DNA of 64,000 nucleotides. Source: Pseudomonadota bacterium (GTDB lineage Bacteria > Myxococcota_A > Bradymonadia > Bradymonadales > GCA-2716585). This document shows positions 1 through 64,000 of the stretch, in pieces. Where the stretch lies: contig SYOX01000369.1 of the NCBI GenBank assembly GCA_005804885.1, positions 1 to 64,000 on the forward strand. Direction: 5' to 3'. The translations under genes were made by a program, and so were the position numbers. The notes below the pieces were generated by a model. That model did not search any database. It was given only the letters and a program-made list of their open reading frames with translations, and was not told the DNA's origin. The number at the start of each line of letters is the position of its first letter. The stretch's first letter is position 1.

Positions 1-735
1 CCCGACGTCCCCCTGGTCGTCCCCGAGGTCAACGCGCACGCCGTGGCCCTGGCCCTGCCTGCCCGGGGCGGGCGAGGTAGCATCGCCAACCCCAACTGCT
101 CCACCATCCAGTTGGTCGTCGCCCTCCAGCCCCTGCACGCCCGCGCGGGCCTGCGGCGCGTCATCGTCAGCACCTACCAGTCCGTCAGCGGCGCCGGGCG
201 CTCCGGCATCAACGAGCTCATGAACGCCACGCGCGCCCTCATGACCGGGCAGCCCGAGCCCGGCCCCGAGCGCTTCGCCCACCCCATCGCCTTCAACGCC
301 ATCCCCCACGTCGACGTCTTCCTCGACAACGGCTACAGCCGCGAGGAGATGAAGATGGCGCTGGAGACGCGCAAGATCATGGGCCTGCCCGACCTCCAGG
401 TCAGCGCCACCTGCGTCCGCATCCCCGTCATCCGAAGCCACAGCGAGGCCGTCACCGCCGAGTTCGCCGAGCCGATCAGCGTCCAGCAGGCCCGCGAAAT
501 CCTCGCCGCGGCCCCCGGCGTCAAGCTCGTCGACGACCTCGCCAACAACGCATACCCCTTGCCCAGGGACGCCGACGGGGTCGACGACACCTTCGTCGGG
601 CGCATCCGCCAGGACCTCGATCGCCTCGACACCCTCCACATGTGGGTCGTCAGCGACAACCTCCGCAAGGGCGCGGCCACCAACGCGGTCCAGATCGTCG
701 AAGCGCTCATCGAGGGCGGACACCTCGATCGCTGA
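1..735 (+). CDS. asd: Aspartate-semialdehyde dehydrogenase, 3' part (5' end outside window)
   Basis: This is the C-terminal 244 residues of aspartate-semialdehyde dehydrogenase, which reduces aspartyl-4-phosphate to aspartate semialdehyde for lysine/diaminopimelate, threonine and methionine synthesis. The reading frame is open from base 1, so the N-terminal NADP-binding part lies upstream of the window. The catalytic cysteine sits in the motif NPNCST (codon at 97-99). It is followed by the conserved segment STYQSVSGAG and the RIPVIRSHSEAV segment that precedes the catalytic histidine. The fragment ends normally and is followed 32 bases later by the next plus-strand gene. The identification is firm; only the missing start limits it. 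Confidence 0.95.
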   Translation, partial: PDVPLVVPEVNAHAVALALPARGGRGSIANPNCSTIQLVVALQPLHARAGLRRVIVSTYQSVSGAGRSGINELMNATRALMTGQPEPGPERFAHPIAFNAIPHVDVFLDNGYSREEMKMALETRKIMGLPDLQVSATCVRIPVIRSHSEAVTAEFAEPISVQQAREILAAAPGVKLVDDLANNAYPLPRDADGVDDTFVGRIRQDLDRLDTLHMWVVSDNLRKGAATNAVQIVEALIEGGHLDR

Positions 736-767
736 CGCGATCTCAACGCCGCAGGAGACACCACCGA

Positions 768-2609
768 ATGCCAGCCAGGACCCTCATGTCGCCCTCAATG
801 ACCCGCGCGACGGCCTCCGCCGCGCTCTTGTTGACCTCCCTGCTCGCCGCCACCTCCACCGCCCAGGCCCAGGGCGCGGCCGTCGCGCCGATCACCATCA
901 GCCTCATCGACTCTGACGCCGCCATCGACACCTCGGACGCCACCTTCAACCTCGCCGCCTGCCGCGCCGAGCAGGCCGGCTCCCTGACCGTCAAGGTCTC
1001 GCTGGCCAAGAGCACCTTCCCCCTGTCCGCCAACCTGCGCTTCTCGCTCAAGGTCGCCAGAACCGGCGCCAGCTGCGACACCGCCGGCCTCAACACCACC
1101 GGCGAGGGCTGCTCGCTGGCCATCGACAGCGCCGCGATCCCCTCGGCCGTGGACGCCTCCGACTCCTCCCGATACTTCCAGCAGGCCCTGGTCGACTTCA
1201 ACGACCTCTTCCCCGACATCACCTCCGCGGACAACTGCGAGAACCTCGACAGCGTCTCGGCCAACCTCACCGTCGTGGCCGAGTCCATCGACGAGGCCAC
1301 CGGCACCAAGAAGGAGATCCCCCTGTCCGACTCCTTCGCCCTCGTCCTGAGCACCATCCGGCCCCCCCAGCCCGACGTGGCTCTCTCCATCGAGGCCGGC
1401 GAGTCCACCTTCCAGGCCTCCTTCCAGGCCGCCAGCACCCTCAACTACAAGCTCTACTTCGGCACCCAGGCCGTCCCCCCAGGGACACAGCCCGAGACCC
1501 TCGGCGCCTCCTTCCGCTCCGCCTCCGTCACGCCCGGCTCCAACACCATCTCCAGCGACATCCTGCGCGCCGGCCAGACCTTCTACGTCGCCCTCGTCGC
1601 CGTCGACAGCATCAACAACGAATCCCTGACCGGCACCACCGCCACCTTCACCGGCGTCAGCACCCTGGACTTCTTCGAACTCTACAAGGAATCCGGCGGC
1701 ACCGACCCCGGCGGCTTCTGCGCCACCACCGGCCACGCGCCCGCCCGGCCCGGCCACGCCCTCCTCGGCGCCCTCCTCCTCGGCGCCCTGATCGGCCTTC
1801 GCCGAGCCCGACGACCCGCCACCCACCACCGACGCGGCAACATCGCCGCCCTGATCGCCCTGGCCGCCGCCGCCTTCGCGCTCTCGGCCCCCTCCCAGGC
1901 CCAGGCCCAGGCCCGGACCCAGGAGCGAGAGCCCACCTCCGGCATGTTCGAACTGCGCCTGGGCTCCTACACCCCCCAGATCGACGACGCCTTCGACAAC
2001 CAGACCCCCTACAACGCCGCCTTCGGCGGCGGGGCCATGTTCCTGACCGAGATCGAGATCGACAACCAGTTCTACAACGGCTTCGGCACCGCCGCCATCG
2101 GCTTGACCCTCGGCCTGATGGAGAAGACCGGCGAGGCCAAGGTCAACGCCGGCACCGGCGACAACGGCGCCATCATCTTCAACGACAGCGCCGACAAGAC
2201 CGAGCTGAGCCTCTTCACCGCGCGCCTGAGCCTCATCTACCGCTTCGACGTCCTGGCCGTCGACCTCGACATCCCCCTCGTCCCCGTCTTCAAGGTCGGC
2301 CTGGACCACTACATCTTCTGGATCACCAACAGCCAGGGCGAGACCGCCGACTTCCGGGATGACCAGGGCAACGACTCCAGCGGCCTCGGCGGCACCTTCG
2401 GCTACCACACCGCCTTCGCCCTCCACCTCCTGCTCGACTGGTTCGACCAGACCTCCGCCGACACCCTCCAGGCCGACTTCGGCCTCCTGAACACCTACAT
2501 CTTCGCCGAGTTCGCCCTCAACACCATCGACGACTTCGGCAGCGACGAGTCCTTCGACTTCTCCGACACCAACGGCAACTTCATGTTCGGCATCGCCTTC
2601 GAGTACTGA
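768..2609 (+). CDS. Fused MYXO-CTERM exported protein and outer-membrane beta-barrel protein
   Basis: A 613-residue protein. The ATG at 768 follows a GCAGGAGA ribosome site and begins a Sec signal peptide ending near AQAQ. Residues ~45-310 are an exported domain with paired cysteines. Around Cys318 comes a MYXO-CTERM-like signal: a Cys after a Gly-rich stretch, the hydrophobic run ALLGALLLGALIG, then an Arg-rich patch. Instead of stopping, the frame runs through a basic linker into a second signal-like hydrophobic segment (LIALAAAAFALSAPSQAQAQA, residues ~361-381, read here as a cleavable signal) and then a beta-barrel-like domain (~385-613) that ends in F-E-Y, an aromatic C-terminal residue typical of outer-membrane proteins. 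There is no ATG, GTG or TTG at the junction. From memory, Myxococcus encodes such an anchored protein and barrel as neighbouring genes (MXAN_2561 and MXAN_2562 families). The family assignment is tentative; the architecture is directly visible. Confidence 0.75.
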   Translation: MPARTLMSPSMTRATASAALLLTSLLAATSTAQAQGAAVAPITISLIDSDAAIDTSDATFNLAACRAEQAGSLTVKVSLAKSTFPLSANLRFSLKVARTGASCDTAGLNTTGEGCSLAIDSAAIPSAVDASDSSRYFQQALVDFNDLFPDITSADNCENLDSVSANLTVVAESIDEATGTKKEIPLSDSFALVLSTIRPPQPDVALSIEAGESTFQASFQAASTLNYKLYFGTQAVPPGTQPETLGASFRSASVTPGSNTISSDILRAGQTFYVALVAVDSINNESLTGTTATFTGVSTLDFFELYKESGGTDPGGFCATTGHAPARPGHALLGALLLGALIGLRRARRPATHHRRGNIAALIALAAAAFALSAPSQAQAQARTQEREPTSGMFELRLGSYTPQIDDAFDNQTPYNAAFGGGAMFLTEIEIDNQFYNGFGTAAIGLTLGLMEKTGEAKVNAGTGDNGAIIFNDSADKTELSLFTARLSLIYRFDVLAVDLDIPLVPVFKVGLDHYIFWITNSQGETADFRDDQGNDSSGLGGTFGYHTAFALHLLLDWFDQTSADTLQADFGLLNTYIFAEFALNTIDDFGSDESFDFSDTNGNFMFGIAFEY

Positions 2610-2662
2610 GCCTCGACCTCAGCCGTCCAGGCCCCTCCTGCCCGACCTGACCCAGAGACCTC

Positions 2663-3499
2663 ATGGCCGTCATCCGCTTCGAAGTCGCCTACGACGGCGC
2701 CCCCTTCCACGGCTGGCAGGTTCAGCCCGGCTCAGACACCATCCAGGGCCAGATCGAGCGCGCCCTGAGCACCCTGGCCGGCCACCCCGTCTCCGTCAAC
2801 GGCGCCAGCCGCACCGACGCCGGCGTCCACGCCCTCGGTCAGGTCGTCTCCCTGCCCATCGACCGCCTCCAGAGGCCCCTGGAACTCTACACCATCAGCC
2901 GCTCCCTCAACGCCCTCCTGCCTCGCCAGATCAGCGTCCTGCGCGTTGAGCGCGTCGACGCCCTCGACCACAGAGGCAGACCCTTCCACGCCCGCCACTG
3001 CGCCCGCGGCAAGATCTACCGCTACAGCCTCTGGCTCAACCGCATCGCCCACCCTCACCTCCACAACCGCCGCTGGAACCTGCGCAGCAAGCCCGACGAG
3101 GCCGGCTGGCAGCGCATGTACCAGGCCGCCGACCTCCTCCTGGGCGAGCACGACTTCGCCGGCTTCCGCGCAAGCTCCTGCGACGCCCCCGACACCCTGC
3201 GACAACTCTACCGCCTCGACATCCTGCGCGATCCCGACGGCTGCAATGTCGAGATCCTCGTCCACGGCTCCGCCTTCCTCAAGAACATGGTCCGCATCAT
3301 CGTCGGCACCCTCGTCGACGTCGGCCTCGGCGCCATCCCCCTCAAACGCATCCAGGAAACCCTCGACACCGGCGACCGCCGCTTCGCCGGGCAGACCGCC
3401 CCCCCCCAGGGCCTCTGCCTCGAAGAGATCTTCTACCCCGACTTCCCCTGGACCCAGGACCGATGGTCCTTCCCCACACGCCCCCCCAAGGAACCCTGA
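2663..3499 (+). CDS. truA: tRNA pseudouridine(38-40) synthase TruA
   Basis: A 278-residue TruA, which converts uridines 38-40 of the tRNA anticodon arm to pseudouridine. The N-terminus AYDGAPFHGWQ is the family signature, and the catalytic aspartate is Asp52 in RTDAGVHA. Later conserved blocks include the Arg/Tyr segment GKIYRYSLW and the FLKNMVRIIVGTLVDVG stretch near the C-terminus. Length is normal for the family. It starts at ATG 2663 with AGAGA a few bases upstream, 53 bases after the preceding gene, and is followed by a perfect hairpin. Confidence 0.96.
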   Translation: MAVIRFEVAYDGAPFHGWQVQPGSDTIQGQIERALSTLAGHPVSVNGASRTDAGVHALGQVVSLPIDRLQRPLELYTISRSLNALLPRQISVLRVERVDALDHRGRPFHARHCARGKIYRYSLWLNRIAHPHLHNRRWNLRSKPDEAGWQRMYQAADLLLGEHDFAGFRASSCDAPDTLRQLYRLDILRDPDGCNVEILVHGSAFLKNMVRIIVGTLVDVGLGAIPLKRIQETLDTGDRRFAGQTAPPQGLCLEEIFYPDFPWTQDRWSFPTRPPKEP

Positions 3500-3528
3500 C
3501 CGCCCTGCCACCGCGTAGACCGCTTCTC

Positions 3529-3550
3529 GGTGCGAAATGTTTTTCGCACC
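3529..3550. terminator. Perfect 9-bp hairpin after truA, possible terminator or operator
   Basis: GGTGCGAAA (3529-3537) pairs perfectly with TTTCGCACC (3542-3550) around a four-base loop, 30 bases past the truA stop. No T-run follows it, so it could be a factor-assisted terminator or a protein-binding dyad upstream of pssA rather than a classical intrinsic terminator. Confidence 0.45.
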
Positions 3551-3784
3551 CCCGCGCCACACCAGCGGCCAGAGCGCCCATGCGGATCCCCTCGCCGCGC
3601 ACCCCGACGGGCCGGACCTTCTCCTCGTCCCCGACTGACGCCATGGCACACGGCTTGCTGCCCCCGAACAAAGTGGCCCCACAGTCACGCCAGGTGACGA
3701 CACCCCCCGCGAAAACCTCAACGGCCCATCGCGTCCGGTGTCTCTCAACGCACAACTTCTCAAGGCGACATCGGAGAGAGACCC

Positions 3785-4576
3785 ATGGATCTGAGTAAAG
3801 CCAAATACATCCTCCCCAACCTCTTCACCCTCTCCAGCGTCGCCGCCAGCTTCTACGCCATGCTGCTCGTCTCCAAGGCCGACTCCCCCAAGGAGATGAT
3901 CGCCGCCATCTGGCTCATCGGCCTGAGCATGATCATGGACGGCTGCGACGGCCGGGTCGCCCGCGCCACGCGAACCCAGAGCGAGTTCGGCGTCCAACTC
4001 GACAGCCTCGCCGACGCCATCGCCTTCGGCATCGCGCCCGCCTTCATCGCCTACAAGTGGGCCTTGGAGCCGCTCGGCGGCCTCGGCTTCTTCGTCGCCT
4101 TCGTCTTCGTCGCCTGCGGGATCATGCGCCTGGCGCGCTTCAACGTCCTGGCCGCCAAGGAGACCGGACCCTCCAACCACTTCGTCGGGCTCCCCATCCC
4201 CCTGGCCGCCGGCACCCTCATGGCGATCGTCATGGCCCACGTCACCATGACCGGCCAGATGCAGACCCTCACCCACGGCGCAGCCATCACCGTCATCCTG
4301 GTGCTCTCCGGCCTGATGGTCTCCAGCGTGCGCTACCGCGCCTTCAAGAAGATCCGCATCCGCGGCAAGTCCGGCCTCGCCCTGCTCGCCCTGCTGGCCT
4401 GCGTCGTGGTCACCAGCGTCCAGACCAACACCGGGCTGGCCTTCGCCGGCGTCCTGTCCGCCTACATCCTCCTGGGCCTGACCGAGTCCGCCATCGGCCT
4501 GGGACGACGCCGCAAAGGGCTCGCCGAGGTCGCAGTCATCGAGGCCCCCGAAGATATCTCCAAGATCGTCGATTGA
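3785..4576 (+). CDS. pssA: CDP-diacylglycerol-serine O-phosphatidyltransferase
   Basis: A 263-residue integral membrane enzyme that makes phosphatidylserine from CDP-diacylglycerol and L-serine, the precursor of phosphatidylethanolamine. The CDP-alcohol phosphotransferase motif is complete: Asp55-Gly56, Ala59-Arg60, Gly69, Asp73 and Asp77, in the usual DGxxAR(x8)GxxxDxxxD spacing. Several hydrophobic helices follow, as in the type II (Gram-positive/proteobacterial PssA) form. The start at 3785 has a GGAGAGAG site. It stands alone, with a 285-base leader region after truA. Confidence 0.93.
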   Translation: MDLSKAKYILPNLFTLSSVAASFYAMLLVSKADSPKEMIAAIWLIGLSMIMDGCDGRVARATRTQSEFGVQLDSLADAIAFGIAPAFIAYKWALEPLGGLGFFVAFVFVACGIMRLARFNVLAAKETGPSNHFVGLPIPLAAGTLMAIVMAHVTMTGQMQTLTHGAAITVILVLSGLMVSSVRYRAFKKIRIRGKSGLALLALLACVVVTSVQTNTGLAFAGVLSAYILLGLTESAIGLGRRRKGLAEVAVIEAPEDISKIVD

Positions 4577-4828
4577 TCCTGCAACCCACCTCGACCCCTT
4601 CGAACCTCACGGCAAGCCAATCACCCTCCGAGTGAGCGTCCTCAACCCCAGGCGCCTCGACCGCTCATACCCAATCACAGACGAAGGGCTTGCTTTGTGG
4701 GCGAGGACAGGGGGATGGCCTGGGCATGGGCCTGAACGAGGCTGGTGCACCGCACCGCCCAGTGATGGCAAAGGCTCAGGGCGCCGCCTGGACGCCCACA
4801 AAGTGAGTCTCTCGGCTGTGGTCTGGTA

Positions 4829-6271
4829 TCAGCCCTTCATCCGACGACGGATCTCACCCAGCTCGACCACGCTCTCGCACCGCTCCGGCAAGAGCGCCTC
4901 GACGGACCCCGCTGGCCTGTCAGGCTCGCCCTCCAGACCTGCCCCCGACTCCTCCTCGGCGCCCGCGCCCGCTCCGATCTCGCCGACCTTCACGGCCTCG
5001 ACAACCTCGACGTCCTCAACCCTTGATCTGAGCGACGGCATCCGCGTCATCCTCCCCGTCCGAATGGCGAAGTAGCTCAACGCCCCCGCGCGACCCCAGA
5101 TCGTCGCGACCGCCAGCCCGATCGTCAAAACGACGTCGATGAACACCCGCATGAGCGCGCCGGCCATCGCGCCCTTCGCCTGCCCTCCCAGGCTCAGCGC
5201 CACGCCGAAGAAGGGCGTCCACACCGCCAGGACGACAAAAAACAACACAAAAACAAGTAGATACAACCACACCACCTCGACGAGGTGGCGCCTCACGAAG
5301 GCGGCGCTGTCGGCCAGCGCCTCAAAGACGCCCTTCTCCTCCAGGATCAGCGGGCCAAGCGCGAGGTGACACGTCGCCGCCGCCAGCGCGACCCCGGAGG
5401 CGCCGAGCGCGGCCCCGAGCGCGACGATCAGCGCCGCCATCGGCGGCCCCCAGGGCGCGGTCAGGATCGCATCGCCGAAGGCCAGCGTCGCCGCCCTCCA
5501 CCCCGCCCACGCCATCATCGCCGTCAGCGCCGCCCACGCCCCCACCAGCGACCACCTCACCGCCCCCCACGCCATCAAGGCCCAGAAGCGCTCTCCGAGC
5601 CCACGCCAGAAGAGGCCGCCGGTCGCCCCCTCAGGGTCCGCGATCCGCCGCTTGAGCGCGCCGAGCACGCCCGAGTCGATCGCCACCCCCAACACCCAGG
5701 CCGAGACCCACACGGTCCCCATGATCCCCACCCCGCCCACGATCATCTCGGGCGAGAGCAGCCAGCTGGCCGTCCCGACGAGCCAGGCAAGGGCTTCCTC
5801 TGCGGTCTGAGGCGAGGCGAGCTGCGCGCGGACGATGATCGCGGCCAGGAGCACGGCAGGCGGCGTGGCCTTGAGCATCCCCGCGACCAGCTCGCCGAGC
5901 ACGCTCCAGGTGACCAGCGAGGGCATCTGGCGCAGGAGCCTCGCGCCGGCCAACATCGCCAGGCGCGGGGCGTCTGGATTGACGCTGTCGGCACGATTGA
6001 CGCTGTCGGCACGATTGACGCCGTCGGCACGATTGACGCCGAGACGCCGTCGGCCATGATCGTCACCGTCCAGACGCCGTCGGCCAGGATCGTCACTGCC
6101 CTGGGCGCGATCATCGTCGGCACGATCACCGCCGTCGTGGGGCGGGTCCAGTTGCCCATCGCCCTCGGAAAGATCAATGATCTCTGGATCTTCGACGTCT
6201 CCGAAGCCGCGGACCTCGTCCCAGTCCTTGCGCAACAACCTCGTCTCGGGCTTCTTCATGCTCGGCGTCAC
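4829..6271 (-). CDS. Polytopic membrane protein of unknown function
   Basis: A 480-residue frame that I do not recognise. The first ~100 residues are charged, Asp/Arg-rich and made of short tandem repeats. Residues ~115-430 hold about six hydrophobic helices, including a very hydrophobic WLYLLVFVLFFVVLAVW run. The last ~50 residues are acidic and hydrophilic. The overall layout resembles DUF4013-like or glycerophosphoryl-phosphodiesterase membrane-domain proteins, but no diagnostic motif is visible. The start may be GTG 6271 or ATG 6259; the ATG has a GAGG about 12 bases upstream and is at least as likely. It is convergent with pssA and divergent from the PPC-repeat lipoprotein. Confidence 0.7.
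   Translation of the reverse strand: MTPSMKKPETRLLRKDWDEVRGFGDVEDPEIIDLSEGDGQLDPPHDGGDRADDDRAQGSDDPGRRRLDGDDHGRRRLGVNRADGVNRADSVNRADSVNPDAPRLAMLAGARLLRQMPSLVTWSVLGELVAGMLKATPPAVLLAAIIVRAQLASPQTAEEALAWLVGTASWLLSPEMIVGGVGIMGTVWVSAWVLGVAIDSGVLGALKRRIADPEGATGGLFWRGLGERFWALMAWGAVRWSLVGAWAALTAMMAWAGWRAATLAFGDAILTAPWGPPMAALIVALGAALGASGVALAAATCHLALGPLILEEKGVFEALADSAAFVRRHLVEVVWLYLLVFVLFFVVLAVWTPFFGVALSLGGQAKGAMAGALMRVFIDVVLTIGLAVATIWGRAGALSYFAIRTGRMTRMPSLRSRVEDVEVVEAVKVGEIGAGAGAEEESGAGLEGEPDRPAGSVEALLPERCESVVELGEIRRRMKG
5977..6040. repeat. 18-bp tandem repeat inside the membrane-protein gene
   Basis: Three full 18-base units (5977-5994, 5995-6012, 6013-6030) plus a partial fourth, of the form GATTGACGCYGTCGGCAC. 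On the minus strand they encode a six-residue repeat (VNRADS) in the N-terminal cytoplasmic region. Confidence 0.85.
6042..6101. repeat. 30-bp tandem repeat, two units
   Basis: Two 30-base units (6042-6071 and 6072-6101) sharing AGACGCCGTCGGCC and ATCGTCAC. On the minus strand they give two ten-residue units of the type DDxGRRRLxx, next to the 18-bp array. Confidence 0.75.
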
Positions 6272-6339
6272 CTCGCCGGGCAGTGTAGCCCATCAACCTC
6301 GGCGTTGAGAAGGCGGCCTGGGATCCTCGCCCCATCGGC

Positions 6340-6367
6340 TTGCGCGAGGGCGAGCGACCGTTACAAT
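6340..6367 (+). promoter_or_regulatory. Candidate sigma-70 promoter for the PPC-repeat lipoprotein
   Basis: TTGCGC (6340-6345), a 16-base spacer and TACAAT (6362-6367) stand about 140 bases upstream of the ATG at 6508. The -10 box differs from consensus at one base. Prediction from sequence only. Confidence 0.5.
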
Positions 6368-6507
6368 GAAGCCCGGCGAGGCCCTGCCTGGCAGAAGGGA
6401 CTGCGCTCACCGCTCGGGGTGGTCCGAACGCAGGTGCCTCTCAGGTCAGCGTCGAGCCGGCCTGGGCCTCGATGGACCCGCTGGCCTTGATCAACACAGG
6501 CGGTCTC

Positions 6508-9500
6508 ATGAACCCTCGACAGAACAACCTCATCGATCCGAGCCGACGGGGCGCTATCTTCGGCCTTCTTGGCGCGGTGGCCTCCGTCGCGCTCTTGTTT
6601 GCGGGCTGCGACGAAGAAGCCTCGGGCATCTCCGATCAGCCCTGCCCCAACGGGATCTGCTCAAACTGCACGGTCGACGCAGACTGCCCGCAGGGGCAAC
6701 AGTGCCTCGTGGGCTTCTGCACCATGGGCGACAACAACAACGACGAGCCCGACGCCGGCGATCCTCCCGACGCCGAGGATCCCCCTGACGTCAATGAGCC
6801 CGAGGCGGACGCCTCGGAGGACGCCGAGGGCGAAGAGGACACGGGCGACATTGGGACAGCCGACGCCGAAGGAGAGGACGCCGGAGGGGATATTGTCGAG
6901 CCTGAGCCTCAACCTGAGCCTCAACCTGAGCCCGAGCCCGAGCCTGAGCCTGAGCCCTGCCTGGACGACGGGCGCGAGGAGAACGATCGACCGCTCCAGG
7001 CCCCGGCGCTGCTCGTGGGTCAGGAGCACCCGCTGGCGCTGTGCCCGGGCGACGAGGACTGGTTCATCGTCAGCACCGAGCGGCGAGAGACGCTGGAGGT
7101 CTTCGTCGCCACCGAGGCGGCGCTGGAGGTGACGCTCGTGCAGCTCATCGACGGGCGCACGGTCCTGGCCACGGCCGAGGCTGGCGGCGAGGGCTATCGG
7201 TTGAGCTTCGAGCCGCCCGAGCCGGGGAGCTTCCTGTTGCGGGTGCGGGAGCTGGAGGTGGGGCTGAGGGTGGAGTACACCCTGCGCTACCTGGGCCAGC
7301 GGGCGCTGTGCGAGGACGACGAGCGCGAGGAGGACGACTTCATCGAGGACGCCCTGCCGATCACGGTCGAAGACGCGCCGATCAGCGGGTTCCTGTGCGA
7401 GGGCGACGAGGACTGGCTCGCCATCGAGATCGACGGCTTCTTCCAGATCCGCGCGACCATCGACTACGACGCTCAGCAGTCCAACGGGCTGATCCGGGTG
7501 GGCCTCTTTGACGGGCAGGAGGAGCTGATCGCCCAGACCAACGACGCCAACCGCAGCTTCGCCTTCCTCGTCGACGGCAGCGAGGCCGGCACCTTCTTCC
7601 TGCGCATCGACGGCCAGGGGGGCGCCGAGGGAGCCTACACGCTGGACCTCGATCTGAGCGTCAACCTGTGCGAACCGGACGCCGCCGAGCCCAACGACCT
7701 GCCCGACGAGGCGACGGCGCTGGTCAGCGGCCGCCCGGTTGACGGTCTGGCGCTTTGCGAGAACGACGTGGACTGGTTCACCTTCGAGGCTGTCCCCAAC
7801 CAGACCGTCCGAGCGCTCGTCACGACGGCCCACGAGGGCGTCCCCTTCAGCGTCGAAGTGATCGCCCCCGACACCTTGTCGATCATCTCTTCGACCGTCG
7901 AGGGCGAGGGCGGGCCGGCGGCCGTGGCGATCACCCGAGAGCCGGGCGCCCACTTCGTGCGCGTCTTCTCGGAGGTCGGCGACCGCGACGATTACAGCCT
8001 CGTGCTGGACATCGACCCCTGCCCTGCGGACGCCTTCGAACCCAACAACACCCCCGAGGCCGCCACCCGGCTGCCGCTGGGCATCAACCACCCGGCGCTG
8101 CGCATCTGCGACCAGGATCGCGACTGGTTCCTCTTCGAAGACGTCCCCGAGGCCCATCGGGTGCTGATCGAGGCGAGCCTGGGCTTCGGCCAGGGCGACC
8201 TCGTCGCGCGCTGGTTCCGGCCCGATGATCTGGAGAACCCCATCCAGCAGGACGCCATCGGCGACCCCCTCGTGTCGATCGCGCACGTCACCGACGCAGC
8301 CGGCGACCTCCTGCTGGAGCTGTCCGGGCAGACCTCCGAGCGCGGATACACGCTGCGGGCCACCCTCGAGGACACCGCCGAGTGCGCGCCGGACGACGCC
8401 GAGCCCAACGACTTCGTCGCCGACGCCGTCGGACGCCCCCTCGCGCCGGGCTTCTTCGACGGCCTGACCATCTGCGCGGGCGACTTTGACCACTACTGCA
8501 CGACGATCCCCGCGCGCCAGACCCTGACGGCGACGATCACCTTCGAGCACGACTTGGGCGACCTCGAAGCCCAGCTCGTCACCGGGATCGGCCTCCCGCT
8601 GGCCTCCAGCGCCACGAATCGGGACAGCGAGGTGGTCACCTTCGAACACGGCGGAGACACCCCCCTGGTGGCCTGCGTCCTGGTCGCCGCCCAGCGCTTC
8701 GACCTCGACGTCACCAACCGCTACGACATGCTCATCGAGATCACCGGCGTCGAGCTCCAGTGCACCGACGATCGCCTTGAGGACAACGACGACGAGGAGA
8801 GCGCCACCCTGCTCGTCGACCGCCGCAGCGCCCCCCAGCAGCCCATCCCCCCAGGCCGGATCTTCAGCAACCCCGAGGACCAGCCCGCCATCAGCACTCT
8901 GCGCGGGCAGGTGCTCTGCGAGGGCGATCCCGACCTCTTCGCCTTCCAGGGCCGCGCCGGCGACACCCTCCAGGTCGACCTGGACTTCGTCCACGACAAC
9001 GGCGACCTCTCGCTGAGCGTCCTTCGACCACGCGGCCTGGGCCAGATCGCCGCCGTCGACAGCCTCACCGACGGCGAGACCCTCACCGTGGAGCTGCCCG
9101 CCAACGACACCTACCTGATCCAGGTCGACGGCGACGGCACATTCCGGCAAAATTACAGCATGGATGTAAGCCTGCGCGGCGCCTGCGTCCTCGACCTGGG
9201 CGAGCCCAATGAGAACCCCGACGCCGCCACGCTCATCGAGCCCGGCGCGCACACCGGCCTGGGCCTGTGCGCCCGCGAGGAGGACTGGCTCGCCATCGAC
9301 CTCGCCGTCGGCGACACCCTGCGCCTCTCCGCCCTCTACGATCCCCACCGGGTCGACCTGGATCTCGACCTCTTCGACCCCGACCGCCGACTTCTGGCCC
9401 GCTCGAACTCGGGCGGCGGCGTCGACGCCATCACCCTGACCGCCTCGACCACCGGCCGCTACTTCATCCGCATCTACCCCTTCGACAACAGCGGCGTGGG

Positions 9501-11694
9501 CGCCAGCACCACCTACGACCTGATCGCCGACGTCACCCCCGAGCCCGACGAGTGCACCGTCGACAGCGCCGAGCCCAACGACGACGACGCCAGCGCCCGC
9601 CGCCTGCCCTTCACAGGCGGCCTCGCCGAGTTCTCCAACCTCACCCTCTGTCAGAACGACGTCGACACCTACACCTTCGTCCTGCTCGGCGAAGAACAGG
9701 ACCTCTCCGTCTTCGTCACCGTCCCGACCACCGTCCCCCAGTCCTCCTCCGTCCTGATCACCCCCAACGGCGACATCCTCACGGGCGACCCCGATCTGGG
9801 CGGCCGAAGCATCTCCCTGAGCGCCGCGCCGGTCGGCCTCTACACCCTGCGCGTGCGCCGCGGCGGCGCCGGGACCATCCAGGCCACCTACAGCGTCAAG
9901 CTCGCCACCAACTCCGATCGCTGCCTCGCCGACGCCTTCGAACCCAACGACAACCCCAACCTGCCCTCCACCCCCGGACTCGGCGCCCTGCGCGGCCTGA
10001 GACTTTGCGGCGACGAGCGCGACTGCTTCGCCGCCGACACACGGCAAGGCGAACGCCTCCTCGGCCAGCTCCTCTTCGACAACGCCGCCGGAAACCTGCG
10101 CCTCGGCCTCCAGGACCCCGACCTGCTCCAGCTCGGCATCTCCGACGGCCTCGGCCACACCGAGCGCATCGACCACCTGGCCCTCCAGAGCGGCGAGCAC
10201 GTCTTCTGCGTCACCGGCCAGGGCGTCACCACCGAGCAGCGCTACGATCTCCTGCTCCTGAGCGGCGGCGGCTGCCTCGACGACATCTTCGAACCCAACG
10301 ACAGCCAGCCCCTCGCCCAGGCCTTCCCCGTCAACGCCTCCCTGACCGCGCAGACCTGCGGCGACGAGGACTGGTTCCGCGTCCCCGCCGTCGCCGGACA
10401 GCGCCTCGACATCCTGCTCAACCACGAGGTCGACGGCGTCCAGCTCAACCTCACCCTCATGAACGCCCAGGGCCAGATCCTCGAAGAGGGACAGGGCAGC
10501 GGCGGCGAGCGCTTCGTCGATCGCATCATCAACCAGGGCGGCGACCTCTTCGTCGGCGTCAGAAACCCCGGCCGGGCCAGCGCCCTCTACACCCTCCGCG
10601 TCCTGCTGGAGGACCCCGTCGGCGGCTGCGTCACGGACGCCCAGGAGGAGGACGACAACCCCGCCCAGGCCACCGCGCTCAACCCCGGCGCCTTCGTCAA
10701 CGCCACCCTCTGCGACGAGGTCGATCACTTCCGCGTCGCCGTCACCCGGAACACCGAGTTGGTCGTCGAGGTCGCCTCGCTGCCCAGCCTCGGCAGCGTC
10801 AACGTCGACATCTTCGACGCCGCCGGATCGACCCTCCTGGCCTCCGGCAGCCCCATCCACAACGCCACGCGCGCCAGGCACACCAGCAACATCAACGGCG
10901 CCGTCATCGTCCGCGTCACACCCAGGGGCGGCTACCGCGGCCCCTACACGATCGGACTTCAACCCGTCGGCGCCAACGCCTCCTGCCTCTCTGACCTCAA
11001 CGAGCCCGACGAGGACGACCCCACCCCCATCGGCGGCAACGGCGGCCTGCGCCGCGGCGCCGTCTGCGACGAGTCCGTCGACCGCTTCTCCATCGACCTC
11101 GACGCCGGCGACAAGCTCGACCTCAACCTCGACTTCGACGAGGGCGCCGGCGACCTCAACCTCGCCCTCATCGGACCCAACAACGCCACCGTGGCCACCT
11201 CGACCTCCAGCGCCCCCGGCCGCTCCAAGGAGATCATCGGCGCCAACATCACCGCCTCAGGCACCTACGAGATCCACGTCACGCCCGCGCAGATCGGACA
11301 GCGCGCCGCCTACGACCTGACCTGGCGCACGCTGCCCTCCATCAACTGCGTCAACGACGCCCGCGAGCCCGACGACGACGTCAACCAGGCACGCCCCATC
11401 GCCCCCGGCCTCCTGACCAGCCTCCACGTCTGCTCCGGCGACGAGGACTGGTCCTTCATCACCCTCCGGGCCGGCCAGACCATCGAGATCAACCTCGCCT
11501 ACCCCCCCGGCGGCCCCGACGTCGAACTCCAGCTCCTCGCCGTCGACCAGCGACCCCTGGCCGGCTCCTTCGGCGCCAGCGGCCTGGAGCGCATCTCCTT
11601 CACCGCCACTTCCTCTCAGATCCACTTCGTGCGCGTCTTCGTCCCTGGCCGAGGTCCGTCCCCCTATGTTATGGATCTGACCGTCACGCAATGA
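6508..11694 (+). CDS. Very large lipoprotein with 13 PPC-like repeats
   Basis: A 1,728-residue exported protein. A lipoprotein signal (hydrophobic run ending LLFAGC) precedes a short Cys-rich segment, an acidic Asp/Glu linker and an EPEPQPEP-type spacer. The rest is 13 repeats of about 120 residues. Each starts with a Cys, then a DxxEPND-like block, and a second Cys in a motif like LCEGDEDWF, which resembles the pre-peptidase C-terminal (PPC) beta-sandwich. I counted the 13 from the starting cysteines. Nearly every repeat has this Cys pair, suggesting one disulfide each. PPC domains are usually appended to secreted proteases; here no catalytic domain is present. An in-frame ATG at 6472 would give a 12-residue longer form, but 6508 starts the signal peptide better. 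Likely a surface scaffold or binding protein; function unknown. Confidence 0.88.
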   Translation: MNPRQNNLIDPSRRGAIFGLLGAVASVALLFAGCDEEASGISDQPCPNGICSNCTVDADCPQGQQCLVGFCTMGDNNNDEPDAGDPPDAEDPPDVNEPEADASEDAEGEEDTGDIGTADAEGEDAGGDIVEPEPQPEPQPEPEPEPEPEPCLDDGREENDRPLQAPALLVGQEHPLALCPGDEDWFIVSTERRETLEVFVATEAALEVTLVQLIDGRTVLATAEAGGEGYRLSFEPPEPGSFLLRVRELEVGLRVEYTLRYLGQRALCEDDEREEDDFIEDALPITVEDAPISGFLCEGDEDWLAIEIDGFFQIRATIDYDAQQSNGLIRVGLFDGQEELIAQTNDANRSFAFLVDGSEAGTFFLRIDGQGGAEGAYTLDLDLSVNLCEPDAAEPNDLPDEATALVSGRPVDGLALCENDVDWFTFEAVPNQTVRALVTTAHEGVPFSVEVIAPDTLSIISSTVEGEGGPAAVAITREPGAHFVRVFSEVGDRDDYSLVLDIDPCPADAFEPNNTPEAATRLPLGINHPALRICDQDRDWFLFEDVPEAHRVLIEASLGFGQGDLVARWFRPDDLENPIQQDAIGDPLVSIAHVTDAAGDLLLELSGQTSERGYTLRATLEDTAECAPDDAEPNDFVADAVGRPLAPGFFDGLTICAGDFDHYCTTIPARQTLTATITFEHDLGDLEAQLVTGIGLPLASSATNRDSEVVTFEHGGDTPLVACVLVAAQRFDLDVTNRYDMLIEITGVELQCTDDRLEDNDDEESATLLVDRRSAPQQPIPPGRIFSNPEDQPAISTLRGQVLCEGDPDLFAFQGRAGDTLQVDLDFVHDNGDLSLSVLRPRGLGQIAAVDSLTDGETLTVELPANDTYLIQVDGDGTFRQNYSMDVSLRGACVLDLGEPNENPDAATLIEPGAHTGLGLCAREEDWLAIDLAVGDTLRLSALYDPHRVDLDLDLFDPDRRLLARSNSGGGVDAITLTASTTGRYFIRIYPFDNSGVGASTTYDLIADVTPEPDECTVDSAEPNDDDASARRLPFTGGLAEFSNLTLCQNDVDTYTFVLLGEEQDLSVFVTVPTTVPQSSSVLITPNGDILTGDPDLGGRSISLSAAPVGLYTLRVRRGGAGTIQATYSVKLATNSDRCLADAFEPNDNPNLPSTPGLGALRGLRLCGDERDCFAADTRQGERLLGQLLFDNAAGNLRLGLQDPDLLQLGISDGLGHTERIDHLALQSGEHVFCVTGQGVTTEQRYDLLLLSGGGCLDDIFEPNDSQPLAQAFPVNASLTAQTCGDEDWFRVPAVAGQRLDILLNHEVDGVQLNLTLMNAQGQILEEGQGSGGERFVDRIINQGGDLFVGVRNPGRASALYTLRVLLEDPVGGCVTDAQEEDDNPAQATALNPGAFVNATLCDEVDHFRVAVTRNTELVVEVASLPSLGSVNVDIFDAAGSTLLASGSPIHNATRARHTSNINGAVIVRVTPRGGYRGPYTIGLQPVGANASCLSDLNEPDEDDPTPIGGNGGLRRGAVCDESVDRFSIDLDAGDKLDLNLDFDEGAGDLNLALIGPNNATVATSTSSAPGRSKEIIGANITASGTYEIHVTPAQIGQRAAYDLTWRTLPSINCVNDAREPDDDVNQARPIAPGLLTSLHVCSGDEDWSFITLRAGQTIEINLAYPPGGPDVELQLLAVDQRPLAGSFGASGLERISFTATSSQIHFVRVFVPGRGPSPYVMDLTVTQ

Positions 11695-11743
11695 GCCGCG
11701 CTCTGCCGCGCCGGCCCCTCACCCCGCGCCACCGAACTGCACC

Positions 11744-14524
11744 ATGATCGACAACCTCCTGGACGCCGCTCTGGAACAACTCTCGCCCCCCGGTGGGATC
11801 TCCAGCGACGAGGATCTTATTGAAAACCTTGGACTATTGAGCCAGGACGAGCCCGCCTCGCGCCGCGCCGCCGTCCACGCCCTGCTCCACACCCGAGGCC
11901 ACTTCTGGAGCGCCGAGCGCGTCGAAGGCGCCATCGCCGCGATGACCACCGTCGCCGCCGCCGAGGTCGACGAAGACCTCGCCGAGCGCCTCGGCGCCCT
12001 GCTCGACGCCCTCTTCGCGCGCAGCGCCCAGGCCCTGGGGATCCCCGGCCAGCAGACCCACCAGAGCGCCCTGTTCAGCCTCCTGGACGCCGAAACCGCC
12101 GAGCTGCGCGGCTTCTCCGCCTCCTCGCTGGCGCTGGCCCCTGGCAGCGCCGAGACCATCGCCCTGGCCCTGGCCCGAGAGGCGCGCTGGGACGTCGCCA
12201 TGCGCATGGCCGGCGCGCTGATCATGCTCGGCGAGCCCCTGGGCGAGGCCGCGATCGTCGCGCTGATCGACGCCCCCACCGAGGAGGCCGTCTCCGTCGC
12301 CGCCCGACACATCGCCGAGCGCCCCTTCGCCGCCTCAAGGCCCGCGCTCCTGCGCCGGCTCCTGCGCGAGCCGACCAACTCGCCCCTCCACCGGCCCCTG
12401 CGCCGCGCCCTGAACCACGCCGACGCCGCCGAAGCCTATCGAATCCTGGCCTCCTCCGACGAGGTCGAAGACGGCGAGTCCCTGGCCTTCCTGAACTTCG
12501 CAGGGCGGAAGGCCGCCTTGAAGGCCGAGCTGGTCCAGGATCCCGAGCGCGAAGCGCCCTCCCTGCGGATCCTCTTCTCCCTCCCCGGCGAGCTGGAGGA
12601 CAACCGCGGCCATTACGCGCGGGCCTGCGCGCTCATCGCCAGCATCCTCCAGATCCCGCTGCCGGCCGACCAGATCGCCATCGGCGACGAGGGCGCCTCC
12701 TTTGACCTCTCGCTGACCCGAGATCCCCCGCTGGTCGCCATCCACGCGCTCGGCCCGGTCCTGGCCCTGATCGAAGAGACCCTTCAGCCCTTTGACCGCC
12801 CCTCGGCGCGGCGCCCCGAGCTCATCAACGCGGCCATGGCGCTGCTCCTTGAGCGCCTCGAAGGCCTCGCAGCCCGCGACGGCCGCCTGCGCGCCGCCTT
12901 TGAGGGCGCGACGCTGCTGCGCACCCACGACGGCGGCCACGCGCTCTGCCTGGATCAGGCCGCCATCGGCGACCCCGGCGGCCCGCGCCTCACCTTCGCG
13001 CTGGCCTTCGACCGCGCGGCCATCGCCCGCGACGACCCCGCCTCCGGGCTCATCCTCGCCCTCTCCGTCGCAGATCTGCCCGAGATCCCCGACGCCGAGG
13101 CGATGAACCGCACCCAGAGCGCCCTCTGCGCCGCCATCGCCTGGAAGACGGGCGTCCTCGTCGCGCCCTCGACCCGCAACCCGGCCCTCCTGGACGCCCT
13201 CGGCCTGCCCCACGGGCCGCTGACCTTCCACCTGCGCGGCCAGCGCGCGCGACCCTCCCTCGACGACATCGAGGCGCTCATCCACCGCGCCGCTCGCCTC
13301 TCGGCCTTCCTGCGCAACCTCGCCCGCCTCGTCACCCGCGGCGGGGTCAGCCTCTTCGAACTCACAGGAGCCCCGCGCCTCTCCTCCCTCCTCGATCCCG
13401 CGCTGGCGGCCTTGACGCCACCCCAGGAGAAGGCGACGAGCGCTCAGGACAAGCGCCGAGAGAAGCTCGAAGCCCTCCAGCGCAAGGCCTCCGAGCCTCC
13501 CAGGCCGACGGCCACGGAACCCAAGGTCGTGCCGCCCCTTCCCGACGACGAGGCCGAGGCGCAGACCGCGCCGCAAAGAGCGCAGACCGCGCCTCAAACC
13601 CCTCCGCCCGCCACCGCCGCGCCTCCGAGCCGTGCGGCCTCGACTCCCGCGATCCCCTCGGCGATCCCCTCGACCTCGACGCCTCCCCTGCCCTCCTCCA
13701 GGCCCTCGACGCCCGCATTGCCTTCGACGGCCTCAACGCCTGCTTTGCCCTCTTCCTCGGCCCTGACCCCGGCCGCCTCGCTGCCCTCGACGCCCGCGTT
13801 GCCTTCAACGACCTCAACCCCAACCTTGCCCTCGGCGCCGACCTCGACCCCGGCCTTGCCCTCTTCCTCGGCCTTGGCCCCTGCCGCCTCGCTGGCCTCG
13901 ACGCCTGCCCTGCCCTCGGCCTCGGCCCGGTCGGCGGCGTCCACACCCGCGCTGCCATCGGCCTCGGCCAGATCGGCGGCGTCTACGCCAGCGCTCCCCT
14001 CATCGACGGCGTCCACACCCTCACTCTCCTCAGCGCCGTCGACCGCGCCTGAGCCGCCCTCAACGCCTGACCTGCCTTCGACGCCCTCACCATCCAGGAC
14101 CTCGCCTTCGCCATCGTCTTCGCCATCGATCCCGTCAGCATCGGGGTCGACCGCACCAGGGCGAGCGGCTGGATCGCCGCCCGCGTCGATCGCGAAGGCA
14201 TCCGGCGGCGGCAACCTGGGCAGCGGCCTCCAGCCGCTCGATGACAAGGGGCGATCGCCCACCGAGGTCGTCCGCGATCTCGACGCGGACATCGCCAAGG
14301 TGGACATCTACCTACGCTCGGCCGGCTACAACACGGCCAAGCTCGCCCAGATCATGAGCATCCTGCTCACCATGGAGATGGGAGAGGCCCGCGCGCTGAT
14401 CGAGAAGTCGCCCTGCATCCTCATCGAGGCGATCCCGCGAGATCGAGGGCGGACGATCAAGACCGTCCTCGAGGGCACGGGCGCGAAGATCGCCGTCACG
14501 CCCCACGGCGAGGGCCTTGAGTAG
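11744..14524 (+). CDS. HEAT-like protein with Ser/Pro/Ala linker and L7/L12-like C-terminal domain
   Basis: A 926-residue soluble protein, no signal peptide. Residues ~1-230 are helical and Ala/Leu-rich with HEAT-repeat character. Residues ~230-560 form a further domain I do not recognise. A charged stretch rich in Lys/Glu leads to a low-complexity Ser/Thr/Pro/Ala linker (~610-820) built from repeats of the type STPALPSASARSAA. Residues ~855-921 match the ribosomal protein L7/L12 C-terminal fold: a KVDIYLRSAGYN strand, a helix, then EARALIEKSPC, and AKIAV at the end, in the same order and spacing as in L12. It starts 49 bases after the PPC-repeat gene and may share its transcript. Function unknown. 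Confidence 0.8.
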   Translation: MIDNLLDAALEQLSPPGGISSDEDLIENLGLLSQDEPASRRAAVHALLHTRGHFWSAERVEGAIAAMTTVAAAEVDEDLAERLGALLDALFARSAQALGIPGQQTHQSALFSLLDAETAELRGFSASSLALAPGSAETIALALAREARWDVAMRMAGALIMLGEPLGEAAIVALIDAPTEEAVSVAARHIAERPFAASRPALLRRLLREPTNSPLHRPLRRALNHADAAEAYRILASSDEVEDGESLAFLNFAGRKAALKAELVQDPEREAPSLRILFSLPGELEDNRGHYARACALIASILQIPLPADQIAIGDEGASFDLSLTRDPPLVAIHALGPVLALIEETLQPFDRPSARRPELINAAMALLLERLEGLAARDGRLRAAFEGATLLRTHDGGHALCLDQAAIGDPGGPRLTFALAFDRAAIARDDPASGLILALSVADLPEIPDAEAMNRTQSALCAAIAWKTGVLVAPSTRNPALLDALGLPHGPLTFHLRGQRARPSLDDIEALIHRAARLSAFLRNLARLVTRGGVSLFELTGAPRLSSLLDPALAALTPPQEKATSAQDKRREKLEALQRKASEPPRPTATEPKVVPPLPDDEAEAQTAPQRAQTAPQTPPPATAAPPSRAASTPAIPSAIPSTSTPPLPSSRPSTPALPSTASTPALPSSSALTPAASLPSTPALPSTTSTPTLPSAPTSTPALPSSSALAPAASLASTPALPSASARSAASTPALPSASARSAASTPALPSSTASTPSLSSAPSTAPEPPSTPDLPSTPSPSRTSPSPSSSPSIPSASGSTAPGRAAGSPPASIAKASGGGNLGSGLQPLDDKGRSPTEVVRDLDADIAKVDIYLRSAGYNTAKLAQIMSILLTMEMGEARALIEKSPCILIEAIPRDRGRTIKTVLEGTGAKIAVTPHGEGLE
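13895..14000. repeat. In-frame 42-bp repeats in the Ser/Pro/Ala linker
   Basis: About two and a half imperfect 42-base units encode the 14-residue unit STPALPSASARSAA. They are the most regular part of a degenerate region running from about 13640 to 14150. Confidence 0.65.
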
Positions 14525-14570
14525 ACCCGCGCGCCGCCCCTCCAACGCCCCATGCCCCACGAACACCCCA

Positions 14571-14881
14571 CGCTCCTCGGACCGCCCCACGCTCCTCGCA
14601 CCGCCCCCCACAAGGGGGGACGGGCTCGTCGGGTGGGGCTTGGATACGCAGAGTGGGCTGCGCCCGATGGGCGCAGGCCAGCGCGCGGCCCAGGTCGACA
14701 CCTGAGGGCGTGAAAACCCCAATCCACAGGCCCACTTCGACGCGTTGAACCGGCAGAGCGATCCGCCCTCACCCGCCCGCCGGCCTGCGCCCATCGGGCG
14801 CAGCCCCCCCGGGCATCCAAGCCCCACCCGACGAGCCCGCCCAACGGGCGGTGCGAGGAGCGTGGGGCGGTCCGAGGAGCG
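14571..14881. repeat. Imperfect inverted repeat with ~100-bp arms
   Basis: The left arm (about 14571-14679) and right arm (about 14782-14881) are reverse complements. Matching blocks include GCTCGTCGGGTGGGGCTTGG with its complement, CTGCGCCCGATGGGCGCAGG with its complement, and CCCCACGCTCCTCGCACCGCC with GGCGGTGCGAGGAGCGTGGGG. The arms enclose about 100 bases. No transposase is encoded. A related copy lies at 42405-42448. Confidence 0.75.
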
Positions 14882-14981
14882 CAGGACATCCTTGAGCGCC
14901 GCGGTGAGCGGGCCAATGGGGACGAGGGCGTTCTGGGTCGAATGGAAAGGAGAGCCAGGGAGAGGAGAGGGGGGGGGGGGT

Positions 14982-15013
14982 TCTCCCCCTCGATCGGGTG
15001 ATCGAGGGGGAGA
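14982..15013 (-). terminator. 14-bp hairpin, likely terminator of the metalloprotease gene
   Basis: TCTCCCCCTCGATC (14982-14995) pairs perfectly with GATCGAGGGGGAGA (15000-15013) around a GGGT loop. It lies 7 bases past the stop of the minus-strand metalloprotease gene. On that strand it is followed by a run of C rather than T, so it is strong in stem but atypical. Confidence 0.6.
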
Positions 15014-15020
15014 GGGGGGA

Positions 15021-18000
15021 TCAGAACACCTGACCGAAGACGTCGTAGTAGGAGCGCATCATGTTGATGTAGATGACGTCCTGCTCGATGTTGCGCTGGT
15101 GGGTGGCGGCCTCTTCGAGGCGCAGGCCGGAGCGAGCGGCCTGGTAGAGGGCGACGTTCTGGGCGCAGCGCTGGACGATGCGGACGGCCGCCGACAGGTT
15201 GGCCGAGGAGCGGTTGCGGACCGCGCCGTAGGTGTGGCCGAGGGTCGGGTCGGTGCAGGTGATGAGTTCGAAGCCATCGCCGGGATCGAAGGCCTCGCCG
15301 TTGCCGAGGCGGAAGATGTTGTTGTTCTCGGCGAAGGTGAGCTGGTAGTTGGAGCTGAAGAAGGCCATGCCGTAGAGCTCGGGATAGACCCTCATGCTCC
15401 AGGAGTGGTAGGGCTGGATGATCCTGCCCGACTCCATCCCCTGGGGGATGTTGTTGCTGTTGACCGTGCGGCCCGTCTTGGGATCGACGCGGGTGTTGCC
15501 GAAGGAGACGGGGCTCAGCGGCCGCGACACGACCTCGCCGTCGACCAGGACGGAGCCGAAGTCGGCGGGGGTCTCCAGCCAGATGGACCCGAAGAGGTTG
15601 TTGAGCTGGTTGTCGAAGACCAGGTAGTAGGGCAGCGAGTAGGCGATGGAGTCCGTCTGGACGTCGACGCCGCGGACGGTGGCCCGTGAGCTGGTCAGCG
15701 CCAGGATGGCGGCGAGGTAGTCGTAGAAGTGACCGGCCTCGGTGGGGTAGTAGTAGTAGGTGTAGCCCGAGTTGTAGTCGTAGCGGTTGAAGGGGTAGCG
15801 ACCCTGACCCATGGCGATCTCGACGTCAGGGGCGTTGCTGCACTTCTCCTGGGTCGAGGTCGTCTGGCCGTTCTCCTCGAACTCGTCGCTGTTCGCGTCG
15901 AAGCAGTGCACGAGGACGCCCTTGCTGTCCACGACGTGCTCGCCGTAGTTCGGCGTCATCAGGACCTCGGCGATGAGGTTGAGGCCGGCGTTGGAGGCCA
16001 GCCACCGGTAGGTCGACTGGATGCCGTCGTAGTCCCCGCCGAAGAAGAGCTGCTGGTAGATGTTGGTCAGGTAGGAGAAGTAGCGGCTCAGGGTCCGGCC
16101 AACCTTGCTGTAGGGCGACCACTCGAGGCTGTCGCGGGCAAAGTTCGTGAACCAGTAGTAGTCCTTGTACGAGTTGATGACGTAGTTGGTCTGCTCCATG
16201 GGATCGGCGCCGTGATCCCAGCGGTGGCAGGAGGAGTCGACGCCAACCCAGTCGTCGGTGCAGAACATGAAGGGCACCTCGACGGGGCGCTGGGCGTCGC
16301 CAGCCTCGCGGGCCGCGCGGACCTCGTCGAACTTGACCAGCTCTCGCTTGCTGATGTTGCCCACGTCGCCCCACATGTTGGCGATCGTGGTGTAGTTGTA
16401 GCCTTCAAGCAGGTGGGTGTAGGCCAGCGACTCGCGGAAGTCGAACTCGCGGATCAGGTCGGCGACGATCACGTTGCCGTCCTCGCCGCGCTCGGCGGCG
16501 GCGAAGGCGTCCTCGCTCCAGGTCTCGACGTACCCCTTGTCGGTGATCTCCTCGTTCTGCTCGTTGAACTTGCCGTCGAAGCCGCCCGAGTAGGCGTAGA
16601 TGATGGCCGCCTCGTCGTACTTGCCGATGCCGTGGAGGTCGGTGTTGAAGCGCAGGCCGTAGTCCATGATCGAGCTGTAGCCGTACTCAGGTTGGCCGCC
16701 GGTGAGCTGATCGACGACGTTCCCGTTGGCGTCCACGACACGCCCGAGGCGCTGGTTCTCGGTCAGCGCGCTGACCTCATACAGATCGTTGACGAACTCG
16801 ATCTCGCGCAGGTTCTCCTTGCGAAGCTTCCAGAAGTTGTCGAAGTAGTTCAGCGAGTCGTAGGAGCCCTGGAAGTTGTGACGCAGGCCGACGGTGTGGC
16901 CGATCTCGTGCTCCATGACGCCCTTGTAGATCAGGCCGCGGATCTTCTGGTACATGTACTCGTCCCGCTCGGCGGGGTCGAGCGTCTTGGCCTCCTCGGC
17001 CAGGCTGATGGCCAGACCCGCCACCACGTCGTCCACGAAGCTCGCCAGCATGATGTTGTTCTTGGCGAAGTGCTGGATCCTGGCCTCTTCGAGCTTCTGG
17101 ACCTTCTCGGCCGTCATCCAGTTCGCGGGCCGAATCTCCTCCAGGACATCCGCAGGGACCTCACCGGCGTTCTGGTAGCGGTTGCCGGTCAGGTCGCGGA
17201 CCATCTGATCGTCGAGCAAGCCCAGATCGAAGCTGTTCTCCTTCATCCGGTTGAGCTGGCGATCCTCGAAGCCGTAATCAAAGGGGAGGGGGTTGGCGAT
17301 GGTGTGCTCGATCTTCGCCATCGTCTCGGCCGGGATCATCTCGCGGATGTCCGTCGGGACGGGGATCCTGGCCAGCTCCGGGGAGACGGCCGAGCGCGGG
17401 TCGATGCCCGGCTTGAGGCGGTTGAGGATGTCAGCCTTGACGTCCGAGCCGCTCGTGATCTCGTTGAGATGGGCCTGGCACTCCGGGCTCTCCTCGCCGC
17501 TCTCCTCGCAGGTCACCAGGAGCTTGATGACGTCCAGGCTGCTGGCCGCGTAGGTGTCGACGCTCGCGCCGTACACATAGGCCGTGCCCGAGATGATCTC
17601 GCCCGTCTCAGGATCGGCCGCCGAGGGGCCGTAGCCCAGCGGGCCGCTCAGCTGCGGCTGGTGAACCCAGTAGATGTGGTTGTAGCGCACGTCGCCGACG
17701 TTGACCACCTTGCCAGCCTCGCCGCACGACGCGTCGTCGTTGAGCTGCACGGGGTTGTGGCACACGACGTACATGGCGCCGAACTCCGCCGTGAAGGCCT
17801 CGGGGGTCATCCCCTTGGCCGCCGCAGCCGCCCGCGTAAAGGCCCGGTCCCACTCCTTGCCGATGTTCTCGTTGTACGACCACAGCTCCGAGGGCATCTC
17901 CTGGTTGATGTAGTAGACGACCGGCTTCGGCGTACGCTCCGTCAGCGGGATGCGCGAGCCGTCGGCCTTGTAGGCCGTCTCCCAGATGTTGTGGCGGTTC

Positions 18001-18905
18001 GGCAGGAAGATCTGACCGCTGCGACGCAGACCCCGCTTGCGATCGTAGGTCACCCGCTCGGTGCGGAAGTAACCGAACTTGTACATGTCGACGTTGTCGT
18101 ACTCGACGACCTCGTAGACCTGCTGCTTGGGCGCCTTGACGTAGCTCGTCACGATCTCGACCTGCGTAGGGCCGCAATCCGCCGAGGCGTAGTAGTAGCA
18201 CGCGTAGGAGGGCACGATGATCGCCTTGGAGGTGAACTCGAAGTAGTTCATCTCCCCGGTCGCCGGATCAAACTCCTGGCGGAAGGTCTGCGCCAGCGGA
18301 TCCTCGTCCCCATAGTAGTACTGGTACTGGATCGTGTTGTCCGTGTCGAAGAGCGAGATGTTCGACAGCATGTTCGACGACCAGTCGACCCGCATGAAGT
18401 CCCGCTCATTCCAGAAGCGATCCGAGCCGTTCTCCGTGATGACGTTCGTCTGCTCGCCCGTGGCCGAGTTGTACGAGCGCTGCACGTCGAAGTGGCTCTG
18501 AATCCGATAGGCCACCACCGGCGACCCCTTGAAGACCCCGGGGTTGTGGCCCTCGCCGAGACCCTCGGCCACCTGCGTGTCGTTGACGCCCTGCGTGTTG
18601 GCCTCGGGCTCCGCGCCGGGCACCAGCTCGTAGGAGCGATAACCGATCAGCGCACCCTCCGTGATCTCGAAGTTCATCTTCTCCAGGCCCGTGCTCAAGC
18701 CCGTAAAGAAGAACGCGTTGGTGTGCGGCACGTCCGTGACCGTCTGCCGCATGTACCAGGTGCCCTCGAAGTCTGATTTGCTCAGCTTGTTCGGGCTGGT
18801 CCTGTCAATGTCGCCCACCTGCTGCGCGCAACCGACGAGCGCCGCAAGGCTCCCCGCCAGCAGCGCGCCGGTGACCGCATGACGTGTCAAGCTCTTCATC
18901 TGCAT
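15021..18905 (-). CDS. Lipoprotein zinc metalloprotease of the metzincin type
   Basis: A 1,294-residue exported protease. ATG 18905 has a GAGGAGG site 9 bases upstream and starts a lipoprotein signal ending LAALVGC. The zinc site is a complete HExxHxxGxxH motif: His666, Glu667, His670, Gly673, His676. It is followed about 70 residues later by a Met-turn, SSIMDYG (Met747). This pairing is the metzincin signature and resembles the EcxA/DUF5117-type zinc-dependent metalloproteases, although this protein is longer and divergent. The domain before the protease (residues ~40-500) is large and beta-rich. It is divergent from a vWA lipoprotein. The substrate is unknown; secreted or outer-membrane protein turnover is likely. 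Confidence 0.85.
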   Translation of the reverse strand: MQMKSLTRHAVTGALLAGSLAALVGCAQQVGDIDRTSPNKLSKSDFEGTWYMRQTVTDVPHTNAFFFTGLSTGLEKMNFEITEGALIGYRSYELVPGAEPEANTQGVNDTQVAEGLGEGHNPGVFKGSPVVAYRIQSHFDVQRSYNSATGEQTNVITENGSDRFWNERDFMRVDWSSNMLSNISLFDTDNTIQYQYYYGDEDPLAQTFRQEFDPATGEMNYFEFTSKAIIVPSYACYYYASADCGPTQVEIVTSYVKAPKQQVYEVVEYDNVDMYKFGYFRTERVTYDRKRGLRRSGQIFLPNRHNIWETAYKADGSRIPLTERTPKPVVYYINQEMPSELWSYNENIGKEWDRAFTRAAAAAKGMTPEAFTAEFGAMYVVCHNPVQLNDDASCGEAGKVVNVGDVRYNHIYWVHQPQLSGPLGYGPSAADPETGEIISGTAYVYGASVDTYAASSLDVIKLLVTCEESGEESPECQAHLNEITSGSDVKADILNRLKPGIDPRSAVSPELARIPVPTDIREMIPAETMAKIEHTIANPLPFDYGFEDRQLNRMKENSFDLGLLDDQMVRDLTGNRYQNAGEVPADVLEEIRPANWMTAEKVQKLEEARIQHFAKNNIMLASFVDDVVAGLAISLAEEAKTLDPAERDEYMYQKIRGLIYKGVMEHEIGHTVGLRHNFQGSYDSLNYFDNFWKLRKENLREIEFVNDLYEVSALTENQRLGRVVDANGNVVDQLTGGQPEYGYSSIMDYGLRFNTDLHGIGKYDEAAIIYAYSGGFDGKFNEQNEEITDKGYVETWSEDAFAAAERGEDGNVIVADLIREFDFRESLAYTHLLEGYNYTTIANMWGDVGNISKRELVKFDEVRAAREAGDAQRPVEVPFMFCTDDWVGVDSSCHRWDHGADPMEQTNYVINSYKDYYWFTNFARDSLEWSPYSKVGRTLSRYFSYLTNIYQQLFFGGDYDGIQSTYRWLASNAGLNLIAEVLMTPNYGEHVVDSKGVLVHCFDANSDEFEENGQTTSTQEKCSNAPDVEIAMGQGRYPFNRYDYNSGYTYYYYPTEAGHFYDYLAAILALTSSRATVRGVDVQTDSIAYSLPYYLVFDNQLNNLFGSIWLETPADFGSVLVDGEVVSRPLSPVSFGNTRVDPKTGRTVNSNNIPQGMESGRIIQPYHSWSMRVYPELYGMAFFSSNYQLTFAENNNIFRLGNGEAFDPGDGFELITCTDPTLGHTYGAVRNRSSANLSAAVRIVQRCAQNVALYQAARSGLRLEEAATHQRNIEQDVIYINMMRSYYDVFGQVF

Positions 18906-19179
18906 TTACTGATGCCTCCTCGTGTGGCTCTCGTGGCCTATCAAATCCAAGCTCTGAAGCTCTTTGCTCAAGAACGTTCATCTCCTAACACTGGGTCGGG
19001 CTCTTTTACAAGCTCCATGCCAGATCATCTCGCGCACATCAACCCGCCGGGCGCGCACCCCCGATTTCTCGCCCTGACCTGTAAGCACCCCCGCCCACAG
19101 GCGTTTGACACCCCAGACGGCACGACCCGGCGAGATCGGACCCCCCCCCCGACGCCCCAACCACGCACGGAGCAACGCG

Positions 19180-20682
19180 ATGCGCGTTAACAATCGAACG
19201 GTCACTGCGCTCCTCCTCCTGACCACCTCGATCGGCCTCGGCGCCTGCACCGGCGGCGCCTTCAAATCCCCCGCCCTCGACATGGCCCCCTCCAGGCTCG
19301 AAGGCGCCCGCCTCGAGACCTCGGGCGGCCTCGGCGGCAGCGGCGTCGTCCGCTCCGGCGCCCACGACGCCGGCTACTTCCGCCACCTCGTCGACAAGGG
19401 CATCCTGCCCACGCCCGACGAGATCACCGTCGAAGGCGTCTTCGCCGAACACAACACCCACCTGCCCTCCCCCCACGCGGACCGCGCCATCACCCTCCAC
19501 CCCCTCCTCGGCGTCTCCATCGACCCCATCGACCACGCGCCCGCCGCCATCCTCCAGCTCGGCATGAACTCGCACATCGACTTCTCGGGCCTCCCGCGCC
19601 TGCCCGTCAACCTCGCCGTCGTCCTGGACAAGTCGGGCTCCATGAACGACGACCAGAAGATGACCTACGTCAAGGAGGGCCTCAAGCTCATGCTCGACTC
19701 CCTCGGACCCCAGGACACCCTCTCCATCGTCGCCTACGACAGCCGCGCCCACCTCATCATGCCGCCCACGCCCGTCAGGCAACCCCGCCTCATCGCCGCC
19801 ATCATCGACTCCATCTACCCCAGCGGCGCCACCAACATCCACGACGGCCTCCTGCTCGGCTACCAGCAGCTCCTTGAGCGCTACGACGACCGCGCCGTCA
19901 ACCGCCTCATGCTCCTGTCCGACGGCGTCCCCACCACCGGCCCCACCGAGATCGAGTCCATCGTCGCCGCCTCCGACGCCTTCGACCGCTACAACATCGG
20001 CGTCTCCACCATCGGCGTCGGCACCGACTTCAACCACGAACTCATGCTCCAGCTCGCACGACAGGGCGGCGGCAACTTCTACTTCCTCCAGGACGCCCAG
20101 CGCATCACCACCGTCTTTCGCGACGAGCTCGAGACCACCCTGACCCCCGTGGCCGAAGACCTCACCCTCACCCTGGAGTTCGACCCGCAGGTCCGCATGA
20201 TCGCCGCCCACGGCCTCCCGCTCGCCCTCAACCGCCAGGGCGACCCCGAGATCCACATCCCCACCCTCTACCTCTCGCGCCGCAACGGCGTCATGCTCGT
20301 CGAACTCGACCTCGGCGACCTGCTCGACTACGAGGGCCCCGCGCACCTCGGCGACGCCGTCCTCGAATACACCTTCACCGACACCGGCCGCCGCGAGCGA
20401 CACCGCTACCCCATCCACATGCCCGAGGCCTCCTCCACCCTCCACGGACACCGCGTCTTCTTCGAACACGCCGCCGTCCGCAAGAACTTCGACCTCCTCA
20501 TGACCGTCTTCGGCCTCCAGGACGCCTGCCAGGCCTGGCAGGACAACGACCCCCACGCCGCCCGCGCCATCCTCCAGCACCTCGAAGCGCACCTCGCCGC
20601 CGAAGCCCACGACCTCGAAGACGCCGGCCTCCACAAGGAGCTCGCCACCGTCCGCAGGCTCCGATCCGCCGCAGGCCGCTGA
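19180..20682 (+). CDS. vWA-domain lipoprotein
   Basis: A 500-residue lipoprotein. ATG 19180 is preceded by GGAG at 7 bases; the signal ends IGLGAC. A von Willebrand A domain spans about residues 140-320: the metal-ion-dependent adhesion site begins LDKSGSMND, continues through the Thr of SGATNIHDG and ends with the Asp of LLSDGVPTTG, so the MIDAS looks intact. The C-terminal ~170 residues form a beta-rich region followed by a helical tail with an Ala/Glu-rich repeat-like segment, as in Ca-activated chloride channel-like bacterial vWA proteins (YfbK/BatB style). It is transcribed away from the metalloprotease gene across a 274-base spacer. Its partner is unknown. Confidence 0.88.
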   Translation: MRVNNRTVTALLLLTTSIGLGACTGGAFKSPALDMAPSRLEGARLETSGGLGGSGVVRSGAHDAGYFRHLVDKGILPTPDEITVEGVFAEHNTHLPSPHADRAITLHPLLGVSIDPIDHAPAAILQLGMNSHIDFSGLPRLPVNLAVVLDKSGSMNDDQKMTYVKEGLKLMLDSLGPQDTLSIVAYDSRAHLIMPPTPVRQPRLIAAIIDSIYPSGATNIHDGLLLGYQQLLERYDDRAVNRLMLLSDGVPTTGPTEIESIVAASDAFDRYNIGVSTIGVGTDFNHELMLQLARQGGGNFYFLQDAQRITTVFRDELETTLTPVAEDLTLTLEFDPQVRMIAAHGLPLALNRQGDPEIHIPTLYLSRRNGVMLVELDLGDLLDYEGPAHLGDAVLEYTFTDTGRRERHRYPIHMPEASSTLHGHRVFFEHAAVRKNFDLLMTVFGLQDACQAWQDNDPHAARAILQHLEAHLAAEAHDLEDAGLHKELATVRRLRSAAGR

Positions 20683-20735
20683 CCCGATCACCCAAAAACA
20701 TTTTCAAATCAAAGGCTTGAATCAAGAGCAACGCA

Positions 20736-21551
20736 TCAGGAGGAGCGCGCCGCCACCAGCACCAGCCACACCCGCGCGCCCACCTCGCTGAGCGCCCGCG
20801 TCGCCTCGATGGCCGTCGCGCCCGTCGTCAGCACGTCGTCGATCAGCACCACGCGGGCGCCCCCGACGCGCCGTTGATCGGCGACGAAGGCCCCCTGGAG
20901 GTTGCCCAGCCGCTCGGCCCTGGACAGCGACCGCTGGGGCGCCGCGCCCTCATCCCCTGGCCTGAGCAGCCCGTCGACCTCGCAGCGCCAGCCCGACCGT
21001 CGGGCGACCTCCCCGGCCAGCAGCGCCGCCGGGTTGTAGCCTCGCAGGCGCACCCTCGACGCGCTCGACGGCACGGGCACCACGACAGGCGATCGCGGCG
21101 CCGTCGTGGGCGGATCGCCGCCGACGATCCACCCGCTCATCAGCGCGCCGAGCCCCTCGGCCGCGCCTCGGTCGCCGTCGAACTTGAGCCTGCGGATCGC
21201 GGCCTGGACCGGCCCCTCGTAGGCGAAGGGGGCGCGGGCGCACCCCCAGGCCGGGGAGGCCGCCGCGCACTCGGGGCAGGTCAGGGCCCAGGCGCTCGAC
21301 GGCGTGTCCAGGAAGGGGGTCAGCGGCAGCGCGCAGGATGCGCAGCGCGGCCTCTCGATGTGCACCAGCGCGGCCAGGCAGGCGAGGCAGAACCAGCGGG
21401 CGTCCTCGGTGTCGGGGCCGTCGGGCGAGCCGAGCGAGCGATCCAGGGCGGGTTGGAAGGGCATGTGGCCGAGGCAGCCGAGGCAGCGCGGGGGGAAGAG
21501 GCTGCCGAGCAGGACCCGGCCGGCCGCGCGGATGTCGTCGCGACTGGCCAT
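20736..21551 (-). CDS. comF: ComF family phosphoribosyltransferase-like protein
   Basis: A 271-residue ComF homologue, needed in several bacteria for natural transformation after DNA uptake. The N-terminus has a four-cysteine zinc ribbon (CLGC at 23-26, then further CxxC pairs in FCLAC and CASC). The C-terminus is a type I phosphoribosyltransferase domain with the signature VVLIDDVLTTGATA. It is the last gene of a minus-strand series proA-rsfS-rlmH-comF and begins 3 bases after rlmH. A comEC gene at the far end of the window supports a competence role. ATG 21551 is the natural start. Confidence 0.9.
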   Translation of the reverse strand: MASRDDIRAAGRVLLGSLFPPRCLGCLGHMPFQPALDRSLGSPDGPDTEDARWFCLACLAALVHIERPRCASCALPLTPFLDTPSSAWALTCPECAAASPAWGCARAPFAYEGPVQAAIRRLKFDGDRGAAEGLGALMSGWIVGGDPPTTAPRSPVVVPVPSSASRVRLRGYNPAALLAGEVARRSGWRCEVDGLLRPGDEGAAPQRSLSRAERLGNLQGAFVADQRRVGGARVVLIDDVLTTGATAIEATRALSEVGARVWLVLVAARSS

Positions 21552-21554
21552 GGC

Positions 21555-22025
21555 TCACTTGTGGTAGGGCTCGCCCCGCAGGATGGTCATCGCCCGGTAG
21601 AGCTGCTCGACGAGCACCACGCGGGCCAGCTCGTGCGGCAGGGTCATCTTCGAGAGCGCCAGCACCTTGTCGGCCCGCTGGCGCACGCGCTCGTCGAGGC
21701 CGAGGGCGCCGCCGATGACGAAGCTGAGGTCGTCGCGGCCGTAGACCATCTGCGACTCGATGAAGGCCGCCAGCGCCTCGCTGCTCTCCTGGCGGCCCCT
21801 CTCGTCCATGACCACGACGGTGCCGCTGGCCGGAAGCGCCCCCAGGAGGCTGTCGGCCTCGGCGGCCACGCCGCGCTCGGGGTTGTGCCGCTCGGTCTTG
21901 CGCGCCTCGCGCACCTCGACCTCCTCGACGCCGATGACGTGCTTGAGGCGGCCGAGGTAGACATCGGCGGCGCTGCGGTAGTGGGGCTCTCGCAGCTTGC
22001 CCACGGCGATGATCCGGACGCGCAT
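21555..22025 (-). CDS. rlmH: 23S rRNA pseudouridine(1915) N3-methyltransferase RlmH
   Basis: A 156-residue SPOUT-fold methyltransferase that acts on pseudouridine 1915 of helix 69 on assembled 70S ribosomes. Family hallmarks are the N-terminal VRIIAVGKL, the SAM-binding knot motif FVIGGALGL, the LSKMTLPHELARVVLVEQLYRA block and the C-terminal GEPYHK. Length is normal. It lies 7 bases after rsfS, the usual partner, and 3 bases before comF. Confidence 0.97.
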   Translation of the reverse strand: MRVRIIAVGKLREPHYRSAADVYLGRLKHVIGVEEVEVREARKTERHNPERGVAAEADSLLGALPASGTVVVMDERGRQESSEALAAFIESQMVYGRDDLSFVIGGALGLDERVRQRADKVLALSKMTLPHELARVVLVEQLYRAMTILRGEPYHK

Positions 22026-22032
22026 GGGCGGG

Positions 22033-22479
22033 TCAGCCGCCGAAGCCTTCAGCGTCGCGCTCGGTGGTCAGGCCCTCGGGGATCTGGATGGGGAGCCGGG
22101 GGGCGTCCATCCAGAGCCGCTCGAGGCTGTACTTCTCGCGCTCGTTGATGTGGAAGATGTGGACGACGATGTCGCCGTAGTCCATCAGCACCCACAGGCC
22201 CTGCTGGGCGCCCTCGACCCCGCGGGCCCGGTAGCCCAGCTCGCGCAGATCCCCGCCGATGCCGTCCGCGATCGCCTGCACCTGCCTGTCCGAGCGGCCC
22301 GTGCACAGGACGAAGTAATCGCAATAGCTGACCATCTTGCGGACGTCGATGATCTCCAGATCGAGGGCCTTCCTGTCCCAGGCCGCCTCGGCGATCTCGC
22401 GCGCCATGTTCTCGATCGTGGTGTCCATGGTCGCCTTGTCGGCGCCCTCGGGCGAGCCCGCCTTGTCCTTCTCTGCCAT
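22033..22479 (-). CDS. rsfS: Ribosome silencing factor RsfS
   Basis: A 148-residue protein of the RsfS/Iojap family. It binds ribosomal protein uL14 and blocks subunit joining when nutrients are scarce. The conserved core reads KALDLEIIDVR, then YFVLCTGRSDRQVQAIAD, then GYGDIVVHIF-like DYGDIVVHIF and YSLERLW. The ~20 N-terminal residues are a charged extension. It sits between proA and rlmH in a compact operon; nadD, often found next to rsfS, is absent here. Confidence 0.96.
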   Translation of the reverse strand: MAEKDKAGSPEGADKATMDTTIENMAREIAEAAWDRKALDLEIIDVRKMVSYCDYFVLCTGRSDRQVQAIADGIGGDLRELGYRARGVEGAQQGLWVLMDYGDIVVHIFHINEREKYSLERLWMDAPRLPIQIPEGLTTERDAEGFGG

Positions 22480-22496
22480 GCTCCCTCGTCGGGGCC

Positions 22497-23819
22497 TCAG
22501 CCCCTGATCTGGCCATCTCCGCGGATGACAAACTTGGTCGTGGTCAATTCCCTGAGCCCCATCGGGCCAAAGGCATGGAGCTTCGTCGTCGAGATGCCGA
22601 TCTCGGCACCGAGGCCGAGCTGGCCGCCGTCGGCGAAGCGCGTCGAGGCGTTGACCAGCACTACGGAGCTGTTGACCCGGCTCAAGAAGGCCTCGGCCTG
22701 CCCCACCGACTCCGTCACGATCGCCTCGGTGTGGTCCGAGCCGTAGGTCTGGATGTGACCTATCGCCGCGTCCAGATCATCGACGACGGCCACGGCCACG
22801 TCGAGGCTCAGGTACTCGGCGAAGAAATCCTCCTCGGTCGCCGGCACGCAGAGCGCCGGATCAAAGAGGCCGCGACCCTTTAGCGCGGCCAGGGCGCGCT
22901 CGTCAAGGTGCAGCCTGACGCCGTGGCCCATGAGCCCCTCGGCCACGGCCGGCAGCAGATCCTCGGCGCGCGACCGGTGGACAAGCACCGTCTCGATCGC
23001 GTTGCACACGCTCGGGCGCTGGACCTTGCCGTTGATCACGATGGAGACGGCCTTGTCCGCGTCCGCCGTCGCGTCGAGGTAGACGTGGCAGACCCCCTTG
23101 TAATGCTTGATCACCGGGATCCGGGAGTGCGCCGACACGAAGCGCACCAGGCCCTCGCCGCCCCTCGGGATGATCAGGTCGACGCTCTCCTCCTGGCTCA
23201 AGAGCGCCAGGATGCTCTCGCGGTCGGCGCTGTCGATGAACTGCAGCACGGCCGGGTCGATCCCGCCGGCCGCCAGCCCGGCGCGCAGCGCCTCGACCAC
23301 CGCCCGGTTGCTCCGCAGGGCGTCGCTGCCGCCCTTGAGCACCACCGCATTGCCGGCCTTGAGGCACAGCGCCGCCGCGTCCGAGGTCACGTTCGGGCGC
23401 GCCTCGTAGATGATCCCGACGACGCCCAGCGGGATCCGCCGCCTGGAGACGCGCAGCCCGTTGGGCCGCAGCCACGACTCGTCCTCCCGCCCGATGGGAT
23501 CGTCCGCCGCGGCGACCTCCCGCACCGCGCCGGCCATCGCCTCAAGCCGCCCCTCGTCCAGCAGGAGCCTGTCCACGAAGGCCGCGCCAAGATCGCCGCG
23601 CTCGACCGCGGCCCGCGCCTCCTCGACGTCGGCCGCGTTCGCGTCGAGGATCGCGGCGGCGCGCGCCTGCAGCGCGTCCGCCATCCTCATCAGCGCGCCC
23701 GACTTGGTCGTCGACGACGCCGACGCGATCAAGGGCGCCGCTCGGCGCGCCGCCCGCGCCTGGGCTTCGATCGTCATTGCGCTCTGGGGTTGATGAGTCG
23801 CCTCTTCTCTTGGGGTCAC
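22497..23819 (-). CDS. proA: Gamma-glutamyl phosphate reductase
   Basis: A 440-residue ProA, the second enzyme of proline synthesis, reducing glutamyl-5-phosphate to glutamate-5-semialdehyde with NADPH. The catalytic cysteine is Cys272 in SVCNAIET; the PLGVVGIIYEARPNVT and KGGSDAL nucleotide-binding blocks are intact. The GTG start at 23819 has GAGAGG about 6 bases upstream, while ATG 23777 (residue 15) matches where most ProA proteins begin; both are possible. It is the first gene of proA-rsfS-rlmH-comF. proB is not in the window. Confidence 0.96.
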   Translation of the reverse strand: MTPREEATHQPQSAMTIEAQARAARRAAPLIASASSTTKSGALMRMADALQARAAAILDANAADVEEARAAVERGDLGAAFVDRLLLDEGRLEAMAGAVREVAAADDPIGREDESWLRPNGLRVSRRRIPLGVVGIIYEARPNVTSDAAALCLKAGNAVVLKGGSDALRSNRAVVEALRAGLAAGGIDPAVLQFIDSADRESILALLSQEESVDLIIPRGGEGLVRFVSAHSRIPVIKHYKGVCHVYLDATADADKAVSIVINGKVQRPSVCNAIETVLVHRSRAEDLLPAVAEGLMGHGVRLHLDERALAALKGRGLFDPALCVPATEEDFFAEYLSLDVAVAVVDDLDAAIGHIQTYGSDHTEAIVTESVGQAEAFLSRVNSSVVLVNASTRFADGGQLGLGAEIGISTTKLHAFGPMGLRELTTTKFVIRGDGQIRG

Positions 23820-23884
23820 ATTGCCTCTCTCAATCTACCGATCCGCCCTGATCCCTGTCAATCCGCGCCCGCGAGGCGCCCTGG

Positions 23885-25147
23885 TTACGGCGTCCCTGCG
23901 GCGCCTCGAAGCTCGTGGTCCAGCGCCGCCTTCATCTTCCAGAAGGGCACGGCGCCGCGCACGAGGCGGCCGTTGATGAAGAGGGTCGGGGTGCCCTTGA
24001 CGTCCAGATCCTTGGCCAGCGCCACGTCGGCCTGGATGACGGCGTCGGGGCGGCCGCTGGCCACGCAGTCGGTCAGCTCCTTGACGTTGAGCGAGAGCGC
24101 CCGCGCGTGCTCTTCGGCGTGCTCGGGGCCGAGCGCGCGCTGGTTCTCGAAGAGGCGGTCGTGCATCGGCCAGAACTGGCCCTGCTCCTCGGCGCAGATC
24201 GCCACCTTGGCGGCCTGGCAGGCGTGCTGGTGGAAGGGCTTGCTCAGGCGCTTGTTGCAGGCCATGTCGAGGGGGTTGTGGTGGAAGACGACCCGGACCT
24301 TGCCCTTGTAGAGCGGATCCTCAATGATCTTCATGAGATCGGGAGCGACGCGCGAGCAGAAGGGGCACTCGAAGTCGGAGAACTCCGCGATCGTCACGAG
24401 GGCCTTGTCCCCCTCGGCGCCCTTGGCGTGGCCCGTGCCGTGGAGGCGCTTGATCTGGGCCGGGGTCAGGCTCGGGGTGCGGGAGAACTCTTCGAGGACC
24501 CACGCCTCGGCCTCGGCCAGGTGCTCGGCGTCGGTCTTCTTCAAGCCCTGCCCGAGCTGATGGACCAGCGCGGTGCCGGCGACGACGGCGACGATCATGG
24601 TGACGACGAAGCCGAAGGCCACCGGCGAGGGCGCCACGCGCCCGATGTTCCCGAAGAGCTCCTTGAGGGCGGCGCCGTAGGGCTGGCCGACCAGCGCGCG
24701 GGCCAGCAGCAGGCCGAGGATGTTGACCAGGTACAGGCTCGTGCAGGCCCAGCAGAAGGACTGCAGGATGAAGGCCGACACCCCGCCGAGGAAGAGCGAG
24801 TAGAGCACCGCGCCGCCGTAGAGGGCCAGCAGGATGTGGGGCGCGAACTTGTCGCCGCTCTTGCGAAAGAGCAGCAGGATAAGCAGCGTCCCGAGGTAGA
24901 AGCCCAGGCCGATCAAGGCGATGGGAATGCCGCCGACCTCGGAGAACTGGCTCCCGGCGGCCACATTGCAGTTGATCCTGCTCGACAGGTTGCAAAGCCC
25001 CTCGACCTTCTCGCCGGCGAAGGTCACGACGGCGTGGACGTAGGTGAGGTAGATCGACAGCCCCACCCCGGCCAGGGACGCAACCACGAACGCGAGCCAC
25101 GCCCCACCTGGCCGAGGCGACGATGGAGCCTGCCTGTCGCTGCCCAT
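23885..25147 (-). CDS. VKOR-DsbA fusion, disulfide-bond forming protein
   Basis: A 420-residue membrane protein. ATG 25147 follows a GGAGG site; longer in-frame starts add no conserved residues. The N-terminal ~200 residues are a vitamin K epoxide reductase domain with about five helices, the loop cysteines Cys52 and Cys60, and the quinone-side CxxC Cys132-Trp-Ala-Cys135. A linker leads to a periplasmic DsbA/thioredoxin-like domain (residues ~240-420) with the active site Cys261-Pro-Phe-Cys264 and a cis-Pro segment VKGTPTLFINGR. Such fusions oxidise cysteines of exported proteins and replace the DsbB/DsbA pair. This fits the many Cys-rich lipoproteins in the window. It follows proA's start by 65 bases on the upstream side and may be separately transcribed. 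Confidence 0.93.
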   Translation of the reverse strand: MGSDRQAPSSPRPGGAWLAFVVASLAGVGLSIYLTYVHAVVTFAGEKVEGLCNLSSRINCNVAAGSQFSEVGGIPIALIGLGFYLGTLLILLLFRKSGDKFAPHILLALYGGAVLYSLFLGGVSAFILQSFCWACTSLYLVNILGLLLARALVGQPYGAALKELFGNIGRVAPSPVAFGFVVTMIVAVVAGTALVHQLGQGLKKTDAEHLAEAEAWVLEEFSRTPSLTPAQIKRLHGTGHAKGAEGDKALVTIAEFSDFECPFCSRVAPDLMKIIEDPLYKGKVRVVFHHNPLDMACNKRLSKPFHQHACQAAKVAICAEEQGQFWPMHDRLFENQRALGPEHAEEHARALSLNVKELTDCVASGRPDAVIQADVALAKDLDVKGTPTLFINGRLVRGAVPFWKMKAALDHELRGAAGTP

Positions 25148-25309
25148 GAATCCTCCACATCGATCACGAGGGGATCGGCGGGCAAAAGCGCGCCTCCCAT
25201 CGATCATTTCCCTTGTTCGGCCGCTGGTCCTTGGCGTACCCTCAGAGCCTCATTGGGCGGCGCACCAACCCATACACAGACCCACGCTCATTACAAGACA
25301 AGGCCCGTC

Positions 25310-26032
25310 GTGACCACTCTGACTTCAACAAACGGGAAGGCCCAGCAGCGCTACCTCGCCGTCGCGGGCAACATCGGCGTGGGCAAGTCTTCGCTCGTGG
25401 AGTTCCTCTGCCACAGGTACGATCTCAAGCCCTACTTCGAACCCAACGACGAGAACCCCTACCTGGAGGACTTCTACGCCGACATGGGTCGATATGCCTT
25501 CCACAGCCAGATCTATTTCCTCGGGGCCAAGCACAAGCTCCACCGCGAGCTCAACCACAGCCCCGTGGACGTGATCCAGGACCGCACGATCTGGGAAGAC
25601 GCCGAGATCTTCGCCGAGCACCTCCACCGCAGCAACATCATGGACCCGCGCGACTACAAGACCTACCGCGCGCTCTACGAGTCCATCCGCGACACCCTCC
25701 GGCCGCCGGACCTGATGATCTACCTCAAGTGCTCGATGCGCACCACCCGAAGGCGCATCAAGGAGCGCGGCCGGCCCGCCGAGCAGAGCATCCCCCTGTC
25801 CTACCTCAAGAAACTGCAGGTGCTCTACGACGCCTGGATCGACGGCTACGACCTCTCCCCCGTCGTCACCCTGAACACCGGCAAGCTCGACTACATCACC
25901 GACATGGTCGACTGCCACGAGGTCATGTCCGCCGTCGACCGGCACTTTGGCCGCCGACAGCGCCTCTACCCCCTGCGCCCCGCCGCGCAAGCCCAGAGCC
26001 CCCCCGCCGCCATCTTGACGACGACGGGCTGA
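25310..26032 (+). CDS. Deoxynucleoside kinase
   Basis: A 240-residue kinase of the deoxynucleoside kinase/thymidine kinase 2-like family, which phosphorylates salvaged deoxynucleosides. The P-loop is GNIGVGKSS; the catalytic Glu-Arg region appears as VIQDRTIWEDAEIFAEH, and the lid Arg-rich motif as RTTRRRIKERGR. The start is a GTG at 25310 with AAGG upstream; no better ATG precedes the P-loop. The last ~25 residues are Pro/Ala-rich. It is divergent from the VKOR-DsbA gene and lies 32 bases before the glycosyltransferase gene. Exact base specificity cannot be read from the sequence. Confidence 0.9.
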   Translation: MTTLTSTNGKAQQRYLAVAGNIGVGKSSLVEFLCHRYDLKPYFEPNDENPYLEDFYADMGRYAFHSQIYFLGAKHKLHRELNHSPVDVIQDRTIWEDAEIFAEHLHRSNIMDPRDYKTYRALYESIRDTLRPPDLMIYLKCSMRTTRRRIKERGRPAEQSIPLSYLKKLQVLYDAWIDGYDLSPVVTLNTGKLDYITDMVDCHEVMSAVDRHFGRRQRLYPLRPAAQAQSPPAAILTTTG

Positions 26033-26064
26033 TCGCTTGCCCTTGAACATGTCCGGAGCTGCCC

Positions 26065-28119
26065 ATGAGCGAGGCTCAGGCCCCCTCGATCTCCAACCGC
26101 GCCGTCTGGATCGACAGGGCCATCGTCCTGGCCGTCGCCTCCGCGCTCCTCCTCCCCATGCTGGGCAGCTTCGGCCTCTGGGACCCCTGGGAGACGCACT
26201 ACGGCGAGGTCGGACGGCAGATCGTCGAGCGCCACGACTGGATCTCGACCTGGTGGGGAGGCCACTGGAAGAACGCCCAGGGCGCCCAGGAGGGCACCTT
26301 CTTCTTCTCCAAGCCCATCCTCCTGATGTGGCTGATGGCCCTCGGCCTTGAGCTCTTCGGCTTCACGGAGCTGGCCATCCGGCTCGGCGTCGCGCTGATC
26401 GCCGTCGTCGCCGTCGTCATGGGCTACTCGATGGGCGAGCGGATCTACTCGCGCCGCGTCGGCTTCCTGATGGCGCTCACCCTGCTGACCTCCCCCTTCT
26501 TCGCCATGCTCTCCCGACAGGCCCAGACCGACATGCCCTTCGTCGGCAACATGACCATCGGCCTGTGCTTCTTCATGATGGCCCTCTTTGGCCGCGACCG
26601 CGAGGCCACCGCCTCCCGGCCCGCCCTGTGGGGCACCTTCGCCATGATCCTGCTGGCCGTCGTCCCCCAGCTCGTCATCGTCTGGACCGGGCTCGGCCGC
26701 TGGCAGGGCGATCAACTCGGGCCGCTGCGCGCCTTCTTCTCCTGGGGCCCCGTCCACGCCATCCTCTACGGCGCCATCCTGACCGCCGTGATCCTGACCG
26801 CCGCCCGGGGCGGCCGCTGCTCCAACCGACAGATCCACCTCTTCGGCTTCTACCTCTTCATCGGCCTCGCCTCGCTCTCCAAGGGCTTGCTCGGGCTCGC
26901 CCTGCCCGGCGCCTTCATCTTCCTCTTCCTCCTGCTGACCGGCCAGTGGCGACGGCTGGCCGAGATGGAGCTCGCGCGCGGCGCCGGCGTCTTCATCGCC
27001 GCCTCCTTCCCCTGGTACGTCGCCATGCTCGTGCGCCACGGCGACGCCTACTTCCAGCGCTTCTTCATCCACGACCACTTCAAGCGCCTCGCCACCGGCG
27101 TCCACCAGATCGACTCGGGCTCCTTCGAGCATTACATCCGATGGGCCGGCTTCGGGCTCTGGCCCTGGGGCGCCTTCCTGCCCGCCGCCATGATCCGCCT
27201 CTTGATGGGCAAGGGCCTCGGCGCCCGCGACGACCGACAACAGGCCACCCTCCTGCTCGTCATCTGGCTCGTCTTCACCTTCACCCTCTTCACCCTGTCG
27301 AGCACCAAGTTCCACCACTACATCTTCCCCGCCATCCCCGCGGCCTGCTTCCTCATCGCCCTCCTCCTCGACGACCTCCTGGCGACCTCGACCCGGCGGC
27401 ACTTCTCCTGGGCCCTGGCCTCCCTGAGCGCCGCCCTCGTCATCTTCGTCGGCTGGGATCTGATCGCAGAACCCCAGCACCTCAAGAACCTCTTCACCTA
27501 CAAATACGACCGGAACTGGTTCGACCCCTGGAACCAGGACCTCCAGCTCAAGCAGGCCCTCATCGTCGCGCTGGCCTCCACCGGCGCCGCCCTGGCCATC
27601 TCCTCTCGACCCCTGATGCGCCGCGCCGCCGTCGCCCTCCTCGGCGCCAGCGCCGTCCTGATGACCGCCTTCTGCCTCTTCGACTACATGCCCACCCTGT
27701 CGAGCACCTGGAGCCAGAAGGGCGTCTGGGACAGCTACTACGCCCGTTGCCAGCCCATCGATGGCCCCCCAGGACACGACCCCATGAAGCGCTACTGCGC
27801 CGAACAAGCCCTGAGCTACAAGCTCAACTGGCGCGGAGAAACCTACTACACCCAGAACGAGGTCATCCCCATCCGTGAGGACCATGAGTTCGACCACTTC
27901 CTCGCCCAGAACAAGGACAAGGGCTTCTACGCCATCATGGAGTTCTCACGCTACAACGGTGAATTCCAACGGAAGCTGCCGGCCGCCTTCAAGGGCAAGG
28001 CCTGCGTGATCGACACCGGAAACATCAAGTTCGCCCTGGCCGAGATCCCCTGCAAGCGCAAGGAGGGCACCCGCGATCCCTACCAGGACGACTCCGAGCC
28101 CGAGAGCTACAAGGAGTGA
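26065..28119 (+). CDS. GT-C (family 39/ArnT-like) integral membrane glycosyltransferase
   Basis: A 684-residue polytopic protein with about 11-13 hydrophobic helices. The first periplasmic loop carries the GT-C acidic motif in LWDPWETHYGEVGRQ, followed by a FFFSKPILLMW segment typical of the PMT/ArnT superfamily, which moves sugars from polyprenyl-phosphate donors to lipids or proteins. The C-terminal ~130 residues are soluble and probably periplasmic. The start at 26065 is the first ATG after the kinase gene. The acceptor (lipid A, protein or polysaccharide) cannot be told from sequence. Confidence 0.87.
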   Translation: MSEAQAPSISNRAVWIDRAIVLAVASALLLPMLGSFGLWDPWETHYGEVGRQIVERHDWISTWWGGHWKNAQGAQEGTFFFSKPILLMWLMALGLELFGFTELAIRLGVALIAVVAVVMGYSMGERIYSRRVGFLMALTLLTSPFFAMLSRQAQTDMPFVGNMTIGLCFFMMALFGRDREATASRPALWGTFAMILLAVVPQLVIVWTGLGRWQGDQLGPLRAFFSWGPVHAILYGAILTAVILTAARGGRCSNRQIHLFGFYLFIGLASLSKGLLGLALPGAFIFLFLLLTGQWRRLAEMELARGAGVFIAASFPWYVAMLVRHGDAYFQRFFIHDHFKRLATGVHQIDSGSFEHYIRWAGFGLWPWGAFLPAAMIRLLMGKGLGARDDRQQATLLLVIWLVFTFTLFTLSSTKFHHYIFPAIPAACFLIALLLDDLLATSTRRHFSWALASLSAALVIFVGWDLIAEPQHLKNLFTYKYDRNWFDPWNQDLQLKQALIVALASTGAALAISSRPLMRRAAVALLGASAVLMTAFCLFDYMPTLSSTWSQKGVWDSYYARCQPIDGPPGHDPMKRYCAEQALSYKLNWRGETYYTQNEVIPIREDHEFDHFLAQNKDKGFYAIMEFSRYNGEFQRKLPAAFKGKACVIDTGNIKFALAEIPCKRKEGTRDPYQDDSEPESYKE

Positions 28120-28817
28120 TCCTCGAACACTTCGGGCACGCAGCCCTCGGCCTCACCGCCCGTCTGCTGCCCGTCGCCGGCCACCGGATCCTCTTTGATC
28201 CTTATGAGCCCGGCGGCTTTGGCGGCCTGATGGGCTACCCGCCCATCGACTTCGACCCCGACGACCTGCTCATCACCCACGATCACCTCGACCATTGCCA
28301 CGCCGCCCCCTTCGGTCGCGCTCGCGTCTTCTTTCCTCAACGAGATCAAGGGGATGCAGAGATCGTCCGCGCGCTGTCGATCCGCTCCCTCAAGGTCGAT
28401 CACGACGCCTGGCTCGGTCGCCTCCGCGGCGGGAGCAGCTGGATGCTGCGCGTCATCGTGGACGGGCTGAGCGTCGTCCACACCGGCGACATCGGCGCGC
28501 TGCCCGAACCCGACGCGCTCGACGCGCTCAACGAGGGCGAGCCGGTCGACGTCCTGCTGCTGGCCTGCGGTGGCTACTACACGATCGGCCCCGCCGAGGC
28601 CCACGAGCTGGCGCTCCGCCTCCAGGCCCGGCTCATCGTCCCCATCCACTTCGGGACCGGGCGCTGCGCCTTGCCCCACCTCGCGCCCGTGGACGACTTC
28701 CTGGCGCGCGGGGGGCGCGCCGCGATCCGCCGCGAGGGCGCCTTCGAGCTGCTCAAGGGCGAGATGCCGCCTGCGGGGACTGTCCTGGTGTTTGAAGATC
28801 AGCCCTCGGGGGCGTAG
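28116..28817 (+). CDS. Metallo-beta-lactamase-fold hydrolase, UlaG-like
   Basis: A 233-residue cytosolic hydrolase. The N-terminal EHFGHAALGL strand and the metal site THDHLDHCH (HxHxDH) are those of the UlaG-like branch of the MBL superfamily; later metal ligands are the Asp/His in VHTGDIG and VPIHFGTG. The GTG start overlaps the stop of the preceding gene as GTGA, so translation is probably coupled, although AAGGAG lies unusually close. Its 3' end overlaps the convergent gene by 19 bases. Substrate unknown. Confidence 0.85.
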   Translation: MILEHFGHAALGLTARLLPVAGHRILFDPYEPGGFGGLMGYPPIDFDPDDLLITHDHLDHCHAAPFGRARVFFPQRDQGDAEIVRALSIRSLKVDHDAWLGRLRGGSSWMLRVIVDGLSVVHTGDIGALPEPDALDALNEGEPVDVLLLACGGYYTIGPAEAHELALRLQARLIVPIHFGTGRCALPHLAPVDDFLARGGRAAIRREGAFELLKGEMPPAGTVLVFEDQPSGA

Positions 28818-29665
28818 GCGAGGTCGAAGGTGAGGGCAGTGCGCTGCCTGGCGCCCGTGTTGTCCTTGCTCTGGTGATCGACCTCGAGGTGGACCTCGCG
28901 AGGGTGGCCGGCGTCCAGATCAAAGAGGGCGTGGCCCTTGCCCGTGGCCGAGCCGAGGCGCTCAAGGGGGCTGCCCTTGTCGTCGCTCATCCTGCTGGTG
29001 GTCTCCAGGCTGATCTGGATCTCGATTCGGGCGAGTCGCCCGGAGCCGACCCCCTTCGGGTCGACTTTGACGAGCTTGAAGGTGCGCGAGAGCTTCGTCT
29101 CCACGATCCGATCGTCGACCTCGTATCGCTCGGTCCGGGTGTCCTGCCAGGTGGCGCCGATGGCCGCCTCGCCGCCCTCGGGCAGGACGGGCAGAGAGCG
29201 CAGGAAGGCGTCCTGGAGCAAGCGGAAGGTCCGGTCGATCTGACGGTTGGCCGAGGGCATGAGGGTCCTGGTGACCGAGCCTGTCGGCTTGAGCGTCGCG
29301 CTGGAGCGCAGGACGCCGAGTTGAGACAGATCGACGCCCGTGATCGGCTTGCCTTGCGCGGTGAACTCGCCGCTCAGATCCGAGAAGCGGAGGCCGACGA
29401 CGAGGTCGCCCTCGGGCGTCGTCTTCTCCAGAGCGCAGGACACCCTGGCGTTGATCCTGGCGCCGGTCTGCCTTGAGCCGGCGCCAAGATCCACCTCGAC
29501 GCGCTGGTTCATCGTCAAGGCGTAATGGATCGGGGTCTTGTCAAATTGGTAGAGGAGGCCCCCGCCCTCGGCGCTGGCGTTGGCCGCACCCAGGAGAGAG
29601 GCGACGAGAACAAGGCCGACGGAGAGGATCTGAGGGGTTGTCATCAAGGGGGGCTTCAGGGTCAA
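28799..29665 (-). CDS. Exported protein of unknown function, end of the envelope cluster
   Basis: A 288-residue protein with a Sec signal (hydrophobic LVLVASLLGAANASA) and a beta-rich mature part; no family recognised. The start is probably the TTG at 29665, which overlaps the stop of the upstream AgmX-like gene as TTGA and supplies a Lys in the signal's n-region; ATG 29644 is the alternative. As the last gene of the minus-strand cluster it may belong to the same envelope complex. It overlaps the convergent MBL-fold gene by 19 bases. Confidence 0.75.
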   Translation of the reverse strand: MTLKPPLMTTPQILSVGLVLVASLLGAANASAEGGGLLYQFDKTPIHYALTMNQRVEVDLGAGSRQTGARINARVSCALEKTTPEGDLVVGLRFSDLSGEFTAQGKPITGVDLSQLGVLRSSATLKPTGSVTRTLMPSANRQIDRTFRLLQDAFLRSLPVLPEGGEAAIGATWQDTRTERYEVDDRIVETKLSRTFKLVKVDPKGVGSGRLARIEIQISLETTSRMSDDKGSPLERLGSATGKGHALFDLDAGHPREVHLEVDHQSKDNTGARQRTALTFDLAYAPEG

Positions 29666-31605
29666 CGCAAAACGAAGGGGAAGGTGATGGTCAGGGGGCT
29701 GCCATCAAAGGCCGGGAAGTTCAGGCCGCGGACGACGCGGGCGATGCACCCGCCGACGGGGGAGCCTGCGAAGGCCCCGGTGACCTGAGCGCCGCCGACG
29801 CTGCCGTTGGGCTGGATGGTGAACTTGACGGTCACCGTTCCGGTCTGCTGCTCGGCCTGGCTGGAGTTGCAGGAGTTGACGCTGCCGTAGGCGCCGCGGA
29901 TGACGCGCTGGACCTCGCTCTTCTCCAGGGCCTTCTTGGCGCCGGTGGGCGGGGGGGTCTTGTCCTCCTTGACGACGGGATCGTCGCCCTTCGGGGGCTT
30001 CTTGCCGCCAATCCCGCTGATGATGTCGTCGATGGCATCGCCGCCCCCGCCCTTCGGCGGGGTCTTGACGTCCTCCTTGACGGGCGGCTCCTTGTCCTTG
30101 TTCTCGCGCTCCTTGGCGGCCAGCTCGGCGAGGCGCTTCTCGCGCTCCTCGCGCTCCTTCCGGATCTCTTCTGCGGTCTTGGGCACGGCCGGCACCTTGG
30201 CCTCGGCGGCGTTCTTGTCGAGCTTGTTGTCGGCGACCGCCTCCTTGTTGTCGCCTTCCGCGGCCTTGTCGGCCTCTTCGCCCTTGTCGGCGACGGCCTC
30301 GTCCTTGTCTTCCTCGCCCTTGTCGGCGCCCTCGGCCTCGCCGGCCTCGGGCTTCGCCTCGCCGGCCTCAGGCTTCGCCTCGCCTGGCTCCTCGGCGCCC
30401 TTTTGAGGGGTGTTGGCGGCCAGGATGGGGTTCTCGGCCGGGACCTCGACGACCTTGGGATCGGTATCCCGGAAGATGAGCAGCGCCGCGATGGTGCCCA
30501 CGAGCAGGAGGATGACGAAGACCCCGCCGCCGATGCCCAGGAAGAGCGGCAGGTTGGACTTGCGCGTCCCCATCGGGATCATCGCAGGGACGGCGATGGC
30601 GGGTCCGGCGACCCCGGCGCCGAAGGGATCCGCGGCGGGGCTGGAGTGCCCGGCGGCCCCGCGCCCGGAGGCGACGGCCACGCTGGAGGACTGAAGCGAC
30701 ATGATGTCGATCAGGCCGCTGGCCTCGGTATTCTTGGGCTCCTCGCTCTCGTTGGAGGTGGTCGAGGCCAGGCTGTTGAGGCTGAAGAGGACCGAGTCCT
30801 CATTGCGCGAGGCGACCATGTGGCCATTGCGGCGAGAGACGCCGTTGGAGGGCTTGGCCGAGGTCGGCACGGGCTCCTTGCTCAAGGCAGAGTCGAGGCT
30901 CGCCGGGGCGAGGCTGCCCATGCCGGAGATGGAGGGCACGGGATCCTCGGCGAAGCTGGGGCTGTCGCCGAGCTCCATCATGCCTCCCCCGAAGCCAGCC
31001 ACCGCCGCGCCGCCAAAGCCGCCTCCGCCCAGCGCCACGCCGCCCGACAAGGAGGCGATGGGCGCGGGATCCGGGGCGGAATAGGGGGCGGGATCCGGGG
31101 CGCGCACGGGCGCAGGCGCAGCGGCGGCTCTGGGGACAGGAGCGGGCTCTGCGGGGGGAGGGTTGAAGGTGAAGTTGCTGACCACGCGCGTGGCCCCGCC
31201 GTCGTCGAAGCCGTCGACCGAGATGGCGTCCGTCGCCTGCATCAGGGCGGACTCAGCCGGCGCAGCCTTGACGAGGTGGCTGAGGCCCTCGGCGGCCGAG
31301 AGCGGCAACCAGTCCGCGAAGCCCTCGCGCCACGCGTAGGTCTCCGGGGTCACCTCGCCAAGAGCGATGAAGCCGCCGATGTCCTGAGGCGTAAAGGGGC
31401 CATCCTGCTGCCCATTACGGACGATGAACCACACGGCATCGGCACCGCCGCCGCCAGCGTCCACGCTCCCGGCCCCGTCCTCTCCGTCCCCTCGGACGAT
31501 GATCACATGGCTGCAGCTCTTGCAGCGGATCTTGAAGACCTTGCCCCGGACCTTATCGTCGCTGATGGAGTACTTGGTCCCGCAGCTGTCGCAGACGATC
31601 CTCAT
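29662..31605 (-). CDS. AgmX/GltJ-like protein: zinc ribbon, GYF, TM, TonB-like C-terminus
   Basis: A 647-residue inner-membrane protein. Domains in order: an MJ0042-type zinc ribbon (Cys5, Cys8, Cys28, Cys31), a GYF_2 domain (~58-112, with WFIVRNGQQDGPF and WREGFADWLPL), a Pro/Ala/Gly-rich cytoplasmic linker, one transmembrane helix (~351-377), a long Glu/Lys/Ala-rich periplasmic segment, and a TonB-like AgmX/PglI C-terminal domain (~562-647) with a conserved Cys pair. This is the layout of Myxococcus AgmX/GltJ, whose cytoplasmic zinc ribbon and GYF domains bind the polarity regulator MglA and whose C-terminus reaches the outer-membrane part of the gliding machine. ATG 31605 follows GAGAG. 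Its TPR and barrel neighbours support membership of a trans-envelope complex. Confidence 0.9.
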   Translation of the reverse strand: MRIVCDSCGTKYSISDDKVRGKVFKIRCKSCSHVIIVRGDGEDGAGSVDAGGGGADAVWFIVRNGQQDGPFTPQDIGGFIALGEVTPETYAWREGFADWLPLSAAEGLSHLVKAAPAESALMQATDAISVDGFDDGGATRVVSNFTFNPPPAEPAPVPRAAAAPAPVRAPDPAPYSAPDPAPIASLSGGVALGGGGFGGAAVAGFGGGMMELGDSPSFAEDPVPSISGMGSLAPASLDSALSKEPVPTSAKPSNGVSRRNGHMVASRNEDSVLFSLNSLASTTSNESEEPKNTEASGLIDIMSLQSSSVAVASGRGAAGHSSPAADPFGAGVAGPAIAVPAMIPMGTRKSNLPLFLGIGGGVFVILLLVGTIAALLIFRDTDPKVVEVPAENPILAANTPQKGAEEPGEAKPEAGEAKPEAGEAEGADKGEEDKDEAVADKGEEADKAAEGDNKEAVADNKLDKNAAEAKVPAVPKTAEEIRKEREEREKRLAELAAKERENKDKEPPVKEDVKTPPKGGGGDAIDDIISGIGGKKPPKGDDPVVKEDKTPPPTGAKKALEKSEVQRVIRGAYGSVNSCNSSQAEQQTGTVTVKFTIQPNGSVGGAQVTGAFAGSPVGGCIARVVRGLNFPAFDGSPLTITFPFVLR

Positions 31606-31737
31606 GATGAAAGCTCTCAGTGGGCCGCGAGGGAGCAAGACGCCCCTTCTCACTGGCTGTCTCTCTGGCGAGCGCCGCCGCACACCTCAACGTCCACGCG
31701 CCTCGATCGAGGCCGTGGACACCAAACCGGCCCGACG

Positions 31738-31995
31738 TCAGCGCTTGAGGACGTCGGACTTGGCCGTCTCCTCGATCTTGGGCAGGAAGCTCTTCTTGAG
31801 GCTCAACAGGCGATCGAACTTCGCCTTCTCGATCGCGCCGTAGACGAAGCCCTCGGGCTTCTTGAACTCGCCGTCGATGAGCATGTCGTCGAAGTCGTAG
31901 AACTTCGTCTTGACGTCCTCATCCTGCGCGAAGGCCGACGTCGACACCAACCCGAACCCCAACAAGACCACCAGGAACAAAAACACGCGCTTCAT
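31738..31995 (-). CDS. Small exported protein, 85 residues
   Basis: A short gene inside a longer frame; ATG 31995 follows an AGAGGGG site and encodes a clear signal peptide (MKRVFLFLVVLLGFG, cleavage after AFA). The mature 62 residues are charged, with the blocks YDFDDMLIDGE and AKFDRLLSLKKSF. I recall similar short exported proteins near AgmX-like genes in other myxobacteria, but I cannot name the family. It lies 132 bases upstream of the AgmX-like gene and behind a good promoter candidate. Confidence 0.75.
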   Translation of the reverse strand: MKRVFLFLVVLLGFGLVSTSAFAQDEDVKTKFYDFDDMLIDGEFKKPEGFVYGAIEKAKFDRLLSLKKSFLPKIEETAKSDVLKR

Positions 31996-32440
31996 GACAA
32001 CCCCTCTGATGACTCCTGCCCAACCAAGATCACCGAAGCGATCAAGGCGTCCCTCACCTTCATCAACCTTCTCCCCGATGGCGTTGATTCCAGAAAGGGA
32101 GAGCCGATGAGGCGCTGGTGGGAACGCCCACCCAGGAAAACTGGATCTAAGAAGGTGGATTGGCAGGCCAGAAAGCCCGAACAAAACACCCTGTCGAATA
32201 TACCACCTCCTCCCTGACACCGCAACCGGCCACCGACGCCCTCCCACGGCCACCGATCGCCCCTGCCGAGCCTCGAAGACGAGCGCTGGGACACCCGGCC
32301 CGCCGAACGGCGCGGTGTCGAAGGCGCAAGATCGGCCCGATGGAGAGCGGCGCGGTGGGTCATGCGAAGGGGGGCGAGGGAGAGGGGATCCCGGAGAGGC
32401 GCGCAAGGAGGCCGCGCTCATCGGGCCTCGTGCTGCGCCC
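31996..32440. other. 445-bp spacer within the envelope cluster, holding a promoter candidate
   Basis: No gene seen. The AT-richer centre (about 32100-32215) contains the minus-strand promoter listed separately; the remainder shows nothing I can name. The spacer may split the cluster into two transcripts. Confidence 0.6.
32197..32225 (-). promoter_or_regulatory. Candidate sigma-70 promoter for the small exported protein and AgmX-like gene
   Basis: On the minus strand TTGCGG (32225-32220), a 17-base spacer and TATATT (32202-32197). The spacing is ideal and the -10 box is close to consensus; the leader to ATG 31995 would be about 195 bases. Confidence 0.55.
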
Positions 32441-33913
32441 TCACTCAGGGGCGATCTCTCCGCCCTCGGGGGCTTCACCACCGGGAGGGGGCTCCTCGCC
32501 CTCAGGGGCGATCTCTTCGCCCTCAGGGGCGATCTCCTCGCCTTCGGGGGCGATCTCTCCGCCCTCGGGGGCGATCTCCTCGCCCTCGGGCGGGATCTCC
32601 TCCCCATCGGGACCCTTCTCGCCTCCTTCGACGGGCGTGTCGCGCTTGAGGGAGCCCATGTTCTTGAGGGCGCCGCAGTAGGCGGCCGTCACGGGATCGC
32701 CCTCCTTGGGTTTGGCAAGCTCGACGAACTTCTCGCAGTGGGTCACGGCCGAGACGAAGTCCTCCTTGCGCTCAAAGATGCGCTGGAGTTGGAGGTGGGA
32801 GGAGGCGTGGTTGACGTCGCAGGCGGCCAGGTAGTCCTTGTAGCCGGCCAGGGAGTCGTCGCGATCGCCCTTGGCGTAGTTGCTGGCGGCCAGCCCCAGC
32901 TTGGCGACGCAGTTCTCGGGCGCGGCGGCGAGCACCGCGCTGAACTGCGCCTTGGCGCCGTCGTAGTTGAGGTAGCGCAGGTAGATGGACCCGACGTTGA
33001 GCCTGGACTCGACGTGCGTCGGGGAGAGCTTGGCGGCGGCCGTGAAGTTGTAGACCGCCAGCGCCATCTGATCCATCTTGAGGTAGATCATGCCGAGGTT
33101 GTTGAAGATGTCCGCCGACAGATCCTGGTCGAGGTTCGCGTTGCTGACCTTGTCGCTGAGCACGAGGATGGCGGGCTCGGCGCTGAGTTCCTCGTCGGTC
33201 TTGATGGCGCCGATCGCCACGCGGGCGGCCTTCTTGAAGACGTAGACCGCCATCGAGCGGTTGTTCTCGGCCGTGTAGATCTGGGCCAGCGTGTTGAGCG
33301 CCGTCAGGTTCTCGTTCTCCGAGCGCAAGACCTTGGTGACGTACTCTGTGGCCTCCTTGTACTTGCCCGCCTTGGAGTTGGCCGTGCCGAGCGCGTTGAG
33401 CACCGCGAGGTTCTCGGGATCGAGCCGGTGGGCCTCCTCGAAGTTCTTCAGGGCCGCCTCGGAGTCGCCCTTGAGCGACTGGGTCCGCCCGACGGCCAGC
33501 ATGATGCTGACCGAGTGGGTGTTGAGGCGATCAAGCTGCTGGGCCTTGACGTAGGCCTCCAGCGCCTTGTCGAGCTGGCCGTTGCTCTCGTAGACGAAGC
33601 CGAGGTTGAACTGCGCCTCCAGGAAGTCCGGCGAGATCGCCAGCGCCTTCTCCAGCTTCTCCTTGGCCACGGCCAGATCCGGGACGCCCTTGGAGAGGGC
33701 CGCCTCGGCCTCTTCGAAAAGGTCGAGGGCCTCGCGCTTGGTGCCAAGCAGCAGGACGAGCTCGTCCTTCATCGCCTCCTTGACCGCCTCGTCGGTCCCG
33801 TCGCCCTTGTCCTTGACGCCCGAGCCCGTGCAGGCCGAGCCGAGCAGCGCGAAGGCCGCTATCATCGAGTACGCCGCCACGCGGGCGCACGGCTTGTTGA
33901 GCTTCTTGAACAT
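32441..33913 (-). CDS. TPR lipoprotein, AglT/GltE-like
   Basis: A 490-residue lipoprotein. The start is taken as ATG 33913, with GGAG 6 bases upstream; ATG 33925 and a TTG at 33937 are alternatives. The signal ends ALLGSAC. Residues ~60-430 hold about eight tetratricopeptide-like helical pairs (for example FLEAQFNLGFVYESNGQLDKALEAY). The C-terminus is a Glu/Pro/Gly tail of tandem heptapeptides of the type PEGEEIA. Outer-membrane-anchored TPR lipoproteins of this form (AglT/GltE) bind periplasmic partners in the Myxococcus gliding complex. The gene follows another TPR gene and precedes the small exported protein. Confidence 0.82.
   Translation of the reverse strand: MFKKLNKPCARVAAYSMIAAFALLGSACTGSGVKDKGDGTDEAVKEAMKDELVLLLGTKREALDLFEEAEAALSKGVPDLAVAKEKLEKALAISPDFLEAQFNLGFVYESNGQLDKALEAYVKAQQLDRLNTHSVSIMLAVGRTQSLKGDSEAALKNFEEAHRLDPENLAVLNALGTANSKAGKYKEATEYVTKVLRSENENLTALNTLAQIYTAENNRSMAVYVFKKAARVAIGAIKTDEELSAEPAILVLSDKVSNANLDQDLSADIFNNLGMIYLKMDQMALAVYNFTAAAKLSPTHVESRLNVGSIYLRYLNYDGAKAQFSAVLAAAPENCVAKLGLAASNYAKGDRDDSLAGYKDYLAACDVNHASSHLQLQRIFERKEDFVSAVTHCEKFVELAKPKEGDPVTAAYCGALKNMGSLKRDTPVEGGEKGPDGEEIPPEGEEIAPEGGEIAPEGEEIAPEGEEIAPEGEEPPPGGEAPEGGEIAPE
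32495..32605. repeat. 21-bp tandem repeats coding for an acidic tail
   Basis: About five units of roughly 21 bases (GGGGCGATCTCYTCGCCYTC and variants) encode PEGEEIA heptapeptides at the end of the TPR lipoprotein. The units differ mainly at third positions. Confidence 0.85.
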
Positions 33914-33933
33914 CTCGCGCTCCATGACCCCGA

Positions 33934-36900
33934 TCAATTGTTGGCCTTGCTGGCCTTGCTGTCCTCGGCCCTCTTCTTGACGTCTTCCATCGTCAGCGTG
34001 TCGCTCTTGAGGAAGACCTCCGAGGGGTGGTCCATCTCCACACCATCCTGCTTGGTCAGCGGGTAGGCCTCCGCCTCCAGACGGCTCATCTCCAGAGCGC
34101 TCTTGGCGCTCCAGTCGTTGTAGGCGTTGAGCTCAAGGGCCAGGCTCAGCGCGCGCTGGAAGGCCTTGAGCGCCTTCTCCTGGAGCGGGAAGGAGAACTC
34201 GTCGATCTGACCCCGGTAAGCGTCCACGTACTCCTCGGGCAGGTCCTCGGGGATGGGGTAGTTGTAGAGGGCGTCCGAGAACTCCTTGTACATCTGGCCG
34301 ATGCGGTAGGCGCCCGCGGCCGTCCACAGCGGGGTGCGCAGGTCGATGATCTCGAAGTAGAGCGTCTCGGCCTGGTTGAGCAGCTCCGCCTTGGTCGTCA
34401 GCTCCTTCTCCAGCTTGTTCAGGTCATTGAGCGGCGCGGCCTTGTAGTCCTCGAAGAGGTACTCGGCGATCTGGAAGCGCGCCTCGGCGGCGTCGTCCTT
34501 CGTGGCCTTCTTCTTGGCCTCGTCCTCGATCTTCTCCCACGTCGTATAAGCCTTGATGAACTGCTCGGTGGCGTCCTTGCGCGCCTTCTTCGAGCCCGAA
34601 TCCTTGATGATCAGCCCCATGCGCACGTAGGCCTGGACCAGCTTGTCCTTGTCGTCCTTGTACTTGCGTGTGTAGTTGTTGTAGGCCTCGGCCGCCTTCT
34701 TGGAGTTGCCGGCCTTCTCGTAGAGCTCGGCGATGTGGAAGGTCAGCGTCGGGGCCAGATCCTTCTCGTTGGGGTAGAGCTTCAAGAACTTCTCGTAGGT
34801 CTTGATCGCCGTGTCCCACTGCTCCAACGCCTCGCGGATGACGCCGGCGTTGTAGATCGCGTCCTTGGACCTGTCGAAGTTCTCGCGCCAGTCCTTGTTG
34901 TCGCCGAGCCGCTCGAAGAACTCCGCCGCGCGCTCGAAGTTCAGGCGCGCCTCCATGATCGCCCCCATGACGAAGAGGGCCTCGGGGGCGCGATCGTGCT
35001 TCGGGTAGCGCTTGATCAGCTCCTCATAGTACTGGATGGCCAGCTTGACCTGGTCGCCCCGCTCGTAGATCGCCGCGGCGTTGAAGAGCGCCCCGGGCGC
35101 CAGATCCGAGTCCGGCCACTCCTTGGCCAGCCTCAAGAGCTCCTCGGCGGCCTGGTCGAACTTCTTCTCCGTCTGCAGATCGCCGGCCTTCATGTTGACC
35201 GCGTAGGCGATGGCCGACTGGAGCTTGTCCTGGGGCGTGACGTCGAAGATCTTGTTGTCGAGCAGGTAGCGGCCCCAGCGCTCGATCTCGGCCCAGTTCC
35301 TCAGCTCGTTGTGGCACTCCAGCAGGCTGTTGCCCGCGTAGGAGGCGTAGCGGTGCTGGGGGGCGAAGTTGATGATGTGCTCGTAGCGCGACACCGACTT
35401 GTCGTACTGCCCATGCGCCCTGTAGATCTCCGCGGCGACGAACATGACCGTCGGCGTGTTCTCCTCCTTCGGGTAGACTTCGGCCCACTTGTCGCTCACG
35501 TCCACGAAGGGGATCTCGTACTTGAAGAGCTCGCTGCGCTCCTTCTTGACGGCCTCCTTGAGATCCTCGTCCTTCCTGGCCGCGACAGCCTCCATCCGCA
35601 CCTCCTTCTGCTCGGACTTGCCCGCCAGGATCGTCAACACGCTCTCGGGGTGCTCCTTGAGCACGAGGGCCTCGTAGGACTTGATCAGCGCGAACTGGCA
35701 GTGCTTGGCGTGCTCACCCGTGGGCTTCTGGGCGATGACCTCCTGGTACTGGTTGGCGGCCTTCTCGTAGTCCTTGATCTCGTCAAAGAGGATCTCGGCG
35801 TAGTAGAAGCGCGTGTCGTAGGCCGCCTCCGAGTCGGGGAACTTCTCCAGAAAGAGCGCGTAGTCCTTGGCGGCCTGCTCGTAGAGCTTCGGGTCGCCGG
35901 TCTTCTGCGCCTTCTGGTGGTACTCGGTGGCCAGCTGGGCCAGGTAGCCCTCGGCCAGCATCCGGGCGTTGGAGGCCGCCTTCTTGTCCGAGCCGTTCGT
36001 CCCCCACCAGCGCGCCTTCTGATCGAAGTAGCCGATCATCTGCCGCACCGAGGACTCCCAGTCCTCGCGGGCGCCGATCTTCTTCTTGGCGTCGATCATC
36101 GCCTCCCAGTAGTCCGGCGCCTTCGGATCGACGGGATCGTCGGCGAGCAGGTACTCGAAGATCTCGATCCGGGGCTCGTTCTTGCCGTCGTTGTCGTAGA
36201 GGCTGGCCATCTGCCGCAGCTTCTTGTGCGCGTAGGGCTTGTCCCTCTTCTTGATGAAGTAGTCCCTGGCCTCCTTCCAGCCCCCCTCGATCTCCACCCA
36301 GGAGACCACGAGATCGTTGAGCGCCTGACCGGAGAAGGCCAGCTGCTGCTGCTTCGGATCGCCCTCGACCGTCTCGATGACCGCCTTGAAGGTGTTGACC
36401 GCCTCGCGGAACTCCTTCTGGTTGTAGAGCACCCAGGCCAGCTTGTAGCGCGCGTAGTTGCCCAGCGGCGAGCCTTTGAAGCGCAGCACCTCCTCATAGG
36501 AGAGCTTGGCCGGCGTCAGCAGGTTCTGGTCGAACCAGAACTCCGCGATCGACAGGTGGCTGTCGGGCAGGTACTTCGACTGCGGGTAGTTCTTGACCAG
36601 CCGGGTCAAGAAGCTGATCCCCTCCTTCTTCTTCTCGGCCTTCATCAGCCCGTCGCCGAGCCGGTAGATGACCTCGTCGAGCCGCCCGTACTCCGGGAAC
36701 TCCTGGAGCACCTGCTTGTAGACGTTGAGCGCCAGGGTGTAATCGGCCACCGGCTCATTGCACGAGCCCTCGGCCAGCGTGCCCTGGTCGACGGCCTCCA
36801 GGCACTTGATCCACTCGGCCTTGACCAGCAGGTTGTCGTAGGCCAGCACCTCGTAGAGCAGCTCCGCCTTCTGGAAGAGCATGTCCGCCTTGCGCTCGTG

Positions 36901-37266
36901 GGTCGGCTTGACGGCGAGGATCTGGTCGATCTTGCTGATCTGCTTCTGGTTCAGCGCGCGGATCTGCTCCTGGAGCCGCTTGACCTCGGCCGGATCGCGC
37001 ACTGGGCCCTCGAAGTCGTCGCGGCTGGCCGAGGGCCCCGAGGGCAGATCCTTCTTGTCCCCCGAGGGCTTCTCGTCCTTCTGGAGGGTCTTGGGCTTGT
37101 CGGGGATGTCCGTCTTCTTGGCGTCATCCCCGGCGGCGGCCGCCGCCGGGTCGCCCTGGGACAGCGCCAGGGTCGGCGTCAGGAGCGACAGCAGGAGCGC
37201 AGCGGCGCCGATCCGCGCGCGGCGGCGCCACAAGGCGAGGCCTGAGGTTCGGTGTGTGGGCTTCAT
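33934..37266 (-). CDS. Large exported TPR protein
   Basis: A 1,110-residue periplasmic protein. ATG 37266 overlaps the upstream stop as ATGA. A signal peptide (arginine-rich n-region, then AALLLSLLTPTLALSQ) is followed by a charged linker and then tetratricopeptide-like repeats for nearly the full length, with spaced units such as LALNVYKQVLQEFPEYGRLDEVIYRLGDGL and later LAIQYYEELIKRYPKHDRAPEA (each shown in part). The repeats resemble BamD/YbgF-like TPRs and the AgmK/GltI class of the gliding machinery, although AgmK is much longer. It probably acts as a periplasmic scaffold for the cluster products. Confidence 0.88.
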   Translation of the reverse strand: MKPTHRTSGLALWRRRARIGAAALLLSLLTPTLALSQGDPAAAAAGDDAKKTDIPDKPKTLQKDEKPSGDKKDLPSGPSASRDDFEGPVRDPAEVKRLQEQIRALNQKQISKIDQILAVKPTHERKADMLFQKAELLYEVLAYDNLLVKAEWIKCLEAVDQGTLAEGSCNEPVADYTLALNVYKQVLQEFPEYGRLDEVIYRLGDGLMKAEKKKEGISFLTRLVKNYPQSKYLPDSHLSIAEFWFDQNLLTPAKLSYEEVLRFKGSPLGNYARYKLAWVLYNQKEFREAVNTFKAVIETVEGDPKQQQLAFSGQALNDLVVSWVEIEGGWKEARDYFIKKRDKPYAHKKLRQMASLYDNDGKNEPRIEIFEYLLADDPVDPKAPDYWEAMIDAKKKIGAREDWESSVRQMIGYFDQKARWWGTNGSDKKAASNARMLAEGYLAQLATEYHQKAQKTGDPKLYEQAAKDYALFLEKFPDSEAAYDTRFYYAEILFDEIKDYEKAANQYQEVIAQKPTGEHAKHCQFALIKSYEALVLKEHPESVLTILAGKSEQKEVRMEAVAARKDEDLKEAVKKERSELFKYEIPFVDVSDKWAEVYPKEENTPTVMFVAAEIYRAHGQYDKSVSRYEHIINFAPQHRYASYAGNSLLECHNELRNWAEIERWGRYLLDNKIFDVTPQDKLQSAIAYAVNMKAGDLQTEKKFDQAAEELLRLAKEWPDSDLAPGALFNAAAIYERGDQVKLAIQYYEELIKRYPKHDRAPEALFVMGAIMEARLNFERAAEFFERLGDNKDWRENFDRSKDAIYNAGVIREALEQWDTAIKTYEKFLKLYPNEKDLAPTLTFHIAELYEKAGNSKKAAEAYNNYTRKYKDDKDKLVQAYVRMGLIIKDSGSKKARKDATEQFIKAYTTWEKIEDEAKKKATKDDAAEARFQIAEYLFEDYKAAPLNDLNKLEKELTTKAELLNQAETLYFEIIDLRTPLWTAAGAYRIGQMYKEFSDALYNYPIPEDLPEEYVDAYRGQIDEFSFPLQEKALKAFQRALSLALELNAYNDWSAKSALEMSRLEAEAYPLTKQDGVEMDHPSEVFLKSDTLTMEDVKKRAEDSKASKANN

Positions 37267-39200
37267 TGTTCAATACACTCTGCGTTCAGGAAGCTGCGGT
37301 AGTTGCCGATCTCGTCCACCCAGTACTCGCCCTCGAAGGGCCAGAACTGCCAGTCATCGGCCACGACGAAGAGGGTCGTCCCCTCGATGGCCGAGGGGGG
37401 CACGTAGTCGGGGTTGACCAGCTTGCGCTTGACCTCATCGGCCTGCGCCGCGTCGATCTCGAACTCGATCTCGTTGGACTTGACGCTCCACTCGATCAGC
37501 TCCTGATCGATCTGCGTCAGCGCCTGCTGCACCTTGATCCCGGCGTCCAGCAGCTGCGTCTTGCGCGCCGTCTGCACGCGCTCGAGCACCTCGGCCCCGA
37601 AGTCCCCGAGCCCGGCCAGGTTGGCCTCCAGCTTGGACTGCTCGAGCGTCAGGTTCTTGATGATCCGGTGGCTGTTGAAGAAGTCCACGTTGTTGACGAT
37701 CCCCTGGGTGAAGATCATCGGCAGGCCCGACGACTCCGCCGTCCCCTTCGTCTCGTAGATCCGGGCCACCGCGCCGTAGAAGTCCTCCGGGTTGGACGTC
37801 GCCGCCAGGAAGCTCTGAAGCCTCGGCTGCTGATCCAAAAAGCGCGCCTTGAAGGCCACCAGCGACTCCTTGGCCGTCGGGAACTTGCACAGGTTCAGGT
37901 AGACCGTCGCCTCCAGGATGTACAGATCCGGGTAGTACCACTGCTCGTAGTAGGGCGAGTGCAGCGAGTGGAAGGCCCCCACGGCCCGGTTGTAATCGTT
38001 CTTGAGGAAGAAGGTCCACGCCGACTCGAAGAGCGCGGTTGAGCGCCTCGGCGAAAGGCGCGCGATCTTCTCATAATAATAGAGCGCGCCGTCGTAGTTC
38101 GTCGCCTCGTAGGCCACCCGCGCCAGCGCCAGGAAGGCCAGCTCCCGGATCTCGGGGTCCGTCTCCTTGACGCGCTCCGCCGTCAAGATCGCGTTCTGGA
38201 AGCTCTCGACCGCCGAGCGGTACTTCTTGACCTCCGGATCGATCTGCGCCACCCCCGTCAGGTACAAGGCCGCGGCCTTGTTCGGCGAGTCCGCCGTCAC
38301 CTTCTCCAGGTACTTGAAGGCCAGCTCCGGCTGGTTGTAGTCGTAGAAGAACTTGCCCAGGTAGTAGTGGAAGTCGTCCTGAAACTCCACCGGCAGGTTC
38401 TCGACGAAGAACTTCGTCAGGTTCTGAAGCTGCGGCGGCTCGTAGCCGTTCTCCAGCGTCAAGGTCCGCAACATGTAGAAGGCCTCGACGAAGCGCGGGC
38501 TCTCGGGCCCCTTCATCAGCACCTCCAGCGTCGGCCCCTGCGCCCCCGAGTAGACCCCCTCGTTGAAGAGCGCCCTGGCCAGGCCAAACTTCGCCTGATA
38601 ATACTCGTTGCTCTCCGGGTCCGGCCCCAGCGACAGGAACTCCAGGTAGACCTTGGCCGCCTGCATGTTCTTGCCGTCGCGCAGGCTCCGCTCCGCCTCG
38701 CTCAGCTTGGCGACCAGGCGGTTGAGCTCGGCCTCCTTGACCTTGCGCGCCTCATCCTCCTGCCGCAGCTTCTCGGCCTCGGCCCTGATCCGCGCGTCCT
38801 CCTCGGCCTTGCGCCGCGCCGCCTCCGCCGCCATCTCGCCCGGATCCTGCTCGGCCGGATCCACCTCGCCGTCCGGCAAGGCCGGATCCCCCGACCCCCC
38901 GCCGCCGTTGCTCTTGACCAGCACGTGGCCGTTGTCCGTCAAGAACTTCAGCAAGGCCTCGCCGGCCCCCAGCGACTTGAGCCTGGCGACGTCCTCCGCC
39001 GTCAGGTTCAGCGGCCCGCTGCCCTGCACCAGCGTCTGGATGATGGCGTCGTCGACCTTCTGCTCCTTCATCTTGAGCAGATCGTCCTTGTTGAGCGCCA
39101 TCGCGACGCTCCCCACGAACACCACCAACGCAATCACCAACAAGCCCAGGAGCCTGCGCGCCGCAGGCCGACTCTTGATTCGGGGATGTCTGTCCATCAT
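37263..39200 (-). CDS. Exported TPR protein
   Basis: A 645-residue protein with a signal peptide or anchor (LLGLLVIALVVFVGSVAMA) and, just after it, a helical unit (DDLLKMKEQKVDDAIIQTL) followed by a Glu/Arg-rich coiled-coil segment (~120-165). Residues ~170-500 are TPR-like repeats; the last ~140 are a helical domain that I do not recognise. The start may be ATG 39200 or 39197. Its stop overlaps the next gene's start, so the two TPR proteins are probably made together. Confidence 0.85.
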   Translation of the reverse strand: MMDRHPRIKSRPAARRLLGLLVIALVVFVGSVAMALNKDDLLKMKEQKVDDAIIQTLVQGSGPLNLTAEDVARLKSLGAGEALLKFLTDNGHVLVKSNGGGGSGDPALPDGEVDPAEQDPGEMAAEAARRKAEEDARIRAEAEKLRQEDEARKVKEAELNRLVAKLSEAERSLRDGKNMQAAKVYLEFLSLGPDPESNEYYQAKFGLARALFNEGVYSGAQGPTLEVLMKGPESPRFVEAFYMLRTLTLENGYEPPQLQNLTKFFVENLPVEFQDDFHYYLGKFFYDYNQPELAFKYLEKVTADSPNKAAALYLTGVAQIDPEVKKYRSAVESFQNAILTAERVKETDPEIRELAFLALARVAYEATNYDGALYYYEKIARLSPRRSTALFESAWTFFLKNDYNRAVGAFHSLHSPYYEQWYYPDLYILEATVYLNLCKFPTAKESLVAFKARFLDQQPRLQSFLAATSNPEDFYGAVARIYETKGTAESSGLPMIFTQGIVNNVDFFNSHRIIKNLTLEQSKLEANLAGLGDFGAEVLERVQTARKTQLLDAGIKVQQALTQIDQELIEWSVKSNEIEFEIDAAQADEVKRKLVNPDYVPPSAIEGTTLFVVADDWQFWPFEGEYWVDEIGNYRSFLNAECIEQ

Positions 39201-39294
39201 GAAAATTCACGCTCCAGGTGGCGCCGCCTACGCGCGGCGCTCGCCCGACGACTGAGGATCCGTTGAACGCATGAAGCTGACGACCCGACAGGTC

Positions 39295-40077
39295 TCAGCC
39301 GCCCGTGAAGAAGGAGACCCCAAGGGTCAGCTCACTGGGCGTGGCCACGCCGCCGTTCACCTTCTGGAAGATGAACTGCCTGTAGTCTACGCGCAGCGTC
39401 ACCGTATCGGTCAGGAAAAACCGGAAGCCCGCCCCCAGCGTCCCCTCGATCTCAAACTTCGACTCCGGCTCACCGATTCCGTTGACCGGCGGCGACTCCA
39501 CCTGAAGCGCGCCGAAGCCCGCCATCAGGTTGATGTCGAAGTGGCTCAGCTTCCTCTGCAAGAGCGCCAGCTTCCCATAGAAGGGGCTCCACACCACGCC
39601 CGCGCCCGCCCGGAACTGCTGGATGTCCAGCAGGTCCACGTTCGCCCGGATGTTGCGCTGATTCTTGAGGAATGTCGTCAGCTCGCTCTCGAACTGAAGC
39701 CCCGACCCCACGTAGGAGGCCGCGATCTCCAACCCGATCGACTCCAGGAAGTAATAGTTGAAGCGCCCGCCCACCGGCAGGTAGGTCAGGAAGGGATCGT
39801 TGGGGATCACGCCCGCGAAGAGCGAGAACTCCATCCGGCCGTCCTTGGCGAAGAGCCGCTTCTGAACGACCGACACGTCCCTCTTGCCACCCCAGTAGAG
39901 ATCCAGGTCCTTCTCGACCGAGCCCAGGCCCAGCTCCTCGCCGTCCGTCGGCAAGGGCGCCCCCTCCTCTCCCTCGGGGCCGCCCTCAAGTTCGCCGCCC
40001 TCCTGCGCGCCCGCCGAGAGCGCCCACCCCATCAACACCAGAAAAAGGACCAGCGTCAGCTTGTTCTTGCCCAGCAT
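39295..40077 (-). CDS. Outer-membrane beta-barrel protein
   Basis: A 260-residue protein. ATG 40077 is chosen because it begins a signal peptide (MLGKNKLTLVLFLVLMGWAL, then SAGAQ). An acidic Glu/Gly linker is followed by a barrel of alternating strands, starting with the conserved block VVQKRLFAKDGRMEFSLFAG and ending in VSFFTGG. The block matches the outer-membrane beta-barrel domain found in many Myxococcota (from memory TIGR04565) and includes gliding proteins such as GltA/GltB-type porins. In this cluster it would be the outer-membrane partner of the TPR proteins. Confidence 0.82.
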   Translation of the reverse strand: MLGKNKLTLVLFLVLMGWALSAGAQEGGELEGGPEGEEGAPLPTDGEELGLGSVEKDLDLYWGGKRDVSVVQKRLFAKDGRMEFSLFAGVIPNDPFLTYLPVGGRFNYYFLESIGLEIAASYVGSGLQFESELTTFLKNQRNIRANVDLLDIQQFRAGAGVVWSPFYGKLALLQRKLSHFDINLMAGFGALQVESPPVNGIGEPESKFEIEGTLGAGFRFFLTDTVTLRVDYRQFIFQKVNGGVATPSELTLGVSFFTGG

Positions 40078-40183
40078 CTGTCCTGCTCTCCTCTCGCCTT
40101 GAACGACCACAATCCATTCGCCCGCCGCAGGTCCCCTCAAGCGGAGCCCCCTCGGCGGCCAGTCATCTTACACACACGATCTC

Positions 40184-42067
40184 TCAACGGCCCGAGTCCC
40201 CTCCGCCGTCGTCGCCATCGCCACCACCGGGCTGGCCGCCCCGCGCCGCGTCCAGCCCCTTGCGCTTGAAGACCACCGGACGGGAGTCGTCCGTCTCGAT
40301 CTTGCCCAGCGAGGTCTGGATCCCGAAGGGCGACATGAAAAAACTCTCGGTGCGGTTGTCGAGGTTGACCGAGACGTTGGCGCCGAAGCGGTACGCCCCG
40401 TTGTTCGTCACGCTGTCGAGCGCCTCGATGGCCATGTCCACCTTCCAGGTGCCGCCGACGAGGTCCGTCAACAGGTCGAAGTAGAAGTTGAGCCCGAAGG
40501 GATCGGTCACGTACACGTACTGGCCGCCCGTCGCGCAGGCCAGCTGCGAGAACTCCGCCAGGGGCCCCGTCCGCCCTTGCGCGTCGCGCAGCGCGGGCAC
40601 GGCGTTGGCCGGGTCCGCCGCCATCGTCTCGAGGCCGTCGGGCCCGACGCCCCGATCCAGGTGGATGATGAAGACCTTGGTCCCGGCGGCCTGCGCCACC
40701 GCCACCGCCTCGTCCAGGTTGGCCTGCCAGCGCTCACGGCCAAGCTGCCGCTCGGCCTCGTCGGCCCCCGGCGTGATCGTCACCGAGTCGTCCGGCCCGT
40801 CCGTGAAGAGCACGATCGACGTGTCGCGAAGATCGCTGAGGGTCTGGCAGTTCGGGTTGTCGTTGCAAAGATCGATCATGTTCTGCGACACGACCGTGAC
40901 GGCCTGGAAGACGTTCGAGCGGCCAAAGTCGCTGTCCGAGCTCAAGCGATCGAGCGAGGTCCGGGCCACGTCGAAGTTGCCGACGTAGGGGTTGACCGGC
41001 GACACGTCGATCCGACCCGTCAGCGGCTTGACGCCCAGCTCCGACTCCCCCCGGAAGGACCACACCGAGATGCCCGTGTTCTGCCGGTAGCTCTTGGAGT
41101 TGAGGTTGAGCAGGAAGGCCTTGCCCGAGGCGATCCGGAAGAGATCGGGGTCCGTGGCCCGGTTGAGCTTCACCGTACGGTCGTCCTCGACGACCCCGCG
41201 GCCGAAGAGCGAGCCCGAGTTGTCCATCACCAGCGCGATCGCCCGCGGCGCCTCGTTGACCCCCTGGGCCGGCGGGCTGACGAAGGCCATCGAGCCGTTG
41301 GCCACCTGCAGCGTCGTCTCGCGGGTGCAGAACTTGCGCTCCGTGCCGCCGGGGCCGCCGCGGTCGCCCTCGATGGGCAGACACTCGAAGCCGCTCTGGC
41401 ACTGGTTGCGCGTCGTGCAGAAGTCGCCGATGTCGCTCAGCGCGCAGTACATCGCCCCCTCCGGCGAGGCCACGCAGCTGCCCGAGGGGCAGTCGGCGTC
41501 GGCCGCGCAGGTCGATCGGCACAGGCTGACCTTCTCCGTCCCCAAAAAGCCGTCCAGCGCGTCGATCTCCGATCGGTAGGGCTGGCACTGATCCATCCCC
41601 GCCGTCAGGCAGGCGTCGGCGGGGCTGTCCTCGCTCGTCTTGAGGCAGAAGCCGTCGAAACACTCCAGGCCCACGTCGCAGCCGGCGCCGTCCGCGCACT
41701 GCTGGGCGCACAACAGCAGCCCCTTGGGGCTGACCGAGTAGAGGCGGCCCTGCTCCAGAGAGACGTTGTTCGAATTGAAGCTGGCCGCCTCGACCGTCAC
41801 GGTCGAGAGTTGATCGCCGGGCCGGATGACGTTGTTCTCCTGATCGAGCAGGACGAAGCGCAGCTCCGCCCGCGAGTCGTCGTCCAGGCAGGCGTTGACG
41901 TTCGTCACGCCGCTGGCCGCCACCCGATCGTACTTGCGGATGTCGAAGCTGATCTCCGCCACCGTGTCGCACCCCAGCGCGCACACCCCCAGCGTCAACA
42001 TCAGCCCGCACGCGAGCGTCGGGTTCACAAGCGATCTCGTTCTCATTGTTCGGTTCATGGCGACCAT
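40184..42067 (-). CDS. Cys-rich vWA-domain exported protein, probably lipoprotein
   Basis: About 627 residues from ATG 42067; ATG 42058 and 42046 are alternatives, and all keep the lipoprotein-like signal LTLGVCALGC. An N-terminal beta domain is followed by a Cys-rich EGF-like region (~110-250), then a von Willebrand A domain (~280-560) with the MIDAS start VMDNSGSLFG and the acidic loop LFTDGPDD. The C-terminal part is a short beta domain and a Gly/Asp tail. It is the first gene of the minus-strand envelope cluster, 106 bases upstream of the barrel gene. Cys-rich vWA proteins in Myxococcus gliding (CglB) bind the substratum, so an adhesin role is possible but unproven. Confidence 0.82.
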   Translation of the reverse strand: MVAMNRTMRTRSLVNPTLACGLMLTLGVCALGCDTVAEISFDIRKYDRVAASGVTNVNACLDDDSRAELRFVLLDQENNVIRPGDQLSTVTVEAASFNSNNVSLEQGRLYSVSPKGLLLCAQQCADGAGCDVGLECFDGFCLKTSEDSPADACLTAGMDQCQPYRSEIDALDGFLGTEKVSLCRSTCAADADCPSGSCVASPEGAMYCALSDIGDFCTTRNQCQSGFECLPIEGDRGGPGGTERKFCTRETTLQVANGSMAFVSPPAQGVNEAPRAIALVMDNSGSLFGRGVVEDDRTVKLNRATDPDLFRIASGKAFLLNLNSKSYRQNTGISVWSFRGESELGVKPLTGRIDVSPVNPYVGNFDVARTSLDRLSSDSDFGRSNVFQAVTVVSQNMIDLCNDNPNCQTLSDLRDTSIVLFTDGPDDSVTITPGADEAERQLGRERWQANLDEAVAVAQAAGTKVFIIHLDRGVGPDGLETMAADPANAVPALRDAQGRTGPLAEFSQLACATGGQYVYVTDPFGLNFYFDLLTDLVGGTWKVDMAIEALDSVTNNGAYRFGANVSVNLDNRTESFFMSPFGIQTSLGKIETDDSRPVVFKRKGLDAARGGQPGGGDGDDGGGDSGR

Positions 42068-42256
42068 CACATCGACCTTGTGTCCATCCCTTCCCGCGGC
42101 CAGGGCGCGCGCCCCCCGTGGCTCTACGACGCGGCAGGGGATCCTGGTGAAGAACTGGCGAAAGAAGAAGATGGACACGTGATCGTGGACCGTGTTGGGG
42201 AAGGGCGCGGGGAGTTCAAGGAGGCCCTGTAGCCCCGCGCGATTTGCTGGCGCATG

Positions 42257-42285
42257 GTTCTATCCCACTCGGAGGGCCTTTGCAA
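42257..42285 (-). promoter_or_regulatory. Candidate promoter of the vWA/barrel/TPR cluster
   Basis: On the minus strand TTGCAA (42285-42280), a 17-base spacer and TAGAAC (42262-42257), about 190 bases upstream of the vWA gene start. The -10 box is weak, so this is tentative. Confidence 0.4.
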
Positions 42286-42404
42286 CCGACTTGCCCGATC
42301 GCGAGCGCGGTGCCTTGAGCGCCCCGGCGACGACCTTTCGGCGCGCAGGCTCACGACAGCTCGAAGGTCGAGGTGAACGGAGGGCCACCCTGCGTTCGCC
42401 AGTT

Positions 42405-42592
42405 CGACGCCCGCCCCAACGGGGCGGTGCGAGGAGCGTGGGGCGTTCGTCGTGCGTGGGGGTGATCGTCGAGCGTGGGGCGTTCGTGGGGCATGGGAGC
42501 GACCGTAGGGCGTTGGGGCGCTCGTGGGGCGTGGAGCGTGGGGCGCTCGTCGTGCGTGGGGCGATCGTCGAGCCTGGGGCGAGCGTCGCTTG
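42405..42592. repeat. REP-like element and degenerate GCGTGGGGCG tandem array
   Basis: Bases 42405-42448 match 14831-14874 almost base for base: a CCGCCCC-AA-GGGGCGG hairpin followed by TGCGAGGAGCGTGGGGCG. After it, the words GCGTGGGGCG and TCGTCG recur with irregular spacing up to about 42592. Confidence 0.7.
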
Positions 42593-42690
42593 CCGATCCG
42601 AACGAGCGCGTCTATTGTCCCGAGCCCGGCGCCGCCCTGCCCTCCTTCCTCTGGGTCGGCGATCGCGCCCACCGACCGCTGGAGCCTCCC

Positions 42691-44538
42691 ATGACGAAGA
42701 AGAAGAAGCCCGACGCCATCGCCCCGCTCGGCCCTGCCGACCTCGAAGGGCTCCACTCGCTCTCGCCCAGGGCGCGCATGGAGGCCCTGCTGGAGCGCCC
42801 CGACGCGCGCAAGGCGGTGCGCAGCGTCGAGCCCGTGGCCCTCTACCACCTCGTGCGCGAGGTGGGCCTTGAGGACGCCGTCGAGCTGGTCATGGCGGCC
42901 AGCCCCCGACAGGTCCAGGCCTTCATCGATCTGGACTGCTGGCGCAAGGACGCCTTCCAGGGGCCGCCCCTGGTCGAGTGGCTGGAGGTGCTCTTCCAGT
43001 CCTCCGACAAGCGCTTCACGCGCTTGATGGACAAGCTCGACTTCGAGCCGCTGGCGCTGCTGCTGCGCGATCACGCCCAGGTCTTCACGGTCGACGAGGA
43101 CGGCGAGCTGCCCGAGGAGCTGGTCGTCATGGACAGCTCCCACGAGACCTACGACGGGGTCTACTTGATCGTCTACGACGACGACGAGGACACCACGCGC
43201 GCGCTGCGCCAGCTCCTGATCAAGCTCTATGAGGTCAACATGAAGCTGGCCTGGATGCTCCTGGAGACCGTCCGGTGGGAGCTGCGCGCCCCACTGGAGG
43301 AGCGGGCGTGGCAGGATCGCGTGCGCCGGCTTGAGCGCGTCGGCTTCATCGAGGTGAGCGAGGCGATGGCCATCTACGCGACCCGCGAGCCGGCCTCGCT
43401 GCGCCGCCACCTCCATGAGCCCGCGGCGGCGGCGGCCGCCGCCGCTGTCCCCTTCGGGGGGCTGATGCTGCTGCCGGACGCCGTCCGCGACCCCCTGGAG
43501 CGCGACACCCTCCTGGCCCGCGCGCTGGCCCTGCTCAAGGCGCAGGCCGCCGGCGAGCCGGGGGGCGCGACCCCGGCGGGGGGGGCGTCGGGCGAGGTCG
43601 TCGCGGAGGGGCCCGTGGTCGATCTCGGGGGGCTCTCGTTTGCGTTTGTGACCTTGATCAACAAGGCGATCTCGACCGAGGGGGTCGAGCTGCGGGACAT
43701 GGAGGCCACCCGGACGATCATCGAGCGTGTCTTCGGGGCGATCAACATCGCTCTGGAGTTCATCGCGGAGCGCCAGCTTGGGCCTGCGGCGAGGCTGCTG
43801 GCCAGCGCGCACCCGCAGGAGCTCTTCCAGGCGGGGTACACGCTGACGGTGCGGCTGGCGCAGCAGGCCCGGCGGCTGTCGGACAAGGAGGGGCAGGCGC
43901 CGATGTTGAGCCTGACGGGGGAGCTGGCCCACAGCCTGTTGAGCCACGGCGAGCGCTCGCTCATCGAGGGGCTCGGCAAGCCGCGCCCCCTCTACCACGA
44001 TCCGAGCCGGGACTACCTCGTCCCCTTCGAATCGCTCGATCAGGTCGAGCGCGCCGCGTCGCGGCTGGCCCGGCTGGCCTTCAAGGTCACGGCGCTCTTT
44101 GGCCTGGCCGGCGTGGATCGCGGCGAGCTGGCCCGGATGGCCTTCGAAGAGGGGACGCTGCCCCCGGTCGAGTCGATCACCCTGGCGACCTGCCTGCGCA
44201 CCTTCGTGGCGCTGCGCGCCCTGGGCGCCCCGGAGCGCCTCAGGCCGCTGAGCGTCGAAGAGCTCGCCGCCCTGATCGAGGGTCCGCTGCGCGCCTCGAC
44301 GGCCTCCGGCGTCGATCTCTCGCAGGATCCCTTGACCCGCGGGGCGCTGGCCGCGCTGAGCCACGAGGCCATCGAGGAAGAGGGCCGCGCCTTGATAAAA
44401 ACCCTCACCCGAGAGCTGGCGGCCAGCCTGATCGACGCCTTCGCCGCGATCAGCCCCAGGGCACTGCGCGAGGGCTCGATCCCCCCCGAGATCCTCGGCG
44501 ACACGCTGCTGCTTCGCGCTCGCCCGACAGCTCCCTGA
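42691..44538 (+). CDS. DUF6178-like protein of unknown function
   Basis: A 615-residue soluble protein; ATG 42691 has GGAG 6 bases upstream. It is mainly helical. The N-terminal half matches what I recall of DUF6178 proteins of Deltaproteobacteria: a VALYHLVREVGLEDAVELV block, then LDLDCWRKDAF-like DLDCWRKD and a DGVYLIVYDDDED segment. A Gly/Ala-rich linker (~290-310) separates a helical C-terminal half. No catalytic motif is visible. It is divergent from the envelope cluster and stands alone. Confidence 0.78.
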   Translation: MTKKKKPDAIAPLGPADLEGLHSLSPRARMEALLERPDARKAVRSVEPVALYHLVREVGLEDAVELVMAASPRQVQAFIDLDCWRKDAFQGPPLVEWLEVLFQSSDKRFTRLMDKLDFEPLALLLRDHAQVFTVDEDGELPEELVVMDSSHETYDGVYLIVYDDDEDTTRALRQLLIKLYEVNMKLAWMLLETVRWELRAPLEERAWQDRVRRLERVGFIEVSEAMAIYATREPASLRRHLHEPAAAAAAAAVPFGGLMLLPDAVRDPLERDTLLARALALLKAQAAGEPGGATPAGGASGEVVAEGPVVDLGGLSFAFVTLINKAISTEGVELRDMEATRTIIERVFGAINIALEFIAERQLGPAARLLASAHPQELFQAGYTLTVRLAQQARRLSDKEGQAPMLSLTGELAHSLLSHGERSLIEGLGKPRPLYHDPSRDYLVPFESLDQVERAASRLARLAFKVTALFGLAGVDRGELARMAFEEGTLPPVESITLATCLRTFVALRALGAPERLRPLSVEELAALIEGPLRASTASGVDLSQDPLTRGALAALSHEAIEEEGRALIKTLTRELAASLIDAFAAISPRALREGSIPPEILGDTLLLRARPTAP

Positions 44539-44640
44539 GCCGCCCCCGGCCAGAGGCCATGTCAGCGCGGCGAGCCCAACAGCGACCATCGGAGAGCCTG
44601 ACAGCGACCATCGGCGCGTCGACGCGAGCGCGACAGGGCG

Positions 44641-44666
44641 AGCGTGACAAGAATTCTTGTCGCGCT
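44641..44666. promoter_or_regulatory. 26-bp near-perfect palindrome, possible operator
   Basis: AGCGTGACAAGAA and TTCTTGTCGCGCT are reverse complements except at one pair; the central 16 bases GACAAGAATTCTTGTC are perfect. A weak plus-strand promoter-like pair, TTGTGC (44666-44671) and GATATT (44688-44693) with 16 bases between, follows at once. Confidence 0.5.
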
Positions 44667-44925
44667 TGTGCAACCCTTGCGACTGACGATATTTGGCACC
44701 GCCCGACGCGCTCGCTCCCCTCACAGACGCCCTCGCGCTCCGTCGCCGCCTTTCGCCGCAGACCACCTTGTCCCACATCACCCCTGTGATCTGGCGGGGG
44801 TGACGAAAATGGGCCGCATCAAGGCCACCCCCTCTGACAATTTTTGACACTCTCGACGAAGCGTGCCCTTGTCGATGGCCTTGAATTGAGCGTCGCCGCC
44901 CTCTACCACGCGATCGCGCCACATC

Positions 44926-44937
44926 CATCATATGATG
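44926..44937. repeat. 12-bp perfect palindrome
   Basis: CATCATATGATG in a locally AT-rich stretch of the convergent spacer. It could be a binding site; nothing more can be said. Confidence 0.35.
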
Positions 44938-45131
44938 CAGAAACTTGGTCCGCGTGTTGCTTGAGGGGAGGGAAGCAGAAATGCAGCACAATTCAAGGTC
45001 CCACTACCTCTCCCCTCGGCACGAGGGTCTCCGCCCATCTGGGCGAGGACCAGCGCGCTCAGCCCCGACCTCTGCCTCTCGCGAGGGTGGCGGGGGGAGG
45101 GCGCGGCGGGGAGGAGCGCTCGCGGGGTGGA

Positions 45132-48458
<3,327 letters not shown>

Positions 48459-48821
48459 CTCGATTCTCGCGCAAGGAGAGCGCCAGCCGCGACGCCAGGG
48501 CCTGGATATCACCGCGCGCCCTCGTCTTCAAGCGAGGCCAGCGGCGCCCTCGGCGGCGGGCTTCAGAGAGATCGTCGCGGAGCCTCGCGGATCGAAGTTC
48601 GCCCCCGCGCGCCGCGACCCAGGCCGAAGAGCGCAAGCCAGGGAGGGGGGAGACAAGGGCGTCGGGCGCCTTGTCCAGCGATCAGGGCGACGATCTCTGG
48701 CCGAATCAGGGAGGAGGCGCGCGAGAAGGCGATGGCGCCGTCGGGCGAGGTGATGCCTGGCCTCAAGTGATGGCGCCGCTGGATGGGAGGGCCTGCGTCG
48801 GTCGGCGCCTCCATGGGCGGG
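48459..48821. other. 363-bp intergenic region, no gene seen
   Basis: Lies between the CAP-lipoprotein stop and the MopE-like gene start, both on the minus strand. The only structure noticed is a 7-bp stem (GACAAGG with CCTTGTC, 48652-48675) with a bulged loop and no T-run. Confidence 0.5.
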
Positions 48822-50471
48822 TCAGTGCTCGGTCAAGATGATCAGCGTTTTCCAGAGCGTCGAGCCCGAGGGCTGCTCCATGGGGAAGGCGCCGATCCCG
48901 ACGCGCGTCACGCGGGACTTCGAGATCACCTCGGGGAGCTTGACGTCGTCGGGATCCAGGACGGTGTGTGTCTGGAGGTAGAAGGATCGGTAGTCGTAGC
49001 GGCGCTCCTTGAGCGACAGCTTGATCATCTCCGAGATCTTCGAGGTGGGCTGGCCGCCCTGCGAGGGGTCGACGAGCCGTGAGTGCAGCGCGGCGATCTG
49101 CTGGAGGTCATCATCCAGGCGCAAGTCGGGGAGGTTCATGGCCTCGCGCTTGCGCTTCATGGTCTTGAGGAGCTGGTTCTGGAACTGGCGACCGGAGACC
49201 TTGCGCTGGGGCGCGGCGAAGTTCTGGGTCAGGATCATGTTGCGCCGGCCGTACTCGTCGACTTCGAAGACGACGCCGACGCCGACGTGGGTGTAGTGGG
49301 CGGCGAGGATGTTCTCGCGGTGGCCCAGCGAGAGCATCAGGCCCTGCTCGGCGTCGTAGACGGAGGTGTTGCGGCTGATGTTCTCGCCCATGGAGCGGGC
49401 CGGGAAGCGAGCGGCGGCGAAGCGATCCTCCAGCGCGCCGCGTCGCGGCGAGATGTGGGCGAAGAACTTGTTCTGGCTCATGTCCCGGCTGTGACCTCGG
49501 GCGATGTCGGCCAGCGGCGCGCTCCAGGCGAGCGGCTGGAGCCCGAAGCGGCGGCGGTCGGCGTTGAGCAGCGTGTGCATCAGCGCCTCCGCGTCGCGCT
49601 CGGTCTTGACCATCGACTCGTCGGGAGGGGGCTCAAGGCGCACCGAATCGGGAGGATCGACGCCTACATAGACGGGAAAGAGGGCCATGACCTGCGGCCC
49701 CAGGGGGCCCGTGGCCAGCAGCTCCACCCAGTGCTCGCCGATCACCCGGCCGACCTGGGCGCTGGCCGCGAAGCCCCCCTCGGCCTCCTCGATGTCCAGC
49801 TCGACGACCTCCCCGCCCGGCTCCAGAAGCAGCACGCGGGGCTCCTTGAGGCCGTCGATGAGCCGGCCCTCGATCTTCAGGCGCTCGCCGGGCGAGAGGC
49901 CGCGCGCGATGGGCTTGAAGATCGCGCCGCGCTCGGCCAGGAAGATCGCGTAACCCCACCGGTAGGGCGAGCCCGAGCGCGCCCGCCCCACGCCAACGTG
50001 GGTGGCCTGCCCCGTCTTCTGGGCCAGCACCTCGGCGAGGTGGGCCATGAAGTCGCCTTCGTCGTCCTGGCTGGAGAAGAAGAGGTGGCTGGCCGCCCAC
50101 CCGTCCGTGCAGCCGGCCCGGTGCAGGGCGGCGGGCTGAAGCTCCTTGGGCAGGGTGAGCTCGCCGTCGTCCCCCGGCGCAACGTGGCGGACGAACTCGG
50201 TGGCCGCCAGCGCCAGGCAGGGATCGACCTGGAGGCGAGAGCTGGGCGGCAGCGCCTCCTTGATGCGCCGATCGAAGGGCGTCAAGGAGCGATCGATCCC
50301 GTAATCGCGGGACGCCGGCATGACGAAGCGCACCTCCCTGGCCTCGACCAGCGGCCCCTTGATCGCGTCCACCGGCACCTCGACCTCACCCTCACAGCCC
50401 GACGTACACCCCGCGCCCAGCAGCGCGAGCGTCGCGAGCGCCGCCCATGCCCGCTCTGTCCCCGTCGCCAT
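48822..50471 (-). CDS. CAP (SCP/PR-1) domain lipoprotein
   Basis: A 549-residue lipoprotein from ATG 50471, with a signal ending ALLGAGC. The first ~300 residues are an unrecognised domain with several beta strands. The CAP domain spans about residues 305-430: ALMHTLLNADRRRFGL, then the ligand positions GHSRDMS, HISPRRG, GENISRN and LGHRENIL, followed by VGVGVVFE. The four conserved polar residues of the CAP cavity (two His, two Glu) appear present. The C-terminal ~110 residues are another unrecognised region. CAP proteins act outside the cell in lipid or protein binding; the exact role here is unknown. Confidence 0.85.
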   Translation of the reverse strand: MATGTERAWAALATLALLGAGCTSGCEGEVEVPVDAIKGPLVEAREVRFVMPASRDYGIDRSLTPFDRRIKEALPPSSRLQVDPCLALAATEFVRHVAPGDDGELTLPKELQPAALHRAGCTDGWAASHLFFSSQDDEGDFMAHLAEVLAQKTGQATHVGVGRARSGSPYRWGYAIFLAERGAIFKPIARGLSPGERLKIEGRLIDGLKEPRVLLLEPGGEVVELDIEEAEGGFAASAQVGRVIGEHWVELLATGPLGPQVMALFPVYVGVDPPDSVRLEPPPDESMVKTERDAEALMHTLLNADRRRFGLQPLAWSAPLADIARGHSRDMSQNKFFAHISPRRGALEDRFAAARFPARSMGENISRNTSVYDAEQGLMLSLGHRENILAAHYTHVGVGVVFEVDEYGRRNMILTQNFAAPQRKVSGRQFQNQLLKTMKRKREAMNLPDLRLDDDLQQIAALHSRLVDPSQGGQPTSKISEMIKLSLKERRYDYRSFYLQTHTVLDPDDVKLPEVISKSRVTRVGIGAFPMEQPSGSTLWKTLIILTEH

Positions 50472-50532
50472 CGCATCCCCCTGCTGCTGCCTCGGGTCCG
50501 AGGACCCTTGAGTCCAAGGACCCGTGTCCGGC

Positions 50533-50594
50533 GACCCACGGGGCCGGAGACCCACGGGGCCGGAGACCCTTGGGGCCGAGACCCTTGGGGCCGA
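50533..50594. repeat. Short tandem repeats of 15-16 bp in the CAP gene leader
   Basis: Two units of GACCCACGGGGCCGGA (50533-50564) then two of GACCCTTGGGGCCGA (50565-50594); more degenerate copies flank them from about 50505 to 50610. Each unit can form a small CCC-GGG hairpin. They lie just upstream of the minus-strand CAP lipoprotein start. Confidence 0.75.
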
Positions 50595-50751
50595 GGGCCC
50601 ACGAGCCGACCGAGCCTGGCGCGCTTCTCATCCCCTGAAGGCCGTGCTAGGCTCTCCAATGCTCGCCGACAGCGCGGCCGCGCCGCCCGTTGAGCGGCCG
50701 GCCAGGATCGGAGCCCCATGAGATACTAACAGACCTGGGAGCAGGATCGCG

Positions 50752-51003
50752 ATGTGGTTTGAGACGGACGACGAGGACGTGGGCTTCCCCAAGAGCCGCT
50801 GTGCGACCTGCGAGAGAGAGGTCGTGGTCTACCGCACCCTGGACGACGCGGGTCAGATCGCCTGCCGGTGCCTGGACTGCAACGGCCCGATGCCTGATCC
50901 CGAGGGCGCCTGGAGCCGGGATGAGCTGATCGAGGCGGGCTACAAGATCGAGGGTCAAGGATCCAACGCCCAGAAGGGCAGCTGCGGCAACTGCGGGGTC
51001 TAG
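50752..51003 (+). CDS. Small zinc-ribbon-like protein
   Basis: An 83-residue protein; ATG 50752 has AGGA 6 bases upstream. It contains a four-cysteine core (CATC, then CRCLDC) plus a C-terminal CGNC pair, so it may bind one or two zinc ions. It resembles the small FmdB-like or rubredoxin-type ribbons in layout only. The GAF-domain gene starts 23 bases later, so the two are probably co-transcribed. Confidence 0.7.
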   Translation: MWFETDDEDVGFPKSRCATCEREVVVYRTLDDAGQIACRCLDCNGPMPDPEGAWSRDELIEAGYKIEGQGSNAQKGSCGNCGV

Positions 51004-51026
51004 AGCCCCTCGCCCTGGAGGCAGCC

Positions 51027-52736
51027 ATGCGCTTTGAGGTCTTCATCCCCGCCGCCAGCCCGCGCGGGCTCGACGTCTCGATGGACGTCAAGGCTCGAAA
51101 CTGGCTCGCGGCCCTCAAGCTGGGCCTGGAGCGCTGCGGCGAGGATCCCGACGCCCTCCGTCGCACGCTCTGCGACATCCAGAGCGACGCCTCCGTCCAC
51201 GTCTCCGATGCCGCCTCTCGGCGCGTCTTCAGGATCAAGCCGCTGGCTGAAGGCGAGCGCGTCGCCTCCCCCCCGGAGCCTGTGTCGAGGACCCTCCTGG
51301 CCGACAGCAGCCCCCACACCATGCTGCTCCACCACGTCGGCAACGACCCCGTCGACCCGCCCGCTCCCGCCCTCCCCTCGGAGGCCCCCGTGCCCGACTT
51401 GACCGACGTGGCCGCCTCGGCGGACGCGACGATCCCCGCGCCCCTCCCCGCCCCCGAGGCCCCCGACACCCTCAAGTTCGACCCCATCCAGGTCCCCGAG
51501 CCCGATGAGGCCCCCGCTGACCATGACTGGGTCATCCCCGAGGTCTTCCACGAGGCCAGCGAAGCCTCGGTCGACGTCCCCCCCGAGGAAGACAGCCCTC
51601 CCCCCGACGCGGCCGACGAATCGCAAGATCCTGAACCCCATTACAAAGATACAGAGCGCACGCTGGCGCCCGTCGCCAGCGCCAGGGCAGAGGTGGACTT
51701 CGTCGATCTCGACGACGACCCGCCGGCTGACGCGCCCTCGGCGACCGGCGAGGCGTCGATCTCGTCGGCGCCAGCGCCGGCCAGGGGCGTCGAGGAGACG
51801 ACCCGTGAGGATCGGCGAGGTGGTGAGGATGAGGCGGCGGGCGCCGACGAGATCGACGCGCTCTTCTCGGACGAGCGGCGCGCCAGGACGATGATGATGC
51901 AGGTCGTGGACGCCGAGGTCCTCAAGGAGCGCGGCGCCAGCGTCCTCAGCGCCGGCGAGCGCCCCCCCACGCCGCTCAAGGCCCGCCCGCAAGCCCGCAT
52001 CTCGACGGCCGCCCGGATGAAGGCGCTGCCCTCTGGCGCGCTGCGCCCCGACGGCCCCATCAGCGTCGACACGATCGGGCACCGCAAGGTCAGCCAGGAG
52101 CACGATCCGCAGCTCGAGCAGATGCTGGCCACGCACCGAAAGCAGTCCAGCTCAACGCTCAAGGTCGTCACCGCCGCCCACCTGAAGGTCGTCACGGCCG
52201 CCCACCGGAAGGTCACCAGCGCCAACAACCTCAAGGCCGTCAGCGAGACGGCCCTGGAGGACATCTTCCTGGAGATCCCCGACCTCTTCGAGACCGGCAA
52301 GACGCTGGAGGAGGGCACGGACTTCGTCATGAACCTGGCGACGAACGCCATCGCCTCCGAAAGCGCCTCGATCATCTACGCCACCCCCGATGGCCGGGAG
52401 CTCTACTTCGCCACGGCCCGAGGCCCAGGCGCAAGCTCCATCGCGGGCACCCGGATGCCCATCGAGAAGGGGATCGCGGGCTTCTGCACCCGCCACGGGG
52501 TCACCCTCATGGTGGACAACGCCCGCGAGGAGCCGCGCTTCTACGCCGAGCTGACCGACGAACTCGACCTGACCGTCACCAGCTTGATGTGCGTCCCCAT
52601 CCAGCACAACGGGCGCGTCTACGGCTGCATCCAGCTCCTCAACCACGAGGAAGGCCGCACCTTCTCCCACGCCCAGCTCGACGCCCTGGGCTACATCGGC
52701 TTCCAGCTCGGCAAGTTCATCTACGCCAGCCTCTGA
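51027..52736 (+). CDS. GAF-domain protein with long disordered linker
   Basis: A 569-residue cytosolic protein; ATG 51027 follows GGAGG. Residues 1-75 form a small folded domain with strands MRFEVFIPAA and VFRIKPLAE. Residues ~80-390 are Pro/Asp/Glu/Ala-rich and probably disordered, with a short repeat LKVVTAAH near 370-395. Residues ~410-569 are a GAF domain (EEGTDFVMNLATNAI, MPIEKGIAGFC, VCVPIQHNGRVYGCIQLLN in part). No kinase, cyclase or DNA-binding output domain is attached, so it may signal through protein contacts. Gene neighbours give no clear pathway. Confidence 0.82.
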   Translation: MRFEVFIPAASPRGLDVSMDVKARNWLAALKLGLERCGEDPDALRRTLCDIQSDASVHVSDAASRRVFRIKPLAEGERVASPPEPVSRTLLADSSPHTMLLHHVGNDPVDPPAPALPSEAPVPDLTDVAASADATIPAPLPAPEAPDTLKFDPIQVPEPDEAPADHDWVIPEVFHEASEASVDVPPEEDSPPPDAADESQDPEPHYKDTERTLAPVASARAEVDFVDLDDDPPADAPSATGEASISSAPAPARGVEETTREDRRGGEDEAAGADEIDALFSDERRARTMMMQVVDAEVLKERGASVLSAGERPPTPLKARPQARISTAARMKALPSGALRPDGPISVDTIGHRKVSQEHDPQLEQMLATHRKQSSSTLKVVTAAHLKVVTAAHRKVTSANNLKAVSETALEDIFLEIPDLFETGKTLEEGTDFVMNLATNAIASESASIIYATPDGRELYFATARGPGASSIAGTRMPIEKGIAGFCTRHGVTLMVDNAREEPRFYAELTDELDLTVTSLMCVPIQHNGRVYGCIQLLNHEEGRTFSHAQLDALGYIGFQLGKFIYASL

Positions 52737-52793
52737 TCGACGGGCGGGATCGCCAGGCGCGGCCTTCGACGAGCGCAGGATCCCGGGCGTCGC

Positions 52794-53258
52794 TCAGGGG
52801 CAGATCGCGGGGAGGTTGACGCCGAGCTGGTCGGGGGTGATGGGGGGGGAGAGGACGGGATCGACGTCGGAGCCCTCGATCCCGATCCGGATCGTCAGAG
52901 GCGCGCCGCTCTGAAGGCGGGCGCAGTCGAGCCAGCGGACCTGGAGGGCGGGGACGCGCTCAGGATCGAAGGTCGGGATCGCGCCCAGCGAGGTCGAGCC
53001 GGGGAGGATGCGGGCGGGCGGGGCGCAGGCGGCGCCGCTGGCGTCACAGACCTCGAAGGTGGCCTTGAGCAGATCGCCCTCGGGATCGGAGACGCCGAAG
53101 ACGGTCGCGACGCCCCCCTCGGAGGCCAGCGAGGGGCCGACGAAGGCGACGTGGCCGGGGAGGTTGGAGACCTCCACCCCGTCGTCGCAGGCGAGCGTCG
53201 AGAGCGACGCAAGCGCCACCAGCGCCGTGATCAAGAGGGTCTTCTGGGGGCTTCTCAT
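52794..53258 (-). CDS. Small lipoprotein of unknown function
   Basis: A 154-residue lipoprotein; ATG 53258 has GGAG 6 bases upstream and a signal ending LSTLAC. The mature part is beta-rich with a cysteine pair (EVCDASGAAC) and a C-terminal Cys. It resembles a single immunoglobulin-like fold; no family recognised. It lies 83 bases downstream of the beta-lactamase/IMPase fusion gene's stop on the same strand. Confidence 0.7.
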   Translation of the reverse strand: MRSPQKTLLITALVALASLSTLACDDGVEVSNLPGHVAFVGPSLASEGGVATVFGVSDPEGDLLKATFEVCDASGAACAPPARILPGSTSLGAIPTFDPERVPALQVRWLDCARLQSGAPLTIRIGIEGSDVDPVLSPPITPDQLGVNLPAICP

Positions 53259-53341
53259 GGGCATCTCCGGCTGCGCCGCGTCGAGGGCGCGCTGGCGGCG
53301 CGGCCTTGTTGAGCCTGGCGCCCAGCGCGCCGCGCGGCGCC

Positions 53342-55360
53342 TCACTTTCTACGCGCCTCGGCCACCTGGGTCAAACACGCCGCCGCCTCGCCGTGGACCG
53401 GCCCGCAGGAGGCCAGCACGTCCCCCTTGTGGATGTCGTAGGGGCCGCCCTCGATGTCCGTCACGCGCCCTCCGGCCTCGTCGATGAGGACGAGGCCGGC
53501 GGCCACGTCCCAGGGCTTGATACGCAGCTCCCAGTAGAGATCGTAGCGCCCCGCCGCGACGTAGGCCAGATCCAGCCCCGCCGAGCCCATCCGCCGGATC
53601 CCCTGCACGCGGCGGATCATCACCCCGAGGTAGTCGACGTTGTTGTTGTCGCTGGTGCGCCTGTCGTAGGGGAAGCCGGTGGCCGCAAGCGCCTCGTTCA
53701 GGCGCCGACAGCCCGACACCTGCATCCTGCGCCCGTTGAGCCAGGCCCCGCCGCCCTTGCGCGCCGCGAAGAGCTCGTCGCGCATCGGATCGTAGATCAC
53801 GCCGATCTGGAGCTGATCCTCGACCTGGAGCGCCACGCAGATGGCGAAGTGCGGGGTCCGGTGGCTGAAGTTGGTCGTGCCGTCGATCGGATCGATGATC
53901 CACGTGCAGGGGCTGGCCGAGTTCGAGCGCCCGCCCTCCTCGGCCAGGAAGCCGTGATCGGGGAAGGCCGCCCGGATCGTCTCGATGATGATCGCCTCGC
54001 AGTCCAGGTCGGTCTGGGTGACCAGATCGACCTCGCCCTTGTGCACGATCTCCTGGGCCTGGGCGAAGCGCGCCCGCGCGAGCACCCCGGCCCGGCGCGC
54101 GGCCTCGATGGCGACCTCAAGCTCGCGGCGCCCCCCGTGGGCCAGGCGCGGCGTCGGGACACCCGAGACTTCAGGCACCTCGGGCCACAGGCGCCACCCG
54201 GGCGCGGGCGGACAGGCGCGGGCGACCTCGGTGTGGAGGCGGACGCGAAGCCCGCGTACTTCTTCGCGATCCCTGCTTGGGTGGACGCGATTGGTCAACA
54301 GGGCGACGGACAGCCGACGGCTGCGATCGACCCAGAGCGAGGTGCCGGTGAAGCCGAGGTGGCCGACGGTCGCGCCGACCGGGTCGGCGGTCATCAGGGG
54401 GCCAGCCGAGGTCGCGTCGCCCGAGGGCGTGTCGAGCCCGCCGAGGTGTGAGCCGAGGCGACGCCCGGCGGCATCGAAGCCCGCGGCCCTCGTCGACATG
54501 GCCCAGCGGACCGCCGAGGGGGAGATCGGCCAGCCGGCCAGCGCCCCGCCCTCAGCCGCCAGCAGCGCCTGTCCGAAGCGCGCCACGTCCTGCGCCGCGC
54601 CAAAGAGCCCGGCGTGGCCGGCCACGCCGCCGAGCGCAAAGGCGTTCTCGTCGTGGACCTGCCCGGAGACGCACGCGAGGCCGGGGGCGGCCTCGGTCGG
54701 CTCGGTGGCCGCGACCCCGTCGAGGATCCGCGCGCCGTCGAGCAGGCGCACGAAGCGACATGAGCGCATCCCCAGCGGCGCGAAGATGAGCGCCTCGGCC
54801 AGCGCGTCCAGCGGCCCGCCGAGCGCCCGCTCCAGCAGGAGGCCGAGCAGCATGTAGCCCAGATCGCTGTAGCAGGACACCTGCCCCGGAGCGGCCTCCA
54901 GGCTCGATTCGAAGAGCAGCCCGCGCGCCTGGGTCGCGATGGCGGCGGGGTCGCCGTCCGGACAAAGCGCCCGTGCCTCGCGGTGGAGGGCGCGCCACGC
55001 GGGCAGCCCGGAGGTGTGGTTGAGCAGCTGGCCGACGGTCACGCCGGCGGCCCGGCCCGGCGCCCACTCGGCGAGCCAGCGCGCCGCGGGGGCCTCGGGG
55101 GTCAGGATCCCCTGACCGAGCGCGTGCCAGACGAGGGGCGCGGTGACAAGGGCCTTGGTCAAGCTGGCCAGATCGTAGAGGGTCTCGGCGGTGACGGGCG
55201 CGGGGGGCGCGTCGGGGGGCGCGTGATCGGGCAAGGCCGTGCGGCCGACGCAGACGGTCTCGACGAGGCGCCCGTCGAGGGAGAGGGCGGCCTGGGCGCC
55301 GGGTGTGACGCCGTCGGCGACGGCCTGGGCGAGGATCGCTTCGAGGGCGGCCCTATCCAT
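53342..55360 (-). CDS. Fusion of serine beta-lactamase-like domain and inositol-monophosphatase-like domain
   Basis: One uninterrupted 672-residue polypeptide with no signal peptide. Residues ~1-385 are a class C beta-lactamase-like serine hydrolase: the nucleophile Ser66 and Lys69 in SLTK, the Tyr164-Ser-Asp motif in CYSDLGYM, and a HLGFTGTSLWVD segment in the place of the KTG motif. Residues ~412-665 are an IMPase-family phosphatase with the metal ligands Glu474/Glu475 in LAEEGG, Asp490 and Asp493 in DPIDGTTNF, and Asp618 in PWDVAAG. No ATG, GTG or TTG is present at the junction, so the second domain has no obvious start of its own. It begins 3 bases after the ldcA-like stop. A cytosolic hydrolase for muropeptides coupled to a sugar- or inositol-phosphate phosphatase is a reasonable but untested reading. 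Confidence 0.88.
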   Translation of the reverse strand: MDRAALEAILAQAVADGVTPGAQAALSLDGRLVETVCVGRTALPDHAPPDAPPAPVTAETLYDLASLTKALVTAPLVWHALGQGILTPEAPAARWLAEWAPGRAAGVTVGQLLNHTSGLPAWRALHREARALCPDGDPAAIATQARGLLFESSLEAAPGQVSCYSDLGYMLLGLLLERALGGPLDALAEALIFAPLGMRSCRFVRLLDGARILDGVAATEPTEAAPGLACVSGQVHDENAFALGGVAGHAGLFGAAQDVARFGQALLAAEGGALAGWPISPSAVRWAMSTRAAGFDAAGRRLGSHLGGLDTPSGDATSAGPLMTADPVGATVGHLGFTGTSLWVDRSRRLSVALLTNRVHPSRDREEVRGLRVRLHTEVARACPPAPGWRLWPEVPEVSGVPTPRLAHGGRRELEVAIEAARRAGVLARARFAQAQEIVHKGEVDLVTQTDLDCEAIIIETIRAAFPDHGFLAEEGGRSNSASPCTWIIDPIDGTTNFSHRTPHFAICVALQVEDQLQIGVIYDPMRDELFAARKGGGAWLNGRRMQVSGCRRLNEALAATGFPYDRRTSDNNNVDYLGVMIRRVQGIRRMGSAGLDLAYVAAGRYDLYWELRIKPWDVAAGLVLIDEAGGRVTDIEGGPYDIHKGDVLASCGPVHGEAAACLTQVAEARRK

Positions 55361-55363
55361 GGA

Positions 55364-56338
55364 CTACTCCTTGAGGGTGGCGGGCTGGACCTCAAGGCGG
55401 GCGGACCCGTCGAGGCAGCGCAGGGTGGCGCGGGTGCCAAAGGGCAGCGGGCGGTTCATCGCGCCGTGGCCGACGGGCAGGCCGAGGGCGACGGGCACGC
55501 CGAGATCGTCGGTGAGCTGTCGGAGCCTCTCCAGGGTCACGGCCTCGAAGCGGTCGGCGGCGACGTAGGCGTCGGCGACGGGCTCGAGATCCCCGATGAC
55601 GAGGCCTGCCAGGGCGCTCAGGGCGCCGCGCAGCGCCAGCCCGGTCAGCATCCTGTCGACGCGGTAGGCGGCCTCGCCGACCTCCTCGATGAAGAGGATC
55701 GCGCCGTCGAGGGCGGGGAAGAAGGGGGAGCCGACCAGGCTGGCGATCAGGGAGAGGTTGCCGCCGATCAGGGGCCCGGTGGCCTCTCCGTCGGACAGGG
55801 CGCGCAGGCCATCCACCGCCACGAGGTCATCCTGGCCGCGCAGGGCGCGCAGGGTGGCGTCGAAGGAGCCTGCCGGGTCGGGAGGATCGGCGTGCTGCCC
55901 GAGGGTGGAGAGCAGGGGCCCGTGGATGGAGGCTATCCCTGCGCAGCGGTTCAAGAAACCGTGCAGGGCGGTGACGTCGGAGAAGCCGAGCAGGGGCTTG
56001 GGGTGGCGCGCGAAGAGGTCGGGGTCGAGCAGGGGGAGCAGGCGCATGGCGCCGTAGCCGCCGCGGGCGCAGACGACGCCGTCGACGGCGGGATCAAGGA
56101 AGGCGTCGGTGAGGGCGCGGGCGCGGGCGTGGTCGTCGCCGGCGAGGTAGGGCGCGGCGGGATCGCGCAGGGAGACGGAGGGCGAGAGGGAGAGGGTGAA
56201 GCCGGCGGCTTCGAGGAGCGCGCGGGGCCGGTCGAGGCGCGCGGGATCGACGACCCCGCAAGGGGCGACGACGCGCAGGTGGCCGCCGTGGGGGACGGGC
56301 GGGACGGGGCGGGCGTATGGGGCCGCAGGGCGGATCAA
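55364..56338 (-). CDS. LD-carboxypeptidase (peptidase S66 family)
   Basis: A 324-residue cytosolic enzyme of the LdcA family, which trims the terminal D-alanine from tetrapeptides released during cell-wall recycling. The fold markers are the N-terminal LRVVAPCGVVD strand, GVVCARGGYGAMRLLP, the nucleophile Ser in LLGFSDVTAL, the Glu in LFIEEVGE and the His in GLPVGHGAMN, giving the Ser-Glu-His triad. The likely start is a TTG at 56338 that overlaps the preceding stop as TTGA; no ATG exists between that stop and the first conserved strand. It is the third gene of the J/Hsp70/LdcA/beta-lactamase-IMPase operon. Confidence 0.88.
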   Translation of the reverse strand: MIRPAAPYARPVPPVPHGGHLRVVAPCGVVDPARLDRPRALLEAAGFTLSLSPSVSLRDPAAPYLAGDDHARARALTDAFLDPAVDGVVCARGGYGAMRLLPLLDPDLFARHPKPLLGFSDVTALHGFLNRCAGIASIHGPLLSTLGQHADPPDPAGSFDATLRALRGQDDLVAVDGLRALSDGEATGPLIGGNLSLIASLVGSPFFPALDGAILFIEEVGEAAYRVDRMLTGLALRGALSALAGLVIGDLEPVADAYVAADRFEAVTLERLRQLTDDLGVPVALGLPVGHGAMNRPLPFGTRATLRCLDGSARLEVQPATLKE

Positions 56339-57930
56339 TCGGCGCCGAGCTCGAGGGGGTCGCCGCCGATGGGGGGGAGGCCGTCGGCTTCGCGCTTGAG
56401 CTGCTCCTGCCGGGCGCGATCCGCGTAGTCCTCGATGACGATGGACTGGGTCTCGTTGGTGTCCAGATCCATGGCCGAGACGGAGAGCATCCCGCTGGCG
56501 TCGATGCGGAAGCTGACCTCGATCTGGGGCTCCCGACGCAGCGCCTCTCGGATGTTGGTCAGGACGAACTCGCCCAGGTTGGTGTTCTCCGAGGCCACGC
56601 GGCTCTCGCCCTGGAAGACCTTGATACGGACCTGCTCCTGGTAGTCGGTGGAGGTGGTGAAGATCTTGCTGATCCGGTGGGGGACCTTGGTGTTGCGGCC
56701 GATGATGGGGGCGAAGAGGTTGCCGAGCGACTCGATGCCGAGGGTCAGCGGGGTGACGTCGATGAGCAGGACGTCGCTGGTGGCGTCGTTGAGGGTGTGG
56801 GCCTTGATGGCGGCGCCGAAGGCGACGACCTCGTCGGTGTTGAGGTCGTCGTTGGGCTCCTTGCCGAAGAACTTGGCGACCCGCTCGCGGACCATGGGCA
56901 TGCGGGTCTGGCCGCCGACGAGGATTACGTCGTCGATGTCGGGGATGTCGACCCGCGCGTCGGCGAAGGTCTTGGTGCAGATGCGCAGCGTCTGCTCGAC
57001 CAGGTCGACGCACATCTCCTCAAGCTGCGCGCGGGTCAGGCGCTGGTAGACGTGGGCGTTGAAGTCCACGTTGGGCGCGATCCGGGGCAGGTTGACGACC
57101 GTCTCGCTGGCCTCGGACAGGTCGATCTTGGCCTTCTCGGCCGCGTCCAGGACGCGCTGCATGGCCATCTTGTCGCGCCGCAGGTCGATGCCGCTCTCCT
57201 TCTGGAACTGGGACACGATGTAATCGACGATCCGGCGGTTGACGTCGTCGCCGCCGAGGTAGCTGTCGCCGCCCGTGGCGATGACCTCGAAGACATTGCC
57301 GTCGATGTCCAGGATCGAGATGTCGAAGGTCCCGCCGCCGAAGTCGTAGACCGCCACCGTCGAGCGCAGATCCTGGCCGTAGCCATAGGCCAGCGCCGCC
57401 GCGGTGGGCTCGTTGATCAAGCGCAGCACCTCCAGGCCGGCGTTCTCCGCCGCCAGCAGCGTCTCCTTGCGCTGACGATCGTTGAAGTGCGCCGGGACCG
57501 TGATCACCGCCTCCTTGAGCGGGATCTGGAGGTAGGCCTCGGCCAGCCCCTTGACCTTGAGCAGGATCTGGGTCGAGACCTCGTGCGGGTAGATCTTCAG
57601 ATCCTTGAGCAGGCAGACCGGCCGGCCCTCGGCGTCGCTCTCGACCGGGTAGGTCAGGTGCTTCTTCGCCTTCTGCAGATCCGGGTCGCCGAAGGGCTGC
57701 CCCATGAGCCGCTTGGCCGAATACAAGGTCCCGTAGGGGTTCGTGATCTGCTGCGCCTTGGCGAAGTGGCCCACGACCACCTCGCCTCGGTTGTTGAGCG
57801 TCATGACCGAGGGCGTCACCCGACGGCCGCGCTCGTCCGTGACCACCTTGACGTCGTCGCCCTCGACGAAGGCCACGCAGGTGTTCGATGTCCCCAGATC
57901 AATACCCAGCACGGGCCTGTCTTCTGTCAC
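56335..57930 (-). CDS. Hsp70/DnaK-like chaperone lacking the helical lid
   Basis: A 531-residue Hsp70. The GTG start at 57930 has AAGGAGG 6 bases upstream. The nucleotide-binding domain is intact: GIDLGTSNTCVAF, the VPAHFNDRQR block, the INEPTAAALAYG segment and YDFGGGTFDIS. The linker VLLIDVTPLTLG and a beta-sandwich substrate domain follow. After about residue 500 the usual ~100-residue alpha-helical lid is missing, and the protein ends in a short acidic tail, so it is ~100 residues shorter than DnaK. It is probably not the main housekeeping DnaK. It lies 1 base after a J-domain gene, its likely co-chaperone. Confidence 0.93.
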   Translation of the reverse strand: MTEDRPVLGIDLGTSNTCVAFVEGDDVKVVTDERGRRVTPSVMTLNNRGEVVVGHFAKAQQITNPYGTLYSAKRLMGQPFGDPDLQKAKKHLTYPVESDAEGRPVCLLKDLKIYPHEVSTQILLKVKGLAEAYLQIPLKEAVITVPAHFNDRQRKETLLAAENAGLEVLRLINEPTAAALAYGYGQDLRSTVAVYDFGGGTFDISILDIDGNVFEVIATGGDSYLGGDDVNRRIVDYIVSQFQKESGIDLRRDKMAMQRVLDAAEKAKIDLSEASETVVNLPRIAPNVDFNAHVYQRLTRAQLEEMCVDLVEQTLRICTKTFADARVDIPDIDDVILVGGQTRMPMVRERVAKFFGKEPNDDLNTDEVVAFGAAIKAHTLNDATSDVLLIDVTPLTLGIESLGNLFAPIIGRNTKVPHRISKIFTTSTDYQEQVRIKVFQGESRVASENTNLGEFVLTNIREALRREPQIEVSFRIDASGMLSVSAMDLDTNETQSIVIEDYADRARQEQLKREADGLPPIGGDPLELGAD

Positions 57931-57931
57931 C

Positions 57932-59068
57932 TCACCCCTCCTTGCTCGACAGCTCCTTGAGCATCCGACGAGCCTCCTCGTGGTGCGGGTTGTACCTCAA
58001 GGCCAGCTTGATCCTGGCCGCCGCCCCCGCACCATCCCCCCGCTGCCGCTCCTTGACCGCCTCAGCATACAGCGAATCGGCCATCTTGACCATCTTCGGG
58101 TTGACGTCCGAATACTTCTGGCGTCGGCGCAGCGCGATCTTCTGATCCGCGCTGCCCCCGGCCTCAGAGCCGCTCAGGTTCCCGATCTCCGCGTCGTAGG
58201 CGATGCGCCGCTTGGGCGTGATCAGCACCTCATAGGCCACCGTGATCCGCTGGTAGACCCCCTCCAGAGCACCAAAGGCCTCGCGCTCCAGCCGCCTGAA
58301 GTAGTTGTCCGGGTGGAACTGCCGCATCAAGGCCGAGTACGAGGACCGGATCGCCCGCTTGTCCGCGTTCCTCGCAACCCCAAGCACCTCATAGTGGCCG
58401 CCGCCCCGCGTCCGCGCCTCGAAGGCCCCGGCCTCCTTGAGGATTCGCCGCGACAGCGCCGCGTCAGGCTCCAGCGCGCCGTCCATGTCCACGCTCGCGC
58501 GGACCACCACCACCACCTCTCCGCTCGCCGCCGCTGCACGCCCGCCACCGGCCACGGCCAGCGGCGCCGAGCCTCCACCGCCCGAGGGCTGCGTCGGCGT
58601 CGAGCCGACACCCCTCGCCGCCTGAGCCGGCGTCGAGCCGACCCCTCGCGCCGCCTGAGCTGGCGTCGAGCCGACCCCCCGCGCCGCCTGCGCCAGGGCC
58701 GCGCCCCCCTCGACCACCCCCAGCGCCTCCCTCGCGTCCTGCCAGCGACCCTCCAGGTAGGCCTCGCCCCCCTTGATCTCCCGCTCCCCCATCCGCACCG
58801 AGAAGCCCAGCCCCGGCATCCGCCCCGGCGGACAGTGGGCCGCCTCCAGCACGAAGACCACCTCGGCGTCGATCTCAAGCGAGAAGGGCGCCTCGGCCAC
58901 GCCGAAGGCCAGCACCACCTTGGCGAAGGGCTCAAGGCGCTCTGGCGTCGGGATGAAGAAGCGCCCTGCCTTCAACTCCGAGGACCAGGTCGCGCGAAGC
59001 GCCTCCAACGTCGGGAAGTTGAGCTTGAAGCGCGTCTTTGTCGAGGTGCCTTTCTGCGTCAAGGACAT
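57932..59068 (-). CDS. PilZ-like/J-domain protein, co-chaperone of the lid-less Hsp70
   Basis: A 378-residue cytosolic protein; ATG 59068 is chosen because it begins the conserved domain. Residues ~10-110 resemble the myxobacterial PilZ-type domain (TIGR02266): a TLEALRATWSSELKAGRFF block and a GLGFSVRM strand. A linker has three tandem 11-residue units (AQAARGVGSTP). The J domain follows (~228-295) with the Hsp70-activating HPD at 252-254 in MRQFHPDNYF. The tail has a TPR-like helical pair. If the PilZ-like part binds c-di-GMP this would tie the second messenger to chaperone activity; the usual RxxxR and DxSxxG ligands are not clearly seen, so binding is doubtful. Confidence 0.85.
   Translation of the reverse strand: MSLTQKGTSTKTRFKLNFPTLEALRATWSSELKAGRFFIPTPERLEPFAKVVLAFGVAEAPFSLEIDAEVVFVLEAAHCPPGRMPGLGFSVRMGEREIKGGEAYLEGRWQDAREALGVVEGGAALAQAARGVGSTPAQAARGVGSTPAQAARGVGSTPTQPSGGGGSAPLAVAGGGRAAAASGEVVVVVRASVDMDGALEPDAALSRRILKEAGAFEARTRGGGHYEVLGVARNADKRAIRSSYSALMRQFHPDNYFRRLEREAFGALEGVYQRITVAYEVLITPKRRIAYDAEIGNLSGSEAGGSADQKIALRRRQKYSDVNPKMVKMADSLYAEAVKERQRGDGAGAAARIKLALRYNPHHEEARRMLKELSSKEG
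58593..58691. repeat. 33-bp tandem repeats in the linker of the J-domain gene
   Basis: Three 33-base units (58593-58625, 58626-58658, 58659-58691) with a shared core GGCGTCGAGCCGAC. On the minus strand they encode three copies of an 11-residue linker unit. Confidence 0.9.
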
Positions 59069-59235
59069 CACCCAGCGGACCCTTTGAGGACCCCGTACCT
59101 GTTCCCCTGCAATGCTGCCGTTCGAGACAAGCTGAACAATTTTTACAGCACAAAGGCCAACCAGGGCAAGCGAGCCTGGACCCACGGAGAGCCCAGCGCC
59201 ACTCCATGGCCGCTCGACGCGCTCTGGGGCCGCCA

Positions 59236-61545
59236 TCAAGGCGCCGGACCGCAATCCAGCTCCGCGCGGACGAGCAGCCGCCCGCCCTCCGGCCTGAGGA
59301 CCACCCCACCGCAGCGGATCGTGTCCAGGACGAGGGCGCCGTTGGCCCTCAGCCGATCCACGACCTCCGGGACCGGGTGCCCGAAGCGGTTGCCTGCCCC
59401 GGCCTGGATCACGGCCACGGGCGCGCGGGCTCGGCGCAAGAACTCCAATGAAGACGATGTCTTGCTGCCATGATGAGCCACCTTGAGCGCGTGCACCGGC
59501 CTGACACGGGGCAAGGCGAGGCGCTCACCCTCTGCCTCGATGTCGCCCGTCAGGAGCACCCTGAGGCCCTCCACCTCCACCTCCATGACCACGCTGCGAT
59601 CATTGCGAGAGGCCCCGCCGCCGCGATCCAGGCGCCGAAAGACCATCGCCCCGACCTGCGCCCGCGCCGGCGGCTCCATGACGCGGGCCCCCACGAGCCG
59701 GGCCGCCTCCAGCACCTCGGCCTCCAGCGCATTGCGCCCGTCCGGCGCGCTCCACCAGATCCAGCGCGGCCTGAAGCGCCGCACGACCGACGCCACGCCC
59801 CCGATGTGATCCAGATCCGCGTGCGAGATCACCACCCCGTCCAGGCGCCTCACCCCCAGCCGCAAGAGCCCCGGCCTGACGACCTCCTCGCCTGCATCCT
59901 GGCCCTCCAGGCCGCGCCCCCCGGCGTCCACGAGCACCGCCGCGCCGCGACCATCCCGCAGCAGGATCGAGTCCCCCTGACCCACCGGCAGGAACCTCAC
60001 CTCCGGCCCCGAGGGCCCGCCCCACAGCCCCACCGCCAGCACCCCGGCCGACAGGCACGCCAGCGCCGCCCTCCCCTTGCCTCGGGCCGCCAGGGCTCCG
60101 GCCACGATCAGCACCGCGACGAGCGCCGGCCCAGGCCACAAGCCCACCTCGATCCCCGACATCGGCATCTCCACCGCCATCGCCTCGATCCCCCACATCC
60201 CCGCCCAGCACACCCAAAGGAGGCCCTCGGCGACGCCCTCCAGCCCAGGGATCGCCGAGAACACCAGCGCGCCCAGGCCGCTGATCAAGCTCAACATCAT
60301 CAAGGGAATGGCCGGGACGTTGAGCCCCACCCCCAGCAAGGGAAGCCGCCCGAAGTGCCACATCAACCACGGCGCACACGCCGCGCTGCACACCACGGAC
60401 GCCTTCGCGGTCCCCACCGCCCACCCCAGCGCGCCGCTCGCCTCCCGCTCCTCTCCCTCGAAGATCGCCCCGAGGCCGGCCAGCGCCGAGACCGAGAGCT
60501 GAAACCCCGGATCAAAGAGCGCGTGGGTCGTGTCCCCGAGCAAGATCACCGCCGCCGCCACCGCGATCCCCGTGGACATCGCCCCACGGCGATCCAACGC
60601 CGACGCCACCCGCCACCCGACCAGCATCACGAAGGATCTCTGCGCCGACACGGGCCACCCCACCAGCGCCGCGAAGACCCCCACCACCGCCAACCCCCCC
60701 GCGCTCGACGCCCACCGCGCCCGCCGCCCACCGAGCCTGTCGACCGCAGCGATCACCAGCCCGCCCAGTAAGCTCAAGTGCAACCCCGAGATCGCCAGCA
60801 GGTGGCTCAACCCCGCCTCGTCGATGGGCGCTCGGCGCTCGGGCGAGATGAACCCCTTCGTCCCGGTCAGGATCGCCAGCACGAGCGCCGCGCGCTCCTG
60901 GCCGAGCGCCCCCTCGATCCACGCCTCGCGCCCCTGCCGCCAGCGGTCCAGCGCGCCCCGCGCCGTCGCCGATCCTTCAAGCCGCACCACGGGCTCCTCG
61001 GCGGACAGCCCGCCGGCCAGCCGCAGCCGCGCAGACCAGCGCCACATATCGGGCAGCCAGCGCGCCTCCCGCTCCCTCGGCCGCCACGCGCGACCCCCCG
61101 CCCACACCCTGTCGCCGCCCACCACGGGCGCCCCCTCGGCCGCGCTCAACAGGAGGCGCGCGCTGCAGGGCCTCCCATCACATTGATCAGCCCGCACCAC
61201 CGCCGACCACCCGCCGCCCAGCCTGGCGCGCGACCCCTCCTCCACCACGCCCTCCAGCTCCGACCACGCCTCCGCGTCGCGGCCCCAGCCCGCAGGCGCC
61301 CCCAGCGCGGGATCTGCGGCGCTCAGGTGAGCGCCGAGCCCCAGCGCCACTCCGCACGCCCCCAGGATCACCCAGGGCGACCGCCTCGACGATCGCAACC
61401 CCCACCACCACGAGGCCCCCACGAAGGCCGCCGCGACCACCCAGGGCCAGAGCGGCGCAGACACCGACCCCGACCCGCGCAGCGCGTCCCCCAGGACCAC
61501 GCCGAGCGCCACCCCCGCCACCAGCGCCGGCCACAACCACTGCAT
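59236..61545 (-). CDS. comEC: ComEC/Rec2 family DNA uptake channel
   Basis: A 769-residue membrane protein that forms the inner-membrane channel for transforming DNA. It begins with membrane segments and an OB-fold-like periplasmic region. The central competence domain carries about eight helices, with the HLLAISGLHLSLLGG block. The C-terminal MBL-fold domain has the metal motif ISHADLDHIGG and later VAHHGSKTSSS. ATG 61545 has GAGAGAG just upstream. With comF at 20.7-21.6 kb it suggests natural competence, though the two are far apart. The stop is 167 bases upstream of the J-domain gene start. Confidence 0.94.
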   Translation of the reverse strand: MQWLWPALVAGVALGVVLGDALRGSGSVSAPLWPWVVAAAFVGASWWWGLRSSRRSPWVILGACGVALGLGAHLSAADPALGAPAGWGRDAEAWSELEGVVEEGSRARLGGGWSAVVRADQCDGRPCSARLLLSAAEGAPVVGGDRVWAGGRAWRPREREARWLPDMWRWSARLRLAGGLSAEEPVVRLEGSATARGALDRWRQGREAWIEGALGQERAALVLAILTGTKGFISPERRAPIDEAGLSHLLAISGLHLSLLGGLVIAAVDRLGGRRARWASSAGGLAVVGVFAALVGWPVSAQRSFVMLVGWRVASALDRRGAMSTGIAVAAAVILLGDTTHALFDPGFQLSVSALAGLGAIFEGEEREASGALGWAVGTAKASVVCSAACAPWLMWHFGRLPLLGVGLNVPAIPLMMLSLISGLGALVFSAIPGLEGVAEGLLWVCWAGMWGIEAMAVEMPMSGIEVGLWPGPALVAVLIVAGALAARGKGRAALACLSAGVLAVGLWGGPSGPEVRFLPVGQGDSILLRDGRGAAVLVDAGGRGLEGQDAGEEVVRPGLLRLGVRRLDGVVISHADLDHIGGVASVVRRFRPRWIWWSAPDGRNALEAEVLEAARLVGARVMEPPARAQVGAMVFRRLDRGGGASRNDRSVVMEVEVEGLRVLLTGDIEAEGERLALPRVRPVHALKVAHHGSKTSSSLEFLRRARAPVAVIQAGAGNRFGHPVPEVVDRLRANGALVLDTIRCGGVVLRPEGGRLLVRAELDCGPAP

Positions 61546-61722
61546 CTCTCTCGCCCTCCCGCGCCCGCAAGCGAAAGGCGGACCTCGACGCGAAGCCGCC
61601 GCCCGGAGCCCTGCTGGCTCCCCGAAGGTCTCGCCGCTCCCGCGACGAGGCCCAGAGCGGGGCGAGTTGTCGGTCAGGCGAGTCGCCTTGTTGCCTGTCG
61701 GGTCGTGAAGGGGTCGATGGGC

Positions 61723-63150
61723 TCAGTCGGCGTCGAAGAAGGTGGCGCCGGACATGTAGAACTGATCGTAGCGCTTGAAGGTGATCGCCCCGAAGGTGTT
61801 GACGGCGATGCCGACGATCACCAGCGCCTTGAAGAGCGTCGAGAGGGGGCGGCGGCCGACGGCCAGCAGCAGCACGAGGTAGGGGGTGAAATCGAGGCTG
61901 AAGCGGTAGCCGAACTGCTCGTAGCCCGTGTTCTGGTACAGGAGCGCCGGCACGCCCACGGCCGCGACCGTCACCCACAAGAGGCGCCACCAGAAGCGAT
62001 CCGCGTCGCTCTGGCGAGCCTCGGGCGTGAAGAGGTAGACCCAGGCCGGCGTGGTCAACAGCAGGCTCATGCCGTGGCGGCTGACCACGACGAAGGGCGC
62101 GTCGGGCTGGATGCGCGGCAGCAAGGTCAAGGCCGCCGAGAGGTTCTTGCTCAGGAAGTGGATGTTGAAGAGGCCGTACTTGCGGATGCGCAGGATCTGG
62201 CCCCCTGCCAGGTAGCTGTGACCAAACTCAAGAAAGTCATTAAACCGCACATGGTTGTAGAACAGCAGCGCCACCCCGATGGCCAGACAGGGCGCGCAGA
62301 ACCACGCCATCGACCGGGCCGCCTCGCCCCAGCCCTCACGGCGCCATCGGCCGTCGGGGAAGAGGACGAAGGCGAAGAAGAAGAGCGCGCTGAAGAGCAG
62401 CGGCGTCCGGGTGGAGAAGGCGACGGCGAGGCAGATGCCAGCGAGCAGGGGGTGGCGGGCGTCGATGGCGGCCATCACGTAGAGCAGCGTGAAGGTGACC
62501 CCGACGATCAGCGCCGTGAACCACACCTGGCCCAGCACCGAGCACCACAGGTGCGCCGTCCCCGCCCCGAAGAGCGCCGTCAGCCACAGGTTGTCCGACA
62601 AGCTCCGCCCCGTCCGGCCGCCCTCGGACATCCGGCGCAGCAGCATGAACATCAGCGCCACGTTGAGGGCGGCGAAGAAGAGGGTGAAGCTGACGTCGTC
62701 GACCCCGTAGCCCCAGATCGCCGCCAGCGGCATGATCAGCACCGCAGGCGCGGGGGGAAAGGAGACGAAGGTGTCCCGGCCCTTCTGCCCCGGGTCGATC
62801 TCGCGGGCGTCGATGACCATCACCGCGCCGTCGAGGGTCTGGAAGCGCCGCGTGGCGCGGTCGAGCCAGATGCCCTCGATGCGCTGGCCGCTTCGCAGCA
62901 CCATCCAATCGGTCGAGGCCCAGTCGTTGCCGTGCGGCGCGGGCCGCTGGAGCCTGACCGAGCCTTCGAGGAAGGCGTTGGCCAGGTAGGTGAAGTGGGG
63001 ATCGGTGGAGGGCTTGCCGACCCGATCCCAGGCCAGCGCGCTCATCACGACGAGGCTTATGGCGAAGATCAGCGCCGGCAGCGCGGCCCGCTTCAAGAAA
63101 GGGCCGCCGGCCGAGGGCTCCAGGGTGCCTGTCCGGGGCGGCGCGCTCAT
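61723..63150 (-). CDS. Polytopic membrane protein, GT-C glycosyltransferase-like
   Basis: A 475-residue membrane protein with about nine hydrophobic helices. The first extracytoplasmic loop has the pattern STDPHFTYLANAFLEGSVRL, common in family 39-like or PMT-like membrane transferases, but the usual DE pair is not clear, so the enzymatic role is uncertain. ATG 63150 overlaps the upstream folB stop as ATGA, so the two genes are translationally coupled. Its own stop is 177 bases from comEC's start. Confidence 0.78.
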   Translation of the reverse strand: MSAPPRTGTLEPSAGGPFLKRAALPALIFAISLVVMSALAWDRVGKPSTDPHFTYLANAFLEGSVRLQRPAPHGNDWASTDWMVLRSGQRIEGIWLDRATRRFQTLDGAVMVIDAREIDPGQKGRDTFVSFPPAPAVLIMPLAAIWGYGVDDVSFTLFFAALNVALMFMLLRRMSEGGRTGRSLSDNLWLTALFGAGTAHLWCSVLGQVWFTALIVGVTFTLLYVMAAIDARHPLLAGICLAVAFSTRTPLLFSALFFFAFVLFPDGRWRREGWGEAARSMAWFCAPCLAIGVALLFYNHVRFNDFLEFGHSYLAGGQILRIRKYGLFNIHFLSKNLSAALTLLPRIQPDAPFVVVSRHGMSLLLTTPAWVYLFTPEARQSDADRFWWRLLWVTVAAVGVPALLYQNTGYEQFGYRFSLDFTPYLVLLLAVGRRPLSTLFKALVIVGIAVNTFGAITFKRYDQFYMSGATFFDAD

Positions 63151-63533
63151 CGCGGCCCGCGCTCCCGGCGGATCTGGACGCCGACCCACTCGGGCTCGCC
63201 GGGGACCCCTGCGGCGTACTTGCGCAGCGTCAGCTCCACGGCCACGACCAGCGCGGCGCGCTCGAAGATCAGCGACGCCATCGACTCGGCCAGGGACTCG
63301 ATCAGGTGGTGGCTCGGGCCGTGGCCGACGGAGAGGATCGCGTCGGCCACGGTGCGGTAATCGACCGTGTCGCCCAGCGCGTCCGAGCTGCCCGCGCGCC
63401 GCGTGTCCAGCGCGACGGCCACGTCGACCCGGAAGCGGTTCCCTTCGATCCGCTCGACCTCGTAGACCCCGTGTCGGCCCTTGAACTCAAGGCCGTGGAC
63501 CAGGAGGCGATCTGTGCTCTTGTCGCGCGTCAT
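63147..63533 (-). CDS. folB: Dihydroneopterin aldolase
   Basis: A 128-residue FolB, which converts dihydroneopterin to 6-hydroxymethyl-dihydropterin in folate synthesis. The conserved opening LVHGLEFKGRHGVYEVER and the later VDYRTVADAI and IESLAESMA blocks (the last holding the catalytic region) are present. ATG 63533 has AGGGAG 9 bases upstream. Length is normal. It is followed by a membrane protein with an ATGA overlap; no other folate gene is in the window. Confidence 0.93.
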   Translation of the reverse strand: MTRDKSTDRLLVHGLEFKGRHGVYEVERIEGNRFRVDVAVALDTRRAGSSDALGDTVDYRTVADAILSVGHGPSHHLIESLAESMASLIFERAALVVAVELTLRKYAAGVPGEPEWVGVQIRRERGPR

Positions 63534-63681
63534 CTCCACCGGCTCCCTCTGCGACGGCGTCTGGGGAGCGCAACCTAGACGATGCGCGCCGCTCTTTGCA
63601 ACGGCTTTGGGCGCGCCCTCGGGACGAAGGACGTCGGAGCCCACCTGGGGAGGGCGCGCTCCGCCTCGACCGGACGAGCTC

Positions 63682-64000
63682 CTACTCAAACTCGATACGG
63701 TGGCCGTGAAGCCGCATCGCCGCGTCGTACTCCTCGAAGAGCGTCCGCCCATCGGCGCCCCTGGGCAGATCGATCCCGAGCACCTGGGCGGTCAGCAGGC
63801 CCGCCAGCGCCGCGGCCCGATCGCGGGCGTTGTAGCGGCTGACCGAGCGCAGGTTGCTCAGGCTGTCGCGCACCTGATGGATCAGGCGATCCTCCAGCCT
63901 CCTTGGGATCCCGGCCATGCCGAAGATCTCGGGCAAGGCGTCGAGGTGCTCGCGCCAACGAGGGTCAAAGCCTGGATCGGCGGCCTCCTGGCTGTCCTGG
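63682..64000 (-). CDS. C-terminal part of an unrecognised protein (5' end outside window)
   Basis: The frame is open from base 64000 down to the stop at 63682, giving 105 complete codons. It is soluble, with the segments WREHLDALPEIFGMAGIP, RLIHQVRDSLSNLRSVSRY and a charged end. No family recognised; the start lies beyond the window. A TTG at 63936 and the ATG following it are internal positions, not clear starts. Confidence 0.6.
   Translation of the reverse strand, partial: QDSQEAADPGFDPRWREHLDALPEIFGMAGIPRRLEDRLIHQVRDSLSNLRSVSRYNARDRAAALAGLLTAQVLGIDLPRGADGRTLFEEYDAAMRLHGHRIEFE

Follow-up and report, generated by a model that had tools for sequence, protein, structure and literature searches.

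What could a single protein accomplish that joins a serine hydrolase resembling penicillin-binding proteins to a domain of the inositol-monophosphatase type, and that is encoded directly behind a gene for an LD-carboxypeptidase? This question is raised by a minus-strand locus in the window, by which we mean the whole stretch of 64,000 nucleotides that was analysed. A sequence-only reading had suggested that the protein serves in cytoplasmic cell-wall recycling, where the hydrolase might act on a muropeptide and the phosphatase on a recycled sugar phosphate. The explanation that we consider best, at a probability of about 0.5, is a fusion of single origin between a murein-salvage serine amidohydrolase and a SuhB-like housekeeping phosphatase, which were joined by operon history. 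The features of the locus are as follows.

57932 to 59254, minus strand: gene of a DnaJ-domain protein (domain match)
56335 to 57930, minus strand: dnaK-like HSP70 gene, apparently the upstream part of one operon with the genes below (domain match; same order in genomes G001, G002 and G004)
55364 to 56338, minus strand: S66 LD-carboxypeptidase gene (PF02016 and PF17676; TTG start inferred)
55367 to 55372, minus strand: AAGGAG, a Shine-Dalgarno-like stretch ahead of the ATG of the fusion gene (sequence)
53342 to 55360, minus strand: fusion gene, 672 aa, a single open frame (same fusion in G001, G002 and G004)
54254 to 55342, minus strand: PF00144 serine hydrolase domain, residues 7-369 (S66-x-x-K69, Y164-S-D166, H334-L-G336)
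54125 to 54235, minus strand: joint or linker, about residues 376-412, without an in-frame ATG
53375 to 54121, minus strand: PF00459 inositol-monophosphatase domain, residues 414-662 (E474, E475, D490, D493, D618; AlphaFold, and Foldseek to SuhB)
52794 to 53345, minus strand: lipoprotein-like ORF downstream, overlapping the stop of the fusion gene (no Pfam match; conserved in the family)

The S66 gene stops 3 bases ahead of the ATG of the fusion gene, and its probable TTG start overlaps the dnaK stop, the 549-aa ORF listed for it extending back into dnaK. Its product matches PF02016 and PF17676 at 110 bits each, which bears out the LD-carboxypeptidase assigned to this position earlier, and scores 128.7 bits against the LdcA equivalog NF008424, below the 378 bits required. 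As further observations on the window, the DnaJ-domain protein (57932-59254, minus) carries a short tandem GVGSTPAQAAR repeat and precedes a short-form HSP70 of 531 residues, the lipoprotein-like ORF (52794-53345, minus) is also weakly conserved in G007, and seven stretches of a protein of 1126 residues (45132-48512, minus) match PF11617, a repeated MopE-like metal-binding motif.

The fusion is real, and one protein comprises two complete enzymes, a PBP-like hydrolase and a common sugar-phosphate phosphatase. In the ORF, which runs from 55360 down to 53342 on the minus strand, the Pfam search finds PF00144 at residues 7-369 (157.6 bits, E 5.8e-46) and PF00459 at residues 414-662 (243.6 bits, E 3.6e-72), both domains complete and both above the gathering cut-off of 27 bits. 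All catalytic residues named in the sequence-only reading are present and conserved among relatives: Ser66, Lys69 and Tyr164 in 70 of 70 aligned relatives of the hydrolase half, Glu474, Asp490 and Asp493 in 39 of 39 aligned relatives of the phosphatase half, and Asp618 in 38 of these 39. The third motif of the S12 family, His334-Leu-Gly336, was absent from that list and is likewise conserved in 70 of 70; the S-x-x-K, Tyr and H/K-x-G motifs of S12 are found as S66-LT-K69, Y164-SD and H334-LG. The absence of an internal start at the joint, claimed at the same time, holds as well, as no in-frame ATG was found there, and of the start-like codons around it (GTG395, GTG426 and GTG439) only GTG439, which lies inside the phosphatase domain, is preceded by a Shine-Dalgarno-like stretch. 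The N terminus, read by eye, contains no signal-peptide-like stretch, in agreement with the earlier description.

For every family member known here the genome is a draft, which leaves room for the view that the fusion is an artefact of sequencing or assembly. This view is scarcely credible, however, because the same continuous frame is present in four genera, the linkers differ among these genera and yet are free of stops, and the GC3 bias continues through the joint at the level of both halves. The three genera other than that of the window (G001, G002 and G004) carry the frame in separate assemblies, at 53-61% identity, and it is therefore not an assembly error.

The recovery of these three carriers also completes a search for the same fusion in other genomes that had been proposed as a check. 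With the genome of the window (9.86 Mb, 428 contigs, 84% complete) counted in, the locus is present in four family genomes, each of which carries the fusion; in the fifth member, whose genome is 65% complete, no such locus was seen. In the trees, the fused phosphatases form one clade (support 100/99), as do the fused hydrolases (support 100/98), and both clades are most simply explained by one fusion event. Relatives with two separate genes, which the sequence-only reading would have taken as refuting the fusion, do exist outside the family, with separate neighbouring PF00144 and PF00459 genes in about 24 other regions; rather than refuting the fusion, they show how it arose. In other families of the class, most regions read have the order S66 LD-carboxypeptidase, PF00144, PF00459. 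The fusion is best read as a single merging of two neighbouring operon genes: the common ancestor of this family, which is related to Bradymonadales, would have had an operon in the order S66, hydrolase, phosphatase and would have joined the latter two genes. Bradymonadales are predatory bacteria. Two further arrangements were seen in the class. Loci of family f3 (L125 4048-6605 and others) have the chromosome-partition cluster of rsmG (GidB), parA and parB behind the S66-hydrolase-phosphatase operon. In family f2 (Bradymonadales) the gene immediately upstream of S66 encodes a DUF3108 protein (L140 5431-6411, and likewise 13 f2 loci). No paper on the fusion was found in the literature search, and as far as this search reached, the statement that no enzyme of this form has been described holds. 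What is new is the combination, two well-known enzyme families in one protein.

The function of the hydrolase half can be approached through the genes to which its relatives are linked. S66 and hydrolase genes lie side by side in many of the 189 phylum genomes searched. Twenty S66-hydrolase regions and two deltaproteobacterial-type loci were read, 22 in total, most of them picked since both genes lay on one contig, so that the sample is not random; within it, 10 of the 22 regions have Mpl as the next gene downstream, one of the 10 being from a Syntrophobacteraceae MAG. Mpl was the best family for all downstream ligases scanned, most of which score slightly below the curated Mpl cut-off. In several cases the linkage extends to fusion. 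Hydrolase and Mpl form one frame of 845 residues in L186 (G064:C124, 2958-5492, minus), and S66 and hydrolase are fused in frame in G030, G033, G036 and G041, from another family of the class, and in the more distant G135 (loci L145, L163, L164, L165 and L203). A PF00144 hydrolase of Terracidiphilus is fused to both NamZ exo-muramidase domains (L228, 7450-9828, plus), another relative in this genus (Acidobacteria) adjoins a MurQ gene over the cut-off, and in E. coli, too, a PF00144 relative lies beside murQ. The context is not uniform, as in other genomes mreBC, accD or CNNM genes come after S66-hydrolase. In a single draft genome, the hydrolase forms one frame of 706 residues with AccD, a carboxyl transferase with zinc ribbon (L193, G201:C74, 5943-8060, minus), and a fusion partner alone is thus not diagnostic of function.

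Together, the conserved S66-hydrolase order, the Mpl genes next to it, the fusions to S66, Mpl and NamZ and the MurQ neighbours lend good support to a recycling role of the hydrolase half, which most likely serves cytoplasmic murein-peptide salvage. To this extent the earlier proposal of cytoplasmic cell-wall recycling stands. The same linkages bear on the view that the hydrolase is a family VIII-type carboxylesterase without a role in murein, placed beside S66 by chance. EstB is the best PDB sequence match, Est-Y29 and EstG are the top Foldseek matches, and relatives of the hydrolase are also encoded on a plasmid of haloarchaea, whose cells have no murein; even so, chance proximity is hard to reconcile with repeated linkage and fusion to S66, Mpl, NamZ and MurQ in several phyla, and we regard this view as improbable. 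The hydrolase-only model (pTM 0.80) matches many PF00144 folds at a TM of about 0.6, with no single activity favoured.

Which step of salvage the hydrolase might catalyse depends on what else the group encodes, as judged by family searches across 58 of its genomes. PF00933, the NagZ family, is present in 55 of the 58, AmpG is over the cut-off in 27, and the Mpl model TIGR01081 has matches in all 58, over the cut-off in 17, the weaker matches including other Mur ligases. AnmK makes and MurQ uses MurNAc-6-phosphate; AnmK was found in only 1 of the 58 genomes (the fusion carrier G002) and MurQ over the cut-off in none. The group thus seems to have the peptide branch of recycling and to lack the known sugar branch. 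Amidase_2, the family to which AmpD belongs, is represented in most class members and wholly absent from 15 of the 58 genomes, including G057 with its S66-hydrolase-Mpl operon. The genome of the window has three Amidase_2 proteins, one secreted and multidomain and two that, by eye, resemble parts of phages or secretion systems, and none of the three is AmpD-like. On this reading, the amide-cleaving step seems to be unfilled unless the PF00144 enzyme performs it.

This step also helps to weigh the proposal that the hydrolase is a cytoplasmic D,D-carboxypeptidase like YfeW (PBP4B) of E. coli, converting pentapeptide to tetrapeptide muropeptides from which S66 would then make tripeptides for Mpl, with the phosphatase as a passenger. 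YfeW is 30% identical to the hydrolase half over 372 positions (BLAST, E 7e-36), the PBP4B equivalog NF002968 is the best NCBIfam match of this half, and the R61 DD-peptidase is also among the Foldseek matches; for YfeW, a DD-carboxypeptidase activity has been reported (Vega and Ayala 2006, as cited in PMC5061867). The PBP4B score of 103.6 bits, however, is far under the curated cut-off of 385, the proposal leaves amide cleavage unfilled in genomes without Amidase_2, and one relative is fused to NamZ, an enzyme of the sugar side. We therefore consider it possible, though unlikely. Probably, the hydrolase half is instead a MurNAc-L-alanine amidase of the AmiE type, a stand-in for AmpD. The kinship in sequence covers YfeW and relatives in murein-linked settings, while AmiE is connected by family and context, since the genes of relatives, like that of AmiE, are linked to murein-salvage enzymes, here S66, Mpl, NamZ and MurQ. 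As an AmiE-type amidase, the N-terminal half would work in murein salvage as a serine amidohydrolase of the cytoplasm. Salvage would start with import by AmpG and trimming by NagZ, and S66 would remove the fourth D-Ala; the hydrolase, like AmiE of Bacillus, would then split the MurNAc-L-Ala amide and free the tripeptide, which Mpl would attach to UDP-MurNAc. The hydrolase would thereby fill the place of AmpD.

No protein of its genome matches PF00459 more strongly than the phosphatase half, which shares 40-50% identity with inositol monophosphatases from many phyla. The full-length AlphaFold model has a mean pLDDT of 58 and is reliable only in this half, where pLDDT is mostly above 90, and Foldseek matches the half to SuhB structures. 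Its score against the SuhB equivalog NF008027 is 218.2 bits, below the cut-off of 332. Several other identities were rejected: HisN histidinol-phosphatase (TIGR02067, 169 bits, cut-off 275) and CysQ, both of which score below the cut-off, and MupP, which has a HAD fold, whereas the domain is PF00459. De novo inositol synthesis was likewise rejected as a common reason for the phosphatase, as inositol-phosphate synthase (PF01658) is found in 37 of the 58 genomes and in none of the 5 of the fusion family. We take this half for a metal-dependent phosphatase of SuhB type, which most likely retains a housekeeping role on a small phosphomonoester, such as inositol phosphate or similar. In several genomes the phosphatase gene lies apart from the hydrolase gene, and the enzyme probably has a job of its own.

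The idea that both halves act in one salvage route goes back to the sequence-only reading. In this route, the hydrolase would release the peptide, and MurNAc-6-phosphate or another recycled amino-sugar phosphate would be dephosphorylated by the phosphatase in place of MupP. The idea draws on the operon and the fusion, and on G002, a fusion carrier with AnmK and without MurQ over the cut-off, which would need a MurNAc-6-phosphate phosphatase. Yet AnmK and MurQ are missing from almost the whole class, which leaves MurNAc-6-phosphate without a known source except in G002, several genomes encode the phosphatase away from the hydrolase, G201 has a hydrolase in one frame with AccD, and the known MurNAc-6-phosphate phosphatase MupP is a HAD enzyme (PMC5371407). 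We consider a shared route doubtful, and the assignment of the SuhB-like half to a recycled sugar phosphate found no support. Even less probable is a bifunctional cytoplasmic murein-salvage enzyme in which the serine amidase replaces AmpD and the inositol-phosphatase-type domain replaces MupP on an amino-sugar phosphate from the same route. It is most likely operon history, rather than a shared substrate, through which the phosphatase became joined to the hydrolase. Of greater importance than the fusion itself is the S66-hydrolase-Mpl operon in many Myxococcota; in a group without AnmK and MurQ, and partly without the AmpD family, this pattern points to a serine enzyme for the amide-cleaving step of murein-peptide salvage.

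The closest functional parallel would be AmiE (YbbE) of B. subtilis, a PF00144 N-acetylmuramyl-L-alanine amidase encoded in the cluster murQ-murR-murP-amiE-nagZ(-ybbC), with which the hydrolase half shares its family and its relatives share the murein-salvage gene setting (PMC5061867, PMC10653849). AmiE is extracellular, in contrast to the window protein with its N terminus devoid, by eye, of a signal, and the latter sits with S66 instead of MurQ and NagZ and carries a phosphatase domain. YfeW has the same motifs as the window hydrolase and is encoded in murQ-murP-yfeW, but it consists of one domain with an export-type N terminus, and the window protein scores below the PBP4B cut-off. The phosphatase half is about 40% identical to solved SuhB structures and has all metal ligands, and differs from SuhB in its fusion to a hydrolase and in a score below the equivalog cut-off. 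As in classical recycling (AmpG, NagZ, LdcA, AmpD, Mpl), the class has AmpG, NagZ-family, S66 and Mpl-type genes; in contrast to it, the class lacks AnmK (except in G002) and MurQ over the cut-off, no AmpD was seen in the genome of the window, and elsewhere in the phylum a PF00144 gene lies between S66 and Mpl.
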